From assembly GCA_021737945.1 (NCBI GenBank), contig JAIPCX010000002.1:1-64000 (forward strand): a stretch of 64,000 bases of DNA. The letters are read 5' to 3'. Position 1 is the stretch's first letter, and each line of letters begins with the position of its first letter. Shown piece by piece: positions 1 to 64,000 of this stretch. This DNA is from Polynucleobacter sp. GTDB taxonomy: Bacteria > Pseudomonadota > Gammaproteobacteria > Burkholderiales > Burkholderiaceae_D. The position numbers and the translations under genes are program-made. The notes beneath the pieces were generated by a model. The model did not search any database. It was not told where the DNA came from and saw nothing but the letters and a program-made list of their open reading frames with translations.

Positions 1-205
1 CGTCAACGCATGCCTATTTGGAATTGCTCCGAGTGGAGGTTACCGCGTTTCACCCTTTGCAGCTTGCGCTGCAAAGACTCGTCTCTGTGGCCCTATTCCT
101 CGTCTCACGACGGACGGTCGTTAACCGTCACCCTGCTCTATGGAGTCCGGACCTTCCTCTCGCTATCGCCATTACGCGACTGCCAGCGACTGTCTAGTCT
201 GCTTC
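1..205 (-). ncRNA. rnpB: RNase P RNA (class A), 5' portion, cut by the window edge
   Basis: This is the catalytic RNA of RNase P, which removes 5' leaders from tRNA precursors. Read on the minus strand, the 5' end is GAAGCAGACTAGACAGTCGC at about 205. It is followed by the conserved block around 129-160 (GGTCCGGACTCCATAGAGCA) and, near the left edge, by GAGCAATTCCAAATAGG. All three match the order in class A bacterial RNase P RNA as I know it from E. coli. About 205 of the usual 350-400 nucleotides are present; the 3' third, including the strand that pairs with the 5' end, lies outside the window. The 5' boundary is set by homology and is good to a few bases. An open frame on the opposite strand here has no protein character. 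Confidence 0.95.
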
Positions 206-213
206 ACAGCGCG

Positions 214-219
214 ATTCTA
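214..219 (-). promoter_or_regulatory. Putative -10 element of rnpB
   Basis: On the minus strand TAGAAT lies 8 bases before the inferred 5' end of rnpB, at the right distance for a sigma-70 -10 box. The -35 region at 17 bases spacing (TTAGCG) is poor, so this is a partial promoter call. Confidence 0.5.
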
Positions 220-291
220 GCTGAGACTGAGAGCATCGCTAAGAAAGGTTTTTAAATAGATCACCCGAATCAAAATTTAATAAAAGAAAAG

Positions 292-327
292 TAGACAGCT
301 TCCCTGCATGTATCTACAATGTAGACA
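292..327 (+). promoter_or_regulatory. mazEF promoter with overlapping palindromic operator
   Basis: TAGACA (292-297) and TACAAT (315-320) form a near-consensus sigma-70 promoter with a 17-base spacer. An imperfect palindrome, TGTATCTACAATGTAGACA (309-327), covers the -10 box. This is the arrangement expected if the antitoxin, or the toxin-antitoxin complex, binds there to repress its own operon, as MazE-type antitoxins do. A strong ribosome site AAAGGAGGA (337-345) follows before the antitoxin ATG. Confidence 0.65.
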
Positions 328-351
328 CGAAAGTCAAAAGGAGGATGCACC

Positions 352-594
352 ATGCAAGCCATTATTAAAAAGTGGGGTAATAGCCCTGCGCTCAGATTAA
401 GCGCCAGTTTAATGAAAGAAGCGCAGCTAACGATTGATCAAGAAGTTTCAGTCAAAGTGTCTAGGGGAAAAATCATCATCGAACCAGTAACTCGCAAAGA
501 ATACAAACTGGAAGAATTGGTGGCCGGCATTACCTCTGCTAATACTCATGCAGAATCAGATTTTGGTAAACCCGTCGGCAAGGAAATCTGTTAA
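352..594 (+). CDS. mazE: MazE-type antitoxin (AbrB/SpoVT fold)
   Basis: This is the labile antitoxin of a type II toxin-antitoxin pair. It should neutralise the MazF ribonuclease encoded next to it and repress the operon. The 80-residue protein starts MQAIIKKWGNSPALRLSASL, the characteristic swapped-hairpin DNA-binding start of MazE/PemI. The C-terminal half (about residues 45-80) is acidic and polar, as expected for the toxin-binding tail. The start is supported by AAAGGAGGA 6 bases upstream. The TAA stop overlaps the toxin ATG by one base (TAATG), so translation is probably coupled. A promoter and palindromic operator lie immediately upstream. The family assignment is firm; whether the pair is active is not visible. 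Confidence 0.9.
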   Translation: MQAIIKKWGNSPALRLSASLMKEAQLTIDQEVSVKVSRGKIIIEPVTRKEYKLEELVAGITSANTHAESDFGKPVGKEIC

Positions 595-932
595 TGGTAA
601 AGCGATATACGCCCGATTCAGGCGATATCGTTTGCCTGGAATTCGATCCTCAGGCAGGACATGAGCAGGCAGGTCATCGTCCAGCCTTAGTTCTAAGCCC
701 AGCTTCTTATAATGGGAAGACTGGCTTAATGGTTTGCTGTCCGCTTAGCACCCAAGTCAAGGGGCATCCATTTGAGGTCGTGACAATCGTCGATGGCACG
801 CGCTGCTCTGTACTGACTGATCATGTGAAATCGCTAGATTGGCGCGCACGCAAAGCCAAACACAAGGCAACCATCGGCGAGCAGGAATTGTGGGATGTTC
901 GAGCAAAAATAAAAGCACTTCTGATGATTTGA
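594..932 (+). CDS. mazF: MazF/PemK-type endoribonuclease toxin
   Basis: This is the toxin of the mazEF pair, an mRNA-cleaving endoribonuclease of the CcdB/PemK fold. The 112-residue length is typical. The early segment DSGDIVCLEFDPQAGHEQ, the GHRPALVLSP strand and the CCPLSTQVKG segment correspond to the conserved beta-barrel core. The Arg in GHRPALVLS and the Ser/Thr in the CPLST segment sit where MazF proteins keep catalytic residues. The gene overlaps the antitoxin by one base and has no ribosome site of its own, so it depends on upstream translation. No terminator follows, and the next gene starts 41 bases downstream. ChpB or PemK are equally good names; the cleavage sequence cannot be predicted. 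Confidence 0.9.
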   Translation: MVKRYTPDSGDIVCLEFDPQAGHEQAGHRPALVLSPASYNGKTGLMVCCPLSTQVKGHPFEVVTIVDGTRCSVLTDHVKSLDWRARKAKHKATIGEQELWDVRAKIKALLMI

Positions 933-973
933 TTAATAAGCCAAGCAATAAGACGCAATAGCAAGGATCCACT

Positions 974-1642
974 ATGCAATACGATACTCAGCTAAATAAT
1001 CACGGGCTGAAATACAATCCTTTCAAAGCGCTGGTTACTCCCAGACCCATTGGCTGGATATCAACCGTAAGTAAATCTGGCGTACTTAATCTAGCTCCCT
1101 ATAGTTTTTTTAATGCGGTCAGTGACAGACCACCGATGGTCATGTTTTCATCTATCGGTCGAAAAGATACGCTAAACAATATAGAAGAAACGGGCGAATT
1201 TGTTTGCTCAATGGTGAGTAGCGAACTTCGCGATGCTATGAATATGTCGTCTGCTGCAGTTAACCATGACATCGATGAATTCAAGTTAGCTGGTGTAACA
1301 CCAGCAGATTCTTTTTATGTCAAACCACCTCGAGTCGCAGAAGCACCTGCAGCGCTCGAATGTCGTTACTGGAAGACGTTACCGCTCCCTGCTCCAGAAG
1401 GTCATCCCGAATTAGCTTATTGGCTTGTATTTGGTGAGGTGGTTGGCGTTTATATCGATGATAACTACATCAAAGACGGGATTGTTGATGTGGCCGCAGC
1501 ACAGCCTTTAGCACGACTAGGCTATATGGATTATTCATTCGTTACTGCGGAAACCATGTTTACCTTAAACCGCCCTGAAGTAGAAAAAAATGGCACTACA
1601 GCAACGCTGATACCTGGCCCATGGGATGGAATTTTTCGCTGA
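974..1642 (+). CDS. Flavin reductase-like, FMN-binding split-barrel protein
   Basis: A 222-residue protein of the DIM6/NTAB flavin reductase family, which binds FMN and usually passes electrons from NAD(P)H to flavin for a partner oxygenase. The N-terminal half has the family's core pattern: LVTPRPIGWISTVS, then LAPYSFFNAVSDRPPMVMFS, then a Lys-Asp-Thr segment and GEFVCSMVS, all FMN phosphate and isoalloxazine contact regions in this family. AAGGA sits 6 bases before the ATG. No partner oxygenase lies nearby, so the substrate is unknown. The gene follows mazF closely but need not be functionally linked to it. Confidence 0.85.
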   Translation: MQYDTQLNNHGLKYNPFKALVTPRPIGWISTVSKSGVLNLAPYSFFNAVSDRPPMVMFSSIGRKDTLNNIEETGEFVCSMVSSELRDAMNMSSAAVNHDIDEFKLAGVTPADSFYVKPPRVAEAPAALECRYWKTLPLPAPEGHPELAYWLVFGEVVGVYIDDNYIKDGIVDVAAAQPLARLGYMDYSFVTAETMFTLNRPEVEKNGTTATLIPGPWDGIFR

Positions 1643-1833
1643 TATAGTTTTCTAGGCAATGAGATTTTTTATTAGACAATCGTCATTGATCGATAAATCA
1701 AATATGGATATCAAACCACTCTATTTGATTAATAATTACAGAATGGGGATAACTGACTTCCCAAGGCACGCTTGAAGATAGGCCGTAAAGCCGCATGCCG
1801 TGTAATTATGCACACTACTAATTAGGACATTTT

Positions 1834-2217
1834 ATGCGATTCATCGTATCCGCAATGTTACTCGCAGTAGGCATCATTCATATCTTGCCGCTATCTGGAG
1901 TTCTGAGTGCAGCTCGCTTATTTGATCTTTACGGAATTTCATTTGAAGATCCGAATTTGGAAATTTTGATGCGCCACCGAGCAGTTTTATTTGGGTTACT
2001 AGGAATTTTTCTAATCTCCTCCGCCTTTTTACCCAACCTTCAGCTTGCCGCTTTAATCACGGGCTTTGTAAGCGTGGTTTCTTTTTTATATTTAGCTTAC
2101 TCAGTAGGTGGATATAACGATCAAGTGAACCGTATTGTTACAGCTGATAAGGCAGCGTTGGTTTGTCTAATAGTCGGCTCAATTACCTATGCAATCAATT
2201 ATTCAAACACAAAATGA
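1834..2217 (+). CDS. Small integral membrane protein, function unknown
   Basis: I do not recognise a function. The 127-residue protein has four hydrophobic stretches, at about residues 3-25, 48-66, 69-92 and 105-122. That gives a four-helix membrane protein with short loops; a conserved-looking loop (about 28-47) carries most of the charged residues. Small proteins of this shape occur as uncharacterised conserved membrane proteins in proteobacteria. It stands alone between a 190-base gap upstream and the convergent thiolase gene. A weak TAGGAC ribosome site precedes the ATG. The coding call rests on length, hydrophobic pattern and a sensible start. Confidence 0.7.
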   Translation: MRFIVSAMLLAVGIIHILPLSGVLSAARLFDLYGISFEDPNLEILMRHRAVLFGLLGIFLISSAFLPNLQLAALITGFVSVVSFLYLAYSVGGYNDQVNRIVTADKAALVCLIVGSITYAINYSNTK

Positions 2218-2345
2218 CTTAAATGGTTAACAAGCTGCCCTCAGTAGACTTTGTCATTCATAAGGAAAGTAGTATTCGAAAATTATCTATGCAATAACCG
2301 CACGCTTTACTTTAGCTTTTGATTACAGTCAGTCAAAGTTCATTG

Positions 2346-3545
2346 CTACGATAGATTTTCAAAAATACCTGCAGCTCCCATACCTGTACCCACGCACATG
2401 GTGACCATGCCATATTTAAGTTTGCGTTTACGCATGCCATGGATGACAGTGGCAGAACGAATGGCGCCTGTTGCACCGAGCGGATGACCCAAGGCTATCG
2501 CGCCACCTAAAGGATTCACTTTACTCATATCGAGACCCAAGTCATGACTAACGGCGAGTGCTTGCGCTGCAAAGGCTTCGTTTAGCTCTATCCAATCAAG
2601 ATGATTTAACGTCAAGCCTGCGTAGGCCAATGCTGCTGGAATCGCTTCCTTCGGGCCGATACCCATAATTTCTGGTGGCACACCGCGCACTGCAAACGAC
2701 ACGAAGCGCGCTAATGGAACGAGGTTGAATTGCTTGAGAATTTTTTCACTAACAATAATCAGCACACCAGCACCATCCGATGTCTGTGAACTATTACCCG
2801 CCGTCACCGAACCTTTGGCTGCAAATACCGGCTTTAGTTTTGCTAAAGCTTCCAATGTAGTGTCAGGGCGAACACCTTCATCATCAGTAATCGTTTGAGT
2901 ATGCGTATCGATCTGTCCGCTGCTCAGATTAGGTAAGCGCTGAATTACATCAATTGGAATAATTTCACCGACACGTTCACAACTTAATTGCGCTGCGTGT
3001 GCTCTACGATGAGATTCAAATGCGAATTCATCTTGAGCTTGACGTGAAATTTTCCATTGAGTTGCGACTTTCTCTGCAGTCAAACCCATGCCATACGCCA
3101 TACCAATATTTTCATCGCTAAACACACCCATATTAATTGATGGGTGATAACCCATCATAGGTACCACGGACATCGACTCAACACCGGCAGCAATCATGAC
3201 ATCCGCCTCACCAACGCGTATGCGATCAGCTGCCATCGCTACGGCGGATAAACCGGAAGCGCAATAGCGATTAACGGTGACGCCACCGACAGTCTTAGGC
3301 AAACCGGCAAGCAGCACTGACATACGAGCAACATTCAACCCTTGTTCTGCTTCAGGGAATGCGCAACCTACAATCGCATCTTCAATCAGCTTAGGATCGA
3401 GCGTTGGTACCTGCGCTAAAGCAGCTTGCAAAGCATGTACCAGCAAGTCATCGGGACGCGTATAACGAAACACTCCACGCGGCGCTTTGCCTATGGGAGT
3501 TCGGACCGCGGAAACGATGTAGGCATCCTGAAGCTGTTTAATCAT
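2346..3545 (-). CDS. fadA: Acetyl-CoA C-acyltransferase (3-ketoacyl-CoA thiolase)
   Basis: This enzyme catalyses the last step of beta-oxidation, cleaving 3-ketoacyl-CoA with CoA to give acetyl-CoA and a shortened acyl-CoA. The 399 residues match the thiolase length. The acyl-accepting cysteine is Cys95 in VNRYCASGLSAV. The C-terminal catalytic His and Cys lie in GGAIALGHPLGATGA and MVTMCVGTGMGAAG. It is the last gene of the TetR - acyl-CoA dehydrogenase - bifunctional enzyme - thiolase array, 38 bases after the bifunctional enzyme, and all read on the minus strand. The symbol is by role; a degradative rather than biosynthetic thiolase is inferred from the neighbours. Confidence 0.92.
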   Translation of the reverse strand: MIKQLQDAYIVSAVRTPIGKAPRGVFRYTRPDDLLVHALQAALAQVPTLDPKLIEDAIVGCAFPEAEQGLNVARMSVLLAGLPKTVGGVTVNRYCASGLSAVAMAADRIRVGEADVMIAAGVESMSVVPMMGYHPSINMGVFSDENIGMAYGMGLTAEKVATQWKISRQAQDEFAFESHRRAHAAQLSCERVGEIIPIDVIQRLPNLSSGQIDTHTQTITDDEGVRPDTTLEALAKLKPVFAAKGSVTAGNSSQTSDGAGVLIIVSEKILKQFNLVPLARFVSFAVRGVPPEIMGIGPKEAIPAALAYAGLTLNHLDWIELNEAFAAQALAVSHDLGLDMSKVNPLGGAIALGHPLGATGAIRSATVIHGMRKRKLKYGMVTMCVGTGMGAAGIFENLS

Positions 3546-3583
3546 GATGAATCCCTGTGTAATGAATCAGCAATAGCTCTACT

Positions 3584-5974
3584 TTAATTTCGTACCGGCT
3601 TACCAGTCTGTAGCATGCCCATGATGCGCTCTTGTGTTTTTGGATGCGCTAGCAATGTCATAAAACCTTGGCGCTCTTTATCCAACAACCATTGCTCGCT
3701 AACGTGACTACCGGGATCCACATCCCCACCACATACGGTATCGGCAATCAGGGTTGCGATGTGTTCATCATGCGCAGAAATAAAACCACCATCACGCATG
3801 TTGATTAGTTGTGCCCGAATCGTGGCAATGCCATACCGACCTGTAACAGGAATCAGTGATGACAAGGGAGGGCGATAACCCGCTTGAGCTAATGCCACAG
3901 CTTGCGCTTTAGCGACATGCAGTAATTCATATGGGTTAAGAACAATCACGTCACCACGCGAGAGATAGCCCATTTTTTTCGCTTCAGGTGCCGATTTCGA
4001 TACCGCTGCTGTTGCTACTGCTGTAAATCGATTTTTCAAAAATTGAAGAATGTCATTCCCTTTGGCTTCGCGTGCAGAGCGAAGCGCGATCTCTTTTAAG
4101 CCACCGCCGGCTGGCATTAAACCAACGCCCACTTCAACTAAACCAATATACGATTCCAATAATGCGACACGACGACTGGCATGCATTAACAATTCACAGC
4201 CGCCTCCCAAAGCAATACCACCGACTGCCGCCACCACAGGCACATTGGCATATTTAACGCGCATCATCGCGCGCTGAAAATTCGCTACGACCTGATCGAT
4301 GGCTTTCAAACCACCTGACATAAATACGGGCAACATAGCTTGCAAGTCCGCACCTGCTGAGAAAGCGCCACCTTCAGCGGAATCGGCATGCCATATAACG
4401 AGTGAGCCAAAATGTTGTTCGGCTTCTGTGACGGCCCTCTCTATACCAGCGATGACTTCTGGGCCCATCACATGCAACTTGGTTTTAAACGACAACACCA
4501 ACACATCATCGTTTTGATGCCACAACCGTACGGAAGCATCTTCATGAACAGTAATGCCAGCTGTCACACCGGTAGCTACTGATTCACCCACTAACGATGC
4601 GCGGAAAATTTGTCGTTGATAGACGGGTAATGCGGATCTGGCTAGGGTCGATTTCTTTTTAGGCGACCATGAACCCTGCTCTGTATGCACCGCGATGCGC
4701 CCATCAAATACCCAAGCGGGCAACGGCGCGTTCGACAACGCATGGCCTTCGTCAATATCCTGTTTTACCCACTGCGCTACTTGCTGCCAACCGGCTTGCT
4801 GCCACAATTCAAAGGGGCCCTGCTTCCAACCAAAACCCCAACGCAGCGCAAAATCGATATCACGCGCTGTCTCGGCGATGGACTCAAGATGAACGGCAAT
4901 GTAATGAAATGAATCGCGGAATATGGCCCACAAAAATTGTGCTTGCGGATTAGTCGATTCGCGCAGTGACTTCAGGCGTTTAGCAGGATCTTTTTCTTTT
5001 AAAATTCGACCGATTAACTCATTAGATTTCGTCGCCGAAGGAACATAGTCTTGTTTAGCGGCATCGTAGCGCAAAATATCTTTGCCTACTTTTTTATAAA
5101 AGCCTGCACCACTTTTTTGCCCTAGATTTCCACCAGCGACGAGTCGCTCAAGAACGGCCGGTGTTGTGTAGACGGAGTGAAAAGGATCATCAGGCAATTT
5201 ATCTTGCATAGTACGAATGACATGACCTAAGGTATCCAGACCCACCACATCGGCGGTACGGAATGTGCCTGATTTAGCACGACCTAATTTTGCGCCGGTT
5301 AAATCATCAACCACGTCATACGAGAGGCCAAATTTTTCTGCTTCGTGCATGATGGCGAGCATGCCAAACACACCCACGCGATTCGCAATAAAGTTGGGCG
5401 TGTCAATCGCACGCACTACGCCTTTGCCTAGAGTTGTGACGAGAAAGCTCTCTAATTGATCCAATATCGACGGCTGAGTGGCTACGGTAGGAATGAGTTC
5501 TACCAAATGCATGTAGCGCGGCGGGTTGAAAAAATGCACACCACAAAATCGCGAGCGCAAATCATCTGCCAATCCGGCCGCCAGATCAGTGATCGATAAG
5601 CCTGAGGTATTAGTTGCAAAAATTGTGTGTGGCGCTACATGCGCCGCAATCTTCTCGTACAGGGCATGCTTCCAATCTATGCGTTCGGCGATCGCCTCGA
5701 TAATGAGATCGACGTATGCTAATTTTTCTAGATCATCGTCAAAGTTAGCTACCTCTATCAATTCGGCCTGCTGACTTTGCGCTAATGGAGCAGGATTAAT
5801 TTTTTTCAGATGCTCAAGTGCTCGCTCAGCTAACGCATTACGAGCTTGATCAGCCTTACCCGGTAAGTCAAACAAAATGACGGGTACACGAGCATTAATA
5901 CAGTGCGCCGCAATTTGCGCACCCATCACACCCGCACCAAGAATGGCGACTTTTTTAATCATGACCTTAGACAT
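3584..5974 (-). CDS. Bifunctional 3-hydroxyacyl-CoA dehydrogenase / enoyl-CoA hydratase
   Basis: Carries out hydration and NAD-dependent oxidation in beta-oxidation. The domain order is dehydrogenase first: a Rossmann NAD site GAGVMG at residues 13-18, then the C-terminal 3HCDH domains, and then a crotonase-fold hydratase with an oxyanion-hole region GGIALGGGCELLMHASRR. This order matches FadN-type enzymes and is opposite to E. coli FadB. I chose the ATG at 5974 because AAGGAA lies 6 bases upstream; an in-frame GTG at 5980 would add two residues. From 5974 the protein has 796 residues. It is followed after 38 bases by the thiolase, its likely partner. Confidence 0.92.
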   Translation of the reverse strand: MSKVMIKKVAILGAGVMGAQIAAHCINARVPVILFDLPGKADQARNALAERALEHLKKINPAPLAQSQQAELIEVANFDDDLEKLAYVDLIIEAIAERIDWKHALYEKIAAHVAPHTIFATNTSGLSITDLAAGLADDLRSRFCGVHFFNPPRYMHLVELIPTVATQPSILDQLESFLVTTLGKGVVRAIDTPNFIANRVGVFGMLAIMHEAEKFGLSYDVVDDLTGAKLGRAKSGTFRTADVVGLDTLGHVIRTMQDKLPDDPFHSVYTTPAVLERLVAGGNLGQKSGAGFYKKVGKDILRYDAAKQDYVPSATKSNELIGRILKEKDPAKRLKSLRESTNPQAQFLWAIFRDSFHYIAVHLESIAETARDIDFALRWGFGWKQGPFELWQQAGWQQVAQWVKQDIDEGHALSNAPLPAWVFDGRIAVHTEQGSWSPKKKSTLARSALPVYQRQIFRASLVGESVATGVTAGITVHEDASVRLWHQNDDVLVLSFKTKLHVMGPEVIAGIERAVTEAEQHFGSLVIWHADSAEGGAFSAGADLQAMLPVFMSGGLKAIDQVVANFQRAMMRVKYANVPVVAAVGGIALGGGCELLMHASRRVALLESYIGLVEVGVGLMPAGGGLKEIALRSAREAKGNDILQFLKNRFTAVATAAVSKSAPEAKKMGYLSRGDVIVLNPYELLHVAKAQAVALAQAGYRPPLSSLIPVTGRYGIATIRAQLINMRDGGFISAHDEHIATLIADTVCGGDVDPGSHVSEQWLLDKERQGFMTLLAHPKTQERIMGMLQTGKPVRN

Positions 5975-6001
5975 CGACACTTCCTTTTGGATTAATTCTG
6001 A

Positions 6002-7792
6002 TTAAAATAAGTCAGCATCCAGCGCCATTAGATTATCTGAACCAGAACGCGCTTGTCGTATCAACATCGCTGTTTCAGGTAAGAGGCGCGCAAAATAAAA
6101 TCGGGCTACCGCTAACTTCGCTTGATAAAAATCATCGCCACTATTTTGTTTTTCTAGCGCTAGCTTAGCCATACGCGCAAAGAACCAAGAAAATACTAAA
6201 TGCCCAACAACGCGCATGTAAGGCACCGCCGCTGCCCCAACCTCATCGCGATTCATAAACGCTTTCATACCGATTTCCATGCTGAGCTTGGTGATTTTGT
6301 CGCCAATATCAGCGAGCGGCGTCACAAACTCTGACATCGCCTCGTCGGTACCGTTTTCTTCCACGAAGCTTTTAATTTTTTCACCAAACTTACGTAGTTT
6401 CTCACCGTTATCCATGAGCACTTTGCGACCTAGCAAATCGAGTGACTGTATCGTGTTCGTACCTTCATAAATCATATTGATGCGTGCATCACGCACGTAT
6501 TGTTCCATTCCCCATTCAGCAATATAGCCATGGCCGCCATACACTTGCATAGCTTCCGAGGTCGCTATCCATGCGTTATCAGTCAGGAAGGCTTTCACTA
6601 CGGGTGTGAGTAATGCCACTTCGTCGGCCGCCAGTTTTCGAACTTCTTCATCAGGATGATTGAGTTCACGATCAATCATTAAAGCAATGTACGAAGTAAA
6701 TGCACGACCGCCTTCTGCATACGCACGCGCCGTCAATAACATACGGCGCACATCGGGATGAACAATAATCGGATCGGCAGCTTGTGATTCTGCTTTCGGC
6801 CCCGTCAGGCTACGCCCTTGCGCGCGATCGCGTGCATAGCTCACTGCATTTTGGTAAGCCACTTCAGTTAATCCTAATGACTGCATACCTACGCCGAGTC
6901 GCGCTGCATTCATCATCACAAACATTGCGTTCAATCCGCGATTGGGTTCGCCAATCAACCAACCCGTTGCATTGTCTAGATTGATTTGGCAGGTGGCATT
7001 GCCATGAATACCCATTTTGTGTTCGATAGCACCGCAAAAAATAGGATTACGCTCACCGGGATTACCACTCGCATCAGGTAAAAATTTAGGAACGATAAAT
7101 AAAGAGATGCCTTTGGTTCCGGGTGGTGCATCGGGCAAACGAGCCAGCACTAAATGCACGATATTGGATGACAGATCATGTTCGCCAGCAGAGATAAAAA
7201 TTTTGCTACCCGTGAGCTGATATCTACCCTCTGCCTGTGGCTGCGCGTGCGTTTTTAGCAACCCCAAATCGGTACCACAATGAGACTCCGTCAGGCACAT
7301 GGTGCCGGTCCATTCGCCTGATACCAACTTTGGTAAGTACAATTTTTTTTGCTCTTCATTACCATGCGCATGCAAACACTCATACGCACCATGCGACAAA
7401 CCGGGATACATGGTCCACGCCTGATTCGCTGAATTGAGCATCTCGTAAAAACCGTTGTTTAAAACAATCGGTAAGCCCTGCCCACCATACGTCGGATCGC
7501 ACGATAGCGCAGGCCAACCCGCCACTACATACTGCTGATATGCCTGCTTGAATCCCGCTGGCGCAGTAACGGCGTGCGTAGCCGCATTGTAATGACAGCC
7601 TTCGCGGTCGCCTGAATGATTCAGAGGAAAAACAATATCGGAGGCAAATTTACCGCCCTCTTCCAACACTTGATTGATAGTGTCTGCATCCATATCAGCA
7701 TGGGCAGGCAAGGAACGGAGCTCATGCTCAACGTTGAGTAATTCATGCAGCACAAAATGCATATCGCGCAGCGGCGCCTGATAATTTGGCAT
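6002..7792 (-). CDS. Acyl-CoA dehydrogenase with extended C-terminal domain
   Basis: An FAD enzyme that introduces the trans-2 double bond into acyl-CoA, the first step of beta-oxidation. At 596 residues it is longer than the usual 380-400; the extra length is an N-terminal extension and a C-terminal helical domain, as in the large FadE-like family common in beta- and gammaproteobacteria. Visible landmarks are CLTESHCGTDLG (FAD and substrate loop), YGGHGYIAEWGMEQYVRDA, and MIYEGTNTIQ, whose Glu is at the position of the catalytic base. AGGAG precedes the ATG. It lies between the TetR gene (123 bases upstream) and the bifunctional enzyme (21 bases downstream), so it probably opens the degradative operon. 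Electrons would go to electron-transfer flavoprotein, which is not encoded here. Confidence 0.92.
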   Translation of the reverse strand: MPNYQAPLRDMHFVLHELLNVEHELRSLPAHADMDADTINQVLEEGGKFASDIVFPLNHSGDREGCHYNAATHAVTAPAGFKQAYQQYVVAGWPALSCDPTYGGQGLPIVLNNGFYEMLNSANQAWTMYPGLSHGAYECLHAHGNEEQKKLYLPKLVSGEWTGTMCLTESHCGTDLGLLKTHAQPQAEGRYQLTGSKIFISAGEHDLSSNIVHLVLARLPDAPPGTKGISLFIVPKFLPDASGNPGERNPIFCGAIEHKMGIHGNATCQINLDNATGWLIGEPNRGLNAMFVMMNAARLGVGMQSLGLTEVAYQNAVSYARDRAQGRSLTGPKAESQAADPIIVHPDVRRMLLTARAYAEGGRAFTSYIALMIDRELNHPDEEVRKLAADEVALLTPVVKAFLTDNAWIATSEAMQVYGGHGYIAEWGMEQYVRDARINMIYEGTNTIQSLDLLGRKVLMDNGEKLRKFGEKIKSFVEENGTDEAMSEFVTPLADIGDKITKLSMEIGMKAFMNRDEVGAAAVPYMRVVGHLVFSWFFARMAKLALEKQNSGDDFYQAKLAVARFYFARLLPETAMLIRQARSGSDNLMALDADLF

Positions 7793-7915
7793 GGGGTTCT
7801 CCTAGTGTTTTATACGTGTTTCGGAATTCGACTAAATCGGGTTGATCAGCGTACTGACTTTACTCACAACAAAGGGGGTTTTCTGGCAGAGCGTTGTACA
7901 GGCGATGCGCTAACA

Positions 7916-8536
7916 CTACGATTTTGCAGTTTGCACGCTGATAATGAGGCGCTCAAAACCTGCGTGAGCACGCTTTACGCTACCGGGACTTCGAATAAAG
8001 CGCGCATCATGGTGTAGCGCCAGCACCAATCCGTACATTTCAAAGACTAATTGCTTGGGGTCGGTATCGGATTTCAAATGATGCTCATCGATCGCTTGCT
8101 GAGCGGCCCTATGCAAGGCACGCTGCCAGCTATCAACCATGTCGACCAAGTGATCGCGAATCGGGCCTGGCCTGTCGTCATACTCAACAGCTCCGCTGAT
8201 GTAAATACAACCCGAGGCAATTTCTAGACTAACTCTATCGACCCAACGCCTGAAAAGACTTTGTAAACGCGGCAAACCACGTGGCTCACGGATACTCGGG
8301 TAAAAAACTTCTTGCTCGAATTGATGGTTGTAGAGCCTGAGCACATCAATCTGTAAATCTTCGCGTGAACCAAAGTGCGCGAATACGCCGGACTTACTCA
8401 TATCCATACGGTCTGCCAAGACGCCAATCGTGAGACCCTCCAAGCCTTCGCGGCTGGCCATTTCGAGCGCAGCGCCCAAGATCGCAGCGCGGGTCTGCTC
8501 CCCTTTTCGTAAGGGTTTTTGGATGGTTTCAGTCAT
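7916..8536 (-). CDS. TetR/AcrR family transcriptional regulator
   Basis: A 206-residue regulator with an N-terminal TetR DNA-binding domain: residues about 13-60 include RAAILGAALEMASREGLEG and the helix-turn-helix MSKSGVFAHFGSREDL. The C-terminal part is a helical ligand-binding domain. It sits at the head of a beta-oxidation gene set on the same strand, so it is probably the local repressor sensing acyl-CoA; this is inference from position. GGGAG precedes the ATG. Just upstream is an inverted repeat (8551-8585) that could be its operator. Confidence 0.9.
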   Translation of the reverse strand: MTETIQKPLRKGEQTRAAILGAALEMASREGLEGLTIGVLADRMDMSKSGVFAHFGSREDLQIDVLRLYNHQFEQEVFYPSIREPRGLPRLQSLFRRWVDRVSLEIASGCIYISGAVEYDDRPGPIRDHLVDMVDSWQRALHRAAQQAIDEHHLKSDTDPKQLVFEMYGLVLALHHDARFIRSPGSVKRAHAGFERLIISVQTAKS

Positions 8537-8550
8537 GCGGACTCCCGGAG

Positions 8551-8585
8551 ATAGGACTTTGCAGAAAATAGAACGGGCGTCCTAT
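8551..8585. promoter_or_regulatory. Inverted repeat upstream of the TetR gene, possible operator
   Basis: ATAGGAC (8551-8557) and GTCCTAT (8579-8585) are perfect 7-base inverted arms with a 21-base spacer. They lie just upstream of the TetR start (8536) and overlap a TGCATAAT-like -10 region on the minus strand. Self-regulation by the TetR protein is inferred. The wide spacing is unusual for a TetR operator, so this may instead be a leader hairpin. Confidence 0.4.
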
Positions 8586-8611
8586 TATGCACTGATTATG
8601 AATTTCAGCGC

Positions 8612-8986
8612 TTACTTTGATCGATCGAGTAGTCGTCGGTCGCGCTTGGTCGGCCGACCGCGCAGGGCTTCTGCCGGCTCGATAAAAAATCGGCGCTGCT
8701 CGGCTTGCTGTTCACGTCGCAAAATACTTTGGGCGGTTTCTTCATACAGCTGCCGCGCAATCGTCGCTGACCCGCGCTGAGAAGATACGCCACGAACACG
8801 CACTTGCCATTCGGCGCTACCGTTATCAATGTCGATCAAATCATCCAGATGCACATGGCGAGAGGTCTTGCAGTGCTCTTCATTGATCTTTACCCGACCG
8901 CGATCAATCGCTTCAGCCGCCAGCGAGCGTGTTTTAAAAAACCGCGCCGCCCACAGCCATTTATCGATTCGTACCTGCTCACTCAT
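8612..8986 (-). CDS. hslR: S4-domain RNA-binding protein, Hsp15-like
   Basis: A 124-residue protein of the Hsp15 family. In E. coli, Hsp15 binds stalled 50S subunits carrying nascent chains and helps recycle them after heat shock. The N-terminal S4 domain is clear: VRIDKWLWAARFFKTRSLAA followed by GRVKINEEHCKTSRHVHLDD. A basic C-terminal tail rich in Arg, Lys and Gln ends the protein. An ATG three codons upstream is possible, but AAGGTGA lies directly against it and 9 bases from the ATG at 8986, so I prefer 8986. It stands between the TetR and clsB genes. No sigma-32 promoter was obvious to me. Confidence 0.85.
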   Translation of the reverse strand: MSEQVRIDKWLWAARFFKTRSLAAEAIDRGRVKINEEHCKTSRHVHLDDLIDIDNGSAEWQVRVRGVSSQRGSATIARQLYEETAQSILRREQQAEQRRFFIEPAEALRGRPTKRDRRLLDRSK

Positions 8987-9034
8987 AACTATCATTCACC
9001 TTAGTGATAGGCATCAGACGCGTAGGAATCCACA

Positions 9035-10219
9035 TTATTTGGTATACCTACCCGCACTAACAATTTGAAAAATACTTTTATACATCAGATAAGCGAAGCG
9101 ATTAAATACACGGCGAGTCCATGAATATTTTTTCACTTGATCGAGCAGCACAGGCACACCTTCATGCACACCTTGAATGATAGCGTCGTGCAAAATGCGA
9201 GCAAATTCTTCATCGCGCACAATGATGTTGGCTTCGTGATTTACAAACAAAGATAAGCCATCAAAATTACTTGATCCCACAGTAGACCAAAGCGCATCGA
9301 TGACAGCCACTTTGGCATGTAGCTGCGTTTTACGATATTCAATGATTTGAATACCAGCATTCAATAGCCGCGGATAAAAGGACTGCGCGACAGCATCTTG
9401 AAGGCGAAACTGACCAACACCAATCAACAAAGTAATGGACACGCCACGCTCAGCCGCATGCATCAATGCCTTACGCAATTTACGACCCGGCGCAAAATAA
9501 GGTGTTACCAACCAAGCTTCATGATGTGCATGCCCTAGCGCTTGAAGAAATGCGCGCTGTATGGCATGTCGATTCCGAAGATTATCTCTGACGACTAAGG
9601 CCGCTTGTGCGACTTCCTGCAAGGGCTTTAAACGAGTCGCATACTGCTGCCTAAAATTTTGTAATCGACGTCGCAATCCTTGCGGTTGCTGCCGCGCCCA
9701 TAGCGCTGCAACTTCAACATGCAAGCTATCCACTAAAGGTCCTGAAATACTGATCGCAAAATCCCAACGTGGCGAAGGTAGTGGTACATGATCATTGTCG
9801 TCCGACACTAAATCGTCGTTAATATTCAAACCGCCAAGAAAGGCTAAGCGTCTATCGATGACCACGATTTTTCTATGTAATCGCGCTAGTCCACGCTTAA
9901 ACCACGGATTAAAACAAGCAAATCGAACACCGGCAGCTTCAAGATCTTCGCGTAGCTCTAGCGTAGCCATCTCACCAGTACCCAACCAATCAACTAGCAC
10001 ATGCACATTTACTCCGCGTGCAGCTGCACGCAGCAGCGCAGCTTTAACATGATGCCCAGTTGCATCGATTGAGAAGATGTAGGTCTCGAGATAAATTTCA
10101 CTATGTGCACTGTCGATGGCCAAGACCAACGCTGGAAAAAATTCTTCTCCGCGATGCAGAAGTGATAGACGATTATTGTGACTGTAGCTAGTTGCTCGCA
10201 TGTGAATTTTCGGCCGCAT
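9035..10219 (-). CDS. clsB: Cardiolipin synthase B (phospholipase D superfamily)
   Basis: Makes cardiolipin by transferring a phosphatidyl group at the inner membrane. The phospholipase D fold is shown by two HKD motifs: LHRKIVVIDRRLAFLGG in the first half and LHAKVAVIDALWSTVGSSN in the second. Each has the His, Lys and Asp of the catalytic pair. The length of 394 residues fits ClsB. The start is uncertain: ATG at 10219 overlaps the endonuclease gene by 32 bases, while ATG at 10201 overlaps by 14; neither has a good ribosome site. It follows the endo/exonuclease/phosphatase gene in an nudB-EEP-clsB order that I know from Burkholderiales. Confidence 0.92.
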   Translation of the reverse strand: MRPKIHMRATSYSHNNRLSLLHRGEEFFPALVLAIDSAHSEIYLETYIFSIDATGHHVKAALLRAAARGVNVHVLVDWLGTGEMATLELREDLEAAGVRFACFNPWFKRGLARLHRKIVVIDRRLAFLGGLNINDDLVSDDNDHVPLPSPRWDFAISISGPLVDSLHVEVAALWARQQPQGLRRRLQNFRQQYATRLKPLQEVAQAALVVRDNLRNRHAIQRAFLQALGHAHHEAWLVTPYFAPGRKLRKALMHAAERGVSITLLIGVGQFRLQDAVAQSFYPRLLNAGIQIIEYRKTQLHAKVAVIDALWSTVGSSNFDGLSLFVNHEANIIVRDEEFARILHDAIIQGVHEGVPVLLDQVKKYSWTRRVFNRFAYLMYKSIFQIVSAGRYTK

Positions 10220-11045
10220 AATCTGCCGCTAGCTCACTCTCATCTGCTGTATTTAGTAAACGCAAATCAGCTATGATCGGTGCATGGTCAGAGAGTCTGG
10301 CCCAACTAGCTCCGTGCAAAACTTTGGCGGCCTCAACCGCAAAACCGCGCATATAAATTCGATCTAATTGCAGCACCGGCATCGCTGCTGGAAACGTTCT
10401 TGCAGGCGCCCTGCGTGGACCACGTCCAGACAAGCGCCGTAAATAGGCGCCAAAACTGCGCGCGGTGATTTGATGATCAAACACTTCGGTGACATGTAAA
10501 CGTTTGCGCAAGCTGTCACTCAGGGCATTGGTCCAATCGTTGAAATCACCAGCAATCAACAAGGGCGCTTCAGGTGGTGCTGTACTAATGACCGCATCAA
10601 TCAATGATTGCATCTGACGCAAGCGACTTCCGGCGAATAATCCCAGATGCACCACATAACAATGCACCTCTGTTTTTTCAATTTGCAACACACAATGCAA
10701 AATGCCGCGCGACTCGAATGCATGATCAGACACATCATGATTACGCGCGGAGGTAATTGGAAAACTCGATAGCAAGGCATTGCCGTGATGGCCATGGTCA
10801 TACACCGCATTCATCCCATAGGCGCTGTGCTGGTGATCATCTGCCAAAAATTCATGCTGACTTTGATGCGGCCAATTAGCCGAATGACGTAAAGCCAGCA
10901 GATCATGGCGACCCTGCACTTCCTGCAAAAAAACCAAATCAGCAGACAAGCCGGTGAGCGCTTGCTTGATCGCGTGTATGCGCGGCCGCGCTCCTACGGT
11001 GCTCACACCTTTGTGAATGTTGTAGGTAACAATGCGAAGCTTCAT
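10188..11045 (-). CDS. Endonuclease/exonuclease/phosphatase family protein
   Basis: A 285-residue metal-dependent hydrolase of the DNase I-like fold; the substrate could be nucleic acid or a phosphoester. The fold is marked by MKLRIVTYNIHKGVS at the start, FLQEVQGRHDL (metal-binding Glu), LIAGDFNDW (catalytic Asp-x-Asn) and the final LSDHAPIIADL (catalytic Asp-His). The reading frame stays open for 35 codons further upstream, but the ATG at 11045 overlaps the nudB stop in an ATGA and begins exactly at the domain, so it is the true start. Position between nudB and clsB is conserved in betaproteobacteria. A membrane or phospholipid role is possible but not shown. Confidence 0.88.
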   Translation of the reverse strand: MKLRIVTYNIHKGVSTVGARPRIHAIKQALTGLSADLVFLQEVQGRHDLLALRHSANWPHQSQHEFLADDHQHSAYGMNAVYDHGHHGNALLSSFPITSARNHDVSDHAFESRGILHCVLQIEKTEVHCYVVHLGLFAGSRLRQMQSLIDAVISTAPPEAPLLIAGDFNDWTNALSDSLRKRLHVTEVFDHQITARSFGAYLRRLSGRGPRRAPARTFPAAMPVLQLDRIYMRGFAVEAAKVLHGASWARLSDHAPIIADLRLLNTADESELAADYAAENSHASN

Positions 11046-11524
11046 GGCTGAGTGGCTGGCCCTGTATTCAGATACTGCGGCAATTGAAGAATCGCTTCCG
11101 CATTGGACGGAGAAAAACACTGGTCTGCTGCAGACCGCCAGGGTAACCACTGATACTGCAAATGTTCGCGCTCGGCCAGCGTGATCGTCATGTCGATCGG
11201 CACTTGTAAACCAAAGACATGCTCAGTGTTCCGAGTAACCCCTGGCGCATAGCGATGACGCCAAACGGGATAGATCTCATAAATATTGGAAAGGTTCCAG
11301 TCGATTAGTGACGACGGAGGTATGGCCGGACTACCGATCTGCAGACCGGTTTCTTCGAAGACTTCGCGAATCGCGGTCTCACGCAAGGGTTCATCAATCG
11401 AGTCTTTAGAGCCGGTAACCGATTGCCAGAAACCCAGCTTATCCGCCCGCTCTAGCAGCAGAACTTGAAGGTCGGACGAAAAAATAACAACCAATACCGA
11501 TTCGGGAATTTTATAGTCAGGCAT
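11042..11524 (-). CDS. nudB: Dihydroneopterin triphosphate diphosphatase (Nudix)
   Basis: Removes pyrophosphate from dihydroneopterin triphosphate in folate synthesis. The Nudix box begins GSKDSIDEPLRETAIREV and continues FEETGL, so it has the REV-x-EETG core with the metal-binding glutamates. The loop before the first Glu is one residue longer than the textbook pattern, which I remember as typical of NudB. The start MPDYKIPESVLVVIF at 11524 is preferred over the upstream in-frame ATG at 11554 because it begins the domain; the product then has 160 residues. The stop overlaps the next gene in ATGA. It lies 105 bases after aspS on the same strand. Confidence 0.88.
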   Translation of the reverse strand: MPDYKIPESVLVVIFSSDLQVLLLERADKLGFWQSVTGSKDSIDEPLRETAIREVFEETGLQIGSPAIPPSSLIDWNLSNIYEIYPVWRHRYAPGVTRNTEHVFGLQVPIDMTITLAEREHLQYQWLPWRSAADQCFSPSNAEAILQLPQYLNTGPATQP

Positions 11525-11629
11525 TTCAGTGTGCGCGCAAAGGTGACACAGCAATTATGCCCTGCTTAGCACCCGCAGTCTCGCAGACCGTAAAGCGTAG
11601 CACCCAACATGGTTGGGTGCCAGCCAACA

Positions 11630-13447
11630 TTAGGCCTTGATCGCAGGCTCCACGCTGCGCAGACGAATATGCAATTCGCGCAATTGCTTTTCGTCGACTT
11701 CGCTCGGCGCTTGCGTTAACAAACACTGCGCACGCTGAGTCTTGGGGAAAGCAATCACATCGCGAATCGACTCCGCACCCGTCATCATGGTGACAATACG
11801 ATCCAGACCAAAGGCCAGACCACCGTGCGGTGGCGCGCCATATTGCAAGGCATCGAGTAAGAAGCCAAACTTTTCTTGCGCTTCTTCTTCGCCAATATTA
11901 AGCGCGGTAAATACTTTGCTTTGAACATCGGCGCGATGAATACGCACCGAGCCACCACCTAACTCCCAGCCATTCAGCACCATATCATAGGCTTGCGCAA
12001 TGGCTTTACCCGGAGCGGTACTGATGAAATCTTCATGACCTGCTTTCGGTGCAGTAAAGGGATGATGCAGAGCATTCCAGCGATTCGCGTCTTCATCAAA
12101 CTCGAACATTGGGAAATCAACCACCCACAATGGACGCCAATCTTCATCGAACAAACCATTTTTACGGCCAAATTCGCTATGGCCAATTTTCACGCGCAAC
12201 GCACCGATAGCATCGTTAACTACTTTAGCTTTATCAGCGCCAAAGAAAATCAGATCGCCGTTTTCAGCACCGGTGCGCTCAAGAATCTGCGCGAGTGCAG
12301 CATCGTGAATATTTTTAACAATCGGTGATTGCAGACCGTCGCGGCCTTTCGATTTGTCATTCACCTTAATGTAGGCAAGACCTTTGGCACCGTAAATCGC
12401 AACGAATTGGGTGTACGCATCGATTTCTGAACGTGGCATGCCACCCTGCTCATTCGCACCACCGGGTACACGCAGTCCGACCACGCGACCGCCATCCATC
12501 GTCGCTGCACCTGAGAACACTTTGAATTCAACATCTTTCATTACATCGGTCAATTCAGTGAATTCAAGTTTTACGCGCATGTCAGGCTTGTCCGAGCCAT
12601 ACATGGCCATTGCCGTGGCAAAATTCATGACTGGGAAAGGATTCGGCAATTCCACATTCAAGGTATTTTTAAATACCTTACGAATCATGCCCTCAAACAG
12701 ATCACGGATTTCTTGCTCTGTCATGAACGATGTTTCGCAATCGATCTGGGTAAATTCTGGCTGACGATCCGCACGCAAATCTTCATCACGGAAGCATTTG
12801 GTGATTTGATAGTAGCGATCAAAGTTGGCTACCATCAGCAGCTGCTTGAATAACTGCGGCGATTGGGGCAACGCAAAGAAATGACCTGCATTCACTCGCG
12901 ACGGCACCAAATAATCGCGCGCGCCTTCAGGTGTTGATTTAGTCAGCATCGGTGTTTCAATATCGATGAAGCCATTCTCATCTAAAAATTTTCGCACTTC
13001 CATCGAGACTTTGTAGCGCAACATGAGGTTGTGTTGCATTTGTGGTCGGCGCAAATCCAATACACGATGGGTTAAACGTGTGGTCTCTGAAAGATTGTCA
13101 TCATCAAGCTGGAACGGTGGCGTCACCGATGGATTCAGCACTTCAAGCTCGTGACACAAGACTTCAATTTTTCCAGATGTCAGGCCGGTATTTTCTGTGC
13201 CGGCAGGACGCGCACGCACCAAACCCGTTATACGCAAACAGAATTCATTACGAACTGATTCAGCACTTTTAAACATCTCAGCACGGTCAGGATCACACAC
13301 CACTTGCACCAAACCTTCGCGGTCGCGCAAATCGATAAAAATCACTCCACCATGATCGCGTCGACGGTGTACCCAGCCACACAGGCTTACCGTTTGACCC
13401 ATTTGCGCCTCAGTCGTTAGGCCGCAGTAATTTGTACGCATTGACAT
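11630..13447 (-). CDS. aspS: Aspartyl-tRNA synthetase
   Basis: Charges tRNA-Asp (possibly also tRNA-Asn) with aspartate in the cytoplasm. The 605-residue protein starts [20 protein letters not shown]. Its order is N-terminal OB-fold anticodon domain ([20 protein letters not shown]), class II motif 2 ([20 protein letters not shown]), the bacterial insertion domain, and C-terminal motif 3 ([16 protein letters not shown]). The frame is open upstream to 13582, but that part would run into the DUF502 gene and lacks domain character. ATGs at 13447 and 13441 are both possible. Whether it discriminates tRNA-Asn cannot be settled here. Confidence 0.97.
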
Positions 13448-13499
13448 AGTGTTCAGTCTCAGTTTCGTTGTAACTAGAATTAATGAATCTCGCGACAGA

Positions 13500-14150
13500 T
13501 CAGTGATCGGAGAGCTTAGCGGGTGTAATTGTTTGATCCGGCTTTTTAGTCGCGCCGGGAGAGACAACGCCCATAGACACAATGTATTTCAGTGCCTCAT
13601 CCACGCTCATAGCAAGCTCGATCGAGTCTTCGCGCTTAAGCATGAGAAAGAATCCCGAGGTAGGGTTAGGTGTGGTGGGTACATACACGCTGATGTAATC
13701 TCCGATAAGGTGATTCTTCACATCACCACCCGGCACACCCGTCTGAAATGCAATCGTCCAAGAACCTTCACGAGGATATTGAATCAATACCGCTTTGCGA
13801 AACGCATTCCCAGACGATGAAAGCAAGGTATCTGATACTTGCTTAACGCTAGAGTAAATAGAATTAACCACAGGTATGCGTTGCAGCAGCCATTCCCACA
13901 ATTTCAGTAATCGGGTACCAATGAAATTTTGTGTCACCAAACCCGTAATAAAAATAATCACCAGCGTCAAAATCGTACCGATACCCGGCAAATTAAAACC
14001 AAATAATGATTCGGGCCTGAGCGAAGGTGGCAACAACAGCAGCGATTGATCGAGCGTGCCTATGATGAGGTTTAGCACCCACAGCGTAATGGCCAAAGGC
14101 ACCAGCACCAACAAGCCGGTAATAAAGTATTTACGCATGAGTGCAATCAT
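13500..14150 (-). CDS. DUF502 family membrane protein
   Basis: A 216-residue conserved membrane protein of unknown biochemical role. Two hydrophobic segments (about residues 8-32 and 55-82) are followed by the family's signature region [20 protein letters not shown] and a soluble beta-rich tail with [11 protein letters not shown] and [15 protein letters not shown]. The ATG overlaps the fmdB stop by one base (TGATG), pointing to coupled translation, and this is why I keep the start at 14150. The gene lies between fmdB and aspS, its usual place in betaproteobacteria. Confidence 0.9.
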
Positions 14151-14500
14151 CAGGAAGCCGTTGGTGTTGAAGGTTTGGAGTCGGGACTTGTCGAAGTCGA
14201 AGTTGATGCGGATGCAGGTGCTGAGTCAGTCTTAGCGCCACCCGAAGTCGTCGTAGATTCTGTATTGGTTGTAGCCCCACCTTCAGACTTCTCAGACTTT
14301 GCCTTGCCATCACCCGGACCATTGCGGAAATCGGTTACATACCAACCGCTACCTTTGAGCTGAAAACCCGCCGCGGTCAGTTGTTTTTTAAATTCAGGCT
14401 TTCCACACGATTCGCACTCCGTAAGCGGAGCATCCGAGATTTTTTGCAGTACATCCCGAGCGTATCCGCAGGCTTCACATCGATAAGCATAGATAGGCAT
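14150..14500 (-). CDS. FmdB-type zinc ribbon protein
   Basis: A 116-residue protein with the FmdB zinc ribbon at its N-terminus: MPIYAYRCEACGYARDV and then ECESCGK give two CxxC pairs for one zinc. After KGSGWYVTDFRNG the chain turns into a low-complexity Ser/Thr/Ala/Lys-rich tail (about residues 70-116) with no fold expected. Function is unknown; the family name comes from a methylamine and formamidase regulator and should not be over-read. The frame is open upstream to 14596, but the domain begins at the ATG at 14500. The stop overlaps the DUF502 start. Confidence 0.88.
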   Translation of the reverse strand: MPIYAYRCEACGYARDVLQKISDAPLTECESCGKPEFKKQLTAAGFQLKGSGWYVTDFRNGPGDGKAKSEKSEGGATTNTESTTTSGGAKTDSAPASASTSTSTSPDSKPSTPTAS

Positions 14501-14592
14501 CGTGACTCTCTTAAAGCGAAAATTTTGAAAACCTTGAATTATAAAGGGTTTTCTAATAAATCCTGCAGCCAATCCGCCCGACCGAGGGCGCG

Positions 14593-16017
14593 TCATTCGT
14601 TAGGGGAGAGTCGCCCCGCCTGAGGCAGCAGCGATCCAGCGATCATGCCTAAAAATGCGGCCAATAAACCCACGAATTGGGGCGGCCAAATCGAATCGGC
14701 GCCAACCACTTCCATTAGTAGCCAACATGCTAACCCGCCAACAACTGAGGTTAGCGCACCCTGGCTGGTGGCGCGCTTCCAGTACAAGCCCATTACTAGC
14801 GGAATGAAAGCCCCGACCAACGGCACTTTGTAAGAATTGCCGACCATTTCATAAATCGGCATGCCTTGCGAAAGTAAGGCAAACGTTGTTACAACGATAG
14901 TGAAACACACGACCACAATGCGCGTGGTTAGCAGTAGCTGCTGATCATTCATTGGAAACATCTCGCGAATAATGTTTTCCGTCAGCGTGATGCTAGGTGC
15001 AAGCAAAGTGCCACTGGCGGTCGACATGATCGCGGATAAAAGCGCACCAAAAAATAGTACTTGCGCAAAAATCGGCGTGTGGTCCAGTATCAAGCGCGGC
15101 AAAATCAGCTGAGAGTCTTCACCAATCAGCGCAGTGAACATGGCCGGATCAACAATCTGAGCTGCGTACACCAGAAACATCGGTATAAACGCCAGAAAAA
15201 AATACAATGAACCGCCGATGACGGCACCGGCCACCGATGTATTTTCAGAGCGCGCCGACATCACACGCTGAAAGACATCTTGCTGGGGAATAGAACCAAA
15301 CATAATGGTGACGCCCATACCCACAAATCCTAACCAAGCGGCTAATGTCGGTTCTGGGAAAAAACGCAATTTGCCGGCATCGCTTGCATGTTGAATCACC
15401 ACCTGCGCGCCACCTGCATCACCCGCAATCACCCATGCGATATAAACCATACCGATGATAATTAAAGACATCTGAAATGCGTCGGTAAACGCCACCGACC
15501 ACATACCACCGAATAGCGTATATACCAACACAATTGCTGAACCAGCGATCATGCCGGTGGACATTGAGATGGCACCGTTCGTCAACACGCTAAACACCAA
15601 TCCCAACGCAGTAATTTGCGCGGATACCCAGCCCAAATATGAAATCACTATGCACAATGATGCAATGACTTCGACGGGTCGGTTATAGCGTTGCTTGAAA
15701 TAGTCGCCAATAGTTAAGAGATTAAGTCTATACAGTTTGCGAGCAAAAAATAAACCCACAAAAATTAAACATAGCGACGCGCCGAACGGGTCTTCTACTG
15801 TGCCACTCAATCCTTGCTCCGCAAATCGTGCCGGTATACCGAGCACCGTTTCCGAACCAAACCAGGTCGCAAATACCATAGCAATCACCACCGGCAAAGG
15901 CAATGACCGACCTGCATTCGCGTAATCAGACGAGTTGTTTACTCGGGTGGCAGCGTATAAACCTAGGCTTATCGATACGAGCAAATACAGTCCGACAGAA
16001 ATCAGCAAAATATTCAT
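14593..16017 (-). CDS. Sodium:solute symporter family transporter
   Basis: A 474-residue inner-membrane transporter of the SSF (LeuT-like fold) family, moving a small solute with Na+. About 13 hydrophobic segments span the protein, as is usual for the family. Typical segments include YANAGRSLPLPVVIAMVFAT (helix 2 region), LTIGDYFKQRYNRPVEVIAS and the loop ahead of ISYLGWVSAQITALG. The substrate cannot be told from sequence. The gene lies between ubiB and fmdB on the same strand, a placement I recognise from Burkholderiales, without an obvious functional tie to ubiquinone synthesis. Confidence 0.9.
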   Translation of the reverse strand: MNILLISVGLYLLVSISLGLYAATRVNNSSDYANAGRSLPLPVVIAMVFATWFGSETVLGIPARFAEQGLSGTVEDPFGASLCLIFVGLFFARKLYRLNLLTIGDYFKQRYNRPVEVIASLCIVISYLGWVSAQITALGLVFSVLTNGAISMSTGMIAGSAIVLVYTLFGGMWSVAFTDAFQMSLIIIGMVYIAWVIAGDAGGAQVVIQHASDAGKLRFFPEPTLAAWLGFVGMGVTIMFGSIPQQDVFQRVMSARSENTSVAGAVIGGSLYFFLAFIPMFLVYAAQIVDPAMFTALIGEDSQLILPRLILDHTPIFAQVLFFGALLSAIMSTASGTLLAPSITLTENIIREMFPMNDQQLLLTTRIVVVCFTIVVTTFALLSQGMPIYEMVGNSYKVPLVGAFIPLVMGLYWKRATSQGALTSVVGGLACWLLMEVVGADSIWPPQFVGLLAAFLGMIAGSLLPQAGRLSPNE

Positions 16018-16132
16018 GGGAATTCATCACTACGAGTCGATGCGTGAAAGCAGAATTGGGACCGAAATACTTTCAACTAGAATGTTGATAGCAGTAAGAA
16101 GTTAACTAAATTAAAACTAAATTTTAGCAAAA

Positions 16133-17701
16133 TTAAAAACCACCATGCCAGCGCAGAAAAATTTGTACAACGATGATGCCCGCTATTAGGCCGCCGCTAA
16201 AGTACATAGCCAAACTTAAGAAATGATTAGTACGTCTTTGCTCTGCTATGAGACCTTGTAGCAAGCGATGTGTATCGCTCTCTTGGGGCTCCGCCTTCGC
16301 TAGCAAAGCTTGCTGCAATAAACGAGGTAGCTGTGGAAAGATTTGTGCGTAATGCGGCGCCTCTACCTTGAGTCTATCTATCAATCCACGCCAACCTACT
16401 TGCTCGTTAATCCATTTTTCTAATGCAGGCTTGGCGGTAGACCAGAGATCAAGTTCGGGATCAAGCTGCCGGCCCAAACCTTCGATATTTAGCAGGGTTT
16501 TTTGTAGTAGCACGAGTTGAGGCTGCACTTCAATATTGAAGCGACGTGAAGTTTGAAATAACCGCAACAGCACTTGGCCAAACGAGATTTCTGCTAACGG
16601 CCGATCAAAGATAGGTTCGCAGCAAGCACGTACAGCGGCTTCCAGTTCATCAACTCGCGTGTCTTTAGGCGCCCAACCAGATTCAATATGCGCTTGAGCG
16701 ACACGCTTGTAATCGCGACGGAAAAAGGCGATGAAATTTTGCGATAAATAGTCTTTGTCGAAATCAGTCAAGGTACCAACGATACCAAAATCGAGAGCGA
16801 TATAGCGGCCAAAAGTTTCAGGCGCAATCGACACTAAAATATTTCCGGGATGCATATCCGCATGGAAGAACCCATCGCGAAATACTTGAGTGAAAAAAAT
16901 CTCCACGCCTTCACGCGAAAGCTTTTTTAAATCGACACCTGCATCAATGAGTTTTTGTGTTTGTGAAATCGGTATGCCATGCATGCGCTCCATCACAATC
17001 ACTGATTGAGAGCAATAGTCCCAATGCATTTCCGGCACAAGCAAAAGGCTAGCGTTAGCAAAATTTCTGCGTAGCTGACTGCCATTCGCAGCCTCACGCA
17101 TGAGATCTAACTCATCGTGCAGATGCTTATCGAATTCAGTCACTACTTCGCGCGGCTTCAGTCGACGCCCATCTACCGACCAACGCTCTACCCAACCGGC
17201 GACGATGTGCATTAAGGCGATGTCATTTTCAATCGCTTTATGCACACCCGGTCGCAACACCTTGACGGCCACTTCAGTGCCATTTTTTAAGGTGGCAAAA
17301 TGCACTTGCGCCACTGAAGCAGATGCTACTGGTTCGCGGGTGAAACTGGCAAATAATTCATCCGGATGTTGACCAAGCGAACGGATAATTTCATCAATCG
17401 CCAGATCAGAAGAAAACGGCGGCACCCGATCCTGCAAGAGTGCCAACTGATCGGCAATATCGGCGGGCATAAGATCACGCCGCGTTGATAACACTTGGCC
17501 GAATTTTACAAAGATAGGGCCCAATTCTTCGAGCGCTCGACGCAAGCGCTCACCACGTGGAGCGCTGATATCGCGCAAAAAAAATAGCGCCGACAAAAAT
17601 CGCCAGTGCGGCGGAATCTTCGCACCTACCAGTATGATTTCATCTAAGCCGTAGCGTAGCGCGACTTGAACAATCTTAAACACGCGTGACAGACGATTCA
17701 T
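16133..17701 (-). CDS. ubiB: Ubiquinone biosynthesis kinase-like protein UbiB
   Basis: An atypical protein-kinase-like ATPase needed for ubiquinone synthesis at the inner membrane. The 522-residue protein has the diagnostic KxGQ motif in [16 protein letters not shown], an Ala-rich nucleotide loop ([12 protein letters not shown]), the catalytic-loop-like [10 protein letters not shown] and the metal site LDFGIVG. Two C-terminal hydrophobic stretches (about residues 488-520) are the expected membrane anchor. Its ATG overlaps the ubiJ stop by 4 bases. With ubiJ and ubiE it forms a ubiquinone operon. Confidence 0.95.
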
Positions 17702-18291
17702 GCTTGACCACCTACACTGTGCTTCTCTAGCGAGGCAATACGTTTAGCGAGTCGTTCTACATCATCACGAATAATCACGACATCTGCAGCAAATTTTTCA
17801 CCTGCTTGGCGATACAGCAATGTTGGGTTTTCTTCCAGCAGATATTCAGCCATATTTTCAAAAAATTTGCGGCCGCCTGTCTTAGCTTGCGAGAGCGTGT
17901 TGCGCGCTGCTTGCGTCATACGCACAGCAGCAATATCACCAAAAAAAGGAGCCAGATCTTCTTCGGGCTCCCAATGCAATTCATTGGCTAACTCAGAAAT
18001 GGTGCGCGCAAAATCCGCATCGCCGCTGATAGTGACATACGAAAATGCTTTTTCCATATTCATCATCATCTGCGGCAAATCCGCTGGCTTGATGCGTATC
18101 GTGACATTCGGTTCAGCATTTTCAGCAAGCTGAAATAAACCATCACCTGCCACTGCCAGTTTCAATGGAATAGCACCTACCTCAAAACAAGCCACTCCAC
18201 CTGCGTGTGCACGCAGCTTATCGCACAACATAGGCTGGCGTGACAGCAGATGATTAATTAGGGCAATGATGGGACGTTCCAGGCTTGTCAT
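17698..18291 (-). CDS. ubiJ: Ubiquinone biosynthesis accessory factor UbiJ (SCP2 domain)
   Basis: A 197-residue lipid-binding accessory protein of the ubiquinone-synthesis complex; the SCP2 domain is thought to hold the polyprenyl intermediates. The N-terminal two thirds show the SCP2 pattern, with a segment around [20 protein letters not shown] and then [17 protein letters not shown]. The C-terminal third is a charged helical tail. It sits between ubiE and ubiB on one strand, the standard order, and overlaps ubiB by 4 bases. Sequence conservation in UbiJ is low, so position counts heavily in this call. Confidence 0.88.
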
Positions 18292-18359
18292 GAAAATGCT
18301 TATTCTCGTTGGGGTCTAACGCATAGTTGCGCTAAACACTATGCACACAGCACGGACTT

Positions 18360-19091
18360 TTAAAGTTTCACACCTACGTGAAGCGCTGCGACACCCGCAG
18401 TTAAATTGAAATAGTCGACCTGATCGAAACCGACTTCTTGCATCATGCCTTTTAATGTTTCCTGATCAGGATGCATGCGTATCGATTCTGCCAGATAGCG
18501 ATAACTGTCTGCGTCATTCGCTATTTTTTGACCCAACCACGGCGGCACCTTAAACGAATACACGTCATACGGCTTTTGCAGTGGTGAAGCGACTTTAGAA
18601 AATTCGAGCACCAGTAATTTGCCACCCGGCTTCAGTACTCGGCGCATCTCAGATAAAGCTTGGTCTTTGTGCGTCATGTTGCGTAATCCAAAGGCGACAG
18701 ACACGCGATCAAAATAATTATCTGGAAATGGAAGTTTTTCAGCATCGCAAATAAGCGTAGGTAGTACCAGACCTTCATTAATCAGCCGGTCGCGACCAAC
18801 ACGCAGCATGGATTCATTGATATCGGTATGCCACACCTGGCCTGTGGTGCCCGCACGCTTAGCGAAGGCGCGCGCTAAGTCGCCCGTGCCCGCCGCAATG
18901 TCTAACACCTTAAACCCCGGCCGAATACCTGCCTGAGTAATCGTGAACGCCTTCCACAACCTGTGCAGCCCGGCTGACATCAGGTCATTCATTACATCGT
19001 ATTTAGCTGCTACGGAATGAAAAACCTCGGCCACCTTGTGCGCCTTGTGTTCTTCAGGGACTTGCTGATAGCCAAAATGGGTCTGGGACAT
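18360..19091 (-). CDS. ubiE: Ubiquinone/menaquinone methyltransferase UbiE
   Basis: A SAM-dependent C-methyltransferase acting on the benzoquinol (and, where present, demethylmenaquinol) ring. The 243-residue protein shows the SAM site [20 protein letters not shown] and the UbiE signatures [17 protein letters not shown] and [18 protein letters not shown]. It is the first gene of ubiE-ubiJ-ubiB. Upstream, on the opposite strand, starts the ankyrin-repeat gene, so the 150-base gap must hold divergent promoters. Confidence 0.97.
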
Positions 19092-19241
19092 GACGAAAAT
19101 CCATAGCTTTAATGAGACTAATTATACAAGTCTATCTAAGACCCTCATCAGCCCAATCCAGAGTGAACTTTTTCAGCATTGCGACCACAGATATGGCCAC
19201 TGAGCCAGTGCCCTCTATCTACACTCAAAAACAACATTTTT

Positions 19242-22200
19242 ATGAAACCGAATCCCAATCTCCCCTCATCTCCTCAATACACCGGAGACGATGCAAATAC
19301 TGAGGCCACTCTAATCACTGGCGATAGCCCCGCCCGTTCTAAGTCAAAATCACCTGAAGATCGCACTTCACCGCCGCGCATGTACTCGCCCGAGGCCTAC
19401 GACATGGAAATCGGCGGCATGGAGGTCGGCGGTGGCAGCGACGAAGAGCAAAGCACCGAAGAGCAAAGGAACGAAGAGCAAAGGAACGAAGAGCAAAGCA
19501 CCAAAGAACAAAACACCAAAGAACAGCGTCACGGAACCAAACGTGCTCGGCCGAAAGAAGAATCACTCGGCGATCAGAAGGCCCCATTAAGTTCTAGTGA
19601 GCCTCTCTCCAAAAAACGTCGCACTCAAGAATCGCCAAGTCAAGCAGGCGAATCTTCAATCAATGAATCATTACAAGCAGGCGCACATTCAGGTGTGCGG
19701 CTGTTGGTTAAATGGACCTGCGAACATCTGCTAACTATGAACAAGGGCAGAACTTACCAAATGGGAGATACGTTTAGTCCAAATACATTCGCTCAATTTA
19801 GTAACGCCCTTGAGCAAGCCGTCAAAGCGAATGCGCCCGATCTAATACTAAAGCTACTCGAAACAGGTATGCAAAACTGCATGCCGGAGGCCTTGGATAA
19901 CGCATTGATCCTGGCTTCTAGCGTGGGCGCCCACGATGTCATTCCGCGGCTAAGTACAAACTCATCTTCATCTTCATCTTCAACAACTACGCTTCCGAAT
20001 GTCTGCGCACCAGAGCAAGGCTGGCAAAAAAAAATTAATTCTGATTGGAAAAACATACCTTTAAAGGAAATTATTGAGGCTGTGAATGATCAGACAAATT
20101 CTACCAATGCGTGCGAATTACTGTTTGGTGAGAAAACTGACAACTGGCCCAAAGGAGAATTTCGTGCAGAAACTTTTGACGAATTAGACGACGTTATAAA
20201 AAATATATTTGATGAGTGTGGCGCTGTGAGCTTAATAGACAGTGAAAATAATTTAGTGTTATTCAGCTCTGATTTTGATTGGGGTAAATTTCGGCAAAGA
20301 TTACTCGACATACAGCACCAAGAACAAACCGCATTACAGAATCGGGAAGTCGACGCAGATAATTTACCCTCGACGACCCCACTGATGATTGCCGCTCAAT
20401 TGGGCGACCTTCCGACAGTACAACTACTTTTGGAAAATGGCGCCAATCCTGTTGCTGTTGACATCAATGGCACAAACCCGCTGATGTTCGCTTCGTCAAA
20501 AGGTCATTCCGACATTGTAAGTTTATTGCTGACGTATCCCATTAATATCAATGCAAAGAATGAATATGGTTATACCGCGCTAAGCTTTGCTAACAAAACA
20601 GGATCTTTTCCTGTTTGTCAGCTGCTCTTTAATCACGGCGCGGTGCTGCATAATGAGGAGATCAACCCACTGTATTTCGCCGCTTCGCATGGCGACGTAA
20701 AAATCATTAACCTATTGACTGAAAAGGGCGCTGACGTTAATGAAAAATTCGATAAAGAAGCGACGCCTTTAAGTGCAGCTGCCGACGCAGGACATTTGGA
20801 TGCCTGCAAGCTACTGGTGTCAAAAGGGGCCGACATTAATCACATTAACTCAAGCGGTGATTCGATTTTAGCTTTGGCTATAAGTAGCCGCAACCCCAAA
20901 CTAGTGGAATATCTGTTAGCCGAAGGAGTTGCACTTAATAATGCAGACGAAAGTCACCCCCCGCTCATCCGGGCCGCATGTTTTAAAAGTATCGACATAG
21001 TAAAAATTCTTCTTGCCCAAGGGGCAGACGTTAACCGGCCTGACAGGCTCGGGAATACAGCTTTATTTTATTCTTGCAAGGATTCACTGGAAATAATTAC
21101 TAAGCTGCTTCTACAAGCCGGTGCAGATTTAAATATAGAAAATTCCGATAAAGAAACAGCGCTGGTCTATGCCGCATGGGGTGGATCTATTGAGATAGTC
21201 AAACTACTGATTAGCTATGGTGCTAAATTATTTACAGATCGGCATTACGGATTCCAAGCATTATCTAAGGCAGTCAGGGGTGGGCATATAGACATTGCAA
21301 CTCATCTGCTACAAATGAATGTACCGACTAACAATATCGCCGTCGCGGTGTATCAGAGCAGCTTAATCATCCAGTCTTTTTTTTCTATAAACGATGAGAA
21401 TGCTCACATTGCCATGCTGCAGCTACTACTGAGCTATGGCGCTTCTTTACGTGAATGCGATTTTTATGGCAATGATGCGCTCATGCTTGCCTTGGAGCGC
21501 AAGAAAACGAAGGTAATATTTTTCCTCCTACAACAGGGGATTAAGATAGGTCAATTGAATAATCTCCGTCAGAATGCCTTGCACATTGCCATGAACATTC
21601 TTGACGATTCGTTACCTAAATCAACATCAGAGAAAAAAATTGCTGCTCTGATTTTGGCGAGATTATTAGTCAATGCGCAAACTCAGTCCGACTGGCTTGC
21701 TTTGCGCAAAGAGGCAATTGAGCGAGAGCAACATTCAATTACGCGCGAGATAATTTTACTCAGCCATTTATGGCAGTTTGTGATTGCGAATTTACCTTAT
21801 CCAGAGCAGCCAACAATAGGTTTTGATCTATTAACCTTCGAGAGGTTCATTCAATTCGCCATCACTGCATCGCCTGATATTTTAATTACCCAGAAAATAG
21901 ATTACATGCTGAGTCTGGCGGGCCTATGTCCGGCGCTCATCGAATTCATCCACCCCTATATACTCGTATTACCTCAAATAAAATCTCACCTGTTCGGCAA
22001 TTCATTAACTATCCATCCAGAAATTGGCCTATCTTTTGGGATGGGTATGCTAGCAACATTGGAAAAAATCCGTGTCGAACACGGTGATAACTGGAAGCCC
22101 TATGGTGATGAATCATTTTATTCTCCAATTTATAATGCTCTACACCAGCTAGCCAATATCGAACTCAGTTTTTTAATTAAGTTAGCTACCGATACCGAAG

Positions 22201-22784
22201 CCACAAAAACAGCATTAGTTTTTGAATCCCTATTTGAGACCTGCTTTAACTTTACAGTTCCCGCACCGTCTTTGCTCCCTGTCTTACCAACTTATACGGC
22301 AGAAGCAGGGGCGCTCGCTGATGCCTTAATGCGCCAGGGCGTGTATTTATCACTGGCGACAAAAATTGAAACGGCATGGCAAGCCGCTTGGTCTCAATTT
22401 ATTGACAAACAAATAATTAGCGATTCTGGCAGCTCGAGTAGTGCTTCTAGCAGCAGCTCTAGCAGCTCTTCTGGTTCTCAGCCTTTATCAACTGCCATTC
22501 GTAAAAATGAAATAGATGACTTTTTCAGCGACGGAGAAATGGACAGCAAATGGATTGATGAATTACCTGAGCCACCACCCTTATCTTTCCTCGAGTCAGC
22601 GCAAGGGCAGGCTTTATTACAAACGTTCCGGGATGAGCTACGACTCGCTGTCGATCGAGTGGGAGGAAATATTCTTGACCTACCTAAGGGTGCGACAGAG
22701 GCATCAGCAGAAGCCGCGACGATTTATGGAGAACTCATGTTTAGACAGGTTCATATGTTGAAGCAGTTTATAGAAGCCGAGTAG
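19242..22784 (+). CDS. Large ankyrin-repeat protein, possible host-interaction factor
   Basis: About 1180 residues from the ATG at 19242; an in-frame ATG at 19179 would add 21, and neither has a clear ribosome site. Domain order: a disordered charged N-terminus with six 5-residue repeats (EEQST/EEQRN type, residues 68-97); two basic clusters resembling nuclear localisation signals (TKRARPKEE and SKKRRTQE); a Ser-rich stretch; about 12-13 ankyrin repeats (residues about 378-790), many with the TPL-x-x-AA-x-x-G-(H/D)-x-x-(I/V)-x-x-LL-x-x-GA core; a helical region; a Ser run (about residues 1063-1080); and an acidic C-terminus. No signal peptide or membrane segment is visible. It lies on the opposite strand inside a conserved ubi/DUF971/HIT block, which suggests acquisition. 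Function is unknown; host targeting is inference. Confidence 0.88.
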   Translation: MKPNPNLPSSPQYTGDDANTEATLITGDSPARSKSKSPEDRTSPPRMYSPEAYDMEIGGMEVGGGSDEEQSTEEQRNEEQRNEEQSTKEQNTKEQRHGTKRARPKEESLGDQKAPLSSSEPLSKKRRTQESPSQAGESSINESLQAGAHSGVRLLVKWTCEHLLTMNKGRTYQMGDTFSPNTFAQFSNALEQAVKANAPDLILKLLETGMQNCMPEALDNALILASSVGAHDVIPRLSTNSSSSSSSTTTLPNVCAPEQGWQKKINSDWKNIPLKEIIEAVNDQTNSTNACELLFGEKTDNWPKGEFRAETFDELDDVIKNIFDECGAVSLIDSENNLVLFSSDFDWGKFRQRLLDIQHQEQTALQNREVDADNLPSTTPLMIAAQLGDLPTVQLLLENGANPVAVDINGTNPLMFASSKGHSDIVSLLLTYPININAKNEYGYTALSFANKTGSFPVCQLLFNHGAVLHNEEINPLYFAASHGDVKIINLLTEKGADVNEKFDKEATPLSAAADAGHLDACKLLVSKGADINHINSSGDSILALAISSRNPKLVEYLLAEGVALNNADESHPPLIRAACFKSIDIVKILLAQGADVNRPDRLGNTALFYSCKDSLEIITKLLLQAGADLNIENSDKETALVYAAWGGSIEIVKLLISYGAKLFTDRHYGFQALSKAVRGGHIDIATHLLQMNVPTNNIAVAVYQSSLIIQSFFSINDENAHIAMLQLLLSYGASLRECDFYGNDALMLALERKKTKVIFFLLQQGIKIGQLNNLRQNALHIAMNILDDSLPKSTSEKKIAALILARLLVNAQTQSDWLALRKEAIEREQHSITREIILLSHLWQFVIANLPYPEQPTIGFDLLTFERFIQFAITASPDILITQKIDYMLSLAGLCPALIEFIHPYILVLPQIKSHLFGNSLTIHPEIGLSFGMGMLATLEKIRVEHGDNWKPYGDESFYSPIYNALHQLANIELSFLIKLATDTEATKTALVFESLFETCFNFTVPAPSLLPVLPTYTAEAGALADALMRQGVYLSLATKIETAWQAAWSQFIDKQIISDSGSSSSASSSSSSSSSGSQPLSTAIRKNEIDDFFSDGEMDSKWIDELPEPPPLSFLESAQGQALLQTFRDELRLAVDRVGGNILDLPKGATEASAEAATIYGELMFRQVHMLKQFIEAE
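19443..19532 (+). repeat. 15-bp in-frame tandem repeat, six units
   Basis: Six consecutive 15-base units of the form GAAGAGCAAAG(C/G)A(A/C)C encode EEQST, EEQRN, EEQRN, EEQST, KEQNT and KEQRH inside the ankyrin protein. The first four units are nearly identical at DNA level and the last two have drifted. Because the unit is a multiple of three, copy-number change would keep the frame. Confidence 0.9.
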
Positions 22785-22887
22785 TTGCTTGGCCAGATAC
22801 AGCCGCGAGATCAGACACAGACGTAAGGCCCAGCTCGTTGGGTCGATGGCGAGACGGCGAAAGCCTAAAGCGTAGTTATAAATCCGA

Positions 22888-22929
22888 AGGTTTTAATGCG
22901 TAGGTTTTAATGGGGATTTTTTAATGCGA
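22888..22929. repeat. 14-bp tandem repeat, three units, between the ankyrin gene and DUF971
   Basis: Three adjacent 14-base units, AGGTTTTAATGCGT, AGGTTTTAATGGGG and ATTTTTTAATGCGA. The third covers the stop and last codons of the DUF971 gene. The first two look like duplicates of the gene's 3' end on the side facing the inserted ankyrin gene. Confidence 0.75.
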
Positions 22930-23328
22930 AGCGCAACCCGCGCCTTGCTTGACCATGGGTGTGTCGCGGCCTGTATCGTGTGTGAAACCTGCGGCCTCGA
23001 GTCGCTTTAGATAGGTTTGCCAGAGCTGCTCATGCTCAGAGCAGAGTGAGTGCAGAAAGTCCCAGGAATAAATACCGCTGTCATGACCATCTGAAAATAC
23101 CGGACGAATGGCGTAATTACCGACAGGCTCTATGGCTGTGATTTCTATAGTACGCATACCTGTTTGAAGTATTTCTTGACCCTGCCCATGCCCACGCACT
23201 TCAGCGGAAGGCGAATGCACACGCAAAAATTCACATGACAAGCTGATACTTCCAAGGTCATCAAAACTAAGCTCTAGTGTACGAGAGGCTTTGTGCAAGG
23301 TTAGTGCAGTAGGAATGTGATCACTCAT
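22921..23328 (-). CDS. DUF971 (gamma-butyrobetaine hydroxylase-like N-terminal domain) protein
   Basis: A 135-residue protein formed of a single DUF971 domain, recognisable by the segments ALTLHKASRTLELSFDD, LSCEFLRVHSPSAEVRGHGQ, VGNYAIRPVFSDGHDSGIYS and WDFLHSLC. In eukaryotic gamma-butyrobetaine hydroxylase this domain binds zinc; as a free-standing bacterial protein its role is unknown. In Burkholderiales it normally lies next to ubiE and the HIT gene. Here the ankyrin gene separates it from ubiE. A short C-terminal extension holds two Cys residues. Confidence 0.85.
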   Translation of the reverse strand: MSDHIPTALTLHKASRTLELSFDDLGSISLSCEFLRVHSPSAEVRGHGQGQEILQTGMRTIEITAIEPVGNYAIRPVFSDGHDSGIYSWDFLHSLCSEHEQLWQTYLKRLEAAGFTHDTGRDTPMVKQGAGCASH

Positions 23329-23402
23329 CGGGACAATTTTTTAGAGGTTATTGATACGCGCCGCATCATACAACAAGGTGTTTGGGTACAGTACAAAAAT
23401 AA

Positions 23403-23849
23403 TTACTGATACGCGGCTAAACGTTGTTGTATTTTTTTTCGCAACAAGGGGAGTTTTTCTTGGCGCACCGCCAATGACTCTGGCGAAGGAATACGTTTAG
23501 TCTCAGCCCATACGGGCGCAGGAAAGTGTGCATCATCGGTATAGCGGGGTATCACGTGCCAATGAAGATGCGGCACCATATTGCCCAAGCTAGCTAAGTT
23601 GATTTTTTCAGGCTGCATCACATCACGCACGACCTGCTCTACCTGCCACATCACATCCATCATTAGCATGCGATCAAGTTCATTCAGGTCGGTGATTTCT
23701 TTCACATGATCACGCCAAATAATCCGACAAAACCCGGGGTAATTCGCATCATCAACTAACACTACGCGAAATAATTCACCCTGATGTATTAGCTCACCGC
23801 CTGACATTTCGCATAACTCACATGCTGGAATCGATGCCGTCATCATCAA
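23403..23849 (-). CDS. HIT family hydrolase
   Basis: A 148-residue histidine-triad protein, probably a nucleotide phosphoramidase or diadenosine polyphosphate hydrolase. The triad HLHWHVIP is present, preceded by [10 protein letters not shown]. An N-terminal CELC pair could bind zinc. Its ATG overlaps the stop of the large oxidoreductase gene by 4 bases (three ATGs in tandem make the exact start uncertain). It lies upstream of DUF971 in the same operon-like row. Confidence 0.92.
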
Positions 23850-26800
23850 ACCAATACGCGTTCTATACCGCCGCTATTGGCGCGCTCTACATAATCAGGC
23901 ATCCAGTTTTCACCCAAAAGATGACGCGCTATTTCAACCACGATGTAATCGGCGGTCGTCGCTGAATCATCGTTGTAACGCGACAGCCCTTGTAAACAGG
24001 ATGGGCAGGAGGTCAGTATTTTTACGTCACCTTCAAATCCATCGGCCCGTAATTTATCGGCGCCTTTGACCATTTCCGCTTCTTTACGAAAACGAATTTG
24101 CGTAGAGATATCCGGGCGTGTTAAGGCTAACGTGCCGGACTCACCGCAACACCGATCGTTCTTTTCTATTTTCTTGGCATCGATAGTGCTGATTAAGCTA
24201 TTCACCGTTTTTAAAGGGTCTTGTAACTTCATCGGACTGTGGCATGGGTCGTGATACATGTAGCGAGTACCCGTCACTCCTTCGAGATGTACGCCCTTCT
24301 CCAACAAATATTCATGGATATCGACGATGCGGCATCCAGGGAAAATTTTATCGAACTCATAGCCTTGCAACTGGTCGTAGCAAGTACCACAAGAAACGAC
24401 GACAGTTTTAATATCAAGATAATTGAGCGTGTTTGCCATGCGATGGAATAACACGCGATTATCGGTAATGATTTTTTCTGCTTTATCAAAATCACCGGAA
24501 CCCCGTTGCGGATAACCACAGCACAAATACCCCGGTGGCAGCACAGTCTGTACGCCCACATGCCAGAGCATAGCTTGCGTGGCTAGACCGACTTGAGAGA
24601 ACAAACGCTCTGATCCGCAACCCGGAAAATAAAACACGGCTTCGGTATCAGCATCGGTGGTTTTTGGATTGCGAATGATAGGAACAAACTTATCATCTTC
24701 AATATCAAGTAAAGCGCGCGCGGCCTTCTTGGGCAAATTACCGGGCATTTTTTTATTTATAAAATGTATGACCTGCTCGCGTACCGGAGGTTTGCCATGG
24801 GTGGACGATGGCGCTTTGGTTTGTTTCTTTGCAAATTTCTTCAGCAGGTCATGCGCTAGACGTTGAATCTTATAACCCCAACCCATCATCAATTGACGCG
24901 TGGCGTTAATCGTTGCGGGATCGGTAGCGTTTAGAAAAAACATGGCAGCACTTGTGCCAGGGTTAAACGATTTCTTACCCATCTTGCGTAACAGATTACG
25001 CATGTTCATCGACACATCGCCGAAATCAATATCAACGGGACACGGCGTGAGACATTTATGGCAAACGGTGCAATGATCTGCGACGTCTTCAAATTCTTCC
25101 CAATGACGTATCGATACACCACGACGGGTTTGTTCTTCGTAGAGAAAAGCCTCAACCAACAAAGAGGTCGCTAAAATTTTATTTCGCGGCGAATACAGCA
25201 GATTGGCACGCGGCACGTGCGTGGCACAAACAGGCTTACACTTACCGCAACGCAGACAATCTTTAACGCTATTAGTAATGGCGCCGATATCACTTTGCTG
25301 CATGATCAAGGATTCATGTCCCATCAAACCAAAGGACGGTGTGTAGGCATTTCGCAAGTCGGCGTGCAAGTCAGGCGCATTCAATAACTTACCCTTATTG
25401 AAGCGGCCTTCGGGGTCGATGCGCTGCTTATAATCGCGGAATTCGCCGATCTCTGCCTCAGTCAAAAATTCAAGCTTGGTAATGCCAATACCATGCTCAC
25501 CCGAAATTACACCATCTAACGAACGTGCCAGCGCCATAATGCGTGCTACTGCCGCATGAGCTGTTTGTAGCATTTGATAGTCATCGGAATTGACGGGAAT
25601 GTTGGTGTGCACATTACCATCACCGGCGTGCATATGCAGAGCCACAAAAACACGGCCACGCAAGACGCGTTTATGAATGGCCGAGGTTTCATCAATAATG
25701 GGCTTGAATGCAGCGCCGCCAAAAATCTGGCGCAACTGAGCCCGCACTTCGGCTTTCCAAGAGATACGCAAAGTTCGATCTTGCAGCAAATCGAAGATCG
25801 TGACATCAGGCTGTACAGCGATGCGAGCATCGAATTCTGAGAGGCGTGTTTGATAGCCTAATTCTGCCAGTGTCGACTTAGCATTCACCAACGATTGAGC
25901 GAAATTAGCCAACAACCAAGACCAGCGTGTTTGCACAGAGTTCAGTAAAACATTCGCCTGGGTGACGCGATCTTCTAGTAATTCAGCGGAGGGGATTTCA
26001 AATCCCTCGCCATCATCATGCTTACCCAACGGCAGATTACCGCGCTGAAAAAAGGTTGATAACTCTCCCAGAAGAGCTAACTTATTCGCCAAGGAAAGTT
26101 CAATGTTGATGCGCTCTATGCCATCGGTGTATTCACCCATGCGGTCGAGCGGGATGACCACATCTTCATTAATTTTAAATGCATTGGTGTGACGCGCAAT
26201 CGCGGCAGTGCGCGCACGATCTAACCAGAATTTTTTGCGCGCTTCGGGGCTAACTGCCACAAAACCTTCACCCACACGACTATTCGCAATGCGTATGACT
26301 TCGGAGGTTGCACGAGCTACCGCATCTTCATCATGACCAACGATGTCACCAAACAAGGCCATTTTAGGCAGCACACCACGTTTCGATTTAGTGGCATAGC
26401 CTACAGCCCGCAGATAACGCTCATCTAAGTGCTCAAGTCCCGCCAGTATGGCGCCGCCTTTTTTGGTTTCAGCGTCGAGATAATTTTTAATTTCGACGAT
26501 GGAAGGAATCGCTTCGCGCGCCTGACCAAAAAACTCTAAACACACGGTGCGCGCATAACGCGGCATTGTGTGCAAAATCCAGCGTGCCGATGTGATCAAC
26601 CCATCGCAGCCTTCTTTTTGTACGCCAGGCAAACCTGAAAGAAATTTATCAGTAACGTCTTTGCCTAAACCTGCTTTGCGAAATTTGCCGCCATCAATGA
26701 CCAAGATCTCTGTCTTGAATGGCGCGTTACTGTTGCGACGAGCGCGCTCGGAAGGATGCGTCCATTCCAATTTAAAACGGGCGGTTTTTACGTCATGAAT

Positions 26801-27853
26801 TTTTCCCAGATTGTGATCGAGTCGCGTAACTTCTAACCAATCACCGTTAGGATCAACCATGCGCCAGCTAGCTAAATTGTCGAGTGCAGTTCCCCACAAC
26901 ACGGCTTTCTTACCGCCTGCATTCATGGCGATGTTGCCACCGATGCAGGAGGCTTCAGCTGAGGTTGGATCAACAGCAAAAACAAAGCCTGCCTTCTCGG
27001 CAGCATCGGCCACACGTTTAGTAACGACACCGGCGCCTGAATAGATGGTGGCGCATTCACGCTCTGCACCGGGCAAGAGACGCACATCAACTTCACCTAA
27101 ATCTTCGAGCTTTTCGGTGTTGATGACTGCTGACAAAGGCGTGAGTGGAATCGCACCGCCGGTATAGCCGGTGCCACCTCCACGCGGAATAATGGTGAGG
27201 CCTAGCTCTATGCAGGCTTTCACCAAGCCGGCCATTTCTTCTTCTGAATCGGGCGTGAGAACAACAAAGGGATATTCAACACGCCAATCAGTTGCATCTG
27301 TCACATGCGAGACGCGCGACAGGCCGTCAAATTTAATATTATCTTTGAGTGTGTAACGACCGAGCACGCGTTGTGAGCGCCGACGCAAATCCTGCATCTG
27401 ACGGAACTCAACGGCAAATTCTTTAACCGCTTTACGCGCTGCGGTTAATAAGGTTTGTACTTGCAAGCTGCGTTGAATGGACTCTGCATCATGACCACTG
27501 TCGATACTTACCGGTTCGCGGCGTTTTTCAACTTCGCCTAGACGATGATAAAGAGCATCAATTAATGATTCACGACGTTTTGGATTGTCTAGCAAATCAT
27601 CTTGCAGATAGGGATTGCGACGCACGACCCAAATATCACCCAACACTTCATACAGCATGCGCGCCGAACGACCGGTCTGACGAGAAGCACGCAAGCTAGC
27701 TAATAATTCCCAGGCGGATTCGCCTAGCAAGCGAATAACGATTTCTCGATCAGAAAAAGACGTGTAGTTGTAGGGGATTTCACGCAAACGCGCACTGGGA
27801 TTACCTTGCGGCGCGTTATTCAGTAAAGCAGATATGTGCGCTGGGGCATTCAT
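23846..27853 (-). CDS. Giant FAD-binding and (Fe-S) oxidoreductase, D-lactate dehydrogenase-like (DUF3683 type)
   Basis: A 1335-residue fusion. The N-terminal part (about residues 1-170) is a family-specific domain. It is followed by an FAD_binding_4 domain with the flavin loop [16 protein letters not shown], then an FAD-oxidase C-terminal domain containing [12 protein letters not shown]. Next comes a two-cluster ferredoxin region ([16 protein letters not shown] and [15 protein letters not shown]). Last come two CCG cysteine-rich domains with [18 protein letters not shown] and [16 protein letters not shown]. This is the layout of glycolate/D-lactate dehydrogenases of the Dld-Fe-S type joined in one chain, so it probably oxidises a 2-hydroxyacid and passes electrons to the quinone pool. 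The substrate is not known. It heads a row with HIT and DUF971. Confidence 0.9.
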
Positions 27854-27963
27854 TTAGAGAGCTTATAGACGATGTGTCAAAGATGCATTCTAACGTATTG
27901 CATTGCACAAAGCGTGGCGTTAAACCCTTGCTTTTGCAAAGCTTTAGCTAGTTTTAGGGTGAT

Positions 27964-28452
27964 TCACACCCATTGACCCAAGCGTTGCCAAATGCCGTCC
28001 GGAACGCTCAACAACAGACCGGTAAAAGTGAGGTAGCGCAGCAATTTTCCTATCGCCATGTAAAACAGACTTTGAAGGAAAGACATTTTTAGCCAACCCG
28101 CGAGTACGCACAGAGGGTCGCCGATCACTGGCAACCAAGACAGCAGCAAGGTTTTGGGGCCAAATCGCTGCAACCAGCCAAACCAGCGGGTCTGTTTTTC
28201 CTCTGCAAAGGCGCGCTTAGCACCGTAGCCCATCGTGTAACTGATAGCGCCGCCGACGGTATTGCCGGCCGTAGCTACCAACACAGCGGGCCAAAAAAGG
28301 TCGGGGTTCATCTTCACTACCGCAAATACCGCGGGTTCTGAGCCCATAGGCAACAGCGTGGCCGAGAGCAAACTGATGATGAACAGGGCGGGCAATCCAA
28401 CTGAGGGCAATGACAACACACTCAGAACCGAAGCAATCAAGGAGGCGAGCAT
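27964..28452 (-). CDS. yqaA: YqaA family (DedA/SNARE-associated) membrane protein
   Basis: A 162-residue inner-membrane protein with about four hydrophobic segments. YqaA is a small relative of the DedA lipid-transport-associated family. The segment LLSATLLPMGSEPAVFAVVK with its Pro-Met-Gly-Ser-Glu, and the later LLLSWLPVIGDPLCVLAGWL, are the family's re-entrant-loop regions. The start at ATG 28452 is preferred to a TTG at 28479. It stands alone on the minus strand, divergent from ilvA, with 110 bases to the next minus-strand gene. Confidence 0.85.
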   Translation of the reverse strand: MLASLIASVLSVLSLPSVGLPALFIISLLSATLLPMGSEPAVFAVVKMNPDLFWPAVLVATAGNTVGGAISYTMGYGAKRAFAEEKQTRWFGWLQRFGPKTLLLSWLPVIGDPLCVLAGWLKMSFLQSLFYMAIGKLLRYLTFTGLLLSVPDGIWQRLGQWV

Positions 28453-28551
28453 GTCAGAGCCAAAGTGAAGAATCAGCAAACTATCCCGCGCCTAAGGACA
28501 ATCTGCAAAGGGAGCCTGAGAAGGCGAATCGGTCAATTATAATGACGCACT

Positions 28552-30075
28552 ATGAGCATTGACTACTTAAAGAAGATTCTGACCTCGCGAGTCTATGACT
28601 TGGCAGTCGAAACACCGCTGGAGTTTGCACCGGGTTTGTCCGAGCGCATGGGTAATCGAATTTATTTCAAGCGCGAGGATATGCAGAGCGTTTTTAGTTT
28701 CAAGCTGCGCGGTGCGTATAACAAGATGGCGCAGCTCTCAAGCGCGCAGCTAAAACGCGGCGTGATCTGTGCATCTGCGGGAAATCATGCGCAAGGAGTG
28801 GCGCTGTCAGCAAGCCACTTGGGATGTCGAGCACTGATAGTTATGCCGGTGACTACGCCAGCGGTAAAAATCGATGCTGTGCGTGCACGCGGCGGTGAAG
28901 TAGTTATGCATGGCGAATCGTATTCAGATGCCTATCAACATGCGCTGACATTAGAAAAAAAACTTAAACTCACTTTCGTACATCCGTTTGATGATCCTGA
29001 CGTCATCGCGGGTCAAGGCACGATAGGTATGGAGATACTGCGCCAGCATCCGGGGTCGGTACATGCAGTGTTTGTGGCAGTCGGCGGTGGTGGCCTCATA
29101 GGTGGTGTTGGCGCTTACATAAAACTCGTACGCCCTGATATAAAAATCATCGGCGTGCAAACAACTGATTCAGATGCGATGACACGCTCGCTTCATTCTG
29201 GGCGGCGAGTCACGCTGACTGATGTGGGCCTGTTCTCCGATGGAACCGCGGTCAAGCAAGTTGGCGAAGAAACCTTCCGACTCGCAAAAAAATATGTCGA
29301 CGAAATGATTTTGGTAGATACCGATGCGGTATGTGCTGCGATTAAAGATGTGTTTACCGAAACGCGCAGCATTTTAGAACCCGCAGGCGCACTCGCTGTG
29401 GCTGGTGCTAAAGCGTACGTTGAACGCATGTCGACTCAGAAAATGCCTTTGCGCGATGAAACTCTAGTAGCCATTGCCTGCGGCGCCAACATGAATTTTG
29501 ATCGACTACGCTTTGTCGCAGAACGTGCTGAAGTGGGCGAAGCGCGTGAGGCTGTTTTCGCCGTCACGATTCCTGAAGAGCGCGGTAGTTTTCGGCGCTT
29601 TTGTCATTTAGTCGGCGCGCGCTCTATTACAGAATTCAATTACCGTATCAACGATGAAAAACTCGCTCATGTATTCGTTGGCTTACAAGTCGCGAACCGA
29701 GCTGAACCAGCAAAGATAGCTCGCCAATTCGACAAGCAAGGATTCAAAACCATTGACCTCAGCCATGATGAGTTGGCAAAACTTCACATACGACATTTAG
29801 TCGGTGGCAAAAGCGCGCTAGCTTCAGGTGAATTACTGTACCGCTTTGAATTCCCAGAACGTCCGGGTGCGTTAATGCGATTTTTAGATAGCCTGGCACC
29901 AAGCTGGAACATTAGCTTGTTTCATTATCGTAGTCAGGGTGGTGATGTGGGGCGTGTGTTGGTGGGTCTTCAAGTACCCAAGGCAGAGATGAAGGCCTTT
30001 CGTGATTTCCTAGCCAACATTGGCTTTCGGTCATGGGACGAGAGCCAGAATCCCGCATACCAACTATTCCTGTAA
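28552..30075 (+). CDS. ilvA: Threonine ammonia-lyase, biosynthetic
   Basis: A PLP enzyme that deaminates threonine to 2-oxobutyrate, the first step to isoleucine. The 507 residues match the long biosynthetic form. The catalytic lysine lies in [11 protein letters not shown], the PLP phosphate loop is [11 protein letters not shown], and [15 protein letters not shown] is the substrate-binding Asn segment. Two C-terminal ACT-like domains (from about residue 330 on) would bind isoleucine and valine for feedback control. It is followed by queF after 35 bases on the same strand. Confidence 0.95.
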
Positions 30076-30110
30076 GCTGCTCGCTACTTTTTACTGCTGC
30101 TGACACACTC

Positions 30111-30950
30111 ATGGATCATTCTGCGCCGGCCTCCGGTTCACCCCTAGGCAAAAGTACCGCCTATGTGAACGAGTACAACCCGCATTTGTTGTTTTCTATA
30201 CCGCGCGCTGAAAAGCGCGCCGAGCTGGGCATCACTGACTCACCGCCTTTTTTCGGCATGGATGTGTGGACTGCTTACGAAATCTCTTGGCTGAATCTAC
30301 GCGGCAAACCACAGGTAGCGATTGCCACCTTACTCGTGCCCGCCGATTCGCCAAATATCGTCGAATCTAAATCGCTCAAGCTCTACCTAAACTCGTTCAA
30401 TCAATCTCGTATTGCCGGACAAGAAGCCTTACAAGAACTGCTGAGTACCGACCTTTCATCCGCCTTTGGTGCCCCGATACAAATTAAGCTCACGCTAAGT
30501 GGCGATTTCGCACAGCTCAAAATGGCTGAGCTTGATGGTCACCTCATCGATCGTCTGGATATTGAAGTTGATACTTACTCTCCCGACAAAAGCTTGCTTC
30601 GGTCAGATAAAGCCTCACCCCCTGTCGATGAAAAGCTGGTGTCACACTTACTCAAATCGAATTGCCCTGTCACGAATCAACCGGATTGGGCCAGTATTCA
30701 AGTTCAGTATGTTGGGCCTGCCATCGATCAAGAGGGTTTATTAAAATACCTGATCGGATTTCGCTTACATCAAGGCTTTCATGAGCACTGCGTAGAACAA
30801 ATTTTTATGGACTTGCTGAAAGAATGCAGCCCGTCGAAACTATTGGTGCTGGCTCGTTACACACGGCGCGGTGGGATCGATATCAACCCGTGGCGCAGTA
30901 ATTTTTCACTTTCAAAAATGCCATCTAATGCCCGAAATGCAAGGCAATAG
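30111..30950 (+). CDS. queF: NADPH-dependent 7-cyano-7-deazaguanine reductase, long form
   Basis: Reduces preQ0 to preQ1 in queuosine biosynthesis. The 279-residue protein is the long (YqcD-type) QueF with two tunnel-fold halves. The NADPH-binding QueF motif is [16 protein letters not shown] in the first half, and the catalytic cysteine lies in [18 protein letters not shown] in the second. A second conserved segment, [13 protein letters not shown] in type, appears here as [12 protein letters not shown]. The open frame starts earlier, at 30033, but that part overlaps ilvA; the ATG at 30111 begins the conserved protein. Other queuosine genes are not in the window. Confidence 0.95.
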
Positions 30951-30981
30951 CGGGGGTTTTAAAAAAAATGTTTTTTTACGA

Positions 30982-31008
30982 TTGCCATACGGCCCAAGCA
31001 GGTATAAA
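30982..31008 (+). promoter_or_regulatory. Candidate promoter ahead of ptsN
   Basis: TTGCCA (30982-30987) and TATAAA (31003-31008) resemble -35 and -10 boxes, with a short 15-base spacer; shifting the -10 by two bases gives 17. It lies about 97 bases before the ptsN ATG, in the only sizeable gap between queF and ptsN. Confidence 0.4.
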
Positions 31009-31104
31009 TTTATTGGCCCGAGACAAGAACACAACTAGGTTTACCGCCTCAAGAACCATGAAAAACACGCAGGCCTCGAACATCGCCATCTTTGCCCTAG
31101 TACC

Positions 31105-31578
31105 ATGACCCAACTTAGCCAAATTCTTTCAGAAAAAAATATCGTTCTCGATCTCGAGTGTTCGAGTAAAAAAAGAGCCTTCGAACAAGCCGGACTGATT
31201 TTTGAAAACAATTGTGGAATAGCCCGTTCTACTGTCTCCGACAATTTGTTTGCTCGCGAACGCTTAGGCTCCACCGGACTCGGGCACGGCGTTGCAGTAC
31301 CTCACGGAAGAATCCGCGGATTAAAAGCCCCACTCGCTGCATTTGTTCGTTTATCTGAGCCTATTCCTTTTGAGTCGCCTGATGGTGAGCCCGTTAAGCT
31401 ACTGATCTTCTTGCTGATTCCCGATAATGTGACGCAACAGCATCTGGAAATTTTGTCGGAAATTGCAGAAATGTTTTCCGATAAGGGTTTCAGGTCAGAG
31501 TTAACTGAGGATAGCGACGCACAATCGCTTTACACAAAACTAGTCAACTGGCATCCCGCCGAGCGAAATGTGGTTTGA
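31105..31578 (+). CDS. ptsN: PTS IIA-Ntr family phosphotransfer protein
   Basis: A regulatory EIIA of the nitrogen-related phosphotransferase system. It takes phosphate from NPr/HPr and controls targets such as potassium transport and phosphate sensing. The 157-residue protein keeps the phosphohistidine at His67 in LGHGVAVPHGRI and the downstream LIFLLIPDNVTQQHLEILSE. It leads the ptsN-hprK-rapZ row. In many beta- and gammaproteobacteria rpoN and hpf precede ptsN; here queF does instead. Confidence 0.92.
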   Translation: MTQLSQILSEKNIVLDLECSSKKRAFEQAGLIFENNCGIARSTVSDNLFARERLGSTGLGHGVAVPHGRIRGLKAPLAAFVRLSEPIPFESPDGEPVKLLIFLLIPDNVTQQHLEILSEIAEMFSDKGFRSELTEDSDAQSLYTKLVNWHPAERNVV

Positions 31579-31662
31579 TTGAGGCCGTGGATGCTGCTTC
31601 AATAGCGCCCTCGCTTCCACCAAATTAATCGCACCTGAACTGAATACCGGCGCCGCTGACCT

Positions 31663-32601
31663 ATGCCTCTGACTAATCCGCTATCGATACAAGAACTCTT
31701 CGATGACAATCTTGAGGCATTAAAACTCAGCTGGCTAGGCGGTCAGGCCGGCGCGAATGGCGTGATCGTGGGCGACGCGGTATCGGCAGCAGATCAAATC
31801 GGTCACTTGAATCTGATTCACCCCGGACGCATTCAGGTTTTTGGCCATGAAGAAGTCTCTTATCTCGCACATATTTCAGAACACTCGCGCCTCGCACAAA
31901 CACGCGAACTAGTCGCAGGTAAACCGCCTGCGCTGATCATGGCGCAATCACTGCAAGCACCGCCTTTCATCATCTCGGTATGCAATGAGCATGGCATTCC
32001 TTTGATTGCTACACCCTTGCCTTCGGCACAGGTGATTGATTACCTACGCGTCTATCTGTCGAAAAAACTCGCGACACGCGTCACCATGCACGGCGTTTTC
32101 ATGGATGTACTGGGTGTTGGCGTATTGATTACCGGCGAATCAGGTTTGGGTAAAAGTGAATTAGGGTTGGAGCTGATATCGCGCAATCATGGGCTGGTGG
32201 CCGATGATGCTGTGGAGTTTGCGCGCATTGCACCGAACATGATCGAGGGTCGCTGCCCACCGCTATTACAAAATCTTTTAGAAGTCCGTGGTTTGGGCTT
32301 GTTAGATATTCGTGCGATCTTTGGTGAAACAGCGGTACGCCGAAAAATGCGTCTGAAATTAATTGTTCATCTTGTGCGCCGTAAAACACTGGAAGAAAAT
32401 TACGAACGCCTACCGCTGGATCAACAGAACGAAGAAGTGCTTGGATTACCGATACGCAAAGTAGTGATTCCGGTTGAAGCAGGTCGAAATATCGCTGTAT
32501 TGCTTGAAGCCGCTGTCCGCAACACCATACTGCAGCTGCGCGGTATCGATACCCTGGCTAATTTTATGGAGCGCCAACAGCGCGCCATGGGCGAGGAATA
32601 G
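31663..32601 (+). CDS. hprK: HPr kinase/phosphorylase
   Basis: A bifunctional enzyme that phosphorylates HPr on serine and reverses this by phosphorolysis. The 312-residue protein has the Walker A loop GESGLGKS at about residues 157-164, the VADDAVEF segment and the family signature [15 protein letters not shown]. In proteobacteria HprK works with a PTS that regulates rather than transports sugar; the lack of sugar permeases nearby agrees with that. Its stop is directly followed by the rapZ ATG with no gap. Confidence 0.96.
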
Positions 32602-33483
32602 ATGCGCATCATTCTCCTCACAGGCATTTCCGGTTCGGGTAAATCCGTTGGCTTGAACGCACTGGAAGATGCAGGTTATTTTTGCGTTGATAATCTGCCG
32701 CCTTCTTTGCTGCGCGCGCTAGTAGAAACTCGCCTCAGCGAAGGCCCAGAAAATCTTGCGGTGGCTGTGGATGCACGCAGCGCCACATCGCTGAGTGAAT
32801 TGCCCGTCGACATTAGCTGGCTGCGCGATCAAGGGCATCATGTTGAAGTAATTTTTCTCACGGCCAAAACTGAATCATTAATCAATCGTTTTTCAGAAAC
32901 TCGTCGCAGTCACCCGCTTTCACACCGCATCGCGCCTGATGCACAACCCTCTGACATTCCAACCTTAGTGGAATGCATTTGGCAAGAGCGCGAAATGCTC
33001 TCAGCGATTGAGGGTCTGGGGCATTTGATCGACACCTCGGGTCTGTCAGCTAATCAACTGCGCGCTTGGATTAAAGAACTGGTACAAAAAGATAGTCAGC
33101 AACTATCCCTCTTGTTTGAGTCATTTGCCTTTAAGTTTGGTGTGCCACTCGATGCAGATTTGGTCTTTGATGTGCGCGTCGTTCCAAATCCTTTTTATGA
33201 CAAAACGCTGCGTCCCATGAACGGCAAAGATCAGCCAGTGGTTGATTTTCTTAAAGCACAGCCAGACGCAGTCAATCTACTCTCGGATATTCGACACTTT
33301 ATTGAACGCTGGTTGCCGGCGTATCAGCGCGATAACCGCAGCTATCTGACTGTGGCTATCGGCTGCACTGGCGGTCAACATCGATCAGTGTTTATGGTTG
33401 AACAATTGGCTCAACATTTTAAAAATCAAGCGCGTGTTTTGATTCGTCACCGCGAACTGTCACACGATAATGAACGCAACTGA
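32602..33483 (+). CDS. rapZ: RNase adapter protein RapZ
   Basis: A nucleotide-binding adapter; in E. coli it delivers the GlmZ small RNA to RNase E and so tunes glucosamine-6-phosphate synthase. The 293-residue protein starts MRIILLTGISGSGKS, with the P-loop at residues 8-15. It also has YFCVDNLPPSLL, LFESFAFKFGVPLDADLVFD and, near the end, IGCTGGQHRSVF, all family signatures. It begins immediately after the hprK stop and overlaps the next gene by 14 bases. No GlmZ-like RNA was seen in the window. Confidence 0.95.
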   Translation: MRIILLTGISGSGKSVGLNALEDAGYFCVDNLPPSLLRALVETRLSEGPENLAVAVDARSATSLSELPVDISWLRDQGHHVEVIFLTAKTESLINRFSETRRSHPLSHRIAPDAQPSDIPTLVECIWQEREMLSAIEGLGHLIDTSGLSANQLRAWIKELVQKDSQQLSLLFESFAFKFGVPLDADLVFDVRVVPNPFYDKTLRPMNGKDQPVVDFLKAQPDAVNLLSDIRHFIERWLPAYQRDNRSYLTVAIGCTGGQHRSVFMVEQLAQHFKNQARVLIRHRELSHDNERN

Positions 33484-34093
33484 CTGGCTACCGCTCTTCC
33501 CACTGCGCACCGTACTTTTCCCCGGTGGCGTACTACCTTTGCGCGTATTCGAAACGCGTTATGTGGATATGGTGCGTGAACGAATGAAAGCTGACGCTCC
33601 ATTCGGCGTGGTCGCCATTCGGTCTGGTGCTGAAGTTGGCAAAGCGGCTGAGCCATGCGTTGTAGGTACCTTAGCTCATATCGTGGAATGGGATATGCCC
33701 GAGCTGGGCGTGCTGCTGCTAGAGACCCGCGGCGGAGAACGTTTTAAAGTGCTAGAGATGCGCGTGCAAGCGAATCAACTCACAGAAGCAAAAATTGAGA
33801 TGCTCACCAGTAGTACCGACATTCCCTACGAAGATGCACTACCAGTTTGTGGCGATGTACTGGAAACAGTCATCAATGATTTTATGGATCAATCACGCGA
33901 GCAGGCTAATCAAAATTTCGTCAACCCTTTTCCAGAGCCGCATCAATTAAATTCACCTAGCTGGGTCGCCAATCGATGGAGCGAAATGCTACCGATTACG
34001 ATTGAAGAAAAACAGGCCCTGCTTGAAATTCAAGATGATGGCGCGCGCCTATTAAAAATTGAACAGTACCTGCGCGAAAACAGAATCATTTGA
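33470..34093 (+). CDS. LON-peptidase substrate-binding (PUA-like) domain protein
   Basis: A 207-residue protein made of one domain similar to the N-terminal substrate-binding domain of Lon protease, without the ATPase or peptidase parts. The start WLPLFPLRTVLFPGGVLPLR and FETRYVDMVRE are the standard features, followed by GTLAHIVEW. The role is not established; such stand-alone proteins may bind unfolded polypeptides. It overlaps rapZ by 14 bases and ends convergent with mutY, 21 bases apart. Confidence 0.88.
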   Translation: MNATDWLPLFPLRTVLFPGGVLPLRVFETRYVDMVRERMKADAPFGVVAIRSGAEVGKAAEPCVVGTLAHIVEWDMPELGVLLLETRGGERFKVLEMRVQANQLTEAKIEMLTSSTDIPYEDALPVCGDVLETVINDFMDQSREQANQNFVNPFPEPHQLNSPSWVANRWSEMLPITIEEKQALLEIQDDGARLLKIEQYLRENRII

Positions 34094-34114
34094 ATAGTGA
34101 TTAGCCGCACAGCA

Positions 34115-35206
34115 TCAATCAACTAATAATTTTTTGATGGGCGCTGGCAGTGCTGCTTCCTTTAGCTTAGCTGCAGGTAGCCACTGATAATTGGCTTGCG
34201 CTGCGATCATACATACACGTCTCATCTTGACTCGCAGTGGAACAACCTTGAGCTTGTAATGCGAAAACGCATGCGTGAATTCAGGCATCACGCTGATCGC
34301 TTCTACTTCACCAAACTCAGCCAACTCGGCATGTAAGTCTTCTTTACTGATTGGCCGTTCACTCGGCGTCAGCAACCGACTCACCTCAGGTAAGGAAAGC
34401 AAACCTCCCCATATACCAGTCGGTGGACGCTGCTCGAGCAAAATATTTTGATCATGCTCAATGACGAGCATGACAGTGAATTTTTCAGGAATGGCTTTCT
34501 TGGGTTTGCGCATCGGCAGCTCATTAACGCGTTGCGTTATACGCGCCATGCAGCGTGATGCGAACGGACATTCATGACAACGAGGTCGGCTGCGTGTACA
34601 CAGCGTCGCACCCAAATCCATCAGGCCTTGGGTGTAGGCTTCAATGGATTGTTCAGGTAATAGCGCGAGTGCTAATTCCCACAATTGTTTTTCTACGGAT
34701 GACGAACTGGGAAAACCTTCTACACCAAATATTCGACAAAACACGCGCTTGACATTGCCATCCAAAATGGCAGCGCGCGTACCATAAGCAAATGCTGAAA
34801 TAGCAGCAGCGGTTGATGGCCCTATGCCGGGTAAGTCGCTTAACAACTCCACATCAGCGGGAAATTGACCCAAATAGTCTGCAACTACACGCTGCGCGCA
34901 ACGATGTAAATTACGCGCACGCGTGTAATAACCCAAGCCACTCCAATGCGCCATCACATCCTCAACGGGTGATTCAGCCAAAGAGAAAATCGTTGGAAAT
35001 CGTTGCAGAAATTTCTGGTAATACTGAATAACTGTAGCCACCTGTGTTTGCTGCAGCATGATTTCAGATAACCAGATGCGATAGGCATCACGCGTCTGCT
35101 GCCACGGTAATTGATTGCGGCCATGCTGCTGTTGCCACTCTATAAGAGTGGCAGAAAACGATAGATCGATAGTGATATCGAGTTGATCGGTAATGATGCG
35201 CCTCAT
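34115..35206 (-). CDS. mutY: Adenine DNA glycosylase MutY
   Basis: Removes adenine mispaired with 8-oxoguanine. The 363-residue protein has the catalytic Glu48 in SEIMLQQTQV, the helix-hairpin-helix LPGIGPSTAAAISAFAYG with the catalytic Asp just after it in AAILDGNVKR, and the 4Fe-4S cluster CTRSRPRCHECPFASRC (C-x6-C-x2-C-x5-C). The C-terminal third is the Nudix-like 8-oxoG recognition domain. The ATG at 35206 overlaps the mutM stop in ATGA, so I choose it over a TTG at 35215. Coupled mutM-mutY expression is sensible, since both act in the GO repair system. Confidence 0.96.
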   Translation of the reverse strand: MRRIITDQLDITIDLSFSATLIEWQQQHGRNQLPWQQTRDAYRIWLSEIMLQQTQVATVIQYYQKFLQRFPTIFSLAESPVEDVMAHWSGLGYYTRARNLHRCAQRVVADYLGQFPADVELLSDLPGIGPSTAAAISAFAYGTRAAILDGNVKRVFCRIFGVEGFPSSSSVEKQLWELALALLPEQSIEAYTQGLMDLGATLCTRSRPRCHECPFASRCMARITQRVNELPMRKPKKAIPEKFTVMLVIEHDQNILLEQRPPTGIWGGLLSLPEVSRLLTPSERPISKEDLHAELAEFGEVEAISVMPEFTHAFSHYKLKVVPLRVKMRRVCMIAAQANYQWLPAAKLKEAALPAPIKKLLVD

Positions 35207-36024
35207 CGCTGACAACGCCCACAGTAAAACGTAGAGCGCTGACCTTGAATGCTACGCTTGATCGGCGTTTTGCATACTCTGCAAGGCTCACCCTCGCGGT
35301 CATACGTAAAATAAGTTTGCTGAAAATAGCCTGATTGACCATCGGCACCGATGAAATCGCGCAAGCTGCTTCCACCTTGTTCAATCGCCGCTGATAACAC
35401 GCGTTGAATTTCAATCGCCAGCGCCTGATAACGTGAGGCAGAAATTCGTCGCGCTGCCGTATTCGGATGTATACGGGCATGGAACAAACTCTCGCACGCG
35501 TAAATATTTCCCACCCCAACGACTATGTCTCCCGCTAACAAAACCTGCTTGATCGCTGCGCTGCGCTGACGACTTTCACGGTGCAGCCTCTGTCCTAAAT
35601 CCTCGCACGTTAAAGGCTCGACCCCCAAATGACGTAACAGGGAATGCTGTTCGATGTCACCCTCTTCGTTGGAGTGCCACAGTACGGCACCGAAACGACG
35701 AGGGTCGGTTAAGCGCAATCGCGTATTACCCAACACTACATCTACATGATCGTGCTTTTGCGGCGGATGCGATCCGGACAACACGCGCAAATGTCCCGAC
35801 ATACCTAAATGAATAATCAGGGTGCCATGTTCAAAATTTAACAAAAGATATTTTCCGCGCCGGCCCGTGGACAGAACGCGCCGTTGCTGCAAAAGCTCTG
35901 ATAAACCGGTGGGAAAAGGCCAGCGCAAGCCTTCGCGCCGAAGAATCACCTCGGTCACCTGACGATCTTCGACATGCGGAGCAATACCACGACGAGTGAC
36001 TTCAACTTCAGGCAGTTCAGGCAT
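35203..36024 (-). CDS. mutM: Formamidopyrimidine-DNA glycosylase (Fpg)
   Basis: Excises 8-oxoguanine and formamidopyrimidines from DNA and cuts the backbone. The 273-residue protein starts MPELPEVEVTRRG, with the catalytic Pro2 and Glu3. The helix-two-turn-helix region contains GVGNIYACESLF, and the C-terminal zinc finger has four cysteines (CRVC and, 16 residues on, CGRC). It overlaps mutY by 4 bases. Together they form a compact oxidised-guanine repair pair. Confidence 0.97.
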   Translation of the reverse strand: MPELPEVEVTRRGIAPHVEDRQVTEVILRREGLRWPFPTGLSELLQQRRVLSTGRRGKYLLLNFEHGTLIIHLGMSGHLRVLSGSHPPQKHDHVDVVLGNTRLRLTDPRRFGAVLWHSNEEGDIEQHSLLRHLGVEPLTCEDLGQRLHRESRQRSAAIKQVLLAGDIVVGVGNIYACESLFHARIHPNTAARRISASRYQALAIEIQRVLSAAIEQGGSSLRDFIGADGQSGYFQQTYFTYDREGEPCRVCKTPIKRSIQGQRSTFYCGRCQR

Positions 36025-36118
36025 CGGAAACGGTGAGGGGGTAGTTTTTCAAGTGGGGGCCTGCGATCATTCCGGCTTTCGTCGTAAAATCATCCGCGGC
36101 CAAAACAACGCGTAATCC

Positions 36119-37882
36119 ATGCGTCGGCTTATTCATGCTTCACGACAGGATAATCTTTTGAAACATTTTCCAGCCATTCTAACGCTCTCGGCATTGCTTG
36201 CGATGGCCTCCCCATTATTCGCAGCTGATAGCACGGCCATCGACGAGCCTGTGGATGTCTTGCCATCTGTGGGAAGGACCGAAGAGCTGATTTTCCGCTA
36301 CTTGTCGGCCGAAATTAGCTATCAACGTGGTAACGCGTTTGCTGGTTACGCGAATATGTTGGCTATCGCACGCAGCACGAGCGATGCGCGGCTGGCACGG
36401 CGCGCCACGGAAATGGCCATCGCGGGAGCATTGCCGGCTGAAGCGATGAAAGCCGCACGTATTTGGCATGAGCTCGCACCCACTGCGGACGATGCCGCAC
36501 AAGTGCTGTTAGGGCTTCAGGTTTCTAACAATCGCTCGGAGGAAGCCAAAGCTTCGCTAGCTAAACAGCTCGCCAGTAGCTCAGCCGCAATGCTGCCTAT
36601 GGCTATCGGTAACGTGCAACGGTTGCTAGCGCGTATGCCTGACCGTGTTCGTGCCAGCGCAATGATGAAAGAATTACTGGAGCCGTATCGCGACTTAATC
36701 GAAGCGCGCATTGCGCTGATTCAAATGGCTATTGTGAGCGGCGATCGTGCAGCTGCGATGAAAGAATCGCGTGAAGCGATTAGTAAATTTCCAAATTCTG
36801 ACATTGCTGTGTTGATGCATGCTCAGCTACTTGAGAACAAAACCGACGGACTAAAACTGCTGGCCGACTTTTTGAAAAAAAATTCTAAGTCGCGCGAAGT
36901 ACGCCTGACCTATGCTCGCATGCTGTTTGAGCAGTCCAAAGTGGCTGAAGCCAAAAAAGAATTTCGAACACTGCTACAACAATCGCCTAACGATCAAACC
37001 TCGCTTTATGCGCTTGGCTTGTTGTTGGCGCAAACCAATGAGATCGCGGAAGCTGAAAAATATCTATCGACCTATATTCAAAACCTGAAAGGTCAACCCG
37101 ATCGCGAACGCGATGCCAGCCAGGCGCTGATGATACTGGCGCAAATCGCGGAAGATCGTAACGACACGGCCGCCGCTATGGCATGGCTGGATATGGTTGC
37201 AACCACAGCACAAAATGGCGCAACGATTGCAGCGTTAAAGCGTGCGCAACTTCTGTCTAAAAGTGGCAAGCTTGATGAGGCTCGCGCTTTACTCAATCAA
37301 ACCGATGTTGAAAATGACGATGATCGAGTCAGGCTCATCATTGGCGAAGCGCAGCTGCTGCGTGACGCAAACAAGTTAACTGATGCCATTCGCTTGATAC
37401 AAGATGCGCTTGAGGCCTATCCAGATCAATTGGATTTGCTGTATGAATTAGGCATGCTTGCTGAAAAAAATCAGCAGTTTGATGTCATGGAAACTGCGCT
37501 GCGTAAAGTCATGAAGCTGATGCCGGATGGTCAACATGCATTTAATGCGCTAGGTTATTCGCTAGCCGATCGCAATATTCGTTTGCCCGAAGCGTATGAC
37601 TTAATTAAAACTGCTTTATCGATCGCGCCGGATGATGCCTACATCATGGACAGCATGGGGTGGGTAGAATTTCGTATGGGTCGATTTGAGAAAGCTGAAG
37701 AAATTTTACGCAAGGCGTTTTCTATCAAGCCTGACCCTGAAATCGCAGCGCATCTGGGTGAAGTTCTGTGGGTACGCGGCCGCGAGGAAGAAGCAAAAAA
37801 ACTTTGGCGCAATGCTGGCGGCAAAGATACTAAAAACGATACGCTAAAGAGTACGCTGCAGAGACTGCAGATAAAGCTCTAA
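36119..37882 (+). CDS. TPR-repeat protein, exported
   Basis: A 587-residue protein with an N-terminal signal peptide (about residues 1-36, ending LLAMASPLFAADS) and many tetratricopeptide units spread through the chain. The clearest are near SLYALGLLLAQTNEIAEAEKYL and AYIMDSMGWVEFRMGRFEKA at the C-terminus. TPR solenoids hold protein partners; a periplasmic or outer-membrane role is implied. It lies 12 bases before lolB and reads into it, which fits the known betaproteobacterial order TPR-lolB-ispE. A link to lipoprotein transport is a guess from position. Confidence 0.88.
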   Translation: MRRLIHASRQDNLLKHFPAILTLSALLAMASPLFAADSTAIDEPVDVLPSVGRTEELIFRYLSAEISYQRGNAFAGYANMLAIARSTSDARLARRATEMAIAGALPAEAMKAARIWHELAPTADDAAQVLLGLQVSNNRSEEAKASLAKQLASSSAAMLPMAIGNVQRLLARMPDRVRASAMMKELLEPYRDLIEARIALIQMAIVSGDRAAAMKESREAISKFPNSDIAVLMHAQLLENKTDGLKLLADFLKKNSKSREVRLTYARMLFEQSKVAEAKKEFRTLLQQSPNDQTSLYALGLLLAQTNEIAEAEKYLSTYIQNLKGQPDRERDASQALMILAQIAEDRNDTAAAMAWLDMVATTAQNGATIAALKRAQLLSKSGKLDEARALLNQTDVENDDDRVRLIIGEAQLLRDANKLTDAIRLIQDALEAYPDQLDLLYELGMLAEKNQQFDVMETALRKVMKLMPDGQHAFNALGYSLADRNIRLPEAYDLIKTALSIAPDDAYIMDSMGWVEFRMGRFEKAEEILRKAFSIKPDPEIAAHLGEVLWVRGREEEAKKLWRNAGGKDTKNDTLKSTLQRLQIKL

Positions 37883-37894
37883 ACCATTGCTCGC

Positions 37895-38506
37895 ATGCGC
37901 TGGATGATACGTCTGCTAGCTTGGCTTTTTGCGCTATCGGGTATGGGTTTGATAGCCGGTTGCAGTAGCCTGCAGACCTTGCCATCGCTACCTCAGACTG
38001 ATCGCAACTTCCAAGACAATATCCTGATTCAGGGACGCTTTTCAGTCGCTTATGAGCAAAATAACCGGCCGCAGTCAGTTCAAGGACGCTTCCAATGGCA
38101 GCAACAAGGTCAGCGTATCGATATCGATCTGATGTCGCCGTTAGGTCAAACGATGGCCAAAATGGCTATCACTCCTAACTTGGCCACCATTCAACAAACT
38201 GGCAAAGAAATAAAATCCGCTCCGAATATCGCAGAACTCACTGAACAAACCTTGGGTTGGTCATTACCCGTTGCGGGAATGCGCGGTTGGTTGCAAGGAT
38301 TTAATCTCAATTCGACCAATCAACGACAAATAGCTAGACCGAATGAAAACGATCAATTCGATACCGAAGGTTGGCAGATTAGGTATGTTAGCTGGCAGCA
38401 AAATTCCGTCTCTGTTTATCCTAAACGCATAGACCTGACCCGCACCTCACCGCAACTGCATCAGTTAAGTTTGCGCATCATCATTGATCAGTGGGAGCCG
38501 CAATGA
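37895..38506 (+). CDS. lolB: Outer-membrane lipoprotein LolB
   Basis: Receives lipoproteins from LolA and inserts them into the outer membrane. The 203-residue precursor has a lipoprotein signal with lipobox LIAGC, Cys23 being the acylated residue. The mature part has the LolA/LolB beta-sheet pattern, for example GRFSVAYEQNNRPQSVQGRF and GQRIDIDLMSPLGQTMAKM. It lies between the TPR gene and ispE; the stop overlaps the ispE start in ATGA. LolB proteins diverge quickly, so gene order strengthens the call. Confidence 0.92.
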   Translation: MRWMIRLLAWLFALSGMGLIAGCSSLQTLPSLPQTDRNFQDNILIQGRFSVAYEQNNRPQSVQGRFQWQQQGQRIDIDLMSPLGQTMAKMAITPNLATIQQTGKEIKSAPNIAELTEQTLGWSLPVAGMRGWLQGFNLNSTNQRQIARPNENDQFDTEGWQIRYVSWQQNSVSVYPKRIDLTRTSPQLHQLSLRIIIDQWEPQ

Positions 38507-39384
38507 CGCTAACTACCGCGACTCCTGCGCGTTATCTGCATGATTGCCCGGCGCCAGCCAAGCTCAATCTTTTTCTTCATGTGGTTGGCCGTCGCGACGA
38601 TGGCTATCACTTGCTGCAATCGGTTTTTCAGTTAATCGATTTGCAGGACATATTACATTTTGATTTGCGCGATGACGAACGCATTGTTCGCGTAACCGAT
38701 CTCGCTGATGTGCCCGAAGCGGATGATCTGGTGATACGAGCCGCCACGCTACTCAAAGTGGCCGCCAATTCACGCGGGCTGTCTGTCTGCGGCGTTGATA
38801 TTGGCTTGGAAAAGCGCATACCTATGGGCGGCGGACTGGGTGGCGGCTCATCGGATGCAGCAACGGTCTTACTCGCTTTGAATCATCTTTGGCAACTTGG
38901 CATGTCTCGCGCCGATCTGATGGATTTGGGAGTTCAGCTGGGCGCGGACGTGCCGTTTTTCCTGCTCGGTCAAAACGCGTTCGCTGAAGGCATCGGAGAA
39001 CAGCTGGTAGCGCTGACGCTTCCCTCGGCCTGGTATGTGGTGATTCACCCTGGCGTCGCTGTGCCGACGCCTCGCGTGTTCGGGGCTGCAGAATTGACAC
39101 GGAACACCAAAGTCGTCAAAATGGCGGACTTTTCTGCAAGCCCCTTGGGCTTTGGGAAAAACGACTTGCAAGCAGTGGTGGTTAACGCTTTCCCAGCCGT
39201 AGCAGAAGCCCTAAAGTGGCTGTCGCAGCATGGTGAAGCACGTATGACTGGGTCGGGCGCCTGCGTATTCGCGCGCTTCGAGTCTAAGTCTGACGCAGAG
39301 GCCACACTCAGGCAGCTACCTGCCGAATGGCGAGGATGGACGGTCAGATCACTGAGTGACCATCCGCTGAAACTGCAGTCGTAA
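38503..39384 (+). CDS. ispE: 4-diphosphocytidyl-2-C-methyl-D-erythritol kinase
   Basis: The fourth enzyme of the MEP isoprenoid pathway, a GHMP kinase. The 293-residue protein has APAKLNLFLHVVGRRDDGYH near the start and the ATP loop PMGGGLGGGSSDAAT in the middle, with MTGSGACVFARF as the third GHMP motif. ATG at 38503 overlaps the lolB stop by 4 bases and is preferred over an upstream in-frame start. A tRNA-Gln gene follows 46 bases after the stop. Confidence 0.96.
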   Translation: MTLTTATPARYLHDCPAPAKLNLFLHVVGRRDDGYHLLQSVFQLIDLQDILHFDLRDDERIVRVTDLADVPEADDLVIRAATLLKVAANSRGLSVCGVDIGLEKRIPMGGGLGGGSSDAATVLLALNHLWQLGMSRADLMDLGVQLGADVPFFLLGQNAFAEGIGEQLVALTLPSAWYVVIHPGVAVPTPRVFGAAELTRNTKVVKMADFSASPLGFGKNDLQAVVVNAFPAVAEALKWLSQHGEARMTGSGACVFARFESKSDAEATLRQLPAEWRGWTVRSLSDHPLKLQS

Positions 39385-39430
39385 ACATCGAATTCGTCTG
39401 AGCGGTACGCCGCCGGACAAACGGTTGTGT

Positions 39431-39507
39431 AGGGGAATCGCCAAGCTGGTTAAGGCACTGGATTTTGATTCCAGCATTCCAAGGTTCGAATCCTTGTTCC
39501 CCTGCCA
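39431..39507 (+). tRNA. tRNA-Gln (anticodon TTG), CCA encoded
   Basis: A full cloverleaf can be drawn: acceptor stem AGGGGAA/TTCCCCT, D-arm GCC/GGC, anticodon stem CTGGA/TCCAG around the loop TTTTGAT (anticodon TTG), and T-arm CAAGG-TTCGAAT-CCTTG. A G discriminator precedes an encoded CCA. The gene is 77 bases with CCA. It lies between ispE and prs, a common place for tRNA-Gln in beta- and gammaproteobacteria. Confidence 0.97.
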
Positions 39508-39571
39508 TTAGATTGTTTGCGTTCCGTGACTTTCGGGAATGCGACGATAAAAAAATGTAAATTCACTGATG

Positions 39572-39610
39572 AAGCCGCCATTGTGGGTATATCACCCGAC
39601 TAGGTGGCTT
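39572..39610 (+). other. Nested hairpin in the prs leader
   Basis: AAGCCGCC and GGTGGCTT form an outer 8-base stem with one G-T pair, enclosing a 4-base stem GGGT/ACCC. A short run of T follows. It could end transcription from the tRNA-Gln gene or be a control structure in front of prs (start 39645). The T-run is too short for a confident terminator. Confidence 0.4.
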
Positions 39611-39644
39611 TTCAAACTTTTAACACTCTGTGGTCAGGAAATCC

Positions 39645-40616
39645 ATGGTTCACGAGAACCTGATGGTTTTTACCGGGAACGCTAATCCGGCACTCGCTGA
39701 AGGTGTTGCTGCACAGCTTGGCATCCCGCTTGGGAAAGCTGTCGTATCGAGCTTCTCAGATGGTGAAATCATGGTGGAGGTGAATGAAAACGTCCGTGGT
39801 AAGGATGTTTTTGTTTTGCAGTCGACATCGGCACCCACTAACGATCACTTGATGGAAGTGATGTTGATGGTTGATGCGCTTAAGCGTGCTTCTGCCGGAC
39901 GCATTACCGCCGTGTTGCCCTACTTTGGTTATTCGCGACAAGACCGTCGCCCGCGCTCAGCGCGCGTTGCGATTTCAGCAAAAGTGGTTGCGAACATGCT
40001 GCAAGAAGCCGGTGTTGAACGTGTGCTGATCATGGATCTGCATGCGGATCAAATTCAAGGCTTCTTTGATATTCCGGTTGATAATATTTATGCCTCACCG
40101 ATCTTGCTAACGGATTTGGTGAATAAGCATTACGAAGATTTGCTGGTGGTATCTCCTGATGTCGGTGGTGTAGTGCGCGCCAGGGCCTTGGCGAAACGTC
40201 TGAATTGCGACCTCGCGATTATCGACAAACGCCGCCCAAAAGCGAATGTATCGGAAGTGATGAATGTGATTGGCGAGGTCGAAGGACGCAACTGCGTGAT
40301 CATGGATGACATGGTCGATACCGCCGGCACCTTGACTAAGGCCGCTGAAGTGCTCAAGTCGCGTGGCGCGAAAAAAGTCATCGCCTACTGTACGCACCCT
40401 GTTCTATCGGGTTCAGCAGTGGAACGCATTGCTAAATCGCCTCTTGATGAGCTCGTCGTCACTGACACTATTCCGCTCAGTAAAGAAGCTAAAGCGCTGT
40501 CTAAGATACGGCAACTATCGTGTGCTTCTTTGCTGGCCGAAACCATACGTCGAATCAGTAAAGGCGACTCTGTTATGTCGCTGTTTGCTGAAGACGAAGC
40601 AAGCAGTCAAGATTAA
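39645..40616 (+). CDS. prs: Ribose-phosphate pyrophosphokinase
   Basis: Makes PRPP from ribose-5-phosphate and ATP for nucleotide, histidine and tryptophan synthesis. The 323-residue class I enzyme shows [20 protein letters not shown] at the start, the flexible-loop motif [14 protein letters not shown], the metal site [18 protein letters not shown], and the PRPP loop [13 protein letters not shown]. The frame opens at a GTG at 39630, but AGGAA sits ahead of the ATG at 39645, which is the better start. rplY and pth follow, giving the classical prs-rplY-pth order. Confidence 0.97.
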
Positions 40617-40626
40617 AAAAGTATTC

Positions 40627-40654
40627 GAGGCCCTGTTTTGCAGGACCTCTTTTT
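40627..40654 (+). terminator. Probable rho-independent terminator or attenuator after prs
   Basis: GAGGCCCTG and CAGGACCTC form a 9-base stem with one C-A mismatch around TTTTG, followed by TTTTT. It lies just after the prs stop and before rplY, so it may only reduce transcription into rplY. Confidence 0.6.
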
Positions 40655-40656
40655 AG

Positions 40657-40697
40657 ATCCCCTGGTCGCGGGGGATTTCAACGAAGGGCGATAGCCC
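40657..40697 (+). other. Two further hairpins in the rplY leader
   Basis: ATCCCC/GGGGAT (40657-40662 with 40671-40676) and GGGC-GATA-GCCC (40686-40697) follow the prs terminator-like hairpin and end 15 bases before the rplY ATG. They may be a control structure for L25; no known motif was recognised. Confidence 0.4.
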
Positions 40698-40712
40698 GAT
40701 TTAGGAGTTCTC

Positions 40713-41324
40713 ATGAAAGTTGTTGCATTCCCACGCACAGAGCAGGGGTCCGGAGCGAGCCGCCGCCTGCGCAATGCTGGTCAAACACCTGGTATCGTTT
40801 ACGGTGGCACGGCTGCACCGTTGAACATCGCACTTGATCATAATGCGTTGTTTTACGCACTCAAAAAAGAGTCATTCCATTCATCTATTCTTGATATAGA
40901 AATTGAAGGCAAATCAGAAAAAGTACTGTTGCGTGATTTCCAGATGCATGCGTTCAAGCCACTGGTTTTACACATCGATTTTCAGCGCGTTGATGCGAAT
41001 CAAAAGATTCACATGAAAGTGCCACTGCACTTCACTAACGCCGAGATCGCACCGGTCGTTAAATTGTCGGGTGGCGTTATCAGCCACGTGCTGAATGAAC
41101 TCGATATCAGCTGCCTGCCAAAAGATCTGCCTGAATTTATCGAAGTTGATCTCTCAACCATGCAAGCCGGTGGCTCCTTGCACGTGTCCGATCTCAAATT
41201 GCCTGCTGGTGTGGTTGCTACTCACGCCAAAGAAAATCCAACGATCGCCACCGCAGCTATCCCTCGCGGAGCAAAAGGTGACGACGCCGCTGCAGCAGCA
41301 CCAGCGGAAGATGCCAAGAAATAA
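40713..41324 (+). CDS. rplY: 50S ribosomal protein L25 (general stress protein Ctc form)
   Basis: Binds 5S rRNA in the large subunit. The 203-residue protein is the long Ctc form: an N-terminal L25 domain ([20 protein letters not shown], residues about 9-28) and a C-terminal beta domain, ending in an Ala-rich tail. TAGGAG precedes the ATG. It lies between prs and pth, with hairpins before it and a strong terminator after it. Confidence 0.96.
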
Positions 41325-41343
41325 TGCATTACTAGTTTTACTA

Positions 41344-41371
41344 AGCCCGTCCTTGCGACGGGCTTTTTTTT
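41344..41371 (+). terminator. Rho-independent terminator after rplY
   Basis: AGCCCGTC-CTTGC-GACGGGCT is a perfect 8-base stem followed by a run of eight T. It ends the prs-rplY unit before pth. Confidence 0.92.
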
Positions 41372-41453
41372 CAATTGCCGCTTATTTCGCTGGATCATCC
41401 GCGCTTAGGTAATAATCACATCCAAATTTACTAACTGCTACGCGAATTGCTTG

Positions 41454-42050
41454 ATGTCTATACGTCTTATTGTCGGCTTGGGTAATCCTGGTAATGAATA
41501 CGAGCAAACGCGCCATAACGCGGGATTTTGGCTGGTCGACCATCTCGCTCGTGGTCAGCTGCGTCGCGAAACACGCTTTGCAGCTTTAGCCTGCAAAACC
41601 TCGCTTGCAAACCATGATGTGTGGTTGCTGGAACCTCAAACGTTTATGAATCGCTCGGGGCAATCCGTTGCTGCCCTGGCTAACTTCTACAAAATTACCC
41701 CGGAATCGATTTTGGTGGTTCATGACGAACTCGATCTACATCCTGGTGTCGCCAAACTCAAAAAAGGCGGATCTTCGGGTGGGCATAATGGATTAAAAGA
41801 TATTGATAAGGCTTTAGGTACACGCGACTATTGGCGCCTGCGACTGGGTATAGGCCATCCCCGAACATTAGGTCTGCAACAACCCGTGGTCGATTTTGTT
41901 TTACATAGACCGCGTGCTGAAGAGCAGCCATTAATCGACGCTGCGCTGGAAAAAAGTCTGGCCGTCATTCCCCTGCTATGCGATGGCCGATTTGAACAGG
42001 CCATGCTGGAATTACACACTGAGGCCAATCCCGGCAAGGCTAGTAAATAA
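41454..42050 (+). CDS. pth: Peptidyl-tRNA hydrolase
   Basis: Releases tRNA from peptidyl-tRNA dropped by the ribosome. The 198-residue protein starts [20 protein letters not shown], with substrate-binding Asn11 and catalytic His21 in the RHNAGFW segment. The later [19 protein letters not shown] and [12 protein letters not shown] are conserved Pth signatures. The frame opens at a TTG just before the ATG at 41454; the ATG is preferred. It has its own 80-base leader after the rplY terminator. Confidence 0.96.
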
Positions 42051-42432
42051 AGTCCTCAGCGCACAACCCTGAAGACCTTCCATTATCTTGCTGTAAGGCC
42101 TAAGCCCCGAATTAAACCGCTAATTTGAAAATACTCTCGAGTACGACTGCGTAATGATATTCAGGCAAATTAATCTAATCTCAGCTTATTTCGATAATTA
42201 GCAGTGTCAATAATCGATAAATTGTTCGAAATGCGGACACAGTATTTCCCTCAGAAAAAATTTCAATCCCGCGACCCTATGAAAACCAAAGGAAAAGGCC
42301 ACCCTTTTTTAAAAGTTAAAAAATAAGTAATTATTGATTCTAATTTGATAATCTTTGTTTTATACTCCCAGCAAGGCAGTGGCGCATCTGCCCCCGAGTA
42401 CTTAAACAAGAAATTATTTGATGGAGAAAATC
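42051..42432. other. AT-rich gene-free region ahead of the H-NS gene
   Basis: 382 bases with no gene I can support. It contains a weak hairpin AAAAGG-CCAC-CCTTTT (42293-42308) running into T residues, possibly ending pth transcription, and a TATACT at 42361-42366 that suits a -10 box for hns. The region is rich in A and T, as expected if H-NS binds its own control region. A 15-codon open frame around 42280 has no ribosome site and was not called. Confidence 0.5.
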
Positions 42433-42729
42433 ATGAGCACTTATAAGGAACTTCAAGGCCAGATTGAAAAACTTCAAAAAGAAGCCGAACTAGCGCGCAA
42501 GAACGAGCTAACTAATGCGATAGCGGATATCCAAGCAAAAATGCGGGAATTTAGTATCTCGGCCGAAGACCTCGGACTCGGCATGCGCAAACGCACGATG
42601 AAGTCCTTGCGTAAGCCAGTAGCTCCGAAATACCGAAATAACGATACCGGCGAGACGTGGAGCGGTCGCGGCAAACCTCCAAAATGGATGGCCGGTCGAG
42701 ACAAAATGCAATTCCGTATTCAGGCCTAA
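42433..42729 (+). CDS. hns: H-NS family nucleoid protein
   Basis: A DNA-binding protein that coats AT-rich, often foreign, DNA and silences it. The 98-residue protein has an N-terminal coiled coil (about residues 3-45) for dimerisation and a C-terminal DNA-binding domain with YRNNDTGETWSGRGKPPKW; the GRGKPP loop is the minor-groove hook. This form is typical of betaproteobacteria. The ATG at 42433 with GGAGA 6 bases upstream is the best start; a frame opening at TTG 42418 adds five residues. A strong terminator follows. It could silence accessory genes such as those at 45 kb and 19 kb. Confidence 0.93.
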   Translation: MSTYKELQGQIEKLQKEAELARKNELTNAIADIQAKMREFSISAEDLGLGMRKRTMKSLRKPVAPKYRNNDTGETWSGRGKPPKWMAGRDKMQFRIQA

Positions 42730-42796
42730 AAGGTATTTTTATCTTCAGCATTAGACTAGCGACACAAAGTCTTAATTTCCTTAACCACGCAAACTA

Positions 42797-42826
42797 AAAT
42801 GCCATCTCGATGAGATGGCATTTTTA
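42797..42826 (+). terminator. Rho-independent terminator after hns
   Basis: AAAATGCCATCTC-GAT-GAGATGGCATTTTT: a 9-base GC-containing stem extended by A-T pairs, with a T-run. The symmetric A and T flanks would let it work in both directions, and the sugar transferase gene converges from the other side. Confidence 0.9.
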
Positions 42827-42876
42827 TATGAGTTTATTTTGATGAGCTTATTTTGGTGCGCATATTTATGATCCGA

Positions 42877-43473
42877 TTAGGCTGAAAAAGGTCGCAACAA
42901 AGAAAGCGCGAGGATGCGTAAATCCAGCCAAATCCCCTGCTGATTCACATAACTCTGAGCATATTCCAGACGTACAGGTAAAACTTTCTCAACGTAGGCT
43001 TCTTCTAATTCGTCGCCCGTTAAACCCGCCAATAACTGCGGCTCTTGTCGAAAACTCACCGTAGACAAATCAAATAAACCTGGCCTGATGGACAGTACTA
43101 TTTTACGAACCTCGGTCGGATAACACCCCACATAACGCGGCAATTCTACGCGCGGCCCAACCAAAGAAAAATCACCTCGAATAACATTCAACAGTAATGG
43201 CCAACGTGAGATTCCCGATCGACGCAAAATAGCACCTACTCGAGTTACCTCTTCTCCATGGCATCCGCCGACGGTTTCCATCGCATCCGGTTCAGCCAGG
43301 GCGGTTCTGAACTCCCACACTTTCACCATGCGTCCATGTTTACCCACTCGATGAGAACGAGTGAGCACAGGCGCTGCTGATTCGATTCTCACTATCAGAA
43401 TTATCAAAACACCGAAGGGCGCGAGCAAAACACAGGCCAACAAACTAAGAACCACATCCAGAAATCGTTTCAT
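42877..43473 (-). CDS. Polyprenyl-phosphate sugar phosphotransferase-like protein with altered active site
   Basis: A 198-residue member of the bacterial sugar transferase family (PglC/WcaJ core), which normally moves a sugar-1-phosphate from a UDP-sugar to undecaprenyl phosphate to start a surface glycan. An N-terminal hydrophobic hairpin (residues 4-30), the ILRRS segment, LLNVIRGDFSLVGPRVELP and a final helical region match the fold. The usual catalytic Asp-Glu pair (in LDELPQ of relatives) is Ser89-Arg90 here (GISRWPLLL), and the KFRSM-type segment is VWEFRTAL. It is therefore either inactive, altered in chemistry, or a distinct subgroup. It points away from ugd, with which it may share a promoter region. 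Confidence 0.82.
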   Translation of the reverse strand: MKRFLDVVLSLLACVLLAPFGVLIILIVRIESAAPVLTRSHRVGKHGRMVKVWEFRTALAEPDAMETVGGCHGEEVTRVGAILRRSGISRWPLLLNVIRGDFSLVGPRVELPRYVGCYPTEVRKIVLSIRPGLFDLSTVSFRQEPQLLAGLTGDELEEAYVEKVLPVRLEYAQSYVNQQGIWLDLRILALSLLRPFSA

Positions 43474-43645
43474 TATTTTTCAATTCAAAAGAAGTTTCAA
43501 ACAACACTCACTCATAAAAATTGCCGCCACCATAGCATTATTCAGCGTATCACCTTGGACTCAATGCTAGACGTTAAAATACACCTCTCGCGGTCAACCC
43601 TTTTCGCTGGTTAGGGTATGTCTGGTCTGATTTCTTCCGGAGATA

Positions 43646-44815
43646 ATGTTGAAAATAGCAATTGCTGGTTGCGGTTATGTCGGTTTATCAATGGCCGTTT
43701 TGCTCGCGCAGCATAACGAGGTGGTTGCCTATGACATTAGCACTAGCAAGGTCGATGATCTGAACCGCAAGATCTCTCCTATCAAAGATGCCGATATTGA
43801 GCATTATCTGAAAACAAAGCCACTCAAGTTGCGTGCCACCACTAGCAAAGACGATGCATTCGCCAATGCGAATTTCGTCATCATCGGCACACCCACCGAT
43901 TACGACCCACAAACGAATTACTTCGACACGAGTTCAGTAGAGACCGTGATTGAAGAAGTTAAAGCCATCAACCCAGCAGCGCATATCGTCATCAAATCAA
44001 CGATTCCTGTGGGCTTTACGGCGCGCATGATAGCCAAACACCAGTTCCCCAATATAATTTTTTCGCCAGAGTTTTTGCGTGAAGGTCAGGCGCTACATGA
44101 CAATCTTCATCCTTCTCGTATTGTGATCGGCTCGCAGGATGAAGCCGGTCGCACTTTTGCGCAGCTCTTAAAGCAAGCCGCACTCAAAGAAGATGTGCCC
44201 GTACTCTTCATGGGCCCGACAGAGGCTGAAGCCGTCAAGCTTTTTTCCAATACCTTTCTTGCCATGCGCGTGGCATTTTTTAATGAGCTCGATACCTATG
44301 CAGCGAGTCATGGTTTGGATACGCGCCCCATCATTGATGGCGTCAGTCTCGATCCGCGCATCGGAAATTATTACAACAATCCGTCCTTTGGTTATGGTGG
44401 CTATTGCCTACCCAAAGACACTAAACAAATGCTGGCCAATTACAAAGACGTGCCACAAAACCTAATTCACGCCATTGTTGAATCTAACAGTACGCGCAAA
44501 GATTTTGTGGCCGAAAGCATTGTCCGTCGCAACCCAAAAACGGTCGGCGTCTACCGCCTGACGATGAAAGCGGGATCGGACAATTTCCGCTCTTCCAGCA
44601 TTCAAGGCATTATGAAGCGCATCAAGGCTAAGGGTATAGAAGTCATCGTCTATGAACCCACCATTAGTGATGCCGAATTCTTTCGCTCGAAAGTCACCCA
44701 CGACCTTGAGGCGTTCAAACGTCAAGCTGACGTAATTATTGCCAATCGAGTAACGGATGATCTGTCGGATGTACTCGATAAGGTCTATAGCCGAGATTTA
44801 TTTGGTGGCGACTAA
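43646..44815 (+). CDS. ugd: UDP-glucose 6-dehydrogenase
   Basis: Oxidises UDP-glucose to UDP-glucuronate with NAD, supplying uronic acid for capsule, exopolysaccharide or lipid A modification. The 389-residue protein matches the short E. coli Ugd type: [20 protein letters not shown] (NAD site), [31 protein letters not shown] and the catalytic cysteine in [15 protein letters not shown] sits just before the ATG. It lies next to a divergent sugar transferase but no larger polysaccharide cluster is present, so the use of the product is unknown. Confidence 0.96.
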
Positions 44816-45105
44816 ACAGGCCCAAGGCCTGTGGTCGATATAATTTTTGCTCTAAAGAGGCCGTATTTCAGCGGTTAATCAGTATTTCCTTTCAAAATCC
44901 CTACGGGCCGCGACTCCGCCGCCCCAACTCTCTACCTTAACCATTTCAAAAAAACAAACACTAGGGTAAAGCTTGCCGACCCCGGGTCGATTAAAACAAG
45001 GGGCAATGGCGAGACCTAGGGTCAGCTTTGTCAGCGCTCGTGTTCAGGCGCTTGGCAACATTTACACGCTAGCTCTCAGATAACCAAACCCATCTGGTGG
45101 ATTGA
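44816..45105. other. Gap between ugd and the octapeptide-repeat gene
   Basis: 290 bases without a gene I can support. The notable content is two similar 11-base near-palindromes, GACCCCGGGTC (44978-44988) and GACCTAGGGTC (45013-45023), 35 bases apart, plus a related half-site CTAGGGT (44961-44967). GGTGG a few bases before the ATG at 45106 is a weak ribosome site. No clear sigma-70 promoter was found. Confidence 0.55.
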
Positions 45106-48100
45106 ATGAGCGTTTTTTCGGATTACACCGATGCACAGGTCGCAGCATTTGGCACGGCGCAAATTGCCGCGCTGTCGACCGCACAAATCGCCGCTTTGGG
45201 CACGGACCTGTCACGCCTGACGTCGTTGCAAACGGGGGCATTCAGCGCGACACAAATTCGCGCCATCGACGATCCTTCGCTGTTCACATCCAAGAATATT
45301 GTTGGCCTCTCGGCGAAACAGCTGGCCAGTTTGAGTACCACGCAGCTGGCTAAATTAGGCACCGTCCATATGGCCGTGCTAAGCGCGGATCAGCTGGCTG
45401 GTTTCTCGACCGCACAGATCAACAAATTGAGCACCCTACAACTGGGAGCAATCAAGGATGCCAACATCGTTGGTCTGACGCCGGCGCAAGTAGCCGCCAT
45501 TACGTCTGACCAAATCAGCGGACTGACAACATCTCAGCTCGCCAAGCTAACCGCCTCGCAAATCGCCGCCATAAGCACTTCGGCCCTGACTAATCTGTCA
45601 GCTGCAACACAAGTCCCGGCATTAAAATCCGATCAACTGGCGGCCTTGAAATTAGCTCAGCTCGCGGCGATGACCACCGATCAGGTTGCTGCGATTGGTA
45701 CCAGCGCAATCGTCGGGTTGACGAATACCCATATAGCCGCGTTAACGACAGGCACTACCGGCCAAGTTGCCGCACTCACGCCCACGCAAATCGCGAAGTT
45801 GGCCTCCGGCCAAATTGCCGCACTCACTGCTGCGCAAGTCAGTTCGATGACTACGGCTCAAGTAGCTGGTATTGAAGCAGCAGATTTGCCGGCCATGTCG
45901 GCCGCCGGCGTAGGGGCCTTATCAGCTACTCAGCTGACGGCGATGAAATCCCTGCTCAGCAAATTCAAGGCAGGTCAAATCCCTGGCCTGAAAGGGACTG
46001 AACTGGCCAAGCTTGATTCATCGCTATTCGCTGAACTCACCTCCGAACAACTAGCAGCACTGACACCGACTCAGCTAGCTAGGTTAACGTCGGACCAGCT
46101 CGCTGGCCTAAGTACCGGTGCAATTACTGGATTAACCGCCTCACAGATTGGTCAGCTAACCACCGATGCAACCGGCCAATTGCCTGGACTGACTGCGGCA
46201 CAAATCGCCAAGTTAACCGCTCCGCAGCTAGTCGGGCTAAAGGCTAACCAACTAGCCAAACTATCGACCGATCAAATCAAAGGTCTGGATCCAACTGTGT
46301 TGGGCAAACTGAGTAATGCCCAAGTCAGCGCCCTCACAGTCGATCAAGTCGGCGCACTTACTACCGCTCAGGTCGCTGGGATCAGCACATCGCAAATCAA
46401 AGCATTGTCTGGCGATCAATTACGGGCTTTCACAGCTGATCAACTTAAAGCCATACCACCTGCCAATCTAGCTTCGTTGACGAATTCACAGATCAAAGCA
46501 ATGTCTGAACTGAGTCCGGCTGAACTCAAGCAGTTAAGCGCTGATCAACTAAAAACCTATCTCGACAGTCACCCGATTAACGAAATCGATACCAACTCAA
46601 TCAATGGATTCACACCCGATCAATTGACGGGACTCTCCACCCTTCAAATTGGGAAACTCAGTAATCCACAAATAGCGGCAATTAGTACTGAGAGTCTGGC
46701 TGCTCTGGATGATCAAAACTTAACCGCTAATTTAAGCGCACCACAAGTTCAAGCTCTAACGACTCAGCAGATAGGCGCACTATCCCAAAATGCACTGCAA
46801 GGATTAGGGAGCAAAATTGCTGGACTAACTGCTACAGACTTTAATGCATTAAGCGGTGATCAGCTCGCACAACTATCGGAGACTCAGGTAGCCTCGTTAG
46901 CCGCACGTCAAATCGCTAGTCTGACTCAGGAAAAACTAGAAAAAATAGCGATCGACAAAATGGGTGCCATGCAGATTAGCGCCATGAATGCGACACAGAT
47001 AAAAAACTTATCCGCTGACGCGCTACAAAAAATTTCCGCCGCCGGCATACAAGGCTGGACACCCGCACAAATCAAATTACTCGATGCTACTCAGCTGGAA
47101 AAGCTATCAGCGAATCAAATTGGCGGCATACGCGCGACCAGTCTCTCGGGACTAACAACTGCTGCGATTGCTGAGCTAAATGCAACTCAGCTAGGTGGAC
47201 TAACCACCTTGCAAATACCCAAACTCAGTGCGGCTCAAATTCAAGCCATGGGTCTGGATGCCACTAATTTATCGGCTGACCAAATCGGCGCCATGAATCA
47301 GGCGCAAATTTCTGGATTAACTGCCGATCAATTAGGCGGCCTGAGTGCAATCAAGATTGCGGCGATCAAACCTGCTGCAATAGCCGGCTTATCAGCCGCT
47401 CGTATTGGCAGCCTGAGTACAGAACAGGTCGGCGGCATGACCGGAGACCAACTCTCAAAACTCAATAAAGCGCAGATCCAAGCCATGGACGCCATCGATA
47501 TCGCCAGCATATCGACTATCAGTGTCAGCGGCCTCGGCATGCAACAACTCGGCAATCTCACCGCAGTTCAGTTAGCTCAACTAACCACGGACCAAATTAC
47601 AGCCTTGCTTCCGGCGCAAATGTCATCCTTCAGCGCCGCGCAACTGAGCGCCATGTCAAATGATCAGATAGACACTATCTCAACCATTCAAATCAAAGGT
47701 ATCCGGGCTACGTCTATCCCCGGTCTGACCGAGAGTCAAATTACATCACTCGGCTTAGAAAAACTCGACGCCATGAACCAATCACAAGTTCAGGCGTTGA
47801 CGGCAAAACAACTCGCTGCCATACCCAAAGATGATTTGCAAAATTGGTCTGCCGATGCAGTTTCCTTACTGACGAAAAATCAACTCAAAGTGTTCAATGC
47901 GGACCAAATGGGTGTAATCAACTATCAGCAGCTCGATGCCCTTGCCTATGCCAGAAAGCTAGGATTACTAAGCGCTACACAAGTGGCAGCGATTGATCCC
48001 ACGACTATGGGTAGCGTAGATACATCGACGATTACAAAATTTTCAGCGGCACAAATAGGGGCGTTTGCGACAGCACAGGTGGCGGCGCTCGGAACAGCGC

Positions 48101-48966
48101 AATTGCAAGCAATTGATGCTACCGACATTCGCTCCATGTCTGCTGACCAGATTGCAGCATTATCGGCAACTCAAGCCGCTGCACTCACCACATCACAAAT
48201 CGCCAACCTAGGCACGCGACTGATACGCGCGCTGAGCGTAACTGCGCTTACAAATATGTCAGTGACTCAGATCGCTAGCCTGAGTGCCGGCCAAGTCTCG
48301 CAATTAACGATGGAACAGGCCGATGCACTCACCGATGACCAAGTGCTCGCCTTGGGAAGTAAAGCATCCAGCCTTTATCTCAGTCCGCTGGTGCTTGATA
48401 TGAATAACGATGGAAAATTTAGTGTGTCGGTGGACAATGGTGTGCGCTTTGATATGAAATCATCCGGATCGCTGCTTAAGACCGGATGGGTAAATGCTAA
48501 TGATGGCTTACTCGCTCGCGATATCAATGGTGATGGCATTATCAACAACGGCGCTGAGCTGTTTGGCGACAGCACCAAACTTCCGAACGGAAAATTAGCT
48601 GCGGATGGTTTCGCTGCTCTCTCACCGCTGGACGGCAATCGTGACGGCGTGATCAACGCGAAGGATACAAGTTGGAAGGATTTAAAGATTTGGATAGATC
48701 GCAATAGCGATGGTCATACGGATACAGGTGAATTAGCCTCCATAAACAGCACAGGTATTGTTTCTCTGAAGCTTGGTCCGAAATCATCAACCGCCACTGA
48801 AAATGGCAACAAGATTGGCTTAGTTAGCAGCTATACCAATGCCGATGGCAGTAGTGGGACTATGGCCGATGTTTGGTTCCGAACCAAAAGCGCCAACGCG
48901 CCCGAAGTAAAAACTATCGGTACGCTCGATGACGGTACGCATCCCGATATTTCAGCGGGCGGCTAA
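45106..48966 (+). CDS. Giant octapeptide-repeat protein with C-terminal calcium-binding module
   Basis: 1286 residues. From about residue 5 to 1085 the chain is almost entirely a repeat of period eight, consensus L-[S/T]-x-x-Q-[I/L/V]-x-[A/G/K], roughly 130 copies, with occasional 3-residue inserts (such as TTGTTGQ). The C-terminus (about 1090-1240) resembles the calcium-binding region of FrpC/RTX-type proteins: four D-x-N-x-D-G loops at Asp1098, Asp1139, Asp1176 and Asp1198, with LLARDINGDGIINNGAELFG. The nine-residue RTX repeat (GGxGxDxxx) and an N-terminal signal peptide are absent, so secretion, if any, would be by a C-terminal signal (type I), which is inferred. The S/T-x-x-Q spacing resembles a helix-capping box, suggesting a solenoid of short helices. 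Function unknown; a surface or extracellular adhesin is one possibility. Confidence 0.9.
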   Translation: MSVFSDYTDAQVAAFGTAQIAALSTAQIAALGTDLSRLTSLQTGAFSATQIRAIDDPSLFTSKNIVGLSAKQLASLSTTQLAKLGTVHMAVLSADQLAGFSTAQINKLSTLQLGAIKDANIVGLTPAQVAAITSDQISGLTTSQLAKLTASQIAAISTSALTNLSAATQVPALKSDQLAALKLAQLAAMTTDQVAAIGTSAIVGLTNTHIAALTTGTTGQVAALTPTQIAKLASGQIAALTAAQVSSMTTAQVAGIEAADLPAMSAAGVGALSATQLTAMKSLLSKFKAGQIPGLKGTELAKLDSSLFAELTSEQLAALTPTQLARLTSDQLAGLSTGAITGLTASQIGQLTTDATGQLPGLTAAQIAKLTAPQLVGLKANQLAKLSTDQIKGLDPTVLGKLSNAQVSALTVDQVGALTTAQVAGISTSQIKALSGDQLRAFTADQLKAIPPANLASLTNSQIKAMSELSPAELKQLSADQLKTYLDSHPINEIDTNSINGFTPDQLTGLSTLQIGKLSNPQIAAISTESLAALDDQNLTANLSAPQVQALTTQQIGALSQNALQGLGSKIAGLTATDFNALSGDQLAQLSETQVASLAARQIASLTQEKLEKIAIDKMGAMQISAMNATQIKNLSADALQKISAAGIQGWTPAQIKLLDATQLEKLSANQIGGIRATSLSGLTTAAIAELNATQLGGLTTLQIPKLSAAQIQAMGLDATNLSADQIGAMNQAQISGLTADQLGGLSAIKIAAIKPAAIAGLSAARIGSLSTEQVGGMTGDQLSKLNKAQIQAMDAIDIASISTISVSGLGMQQLGNLTAVQLAQLTTDQITALLPAQMSSFSAAQLSAMSNDQIDTISTIQIKGIRATSIPGLTESQITSLGLEKLDAMNQSQVQALTAKQLAAIPKDDLQNWSADAVSLLTKNQLKVFNADQMGVINYQQLDALAYARKLGLLSATQVAAIDPTTMGSVDTSTITKFSAAQIGAFATAQVAALGTAQLQAIDATDIRSMSADQIAALSATQAAALTTSQIANLGTRLIRALSVTALTNMSVTQIASLSAGQVSQLTMEQADALTDDQVLALGSKASSLYLSPLVLDMNNDGKFSVSVDNGVRFDMKSSGSLLKTGWVNANDGLLARDINGDGIINNGAELFGDSTKLPNGKLAADGFAALSPLDGNRDGVINAKDTSWKDLKIWIDRNSDGHTDTGELASINSTGIVSLKLGPKSSTATENGNKIGLVSSYTNADGSSGTMADVWFRTKSANAPEVKTIGTLDDGTHPDISAGG
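45121..48360 (+). repeat. Coding array of about 130 divergent 24-bp units
   Basis: The protein repeat of eight residues gives a 24-base period, but codons vary freely from unit to unit, so the array is conserved in protein and not as identical DNA. This argues for an old array kept by selection and not a recent slippage expansion. Confidence 0.85.
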
Positions 48967-49084
48967 GCTCTTCGCGCTGAAAATTCGCATCACCCACTCT
49001 TAAGCCCCACCGCATATCTCGAGTGACTTGCACGCCGAGCGCTATAATCTCGGTTCTTTATTTATTGCGCACTCAAGGAATCTC

Positions 49085-50176
49085 ATGAGCCTCAAATGCG
49101 GCATCGTCGGCCTGCCCAACGTTGGTAAATCAACGCTATTTAATGCGCTTACTAAAGCAGGTATACCCGCTGAAAATTATCCTTTCTGCACCATCGAGCC
49201 GAATGTGGGCATCGTTGAAGTACCTGACTCCAGGCTTGAACAACTGGCCTCCATCGTCAAACCCGAACGCATACTTCCTGCCGCCGTTGAGTTTGTTGAT
49301 ATTGCTGGTTTGGTTGCTGGCGCATCGAAAGGTGAAGGTTTAGGCAATCAATTCCTCGCACACATACGTGAAACCGATGCGATTGTGAATGTTGTGCGCT
49401 GTTTTGAAGATCCGAACGTGATTCATGTTGCCGGTAAAGTCAGCCCACTGGATGACATCGCCGTGATTCAAACAGAACTCGCGCTGGCCGATCTGGCGAC
49501 GGTAGAAAAAACCATACATCGCGAAACTAAAAAAGCGCGCTCTGGCGACAAAGAAGCCACCGCACTTGTTACTTTGCTCGAACGCGTACTGATACAACTT
49601 AATGACGCCAAGCCTGTGCGCGCGATGAACTTGGATAAAGAACAGGTGGCAATGTTAAAGCCGCTCTGTTTGATTACATCCAAGCCTGCAATGTACGTGG
49701 CCAATGTATCAGACTCGGGATTTACCAATAATCCTTTGCTGGATCAACTAAGCGAGTATGCAAAATCTCAGCATTCACCTATCGTCGCGATTTGTGCATC
49801 GATAGAATCCGAAATTGCCGATATGGATGACAGCGATAAGCTGGAATTTTTAAGTGACATGGGCATGGATGAACCGGGCCTAAATCGACTCATCCGCGCC
49901 GCCTTTGATTTACTCGGCCTGCAGACCTATTTCACCGCCGGCGTAAAAGAAGTGCGCGCCTGGACTATCCACAAGGGCGACACCGCGCCTCAAGCAGCGG
50001 GCGTCATTCATACGGACTTTGAGCGCGGCTTCATTCGCGCACAGACCATCGCATTTGATGATTTCATCAGCAACAAAGGTGAACAAGGTGCCAAAGAAGC
50101 CGGCAAGATGCGCGCCGAAGGCAAGGAATACGTGGTCAAAGACGGGGATGTGCTGAACTTCTTGTTCAACGTTTGA
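49085..50176 (+). CDS. ychF: YchF/OLA1 family ATPase
   Basis: A ribosome-associated P-loop protein of the Obg group that prefers ATP. The 363-residue protein has GLPNVGKS at residues 9-16, [19 protein letters not shown] as the G2/G3 region, and a C-terminal TGS-like domain ending in [15 protein letters not shown] lies 4 bases before the ATG at 49085; the frame opens further upstream but without a ribosome site. It usually follows pth; here H-NS, ugd and the octapeptide-repeat gene lie between. Its stop abuts the convergent ferredoxin stop with no gap. Confidence 0.96.
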
Positions 50177-50999
<823 letters not shown>

Positions 51000-51064
51000 T
51001 TATGCCCTAATTAAGCGCGACCACACCCAAATTCACTATCCTTTTACACCGGGTATAAAAGCCA

Positions 51065-51088
51065 GAACAAGAACTACCGTTTTTGTTC
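51065..51088. other. Stable hairpin downstream of rsmD
   Basis: GAACAAGAAC-TACC-GTTTTTGTTC is a 10-base stem with one G-T pair and a 4-base loop, in the 170-base gap between rsmD and coaD. It lacks a following T-run on either strand, so it may be an mRNA-end protecting structure and not a classical terminator. Confidence 0.45.
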
Positions 51089-51109
51089 CTAGTTGCTCAT
51101 TCCTCGTAG

Positions 51110-51694
51110 TTATTCTTTGCTGATCAAAGCAAAATGAACAGCACCCGCCTTGTCAGAGCGCACTAGCTGCCAGCCTGACAGCCAATCGGGAAGTGAATTG
51201 GTCGCAAAGGGCTGGTCTGATTCTATATAGACCAAGCCGGCAGCAGTTAGTAATCGCTTACACGCCGGCAAGAACACTGGCAGCGACTGATCATCGTAAG
51301 GGGGGTCGAGAAACACGACATCAAACTCGGTATTCAATGCAGCTATGCGGGAGCTTGCATCGCCCTGATAAATATCAACCTGAACGGCACCTAATTTTTC
51401 TTTCGTAGCCTGCAAGGCTCTGCAAGCAGCGGTATTCGATTCCACCATCACGACTTTCGCCGCGCCTCGACTGGCCGCTTCAAAACCCAAAGCGCCGGTA
51501 CCTGCAAACACATCGAGGCAGCGCCGCTTTTCCCACTGCCGTTGCTGTAAATGTTCTAGCCAGTTGAATACGGTTTCACGAACACGATCCGGTGTCGGAC
51601 GCAAACCGTGCGCTTCAATCACTGGCAGCGGAGTGCGCTTCCATTCGCCCGCAATAATTCGAACCTGTCGTGGCAACGTAGATTTGCGATTCAC
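51110..51694 (-). CDS. rsmD: 16S rRNA (guanine966-N2)-methyltransferase
   Basis: Methylates G966 of 16S rRNA. The 194-residue protein has the SAM site LDVFAGTGALGFEAASRGAA and the catalytic motif VFLDPPYDD (the NPPY position). IIAGEWKRTPLPVIEAHGLR and PTPDRVRETVFNWL are its RNA-binding signatures. The ATG overlaps the stop of the M16 protein gene by 4 bases. Confidence 0.95.
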   Translation of the reverse strand: MNRKSTLPRQVRIIAGEWKRTPLPVIEAHGLRPTPDRVRETVFNWLEHLQQRQWEKRRCLDVFAGTGALGFEAASRGAAKVVMVESNTAACRALQATKEKLGAVQVDIYQGDASSRIAALNTEFDVVFLDPPYDDQSLPVFLPACKRLLTAAGLVYIESDQPFATNSLPDWLSGWQLVRSDKAGAVHFALISKE

Positions 51695-53028
51695 TTCGCT
51701 TCTGCACCAACGACCACCGTAACCATGCGATCTAAGGATAATTTACGCGCAAATGCGCTGCGTATATCAGCGACGGTTACGCGACTCACTTGCGCGGTCC
51801 ATGTATCCAGATAATCCAACGGCAACTGGTGATACCCAATCATGGAAAGGTTATCTAAAATCTTGCGATTATTATCGATACGCAGAGCGAAACCACCGAT
51901 GAGATTATCTTTGGCTGCATTTAACTCCGCTTCGGTAGGGCCATCACGCAAAAATGTGGCGATGGTTTCTCTAATGACCTTTAATGCTTCATCGGTTTGA
52001 TCTTTACGCGTCTGCAAACCTGCCATATACGGGCCGCTCTGAGTCATGGGATTAAAATAGCTATAGGTACTGTAGGCCAATCCTCGTTGCTCACGCACTT
52101 GACGATAAATACGCGATACAAATCCGCCACCGCCCAAAATGTAATTACCCACAGTAAGCGCAAAAAAATCTTTATCGCCGCGCGCTAATGCGGGCATTCC
52201 CACCAATAGGTGAGATTGTGATGCAGGATGAGAGAAACGTTGTTCGATGCCCGTCGATTCAGGGACTGCAGGAAGTTCTGCTAATGGCCCACCTTGCGGC
52301 AAGCGGCGCGTCAACTCAATGGCAATCGCATTCGCCTGCTCACGAGTGACATCACCAATCATCGCAATCACGGCACGATTTGCAACGTAATGTGTTTGAT
52401 GAAACTGCAGCAAATCATCACGCGTAATAGCTTCCACACTTTCGACTGTCGTCTCATTGCCATACGGATGACCGTTGTAGGCCAAACGCCAAAAGGCTTT
52501 TTCGGCTATCGATCCCGCCTTGGTCAATGCCTCTTTTAGCGATGAGGTTGTGCGCGCTTTGTCGCGGTGAAAAAATTCATCGGGGATACTAGGATGAGCG
52601 AGCAACCGTGCTAACACACGAATGGATTGATCGCGCTCCGAGCTAGACGATAGCGTACGAATCGACATACCGGAGCGATCCGTACCCGGGCCACCGCTAC
52701 GTTGCGCAGCAACGTCTGCTAGAGCATCCGAAATCTCCGATTCCGTCATACCCGACTCAAGCGTGCCGTCGGACAGAGTCGCAGAGCGAACCCCTCGTGC
52801 GAGCATGCCATTGGTTAGTGCTGCAATGCCAGACTTACCTGTCGGATCGCGGCGAGCGCCCGCATCGAAATCGACACTCACATCAAACACAGGAATAGCA
52901 TGGCTCTCAACGAAATATACGCGGGCGCCATTTTCCAAAGTCCAGTGCTGTATGTTGAGCCCGGCATGAACGCTTTGAGTAACCAGCAAAAAACTAAAAA
53001 GACTCAGCGCCCATATTTTTTTCAGCAT
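51691..53028 (-). CDS. M16-family peptidase-like subunit lacking the zinc motif
   Basis: A 445-residue exported protein: signal peptide at about residues 1-22 (MLKKIWALSLFSFLLVTQSV then HAG), then the two M16 halves. At the position where active M16 members have HxxEH, this protein has GIAALTNGML, so it cannot bind zinc there. It should be the non-catalytic partner of the upstream-encoded active M16 protein, as in the known two-subunit pairs. GGAGT supports the ATG at 53028 over an in-frame GTG at 53040. It follows the active subunit by 74 bases and overlaps rsmD by 4. Confidence 0.9.
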   Translation of the reverse strand: MLKKIWALSLFSFLLVTQSVHAGLNIQHWTLENGARVYFVESHAIPVFDVSVDFDAGARRDPTGKSGIAALTNGMLARGVRSATLSDGTLESGMTESEISDALADVAAQRSGGPGTDRSGMSIRTLSSSSERDQSIRVLARLLAHPSIPDEFFHRDKARTTSSLKEALTKAGSIAEKAFWRLAYNGHPYGNETTVESVEAITRDDLLQFHQTHYVANRAVIAMIGDVTREQANAIAIELTRRLPQGGPLAELPAVPESTGIEQRFSHPASQSHLLVGMPALARGDKDFFALTVGNYILGGGGFVSRIYRQVREQRGLAYSTYSYFNPMTQSGPYMAGLQTRKDQTDEALKVIRETIATFLRDGPTEAELNAAKDNLIGGFALRIDNNRKILDNLSMIGYHQLPLDYLDTWTAQVSRVTVADIRSAFARKLSLDRMVTVVVGAEAK

Positions 53029-53102
53029 GAATGACTCCACTATCAGTCGACTTATGTGAGGGATAAATTCGTTGAAGAATAAATAAACTTAGCAATCAAA
53101 AA

Positions 53103-54485
53103 TCAGTGCCGCAAGTCGGTTGCAGCAGGCTTACGCTCAGCCTGAGCAGATATCGGCAAAGGCTGTAAAGTCGCGACCGTCAATTGATCATCACCGAAAT
53201 ATTTTTGCGCCACCGCTTTTACTTGCTCTGGCGTTACTGCCGACACTTTTTCTATGATGCGATCTAGCTGGCGAAATGAAATACCAGCCATTTCCATGGT
53301 GCCGATTTCCATCGCTTGCCCAAACACTGAATCGCGTTTGTACACTTGGCTCGCAATCAGCTGCGCCTTCACACGCTTGAGTTCAGACGCCGACACTCCC
53401 TCGGTCGCAATACGTGCAATCTCCTTACGCAATGCTTGCTCAAGCTGGTCCACACTGACACCCTGCGCTGGCACACCAGATAAGGTGAACATCACTGGAC
53501 CACGCGCGACGGGTTCAAAGCCAGCATCAACGGAATTAGCAATCCGTTCTGTTCTAACTAAACGGGCCGGCAGGCGCGCATTGTCATAACCATCGAGTAC
53601 TGCGGCCATGACATCGAGCGCATGCACATCATCATCTTTTTCAACATCGAGCAGCTTAGGCATCTTGTAAGCCATCACTAAAAATGGATTCTCTGCTGGC
53701 GCTTTCACCACGATGCGCTTGATACCCGTTTGCACAGGCTCTTGTTGGGGCTTTGAATTGGGCAAGGTCTTGGCAGGAATCTTAGCGAAATATTTTTCAG
53801 CTAATTCACGCACTTGCTTTGCATCGACATCGCCGGCGATTACCATCGTTGCATTATTCGGCGCATACCAGCGCTCATACCAACCTAGAGCATCGGCCGC
53901 TGTCATGTTTTGCAAATCATTCATCCAACCCACCACAGGATTTTTGTAGGGATGGGCCACATACGCCGTCGCATTCAACGCTTCAAACAGCAACGACAAG
54001 GGTTGATCATCAGTACGCAAGCGACGCTCTTCCATGACTACACGAATTTCTTTGCTGAATTCTTCTTTAGACATCGTTAGGTTTTGCATGCGATCAGCTT
54101 CTAAAGCCATCACTTGCTCTAAACTAGATTTATCTACCTGTTGGTAGTAGCCGGTGTAATCCTTGCTGGTGAATGCATTTTGGCGACCACCGAGTGCTGC
54201 AACTTTGGCACTGAATTCGCCCGGCTTGAGCTTTTTCGTGCCCTTGAACATCATGTGTTCAAGCACATGCGCAACTCCAGTCGTGCCATTTTGCTCATCC
54301 ATCGCTCCGACACGGTACCAAACCATGTTAACGACCGTGGGCGCGCGCCTGTCTTCCTGAACAATTAGACGCAAACCATTGCTAAGTCTGAATTCTTGCG
54401 CCGTCGTGGCAGCAAGTAATGGCATAGGAATCGATAGCATTAGCAACACACTGGCTAACACTTGATAGGCACGACAAATTTTCAT
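53103..54485 (-). CDS. M16-family zinc metallopeptidase, catalytic subunit
   Basis: A 460-residue exported protease. Signal peptide at about residues 1-25 ends PMPLLAATT. The zinc and catalytic residues are in HVLEH (His73, Glu76, His77), followed by GTKKLKPGEFSAKVAALGG. The ORF is open well upstream to 54875, but that part lies over the divergent ftsY gene; the signal peptide fixes the start at 54485. Together with the inactive partner it forms a periplasmic or outer-membrane M16 pair. The substrate is not known. Confidence 0.93.
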   Translation of the reverse strand: MKICRAYQVLASVLLMLSIPMPLLAATTAQEFRLSNGLRLIVQEDRRAPTVVNMVWYRVGAMDEQNGTTGVAHVLEHMMFKGTKKLKPGEFSAKVAALGGRQNAFTSKDYTGYYQQVDKSSLEQVMALEADRMQNLTMSKEEFSKEIRVVMEERRLRTDDQPLSLLFEALNATAYVAHPYKNPVVGWMNDLQNMTAADALGWYERWYAPNNATMVIAGDVDAKQVRELAEKYFAKIPAKTLPNSKPQQEPVQTGIKRIVVKAPAENPFLVMAYKMPKLLDVEKDDDVHALDVMAAVLDGYDNARLPARLVRTERIANSVDAGFEPVARGPVMFTLSGVPAQGVSVDQLEQALRKEIARIATEGVSASELKRVKAQLIASQVYKRDSVFGQAMEIGTMEMAGISFRQLDRIIEKVSAVTPEQVKAVAQKYFGDDQLTVATLQPLPISAQAERKPAATDLRH

Positions 54486-54499
54486 AGTCTTTGCTCTGC

Positions 54500-54505
54500 T
54501 AGAAT
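54500..54505 (+). promoter_or_regulatory. Candidate extended -10 for ftsY
   Basis: TGCTAGAAT (54497-54505) is an extended -10 box about 72 bases before the ftsY start. The -35 region is weak, which is tolerated with an extended -10. It lies in the 91-base gap shared with the divergent M16 gene. Confidence 0.4.
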
Positions 54506-54576
54506 ACGCATCAAATTTTGCGCAATCACCGATTGTAGCCGCTACTCCTTTTCCTCGCAGCGCACCCTCATTTTCG

Positions 54577-55572
54577 ATGTTTAGTTTTTTCAAAAAGAAG
54601 TCATCCGACTCGCCAGCGACGGCTACCCAGGCCGCCAACGCAAACCCTGCGCCTGCTGAATCGCCCATCGTTGAAAAGAAAACGTGGATCGCTAAATTGC
54701 GGTCTGGCTTGTCGCGTACATCGTCGGGGATTTCTACTCTATTCACGGGGACGCGTATCGATGATGATTTATATGACGAACTCGAATCTGCATTACTGAT
54801 GGCCGACGCCGGAGTCGATGCAACGCAAGAATTATTAGAGGCACTGAAAAAAAGAGTACGCACAGAATCAATCACTGAGGTACCGCAAGTAAAAGCAGTT
54901 TTGCGTGAATTGATGATTAGCTTGCTCTCACCACTAGAAAAATCCTTGGCGCTTGGTGTGCATCAACCTTTGGTTGTCATGATTGCGGGCGTAAATGGCG
55001 CAGGCAAAACCACCACGATAGGTAAACTCGCCAAACACTTGCAGTCCCATGATCAAAAAGTATTACTGGCAGCAGGCGATACCTTTAGAGCGGCAGCGCG
55101 TGAACAACTAACTGCTTGGGGTGAGCGCAATCAGGTTGCCGTCATTGCCCAAGAATCGGGCGACCCCGCTGCCGTTGCATTTGATGCCGTACAAGCGGGC
55201 CGTGCCCGTGGCATGGATGTGGTGATGATCGATACCGCAGGTCGACTGCCAACGCAACTCCATCTGATGGATGAACTAAAAAAAATCAAACGCGTGGTTA
55301 CCAAAGGTATGGAAACTGCGCCGCATGAAATTTTATTAGTCATTGATGGCAACACGGGCCAAAATGCGCTGGCACAGGTCAAGGCCTTCGATGATGCATT
55401 AGGGCTCACTGGCTTAGTGGTTACCAAGCTCGATGGCACGGCCAAAGGCGGAGTGTTGGCAGCGATTGCCCGAGTTCGTCCCGTACCGGTATATTTTATT
55501 GGCGTGGGTGAAGCGATTGATGATTTGCAGCCCTTTGTGGCCAGCGAATTCGTTGATGCATTATTAGGCTAA
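54577..55572 (+). CDS. ftsY: Signal recognition particle receptor FtsY
   Basis: The SRP receptor GTPase that docks ribosome-nascent chain complexes at the inner membrane. The 331-residue protein has a short variable N-terminal A domain (MFSFFKKKSSDSPATATQAA, to about residue 40), the N domain, and the G domain with GVNGAGKTTTIGKLA, DTFRAAAREQL, IDTAGRLPTQLHLMDEL and VTKLDGTAKGG. It leads ftsY-ftsE-ftsX, the standard operon. Confidence 0.97.
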   Translation: MFSFFKKKSSDSPATATQAANANPAPAESPIVEKKTWIAKLRSGLSRTSSGISTLFTGTRIDDDLYDELESALLMADAGVDATQELLEALKKRVRTESITEVPQVKAVLRELMISLLSPLEKSLALGVHQPLVVMIAGVNGAGKTTTIGKLAKHLQSHDQKVLLAAGDTFRAAAREQLTAWGERNQVAVIAQESGDPAAVAFDAVQAGRARGMDVVMIDTAGRLPTQLHLMDELKKIKRVVTKGMETAPHEILLVIDGNTGQNALAQVKAFDDALGLTGLVVTKLDGTAKGGVLAAIARVRPVPVYFIGVGEAIDDLQPFVASEFVDALLG

Positions 55573-55600
55573 ATTCAGACACTTAAATGATCATAGATTG

Positions 55601-56287
55601 ATGTCTATTATTTCTTTTTCTCACGTCTCAAAAAAATACGCCGGAGACGTGACTGCTTTGTCGGAAATTTCTCTCGATATCAACGAGGGTGAATTAGTAT
55701 TTCTGACCGGCCCATCTGGCGCGGGCAAATCCACTTTACTGAAATTAATCGCGGGCATGGAAAAGCCTAGCGGCGGCATGCTGCAAGTCAGCGGTCAAGA
55801 CATGCGCAAGCTCAATCGCACTACCTTACCTTTTTTGCGCCGTAAGCTAGGCCTCATCATGCAGCAACAACGTTTGCTGAATGATCGCAATGTGCTGGCG
55901 AATGTGATGCTGCCTTTGATTATTAGTGGCGCCACAACACAAGAAGCAAAAGAACGAGCGACGGTCGCCCTAGAACGCGTGGGCATGCTCGGTAAAGCGC
56001 AAGCACTCCCTAAAGCTCTCTCTGGCGGCGAACAACAGCGGGTATCGATTGCTCGCGCAGTCGTTCATAAGCCGCGCATTATTTTGGCCGATGAACCCAC
56101 CGCGACTCTTGATAGAGAAAACGGCCGCATGGTGCTTGACATGATTGAGGCCTTCAATCGTGCTGGCGTCACCTGCGTTATTTCTACGCATGATGATCGT
56201 TTACTACAAGACGCTGATCGTATTGTTCAACTAACCCAAGGCAAACTGATAGGCATACGTACCCCTAACAGCGAGGTGGGTGCATGA
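55601..56287 (+). CDS. ftsE: Cell division ATP-binding protein FtsE
   Basis: ATPase of the FtsEX complex, which activates peptidoglycan hydrolases at the septum. The 228-residue ABC protein has Walker A GPSGAGKST, signature LSGGEQQRVSIARA and Walker B IILADEPTA. The ATG at 55601 is preferred over a TTG one codon earlier. It overlaps ftsX by 4 bases (ATGA). Confidence 0.96.
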   Translation: MSIISFSHVSKKYAGDVTALSEISLDINEGELVFLTGPSGAGKSTLLKLIAGMEKPSGGMLQVSGQDMRKLNRTTLPFLRRKLGLIMQQQRLLNDRNVLANVMLPLIISGATTQEAKERATVALERVGMLGKAQALPKALSGGEQQRVSIARAVVHKPRIILADEPTATLDRENGRMVLDMIEAFNRAGVTCVISTHDDRLLQDADRIVQLTQGKLIGIRTPNSEVGA

Positions 56288-57207
56288 ACTGGTTACGTGA
56301 ACAACAATTTGCCCTCAATGCAGCTTGGTCGCGACTCTGTAAAGCACCCGGCAGTTTCGCTTTTAATGTCTTGGTAATTGCCATGGCACTTGTGCTGCCA
56401 CTGGCAGGAATGACCTTGCTTGAAAATCTGCGCCCTGTGTCACGCGAACTCGCCGTTGATCCTGAGATGACTGTTTTTCTTGCGACTGACTTTCCTCAAG
56501 ATCAAGCTGTGGCTCTTTCTACTCAATTGGCAAATTCAGCAAAATCGGCGGGTGTCGACATCAAGCTAGAATTTATATCGCGCGAAAAAGCGTTGGCAAC
56601 GCTAAAGGAGCGCGCGGGACTTAACGATATTGTCAGCACTCTCGGCAATAACCCGCTGCCGGATGCCTACGTGGTGCGTCTCGCAAAACCGCAGGACGCT
56701 AAGAGCGCCGGAAACATAGAAAAGCTGGCCGAATCATTCAAGCGCGTAGCTGGAGTCGAAGCCGTGCAGCTAGATGCCGCGTGGGTCAAGCGGCTAGCTG
56801 CCTTATTTCAGCTGGGTGCGGTGCTGTTGTGGCTTTTGGCTGCAACACTCGCTGGGGTAGTTCTATCGGTGGTCTTCAACACCATACGACTTCAAGTCAT
56901 TAATCAGTCCGAAGAAATCAGTGTTTCGCGACTGCTAGGCGCCACCGATGCCTTCATATCACGACCCTTCTATTACGCCGGTGGCATGCTTGGCCTGGCT
57001 GCGGGTAGCCTCGCGCTTGCAGGGGTATTTGCTATATTGGCATTATTAAACACACCGATACGCGAACTAGCGACGCTATATGGCTCGGTATTCCAGCTTG
57101 AACCTTTGAATGTAACGACCAGTGCGTTACTACTTGTTACCTCCATGATGCTGGGAGTAATCGGGGCCATGCTCTCCGTCAGACGGGCCCTGCGCGAATC
57201 GGACTAA
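56284..57207 (+). CDS. ftsX: Cell division membrane protein FtsX
   Basis: Membrane partner of FtsE. The 307-residue protein has one hydrophobic segment near the N-terminus (about residues 24-42), a periplasmic domain of some 130 residues and three more membrane segments in the C-terminal half, the usual FtsX layout. RLQVINQSEEISVSRLLGAT lies between helices, a family signature. ftsE precedes it with a 4-base overlap; rpoH follows after a 189-base control region. Confidence 0.94.
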   Translation: MNWLREQQFALNAAWSRLCKAPGSFAFNVLVIAMALVLPLAGMTLLENLRPVSRELAVDPEMTVFLATDFPQDQAVALSTQLANSAKSAGVDIKLEFISREKALATLKERAGLNDIVSTLGNNPLPDAYVVRLAKPQDAKSAGNIEKLAESFKRVAGVEAVQLDAAWVKRLAALFQLGAVLLWLLAATLAGVVLSVVFNTIRLQVINQSEEISVSRLLGATDAFISRPFYYAGGMLGLAAGSLALAGVFAILALLNTPIRELATLYGSVFQLEPLNVTTSALLLVTSMMLGVIGAMLSVRRALRESD

Positions 57208-57301
57208 GTTGCTTACTCAGCCACGACCTTAGTCTTAGCCTTAACAGGCAAATCGCAAATTATCTTTCTATTTTCTCATCATAATCTTCTTGATGGCGCG
57301 C

Positions 57302-57328
57302 TTAGCACTCTATCCTCGAGAGTGCTAA
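57302..57328. promoter_or_regulatory. CIRCE operator (HrcA binding site) upstream of rpoH
   Basis: TTAGCACTC (57302-57310), nine bases, GAGTGCTAA (57320-57328): a perfect match to the CIRCE consensus TTAGCACTC-N9-GAGTGCTAA, the target of the HrcA heat-shock repressor. It lies 69 bases before the rpoH start, so HrcA would repress rpoH at normal temperature. A TTGATG (57290-57295) and TATCCT (57311-57316) may be the overlapping promoter, with a short 15-base spacer. Confidence 0.93.
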
Positions 57329-57331
57329 AAT

Positions 57332-57359
57332 TAGGGTCATATGGGTGAGGATGACCCTA
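57332..57359. promoter_or_regulatory. Second inverted repeat in the rpoH leader
   Basis: TAGGGTCAT (57332-57340) and ATGACCCTA (57351-57359) are perfect 9-base inverted arms around a 10-base spacer, starting four bases after the CIRCE element. It is either a second operator or a hairpin in the rpoH mRNA leader, 38 bases ahead of the ATG. Confidence 0.7.
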
Positions 57360-57396
57360 CAGACACCAAGCCCAATAGTCTAATCAAGGAGAATCC

Positions 57397-58296
57397 ATGT
57401 CTGCTTTGTCCGCTTCGTCTGCACTTGTGCCGGCTGGTAGTCAGCCGCTGGCTTTAGGTTTTCCCGTCAACCTCGGGAATATTGAAGCCTATATTTCTGC
57501 GGTCAATCATCTGCCGCTGCTCACGCAAGAAGAAGAGCTATCGCTCGCTCGTCGCCTGCGTAACGAAAATGATCTGGCTGCTGCTCAAGCACTAATCGTG
57601 TCACATCTGCGACTCGTCGTATCGATTGCACGCGGCTATCTCGGCTACGGCTTACCTCACGCTGACCTCATACAAGAGGGTAATGTCGGCTTGATGAAAG
57701 CGGTGAAACGTTACGACCCTGAGCAAGGTGTGCGTCTGGTCTCGTATGCGATGCATTGGATCAAAGCAGAAATTCACGAATATATTTTACGTAACTGGCG
57801 CATGGTCAAACTGGCCACCACCAAAGCTCAGCGTAAATTATTTTTTAATCTGCGTAGTCACAAGCCTGGCTTGGATGCGATGACACCTGATCAGGTCGAT
57901 GACTTGGCTGCTACGCTAAAGGTTAAACGTGAAGAAGTCATCGAAATGGAAATGCGCATGGCGGGCCGCGACGTGGCTCTAGAAGCGCCAACCGATGATG
58001 AAGACGATCACTTCGCACCGATTTCTTATTTATCGGCTGAGCATTCAGAACCACACAAAGTACTTGAAGCAAAACAATTTGATCATTTGCAGTCAGAAGG
58101 GTTGGAAGCTGCGCTGGCCAAACTAGATGCTCGTTCACGTCGTATTGTCGAAGCACGCTGGCTAGCAAATGATGATGGATCGGGCGCTACGCTACACGAG
58201 TTAGCCGCTGAATTTGGCGTATCTGCAGAACGTATTCGTCAAATTGAAACTGCTGCCATGAAGAAGATGAAAACCTCGTTGGCTGAGTATGCATAA
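57397..58296 (+). CDS. rpoH: Heat-shock sigma factor RpoH (sigma-32)
   Basis: Directs RNA polymerase to heat-shock promoters. The 299-residue protein has region 2 (LRLVVSIARGYLGYGLPHAD and LIQEGNVGLMKAVKRYDP), the RpoH box QRKLFFNLRS that marks sigma-32, and region 4 with the helix-turn-helix TLHELAAEFGVSAERIRQIE. AAGGAG lies 5 bases before the ATG at 57397. A perfect CIRCE operator and a second inverted repeat sit upstream, so control by HrcA is likely in addition to any mRNA thermosensing. A rho-independent terminator follows. Confidence 0.97.
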   Translation: MSALSASSALVPAGSQPLALGFPVNLGNIEAYISAVNHLPLLTQEEELSLARRLRNENDLAAAQALIVSHLRLVVSIARGYLGYGLPHADLIQEGNVGLMKAVKRYDPEQGVRLVSYAMHWIKAEIHEYILRNWRMVKLATTKAQRKLFFNLRSHKPGLDAMTPDQVDDLAATLKVKREEVIEMEMRMAGRDVALEAPTDDEDDHFAPISYLSAEHSEPHKVLEAKQFDHLQSEGLEAALAKLDARSRRIVEARWLANDDGSGATLHELAAEFGVSAERIRQIETAAMKKMKTSLAEYA

Positions 58297-58310
58297 CGCA
58301 ATAAAGACAT

Positions 58311-58335
58311 ACGCCCGCTAGTCGGGCGTTTTTTA
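58311..58335 (+). terminator. Rho-independent terminator after rpoH
   Basis: ACGCCCG-CTAGT-CGGGCGT followed by TTTTTT, just after the rpoH stop and before the convergent sco1 gene. Confidence 0.92.
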
Positions 58336-58376
58336 TTGTTGCTATTGGTGCGTACTTATCGCCGAATCCAATATGC

Positions 58377-58973
58377 TCAGGTGGCAGATCCTGCCAATAA
58401 GCGCTGCAAATCCTTCTGCAGGCCATCAACACCTTGGCCATGCCTAACAAACAAACGTATGTGACCCTGATCGTCAAACACGTAACTACCCGCGGTGTGA
58501 TCGATGGTGTAGCTCTTGCTATCGTTGCTAGGAACTTTTTGCGCAAATACTTTGAAGTCTTTCGCCACCTTGTCGATCACTGCTTGCTCGCCCCACAGCC
58601 CTAAAAAACTAGAATCAAAGGCAGGTACAAAGCCAGCCATTAACTCTGGCGTGTCTCGCTGAGGATCTAAGGTAATGAAAATCACCTGCAAACGCTCTGC
58701 TTCAGAACCTAAAGCCTTCTTAATACCTGCTAATTCAGACAAGGTCGTTGGACACACATCTGGGCACTGGGTATAGCCAAAAAAAACGACGACGACTTTT
58801 CCTTTGAAATCAGCCAGCGTGCGAGGTTTCCCGTTGTGATCGGTCAGTGTGAAACCTTTCGCGTAATCCAAACCGGTGATATCGGTATTGGCGAAAGGTA
58901 CTTTGGGAGACTGCGGCTTTTCACAGGCTGTTAAAGCCAGTACACAACACAACCACAAAAGAAAATGCCGCAT
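58377..58973 (-). CDS. SCO1/SenC copper chaperone, lipoprotein
   Basis: Delivers copper to the CuA site of cytochrome c oxidase. The 198-residue precursor has a lipoprotein signal with Cys17 in the ALTAC lipobox and a thioredoxin fold with the copper-binding CPDVC (Cys70, Cys74) and a distal His in YTIDHTAGSYVFD. The ATG at 58973 is preferred over a TTG at 58985. It ends the cytochrome oxidase assembly row, downstream of ctaB, and converges with rpoH. Confidence 0.93.
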   Translation of the reverse strand: MRHFLLWLCCVLALTACEKPQSPKVPFANTDITGLDYAKGFTLTDHNGKPRTLADFKGKVVVVFFGYTQCPDVCPTTLSELAGIKKALGSEAERLQVIFITLDPQRDTPELMAGFVPAFDSSFLGLWGEQAVIDKVAKDFKVFAQKVPSNDSKSYTIDHTAGSYVFDDQGHIRLFVRHGQGVDGLQKDLQRLLAGSAT

Positions 58974-58993
58974 AGAGAATATCAACCGTAGGA

Positions 58994-59878
58994 TCAGTAA
59001 GGCAGGTAATGATCGATCAGCAAAGCAGCGAATAGCAAAGAAAGATAGATGATGGAATACGCAAAAGCTTTGCGCGCCAACAGATCATCATAGTGACGCC
59101 AGATTCGCCACGCGTACCACAGGAAAATCAATCCTAGTACAACAGCGCTGATCAGATACATCAGACCACTCATGCGAACCGCATAGGGTAGCAACGACGT
59201 AGCCACCAAAATGATCGTGTACAACCACACATGAAAACGCGTGAACTCCATGCCATGCGTGATCGGCAGCATAGGTAAACCAGATTTCGCGTAATCATCG
59301 CGACGATACAGCGCCAGCGCCCAAAAGTGCGGAGGGGTCCACACAAAAATAATCAATACCAATATCCACGCTTGCATCGTTACATCATTCGCAATAGCAG
59401 CCCAGCCTAAAGCGGGGGGCATCGCACCTGACAAGCCACCAATCACAATATTTTGTGGTGTCGCTGGTTTGAGAATGATGGTGTAGATGACTGCATAACC
59501 GACAAAGGTAGCGAATGTCAGCCACATTGTTAGCGGGTTAACCAAGTTATATAAAACCCACATGCCAGCGCCACCGATCACTCCTGAAAATGCGAGTGTC
59601 TGCAACACGGTTATTTCACCGCGTGCCATCGGCCGACGCGCAGTACGCGCCATGCGCGAATCAATTTCACGCTCAACCAAGCAATTAATGGCAAAGGCCG
59701 CACCAGCCAACAACCAAATACCCACCGTGGCCGCGATCAGTAAGCGCCAATCGGGTAATCCCGGAGTCGCTAAAAACATGCCAATCACGGCGCAAAAAAC
59801 CGCCAGTTGAGTAACCCGCGGCTTGGTCAGCGCCCAGTATTGAGCGATGCGATTTTGCTGGATGATCAGGGTGGTCAT
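58994..59878 (-). CDS. ctaB: Protoheme IX farnesyltransferase (heme O synthase)
   Basis: Farnesylates heme B to heme O. The 294-residue integral membrane prenyltransferase has the first Asp-rich site in [19 protein letters not shown] and a second in [17 protein letters not shown], with about nine hydrophobic segments. The open frame extends upstream to 59950 into ctaA, but [15 protein letters not shown] at 59878 begins the family domain. It follows ctaA, which completes heme A. Confidence 0.95.
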
Positions 59879-59888
59879 GGAAGGAAAC

Positions 59889-60998
59889 TTAGGCTGGAAA
59901 GGCGCTAACTGAATCAGACTCGTCGTTGGCGCTTTTCGTAGAAAAAACAATGAGATAGTTTAGCATGACGAGCAGGATTAACAGCGCTGCCGCACCCGCG
60001 TTATGCACCACAGCGAGCGCAAGTGGCCAATCCAACAAGACGGTTGATATACCGGTCGCTAGCTGAATCAAAATTGCCCAAGAAATTATTCTAGACACCG
60101 AACGCAGGCCCTCGATTTTGCGCGCTCTATGGCTCGTCCATGCAATCACGGCCACAACAATCACGGCGAAATTACGGTGCGCCCAATGAATCGCAACCAG
60201 CGCGCCAAACGGCAGATACTCACCCTCAGCCGTCATTCCGAGATGACGCCACAACGTAAAGCCTTGAGCCCAATCCATCTCGGGCATTAACGATCCCTGA
60301 CATAAAGGGAAACCCGCACACGCCAACGCTGAATAATTCGTGCTGACCCAACCACCTAAAGCGATTTGCATAAACAAAATAACTAAGGACACCAACGCTG
60401 GCCAGCGCATAGTCGCTGCATCACGATGAACCGACGGCAAAGGATTTTGTCGCATAGCGTGCCACGTCAATAGCGAAAGCAAAGACATACCCAATAAGAG
60501 ATGAATCGTCACAATCACCGGCTGCAGTTTTAGTGTGACTGTCCATGCGCCAAAGGCACCCTGAATACAAACAAATAGCAACAGCAGCGCGGGGAGGCGT
60601 GGCGAATAGCGACGATCGGTTAGTTGCCTTGATAAGCGTGATGCAATCAGCAGCGTTGCAATGATCAACACGCCCACACCCATCGCTAGGTAGCGATGGA
60701 TCATTTCTATCCACGCTTTAAAAACCGTTACGGGACCGGTGGGTTGCAAGGTTTGCGCCGCAGTGATTTCTTCGTGAGCTAAAAAGGGATTGGCTTCACC
60801 ATAGCAGCCCGGCCAATCTGGACAACCGAGTCCAGAATCAGTCAAACGAGTGAATGCACCAAAAACAATTAAATCAAACGTGAAAAAAACCATTACCCAT
60901 GCCAGCTTACGATAGCGATCACTGCCGCGCGACAAATACACCAAGGTCGCAGGCACCAAAGCCACGAACAAACCTTTAAGGGCTAAGGCTATCCACAT
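59889..60998 (-). CDS. ctaA: Heme A synthase (COX15/CtaA)
   Basis: Converts heme O to heme A for cytochrome oxidase. The 369-residue membrane protein has eight hydrophobic segments and the conserved features [44 protein letters not shown] (heme-ligating His) and [20 protein letters not shown]. The paired Cys residues in the loops are typical. It lies between the SCO-like gene and ctaB on one strand. Confidence 0.95.
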
Positions 60999-61002
60999 AG
61001 CA

Positions 61003-61608
61003 TCAGCCTATGCTGGACGCCTTGAGCAGACGCGAAATATCTTTTTTGATTTTGTTAGCGTCGGGATCTTTAGGAAAACGCATCATCAAGTTACCCAGTG
61101 GATCAATCATGTAAAGATGATCACTGACTTTAGTGCCTTCCGCTACCGGCAGCCAAGCAGCCAATTTTTGCGCATCGACACGTAAAAACTGTGTGCCATC
61201 GTATTCTTTCATTTGCGCGATATCGAGCGGCGCATCATCGGTAATTAACCACACACGCTCGATGCGATCCATCCCTTTACCTTGCGTTAAACGCAACTGA
61301 CGCATGTAATACAATTTTTGCGTACAAGCCTTCTGGCAATCTGCTGAATCTATCTGTAGCAATATCCACTTACCTTTAAATTGCTCTAAATTCGCAGGTT
61401 TGCCATCGAGTGATGCGCCGCCTAAATCAGGAATTGGGTAGTTGCGCGGATCAATTATTTCACCGTAGTTGGTGCGACCCTCTGGCTTAATCACGTAATA
61501 CGTTAGATACGAAAAAATCATCGGCGCAGCGCAAATCGCCAAGACAAGAAAAAACATCTTGCGACCTCTGCTGGGCGCCTTAGTTTGAGTGACTTCAGTT
61601 GCTTGCAC
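61003..61608 (-). CDS. Membrane-anchored SCO-like thioredoxin-fold protein
   Basis: A 201-residue protein with one N-terminal membrane helix (about residues 18-40) and a soluble thioredoxin-like domain. CQKAC (Cys91, Cys95) has the C-x3-C spacing of SCO proteins, and MIDPLGNLMMRFP is the later conserved loop. Such genes sit between SURF1 and ctaA in Burkholderiales and are often labelled only as transmembrane proteins. A copper-handling role in oxidase assembly is inferred. It overlaps the SURF1 gene by 14 bases. Confidence 0.82.
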   Translation of the reverse strand: MQATEVTQTKAPSRGRKMFFLVLAICAAPMIFSYLTYYVIKPEGRTNYGEIIDPRNYPIPDLGGASLDGKPANLEQFKGKWILLQIDSADCQKACTQKLYYMRQLRLTQGKGMDRIERVWLITDDAPLDIAQMKEYDGTQFLRVDAQKLAAWLPVAEGTKVSDHLYMIDPLGNLMMRFPKDPDANKIKKDISRLLKASSIG

Positions 61609-62308
61609 GTTTAAATCCCGTCAATAGAAAAAAAACAGCGGCAACCAGCGCCAAGCTATACCACTGGAATGCATAGCCTTTGTGTTTGTCGATACCGACC
61701 GATGGTATGGGCCAGTCGCGCACTAAACCATCCGCTGCGTCGTTAGTTTGCTCAATTATAAAAGTTTGTAACGATAGTTTGCTGGCGCGGGCAAACTCTT
61801 CGACATCGACATTCTGTGCCAAAGCTCCGGGCTGTAGAGCAGCCGCTTCGCCTAGCTGCATGAGCTTACCGGTTGAAGCCCGCACGCGCCCCTCAAGGCG
61901 AATCACACCCTCGGGCACAGGAATAGTTGGAATATGCTCGCGATTAATGGCATCTCTTGGAAACCACCCTCGCATAATCAGTATCGACTGCTCACTACCC
62001 ACTAATTTAAACGGCATTAATAGATAGAACCCTGCCCTGCCTTGATAAGGACGATTATCTAAATAAACCGGCCACGCAGAAATAAATTCGCCTTCAGCTA
62101 TGACACGACGAAATTCTTCTGGGGTCTGTTCTGGCGTCAGCGCATTCGAGTTAACCGGTGCGAATTCAGCGCGCATCAACATTTGCTCCTGTAGAGCCAG
62201 TTTTTGTTCTGCACGCCTAAGCTGCCAATTGCCGAGCGATATGCCAACGGCCACCACTAATGCAGCAGCCAAAAAAGGGACCCATCGGAAACGAAAGCTT
62301 AGTCGCAT
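61595..62308 (-). CDS. SURF1 family cytochrome oxidase assembly protein
   Basis: Helps insert heme A into subunit I of cytochrome c oxidase. The 237-residue protein has a membrane helix at each end (about residues 8-27 and 213-233) and a periplasmic middle with GNWQLRRAEQKLALQEQML, WPVYLDNRPYQGRAGFYLLM and RGWFPRD. KGYAFQWYSLA near the end is the SURF1 signature. It lies upstream of the SCO-like gene with 14 bases of overlap. Confidence 0.94.
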   Translation of the reverse strand: MRLSFRFRWVPFLAAALVVAVGISLGNWQLRRAEQKLALQEQMLMRAEFAPVNSNALTPEQTPEEFRRVIAEGEFISAWPVYLDNRPYQGRAGFYLLMPFKLVGSEQSILIMRGWFPRDAINREHIPTIPVPEGVIRLEGRVRASTGKLMQLGEAAALQPGALAQNVDVEEFARASKLSLQTFIIEQTNDAADGLVRDWPIPSVGIDKHKGYAFQWYSLALVAAVFFLLTGFKRASN

Positions 62309-62390
62309 TAGAATGTAGGTAAAAGTAAGGTACTAATTATCTACTGAAGTTGACCTCTGCGCTGCGGCGCTATTCAATGCGCCTACCCAT

Positions 62391-62594
62391 ATGAAAATTC
62401 TTGTTGCTCTCGGCTTTATCTTAATCATCGCCAGTCTGGGATCTGCACTTTTTTTTCTGATGCGCGACAAGGGAAAAAGTAATCGCACCGTGTACGCCCT
62501 AGCTTTGCGAGTAGGATTTTCTATAGTGATGTTTTTACTATTACTGGTCGCTCATCGTTTAGGCTACATACAACCCACAGGCATCATGTATTAA
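62391..62594 (+). CDS. Small twin-transmembrane protein (DUF2909 type)
   Basis: A 67-residue protein with two membrane helices (about residues 3-24 and 39-60) linked by a basic loop RDKGKSNRT. It matches the small twin-transmembrane proteins found between SURF1 and coxC in Burkholderiales, also on the opposite strand there. It probably has a structural or assembly role with cytochrome oxidase, but this is not established. Confidence 0.82.
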   Translation: MKILVALGFILIIASLGSALFFLMRDKGKSNRTVYALALRVGFSIVMFLLLLVAHRLGYIQPTGIMY

Positions 62595-62611
62595 AAGCAG
62601 GTCGCACCAGT

Positions 62612-62643
62612 AAAAAAGCCGCACCGAAGTGCGGCTTTTTTTA
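62612..62643. terminator. Bidirectional rho-independent terminator
   Basis: AAAAAAGCCGCAC-CGAA-GTGCGGCTTTTTTT: a 7-base GC-rich stem with A-run and T-run on the two sides. It can end the twin-transmembrane gene from the left and coxC from the right. Confidence 0.93.
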
Positions 62644-62654
62644 TGCCTTGTTTC

Positions 62655-63515
62655 TTACAGCCAGTACACCACAACGTACAAGCCGAGCCAGACCACGTCA
62701 ACGAAGTGCCAGTACCACGCAGCACCTTCAAACGCAAAATGATGGTCCGCTGTGAAGTGGCCTTTCATCACACGGTACAAAACTACCGACAACATAATCG
62801 CACCCATGGTCACGTGGAAGCCGTGAAAACCTGTCAGCATGAAAAAGGTTGATCCGTAAATACCCGATGTCAGTTTCAGATTGAGCTCAGTGTAGGCGTG
62901 GTGATATTCATAAGCCTGAAAGCCCATAAAAATCGCACCCAGCAATATCGTGGCTGCGAGCCAGATAGCCGTCTTACTGCGGTCACCCACGCGCAATGCA
63001 TGATGAGAGATGGTTAATGTCACACCCGACGTCAGAAGTAATGCCGTGTTAATTGTTGGAACCAGAAACGGACCCATCGTTTCGAATTTTTCGATGGTGC
63101 CTGCAGGGCCCGTGTTACCCCAGTTAGCCGCAAAATCAGGCCATAAAAATTTATGATCAAGATCAGCTAGCCACGGCATCGAAATCGAACGCGCATAAAA
63201 CAGGGCACCAAAAAACGCACCGAAGAACATGACTTCAGAAAAAATAAACCAACTCATGCTCCAGCGATACGACGTATCGATGCGCGTGTTGTACAGGCCG
63301 CCTTCAGATTCGGCAATGGCATCACCAAACCAAAAATACAGCACGGTCAGCGCCGCCAAAATACCAATTAGGTTCAAAGGCTTGCCAAAGCTATAGCCAT
63401 TGACCCAGCCCGATGCGCCGGCCATCGTCACCAGCAGTGCGGTGCCCATCAGTACTGGCCATTTGGAAGGACCCGGTACGAAGTAATACGGCGCTTGGCC
63501 TTGTTGAGTGCTCAT
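62655..63515 (-). CDS. coxC: Cytochrome c oxidase subunit III
   Basis: Third core subunit of the aa3-type oxidase. The 286-residue protein has seven hydrophobic segments and family landmarks WFIFSEVMFFGAFFGALFYA, LLTSGVTLTISHHALRVGD, TGFHGFHVTMGAIML and the C-terminal WHFVDVVWLGLYVVVY. It lies downstream of ctaG and DUF2970 on the minus strand; coxA and coxB would be beyond the right edge. Confidence 0.96.
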   Translation of the reverse strand: MSTQQGQAPYYFVPGPSKWPVLMGTALLVTMAGASGWVNGYSFGKPLNLIGILAALTVLYFWFGDAIAESEGGLYNTRIDTSYRWSMSWFIFSEVMFFGAFFGALFYARSISMPWLADLDHKFLWPDFAANWGNTGPAGTIEKFETMGPFLVPTINTALLLTSGVTLTISHHALRVGDRSKTAIWLAATILLGAIFMGFQAYEYHHAYTELNLKLTSGIYGSTFFMLTGFHGFHVTMGAIMLSVVLYRVMKGHFTADHHFAFEGAAWYWHFVDVVWLGLYVVVYWL

Positions 63516-63583
63516 CGACTTCCCCTGATTACAGTGTTCAAAAAAATACTCTTGTTGCAGGAATGGCTTATTAATTTTTTAGC

Positions 63584-63799
63584 CTACTTTGCCACTACTA
63601 TTTTTACTAAGGTTAGCAGCGCGAATACAAACAATATCGCTGCAATGACACCCGCAATGATGACGTGCAGCGGATTCAATTTTTGCGTGTCTTCTTCAAA
63701 ACCACTTTTCTTGCGCACACCGAAGAATGACCACAGTACCGCTTTCACTGTCGCACCGAATGACATCTTGCGCTGCGTTGCTTGCTTCAAATCGTCCAC
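63584..63799 (-). CDS. DUF2970 family small membrane protein
   Basis: A 71-residue protein with one membrane helix (about residues 46-69) preceded by a conserved basic stretch KAVLWSFFGVRKKSGFEED. DUF2970 proteins occur between ctaG and coxC in betaproteobacterial oxidase clusters. Their role is unknown. Confidence 0.88.
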   Translation of the reverse strand: MDDLKQATQRKMSFGATVKAVLWSFFGVRKKSGFEEDTQKLNPLHVIIAGVIAAILFVFALLTLVKIVVAK

Positions 63800-63811
63800 T
63801 GCTATTGCCTC

Positions 63812-64000
63812 TCAGCTCGCCTTACCCTTGGCCCCAACCTCGAAGAAGGTATACGACAAAGTAATCGTCTTTACATTCTTCGGTAACGCGGGGTCAATAT
63901 AAAAACTGACCGGCATTTGCCTCAGCTCATTCGGAGCTAACGTTTGCTGCTTAAAGCAAAAACATTCCAGCTTGCGAAAATGCGCTGCAGCTTCTTGCGG
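63812..64000 (-). CDS. ctaG: Cytochrome c oxidase assembly protein CtaG/Cox11, C-terminal part
   Basis: A copper chaperone for the CuB site of cytochrome oxidase. Only the last 62 codons are in the window; the gene continues past the right edge. The reading frame gives FRKLECFCFKQQTLAPNE with the copper-binding CFCF motif, then IDPALPKNVKTITLSYTFFE, followed by a short tail and a TGA stop at 63812-63814. It reads toward DUF2970 and coxC in the usual order. Confidence 0.93.
   Translation of the reverse strand, partial: PQEAAAHFRKLECFCFKQQTLAPNELRQMPVSFYIDPALPKNVKTITLSYTFFEVGAKGKAS

What the first reader, a model, noticed from the sequence alone, without database searches (positions are those of the whole stretch)
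45106..48966. Giant protein of about 130 eight-residue repeats capped by a calcium-binding module
Nearly 1100 residues follow L-[S/T]-x-x-Q-[I/L/V]-x-[A/G/K] with period eight, and the C-terminus has four D-x-N-x-D-G loops as in FrpC-like proteins. RTX nonapeptides, a signal peptide and neighbouring secretion genes are all absent. The S/T-x-x-Q spacing repeats a helix-capping box in every unit, so the array may fold as a solenoid of very short helices, which is an unusual period. It stands alone after ugd. I have a vague memory of similar repeats in other proteobacterial calcium-binding proteins, so novelty is uncertain.
Basis: partly seen in the sequence, partly recalled or inferred. Interest (0 to 1): 0.78.

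Follow-up and report, generated by a model that had tools for sequence, protein, structure and literature searches.

The report
Octad-repeat protein with altered calcium cap
A bacterium encodes a long protein predicted to be a rod of about 130 tiny repeated helices, closed by a calcium-binding cap related to a known self-cutting module but lacking the residue that does the cutting; both parts belong to known families, and the altered cap is the new detail.

Summary
ORF 45106-48966 (+), 1286 aa, is an octad array (residues ~7-1085) plus a calcium module (1093-1258) with four D-x-N-x-D-G loops. The array is an existing family, Pfam PF20080 (E 1.2e-105), and PDB entry 9zem (HeliScrew4) has the same octad. 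The cap has the predicted fold and most key residues of the FrpC self-processing module (SPM), but Ser-Pro replaces the scissile Asp-Pro. Among 193 distinct SPM domains, all 79 directly behind an octad array have Ser or Thr before the Pro, never Asp; of 89 without one, 51 have Asp. The 79 are essentially one clade, so this is one event, yet Ser and Thr swapped at least 9 times with no third residue. The gene is under purifying selection, with orthologues in at least 5 of 20 congeners. Five longer paralogues exist; one lies in a type I secretion locus. Best reading: a secreted helical rod whose cap folds on calcium without cutting. Export of this short-tailed member is inferred, not shown.

The parts
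45106..48966 (+). Whole ORF, 1286 aa, 131 kDa, pI 4.95, no Cys
45124..48360 (+). Octad (ALTTAQ) array, residues ~7-1085, about 130 units
   Evidence: PF20080 E 1.2e-105, 34 stretches; period test; AlphaFold2 of residues 1-420, pLDDT 92.4
48382..48384 (+). Ser1093, in the place of FrpC Asp414, before Pro1094
   Evidence: alignment to 6sjw/6sjx, mapped by hand; letters checked
48382..48879 (+). SPM-like calcium module, residues 1093-1258
   Evidence: phmmer to 6sjw E 6.6e-36; Foldseek of the C-terminal model to 6sjw E 8.5e-14, TM 0.81 on target
48397..48414 (+). Calcium loop 1, D1098-G1103
48520..48558 (+). Calcium loop 2, D1139-E1151
48631..48666 (+). Calcium loop 3, D1176-D1187
48697..48732 (+). 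Calcium loop 4, D1198-E1209
48889..48963 (+). Tail of 25 aa after the module; the five paralogues have 107-155 aa here

Best explanation
The protein is a long rod: about 130 short helices stacked as an alpha-solenoid, ending in an SPM-fold cap. Inside the cell, where calcium is low, the cap stays unfolded. During type I secretion, which starts from the C-terminus (recalled knowledge), the cap leaves first, binds about four calcium ions and snaps shut; this holds the chain outside and gives the emerging helices an edge to stack on. Because Ser replaces the scissile Asp, the cap does not cut and link as in FrpC; it stays attached. The mature protein would act as a cell-surface or extracellular structural or adhesive rod. 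Shown here: the architecture, the predicted folds, the retained calcium ligands, the missing Asp, purifying selection, and a type I secretion locus beside a paralogue. Inferred: secretion of this member, calcium-driven folding, absence of cleavage, and the surface role.
For: Array family and fold: and PDB 9zem with the same octad. Cap; residues D1098, D1102, D1133, D1139, E1151, D1176, D1187, D1198, E1209 and the fifth-site pair D1155, D1255 are present (mapped by hand). No Asp: Ser1093; D414A in the FrpC SPM abolished both cleavage and conjugation (PMC7846742, passage). FrpC SPM binds calcium at about 150 uM, far above the bacterial cytosol (PMC7078468, discussion part 1). Ser/Thr-Pro in 79 of 79 array-fused SPMs with at least 9 and 14 Ser/Thr swaps on two trees. 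Selection: dN/dS 0.093 over 633 and over 682 codons against G010; within residues 1-420, same-position octads are 47-90% identical between orthologues against 26-28% for other positions. Export: no Cys and no signal peptide by reading; the L013 paralogue lies between two PrtD-type ABC genes + HlyD and an LssB-type ABC + HlyD + TolC-like gene; an LssB-type ABC also lies downstream, same strand, of the end of an array-SPM ORF in G007 and G011; type I homologues in the flank of 8 of 80 related loci, 5 of them with an ABC gene (no background control).
Against: No type I gene is seen next to the focal gene or in the short flanks of its orthologues. The focal protein and its orthologues lack the 107-155-aa tail of the paralogues, and no export signal was identified. 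In 19 genus genomes an LssB-type ABC over cut-off is in 5 of 9 with PF20080 and 1 of 10 without, suggestive only; the orthologue-bearing G010 (75% complete) and G016 have none over cut-off, and G019 was not in that sample. No promoter-like site was found upstream of the gene. Part of the FrpC port differs (L580-L582 map to V1256, W1257, F1258). AlphaFold2 can be overconfident on repeats (PMC11795689, abstract and passages).
Confidence: 0.6

Rival explanations
1. The short form is a cytoplasmic or periplasmic leftover of a secreted family: it lost its export tail and now serves another role, or none.
For: It lacks the 107-155-aa tail of all five paralogues and has no secretion genes beside it; the G016 orthologue is interrupted.
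Against: dN/dS 0.093 against G010; a tail of 15-27 aa is shared by all 6 orthologues, own included; calcium ligands are largely kept, though G016 has lost one Asp of loop 1; at least one other array-SPM protein has a tail as short (L119, 22 aa).
Confidence: 0.2
2. The cap still cleaves itself on calcium, by a hydroxyl-based reaction of Ser/Thr instead of the Asp anhydride.
For: Ser or Thr in 79 of 79 array-fused SPMs despite at least 9 swaps; the fifth-calcium pair is kept in the focal protein.
Against: The described chemistry needs the Asp side chain. The residue matching D478 is not conserved in the paralogues or in G019. A purely structural role of Ser/Thr-Pro explains the same pattern.
Confidence: 0.05
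3. The array is disordered in reality and the solenoid model is an AlphaFold2 artefact.
For: AlphaFold2 makes confident but unrealistic beta-solenoids from perfect random repeats (PMC11795689).
Against: The units here are diverged and each position is conserved on its own, the prediction is helical, and a protein with the same octad has a structure entry (9zem; coordinates not seen).
Confidence: 0.08
4. The protein is an ordinary RTX-type exoprotein.
For: FrpC-like module; the C15 paralogue has two RTX nonapeptide stretches, the best at residues 384-413.
Against: No RTX family match in the focal protein; the pattern GGxGxDxL is in 0 of 80 tails and 1 of 80 upstream parts of the closest loci.
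Confidence: 0.04

Closest known systems
Pfam PF20080, ALTTAQ repeat
   Same: The octad array scores 345 bits against a cut-off of 26.4.
   Different: The model covers 38 residues of repeat only, not the cap; Pfam's own text was not seen.
PDB 9zem, HeliScrew4
   Same: 120 aa of the same octad, E 9.7e-24 to the array profile.
   Different: About 14 units and no cap; whether it is designed or natural, and its paper, were not found.
FrpC self-processing module (PDB 6sjw, 6sjx)
   Same: 42% identity in the Foldseek alignment to 6sjw, same predicted fold, four calcium loops, aspartates matching D478 and D579.
   Different: Ser-Pro replaces Asp414-Pro415; octads lie before it; no RTX nonapeptides after it.
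Mesothelin / ARM-type solenoids
   Different: Units of 27-37 residues, not 8; a Z this low is common for repeat models, so kinship is not claimed.

Membership tests
ALTTAQ repeat (PF20080) | Score above the curated gathering cut-off | tested here: met
   345.3 bits against 26.4
FrpC-type self-processing module | SPM fold | tested here: met
   phmmer E 6.6e-36; Foldseek to 6sjw TM 0.81 on target; a predicted model
FrpC-type self-processing module | Four EF-hand-like calcium sites | tested here: met
   ligand residues present by alignment; binding itself not tested
FrpC-type self-processing module | Scissile Asp-Pro bond | tested here: not met
   Ser1093-Pro1094; Ser-Pro in all 6 orthologues, own included
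FrpC-type self-processing module | Calcium-dependent clip-and-link activity | not testable with these tools
   needs purified protein
RTX exoproteins | Glycine- and aspartate-rich nonapeptide repeats | tested here: not met
   PF00353 not among the 10 families at E<=10
Type I secretion substrates | C-terminal uncleaved secretion signal | not testable with these tools
   tail of 25 aa; no predictor at hand
Type I secretion substrates | Cognate ABC/HlyD/TolC genes nearby | tested here: inconclusive
   not seen beside the focal gene, present beside a paralogue
Mesothelin/ARM solenoids | Shared fold over most of the domain | tested here: inconclusive

The most novel reading that the evidence does not exclude
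The conserved Ser/Thr-Pro junction is not a dead site but a second chemistry in the SPM fold: calcium folding strains the junction and the hydroxyl group attacks a neighbouring carbonyl (an N-to-O acyl shift of the kind recalled for SEA domains), giving a self-cleaved or ester-linked cap on a whole class of secreted helical rods.
Probability: 0.04. Interest if true: 0.8.

Novelty: new variant of a known kind. Interest (0 to 1): 0.42.

Why it matters
In the papers I read, SPM modules are described for Asp-Pro cutting and linking, and are used as a protein-ligation tool. A clade in which the cutting residue is uniformly Ser or Thr, joined to an octad solenoid, suggests that the fold has another use, such as calcium-triggered folding during secretion. 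It offers a natural comparison for the cutting mechanism and a modular very-short-helix rod for design.

Tried and rejected
DNA-level tandem repeats: none listed. NCBIfam gave no match for the focal protein. Two other Pfam families pass their cut-offs for the whole protein, CAAP1 (E 2.1e-17, 63.8 bits against 25) and HTH_26 (25.9 bits against 22), but in both no stretch passes by itself, so I read them as summed repeat composition and rejected them; LRR_EndoS, Bflower_2, Dockerin and the rest of the 10 are below cut-off. LRR proteins in the PDB sequence searches were rejected as Leu periodicity. Viral structure rows have TM-scores up to 0.26 and were rejected. Importin, catenin and designed armadillo rows were taken as generic solenoid likeness. 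Repeated, correlated evolution of array and Ser/Thr was considered and dropped: the array label needs only 2 changes on the tree, and the independent-pairs test has no power.

All ten paper searches: HeliScrew, ALTTAQ and TAQIAAL gave 0 papers, and one octapeptide search 0; the others gave no title or abstract start on these proteins or on a Ser/Thr-Pro SPM in the rows listed, which are a part of what matched. The library holds open-licence PMC papers only, so absence from print is not shown. Term searches inside PMC12775518 ('screw' and others) and PMC7618865 ('ALTTAQ') gave 0. PMC12538545 (outline and one section) and PMC3034196 (passages) describe cutting SPMs only in what I saw.

Full report
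What is there. The ORF at 45106..48966 (+) encodes 1286 aa with an ATG start, preceded by a GGTGG stretch. Residues ~7-1085 are octads of the form L-[ST]-x-x-Q-[ILV]-x-[AGK]. Identity at offset 8 is 0.258 against 0.096 +/- 0.009 in 1000 shuffles, and 62 strict units compare with at most 7 in 1000 shuffles. The array is Pfam PF20080, ALTTAQ repeat, E 1.2e-105, 34 stretches; that family is found in 28 of 398 genomes of the phylum at E<=0.001, 25 over cut-off. Residues 1094-1258 match the FrpC self-processing module, 6sjw, E 6.6e-36. The protein has no cysteine and a pI of 4.95. The neighbours called ugd and ychF here are named by recall; no profile was run on them.

The cap lacks its blade. Mapping by hand on the alignment, with letters checked, the calcium-site residues of FrpC map to D1098, N1100, D1102, D1133, D1139, E1151, D1176, D1187, D1198 and E1209. 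The fifth-site pair D478/D579 maps to D1155/D1255. Of the port residues, W451 and G491 map to W1128 and G1168, while L580-L582 map to V, W and F. The scissile Asp414 maps to Ser1093. In FrpC the Asp414 side chain attacks its own carbonyl to form an anhydride (PMC7078468: results part 1 of 3, discussion part 1 of 2, and passages), and D414A abolished cleavage and conjugation (PMC7846742, passages). So FrpC-type cutting is not expected here; this is inference from residues, not a test.

How general is that. At the reported match all 80 have Ser or Thr before the Pro (75 called by script, 5 read by eye). Counting every SPM domain in those loci there are 90: 49 Thr, 40 Ser and 1 Asp, the last in L099, a multi-module ORF without an array. 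A profile search of 398 genomes of the phylum found SPM matches in 88. I took its 30 loci plus 60 further listed places. Of 91 domains there with the N-terminus covered, 62 have Asp before a Pro, 28 another residue before a Pro, and one no Pro. Loci from earlier calls gave 33 more: 13 Thr, 11 Ser, 5 Asp, 4 other. From 219 domain hits in all, 15 without a Pro at the site or not spanning the module were dropped; 204 were left, 193 of them distinct. With an octad array directly upstream: 43 Thr, 36 Ser, 0 Asp (n=79). Without: 51 Asp, 33 Ser/Thr, 5 other (n=89). 25 had too little upstream sequence to class. Against a stronger claim: on a quick tree the array label needs 2 changes, so this is essentially one lineage, and the sample was partly drawn by likeness to the focal domain. 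Still, within the 79, Ser and Thr swapped at least 9 times on the all-domain tree and 14 on the array-only tree, while no third residue appeared (rows without the Pro had been dropped beforehand, so the Pro's constancy is not a finding there). The site looks kept for a reason rather than decayed.

Relatives and selection. All have Ser-Pro and a tail of 15-27 aa. The ychF-like gene follows directly in 4 of the 6, own included; G019 and G016 have other neighbours. Against G010, dN/dS by my own counting script is 0.093 for both parts; against G007 it is 0.138 for the C-terminal part, and elsewhere synonymous sites are saturated. Within residues 1-420, octads at the same position are 47-90% identical between orthologues, against 26-28% for other positions. 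The array is therefore an ordered, individually conserved series and not a homogenising repeat.

The rest of the genome. Five paralogues of 2464-3138 aa carry octads and an SPM-type cap with Ser-Pro (one) or Thr-Pro (four), followed by 107-155 aa where the focal protein has 25. One, L013:5932-15348, lies between a pair of PrtD-type ABC genes with HlyD and an LssB-type ABC with HlyD and a TolC-like gene; the first ABC and the TolC-like gene are cut by the locus ends, and the TolC part is below its cut-off, while the whole first ABC passes. A second LssB-like ABC on contig C43 is below cut-off. An LssB-type ABC also lies downstream, on the same strand, of the end of an array-SPM ORF in G007 (contig C108) and G011 (C248). 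Over 19 genus genomes, LssB-type ABC passes its cut-off in 5 of 9 with PF20080 and 1 of 10 without. PrtD-type passes in 15 of 19 and is not informative. Of the 80 related loci, 8 show type I homologues within the fetched flank, 5 of them an ABC gene; I ran no background control.

Mechanism. I think the cap is a calcium-triggered plug and edge for the helical rod during C-terminus-first type I export, without the cut. The architecture, the conservation and the secretion linkage of some family members are shown; export of this member, folding on calcium and the surface role are inferred. The weakest point is the short tail and the lack of a recognised export signal.

Verdict. The two parts are known kinds. 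The systematic Ser/Thr-Pro cap behind octad solenoids was not seen in print in my limited searches, and makes this a new variant of a known kind.

Noticed in passing
L013:30-20000 (G000:C2): A type I secretion locus with two PrtD-type ABC genes, two HlyD genes, an LssB-type ABC gene and a TolC-like gene around a 3138-aa octad-SPM protein.
   Followed up: partly
L011:8212-16203 and L012:3704-12991: Two paralogues share nearly the same N-terminus and C-terminal cap and tail, suggesting a recent duplication; L012's copy has RTX nonapeptide matches and a second ORF with a related-looking N-terminus beside it.
   Followed up: no
G069:C1:441272-441757 (L142): An SPM match with Asp-Pro lies in an open frame of 19352 aa.
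   Followed up: no
L099: One ORF carries several SPM-type modules in series, four with Ser/Thr-Pro and one with Asp-Pro.
   Followed up: no
L016 and L039 (G016:C200): The focal orthologue is interrupted between its two halves; sequencing error or pseudogene not resolved.
   Followed up: no
Caulobacter vibrioides control genome: PF20080 passes its cut-off in this well-studied genome, the only one of 14 controls.
   Followed up: no
window 59001-61000: AT skew of 0.254 and 0.265, high for this window (as at 15-16 kb, 0.261).
   Followed up: no
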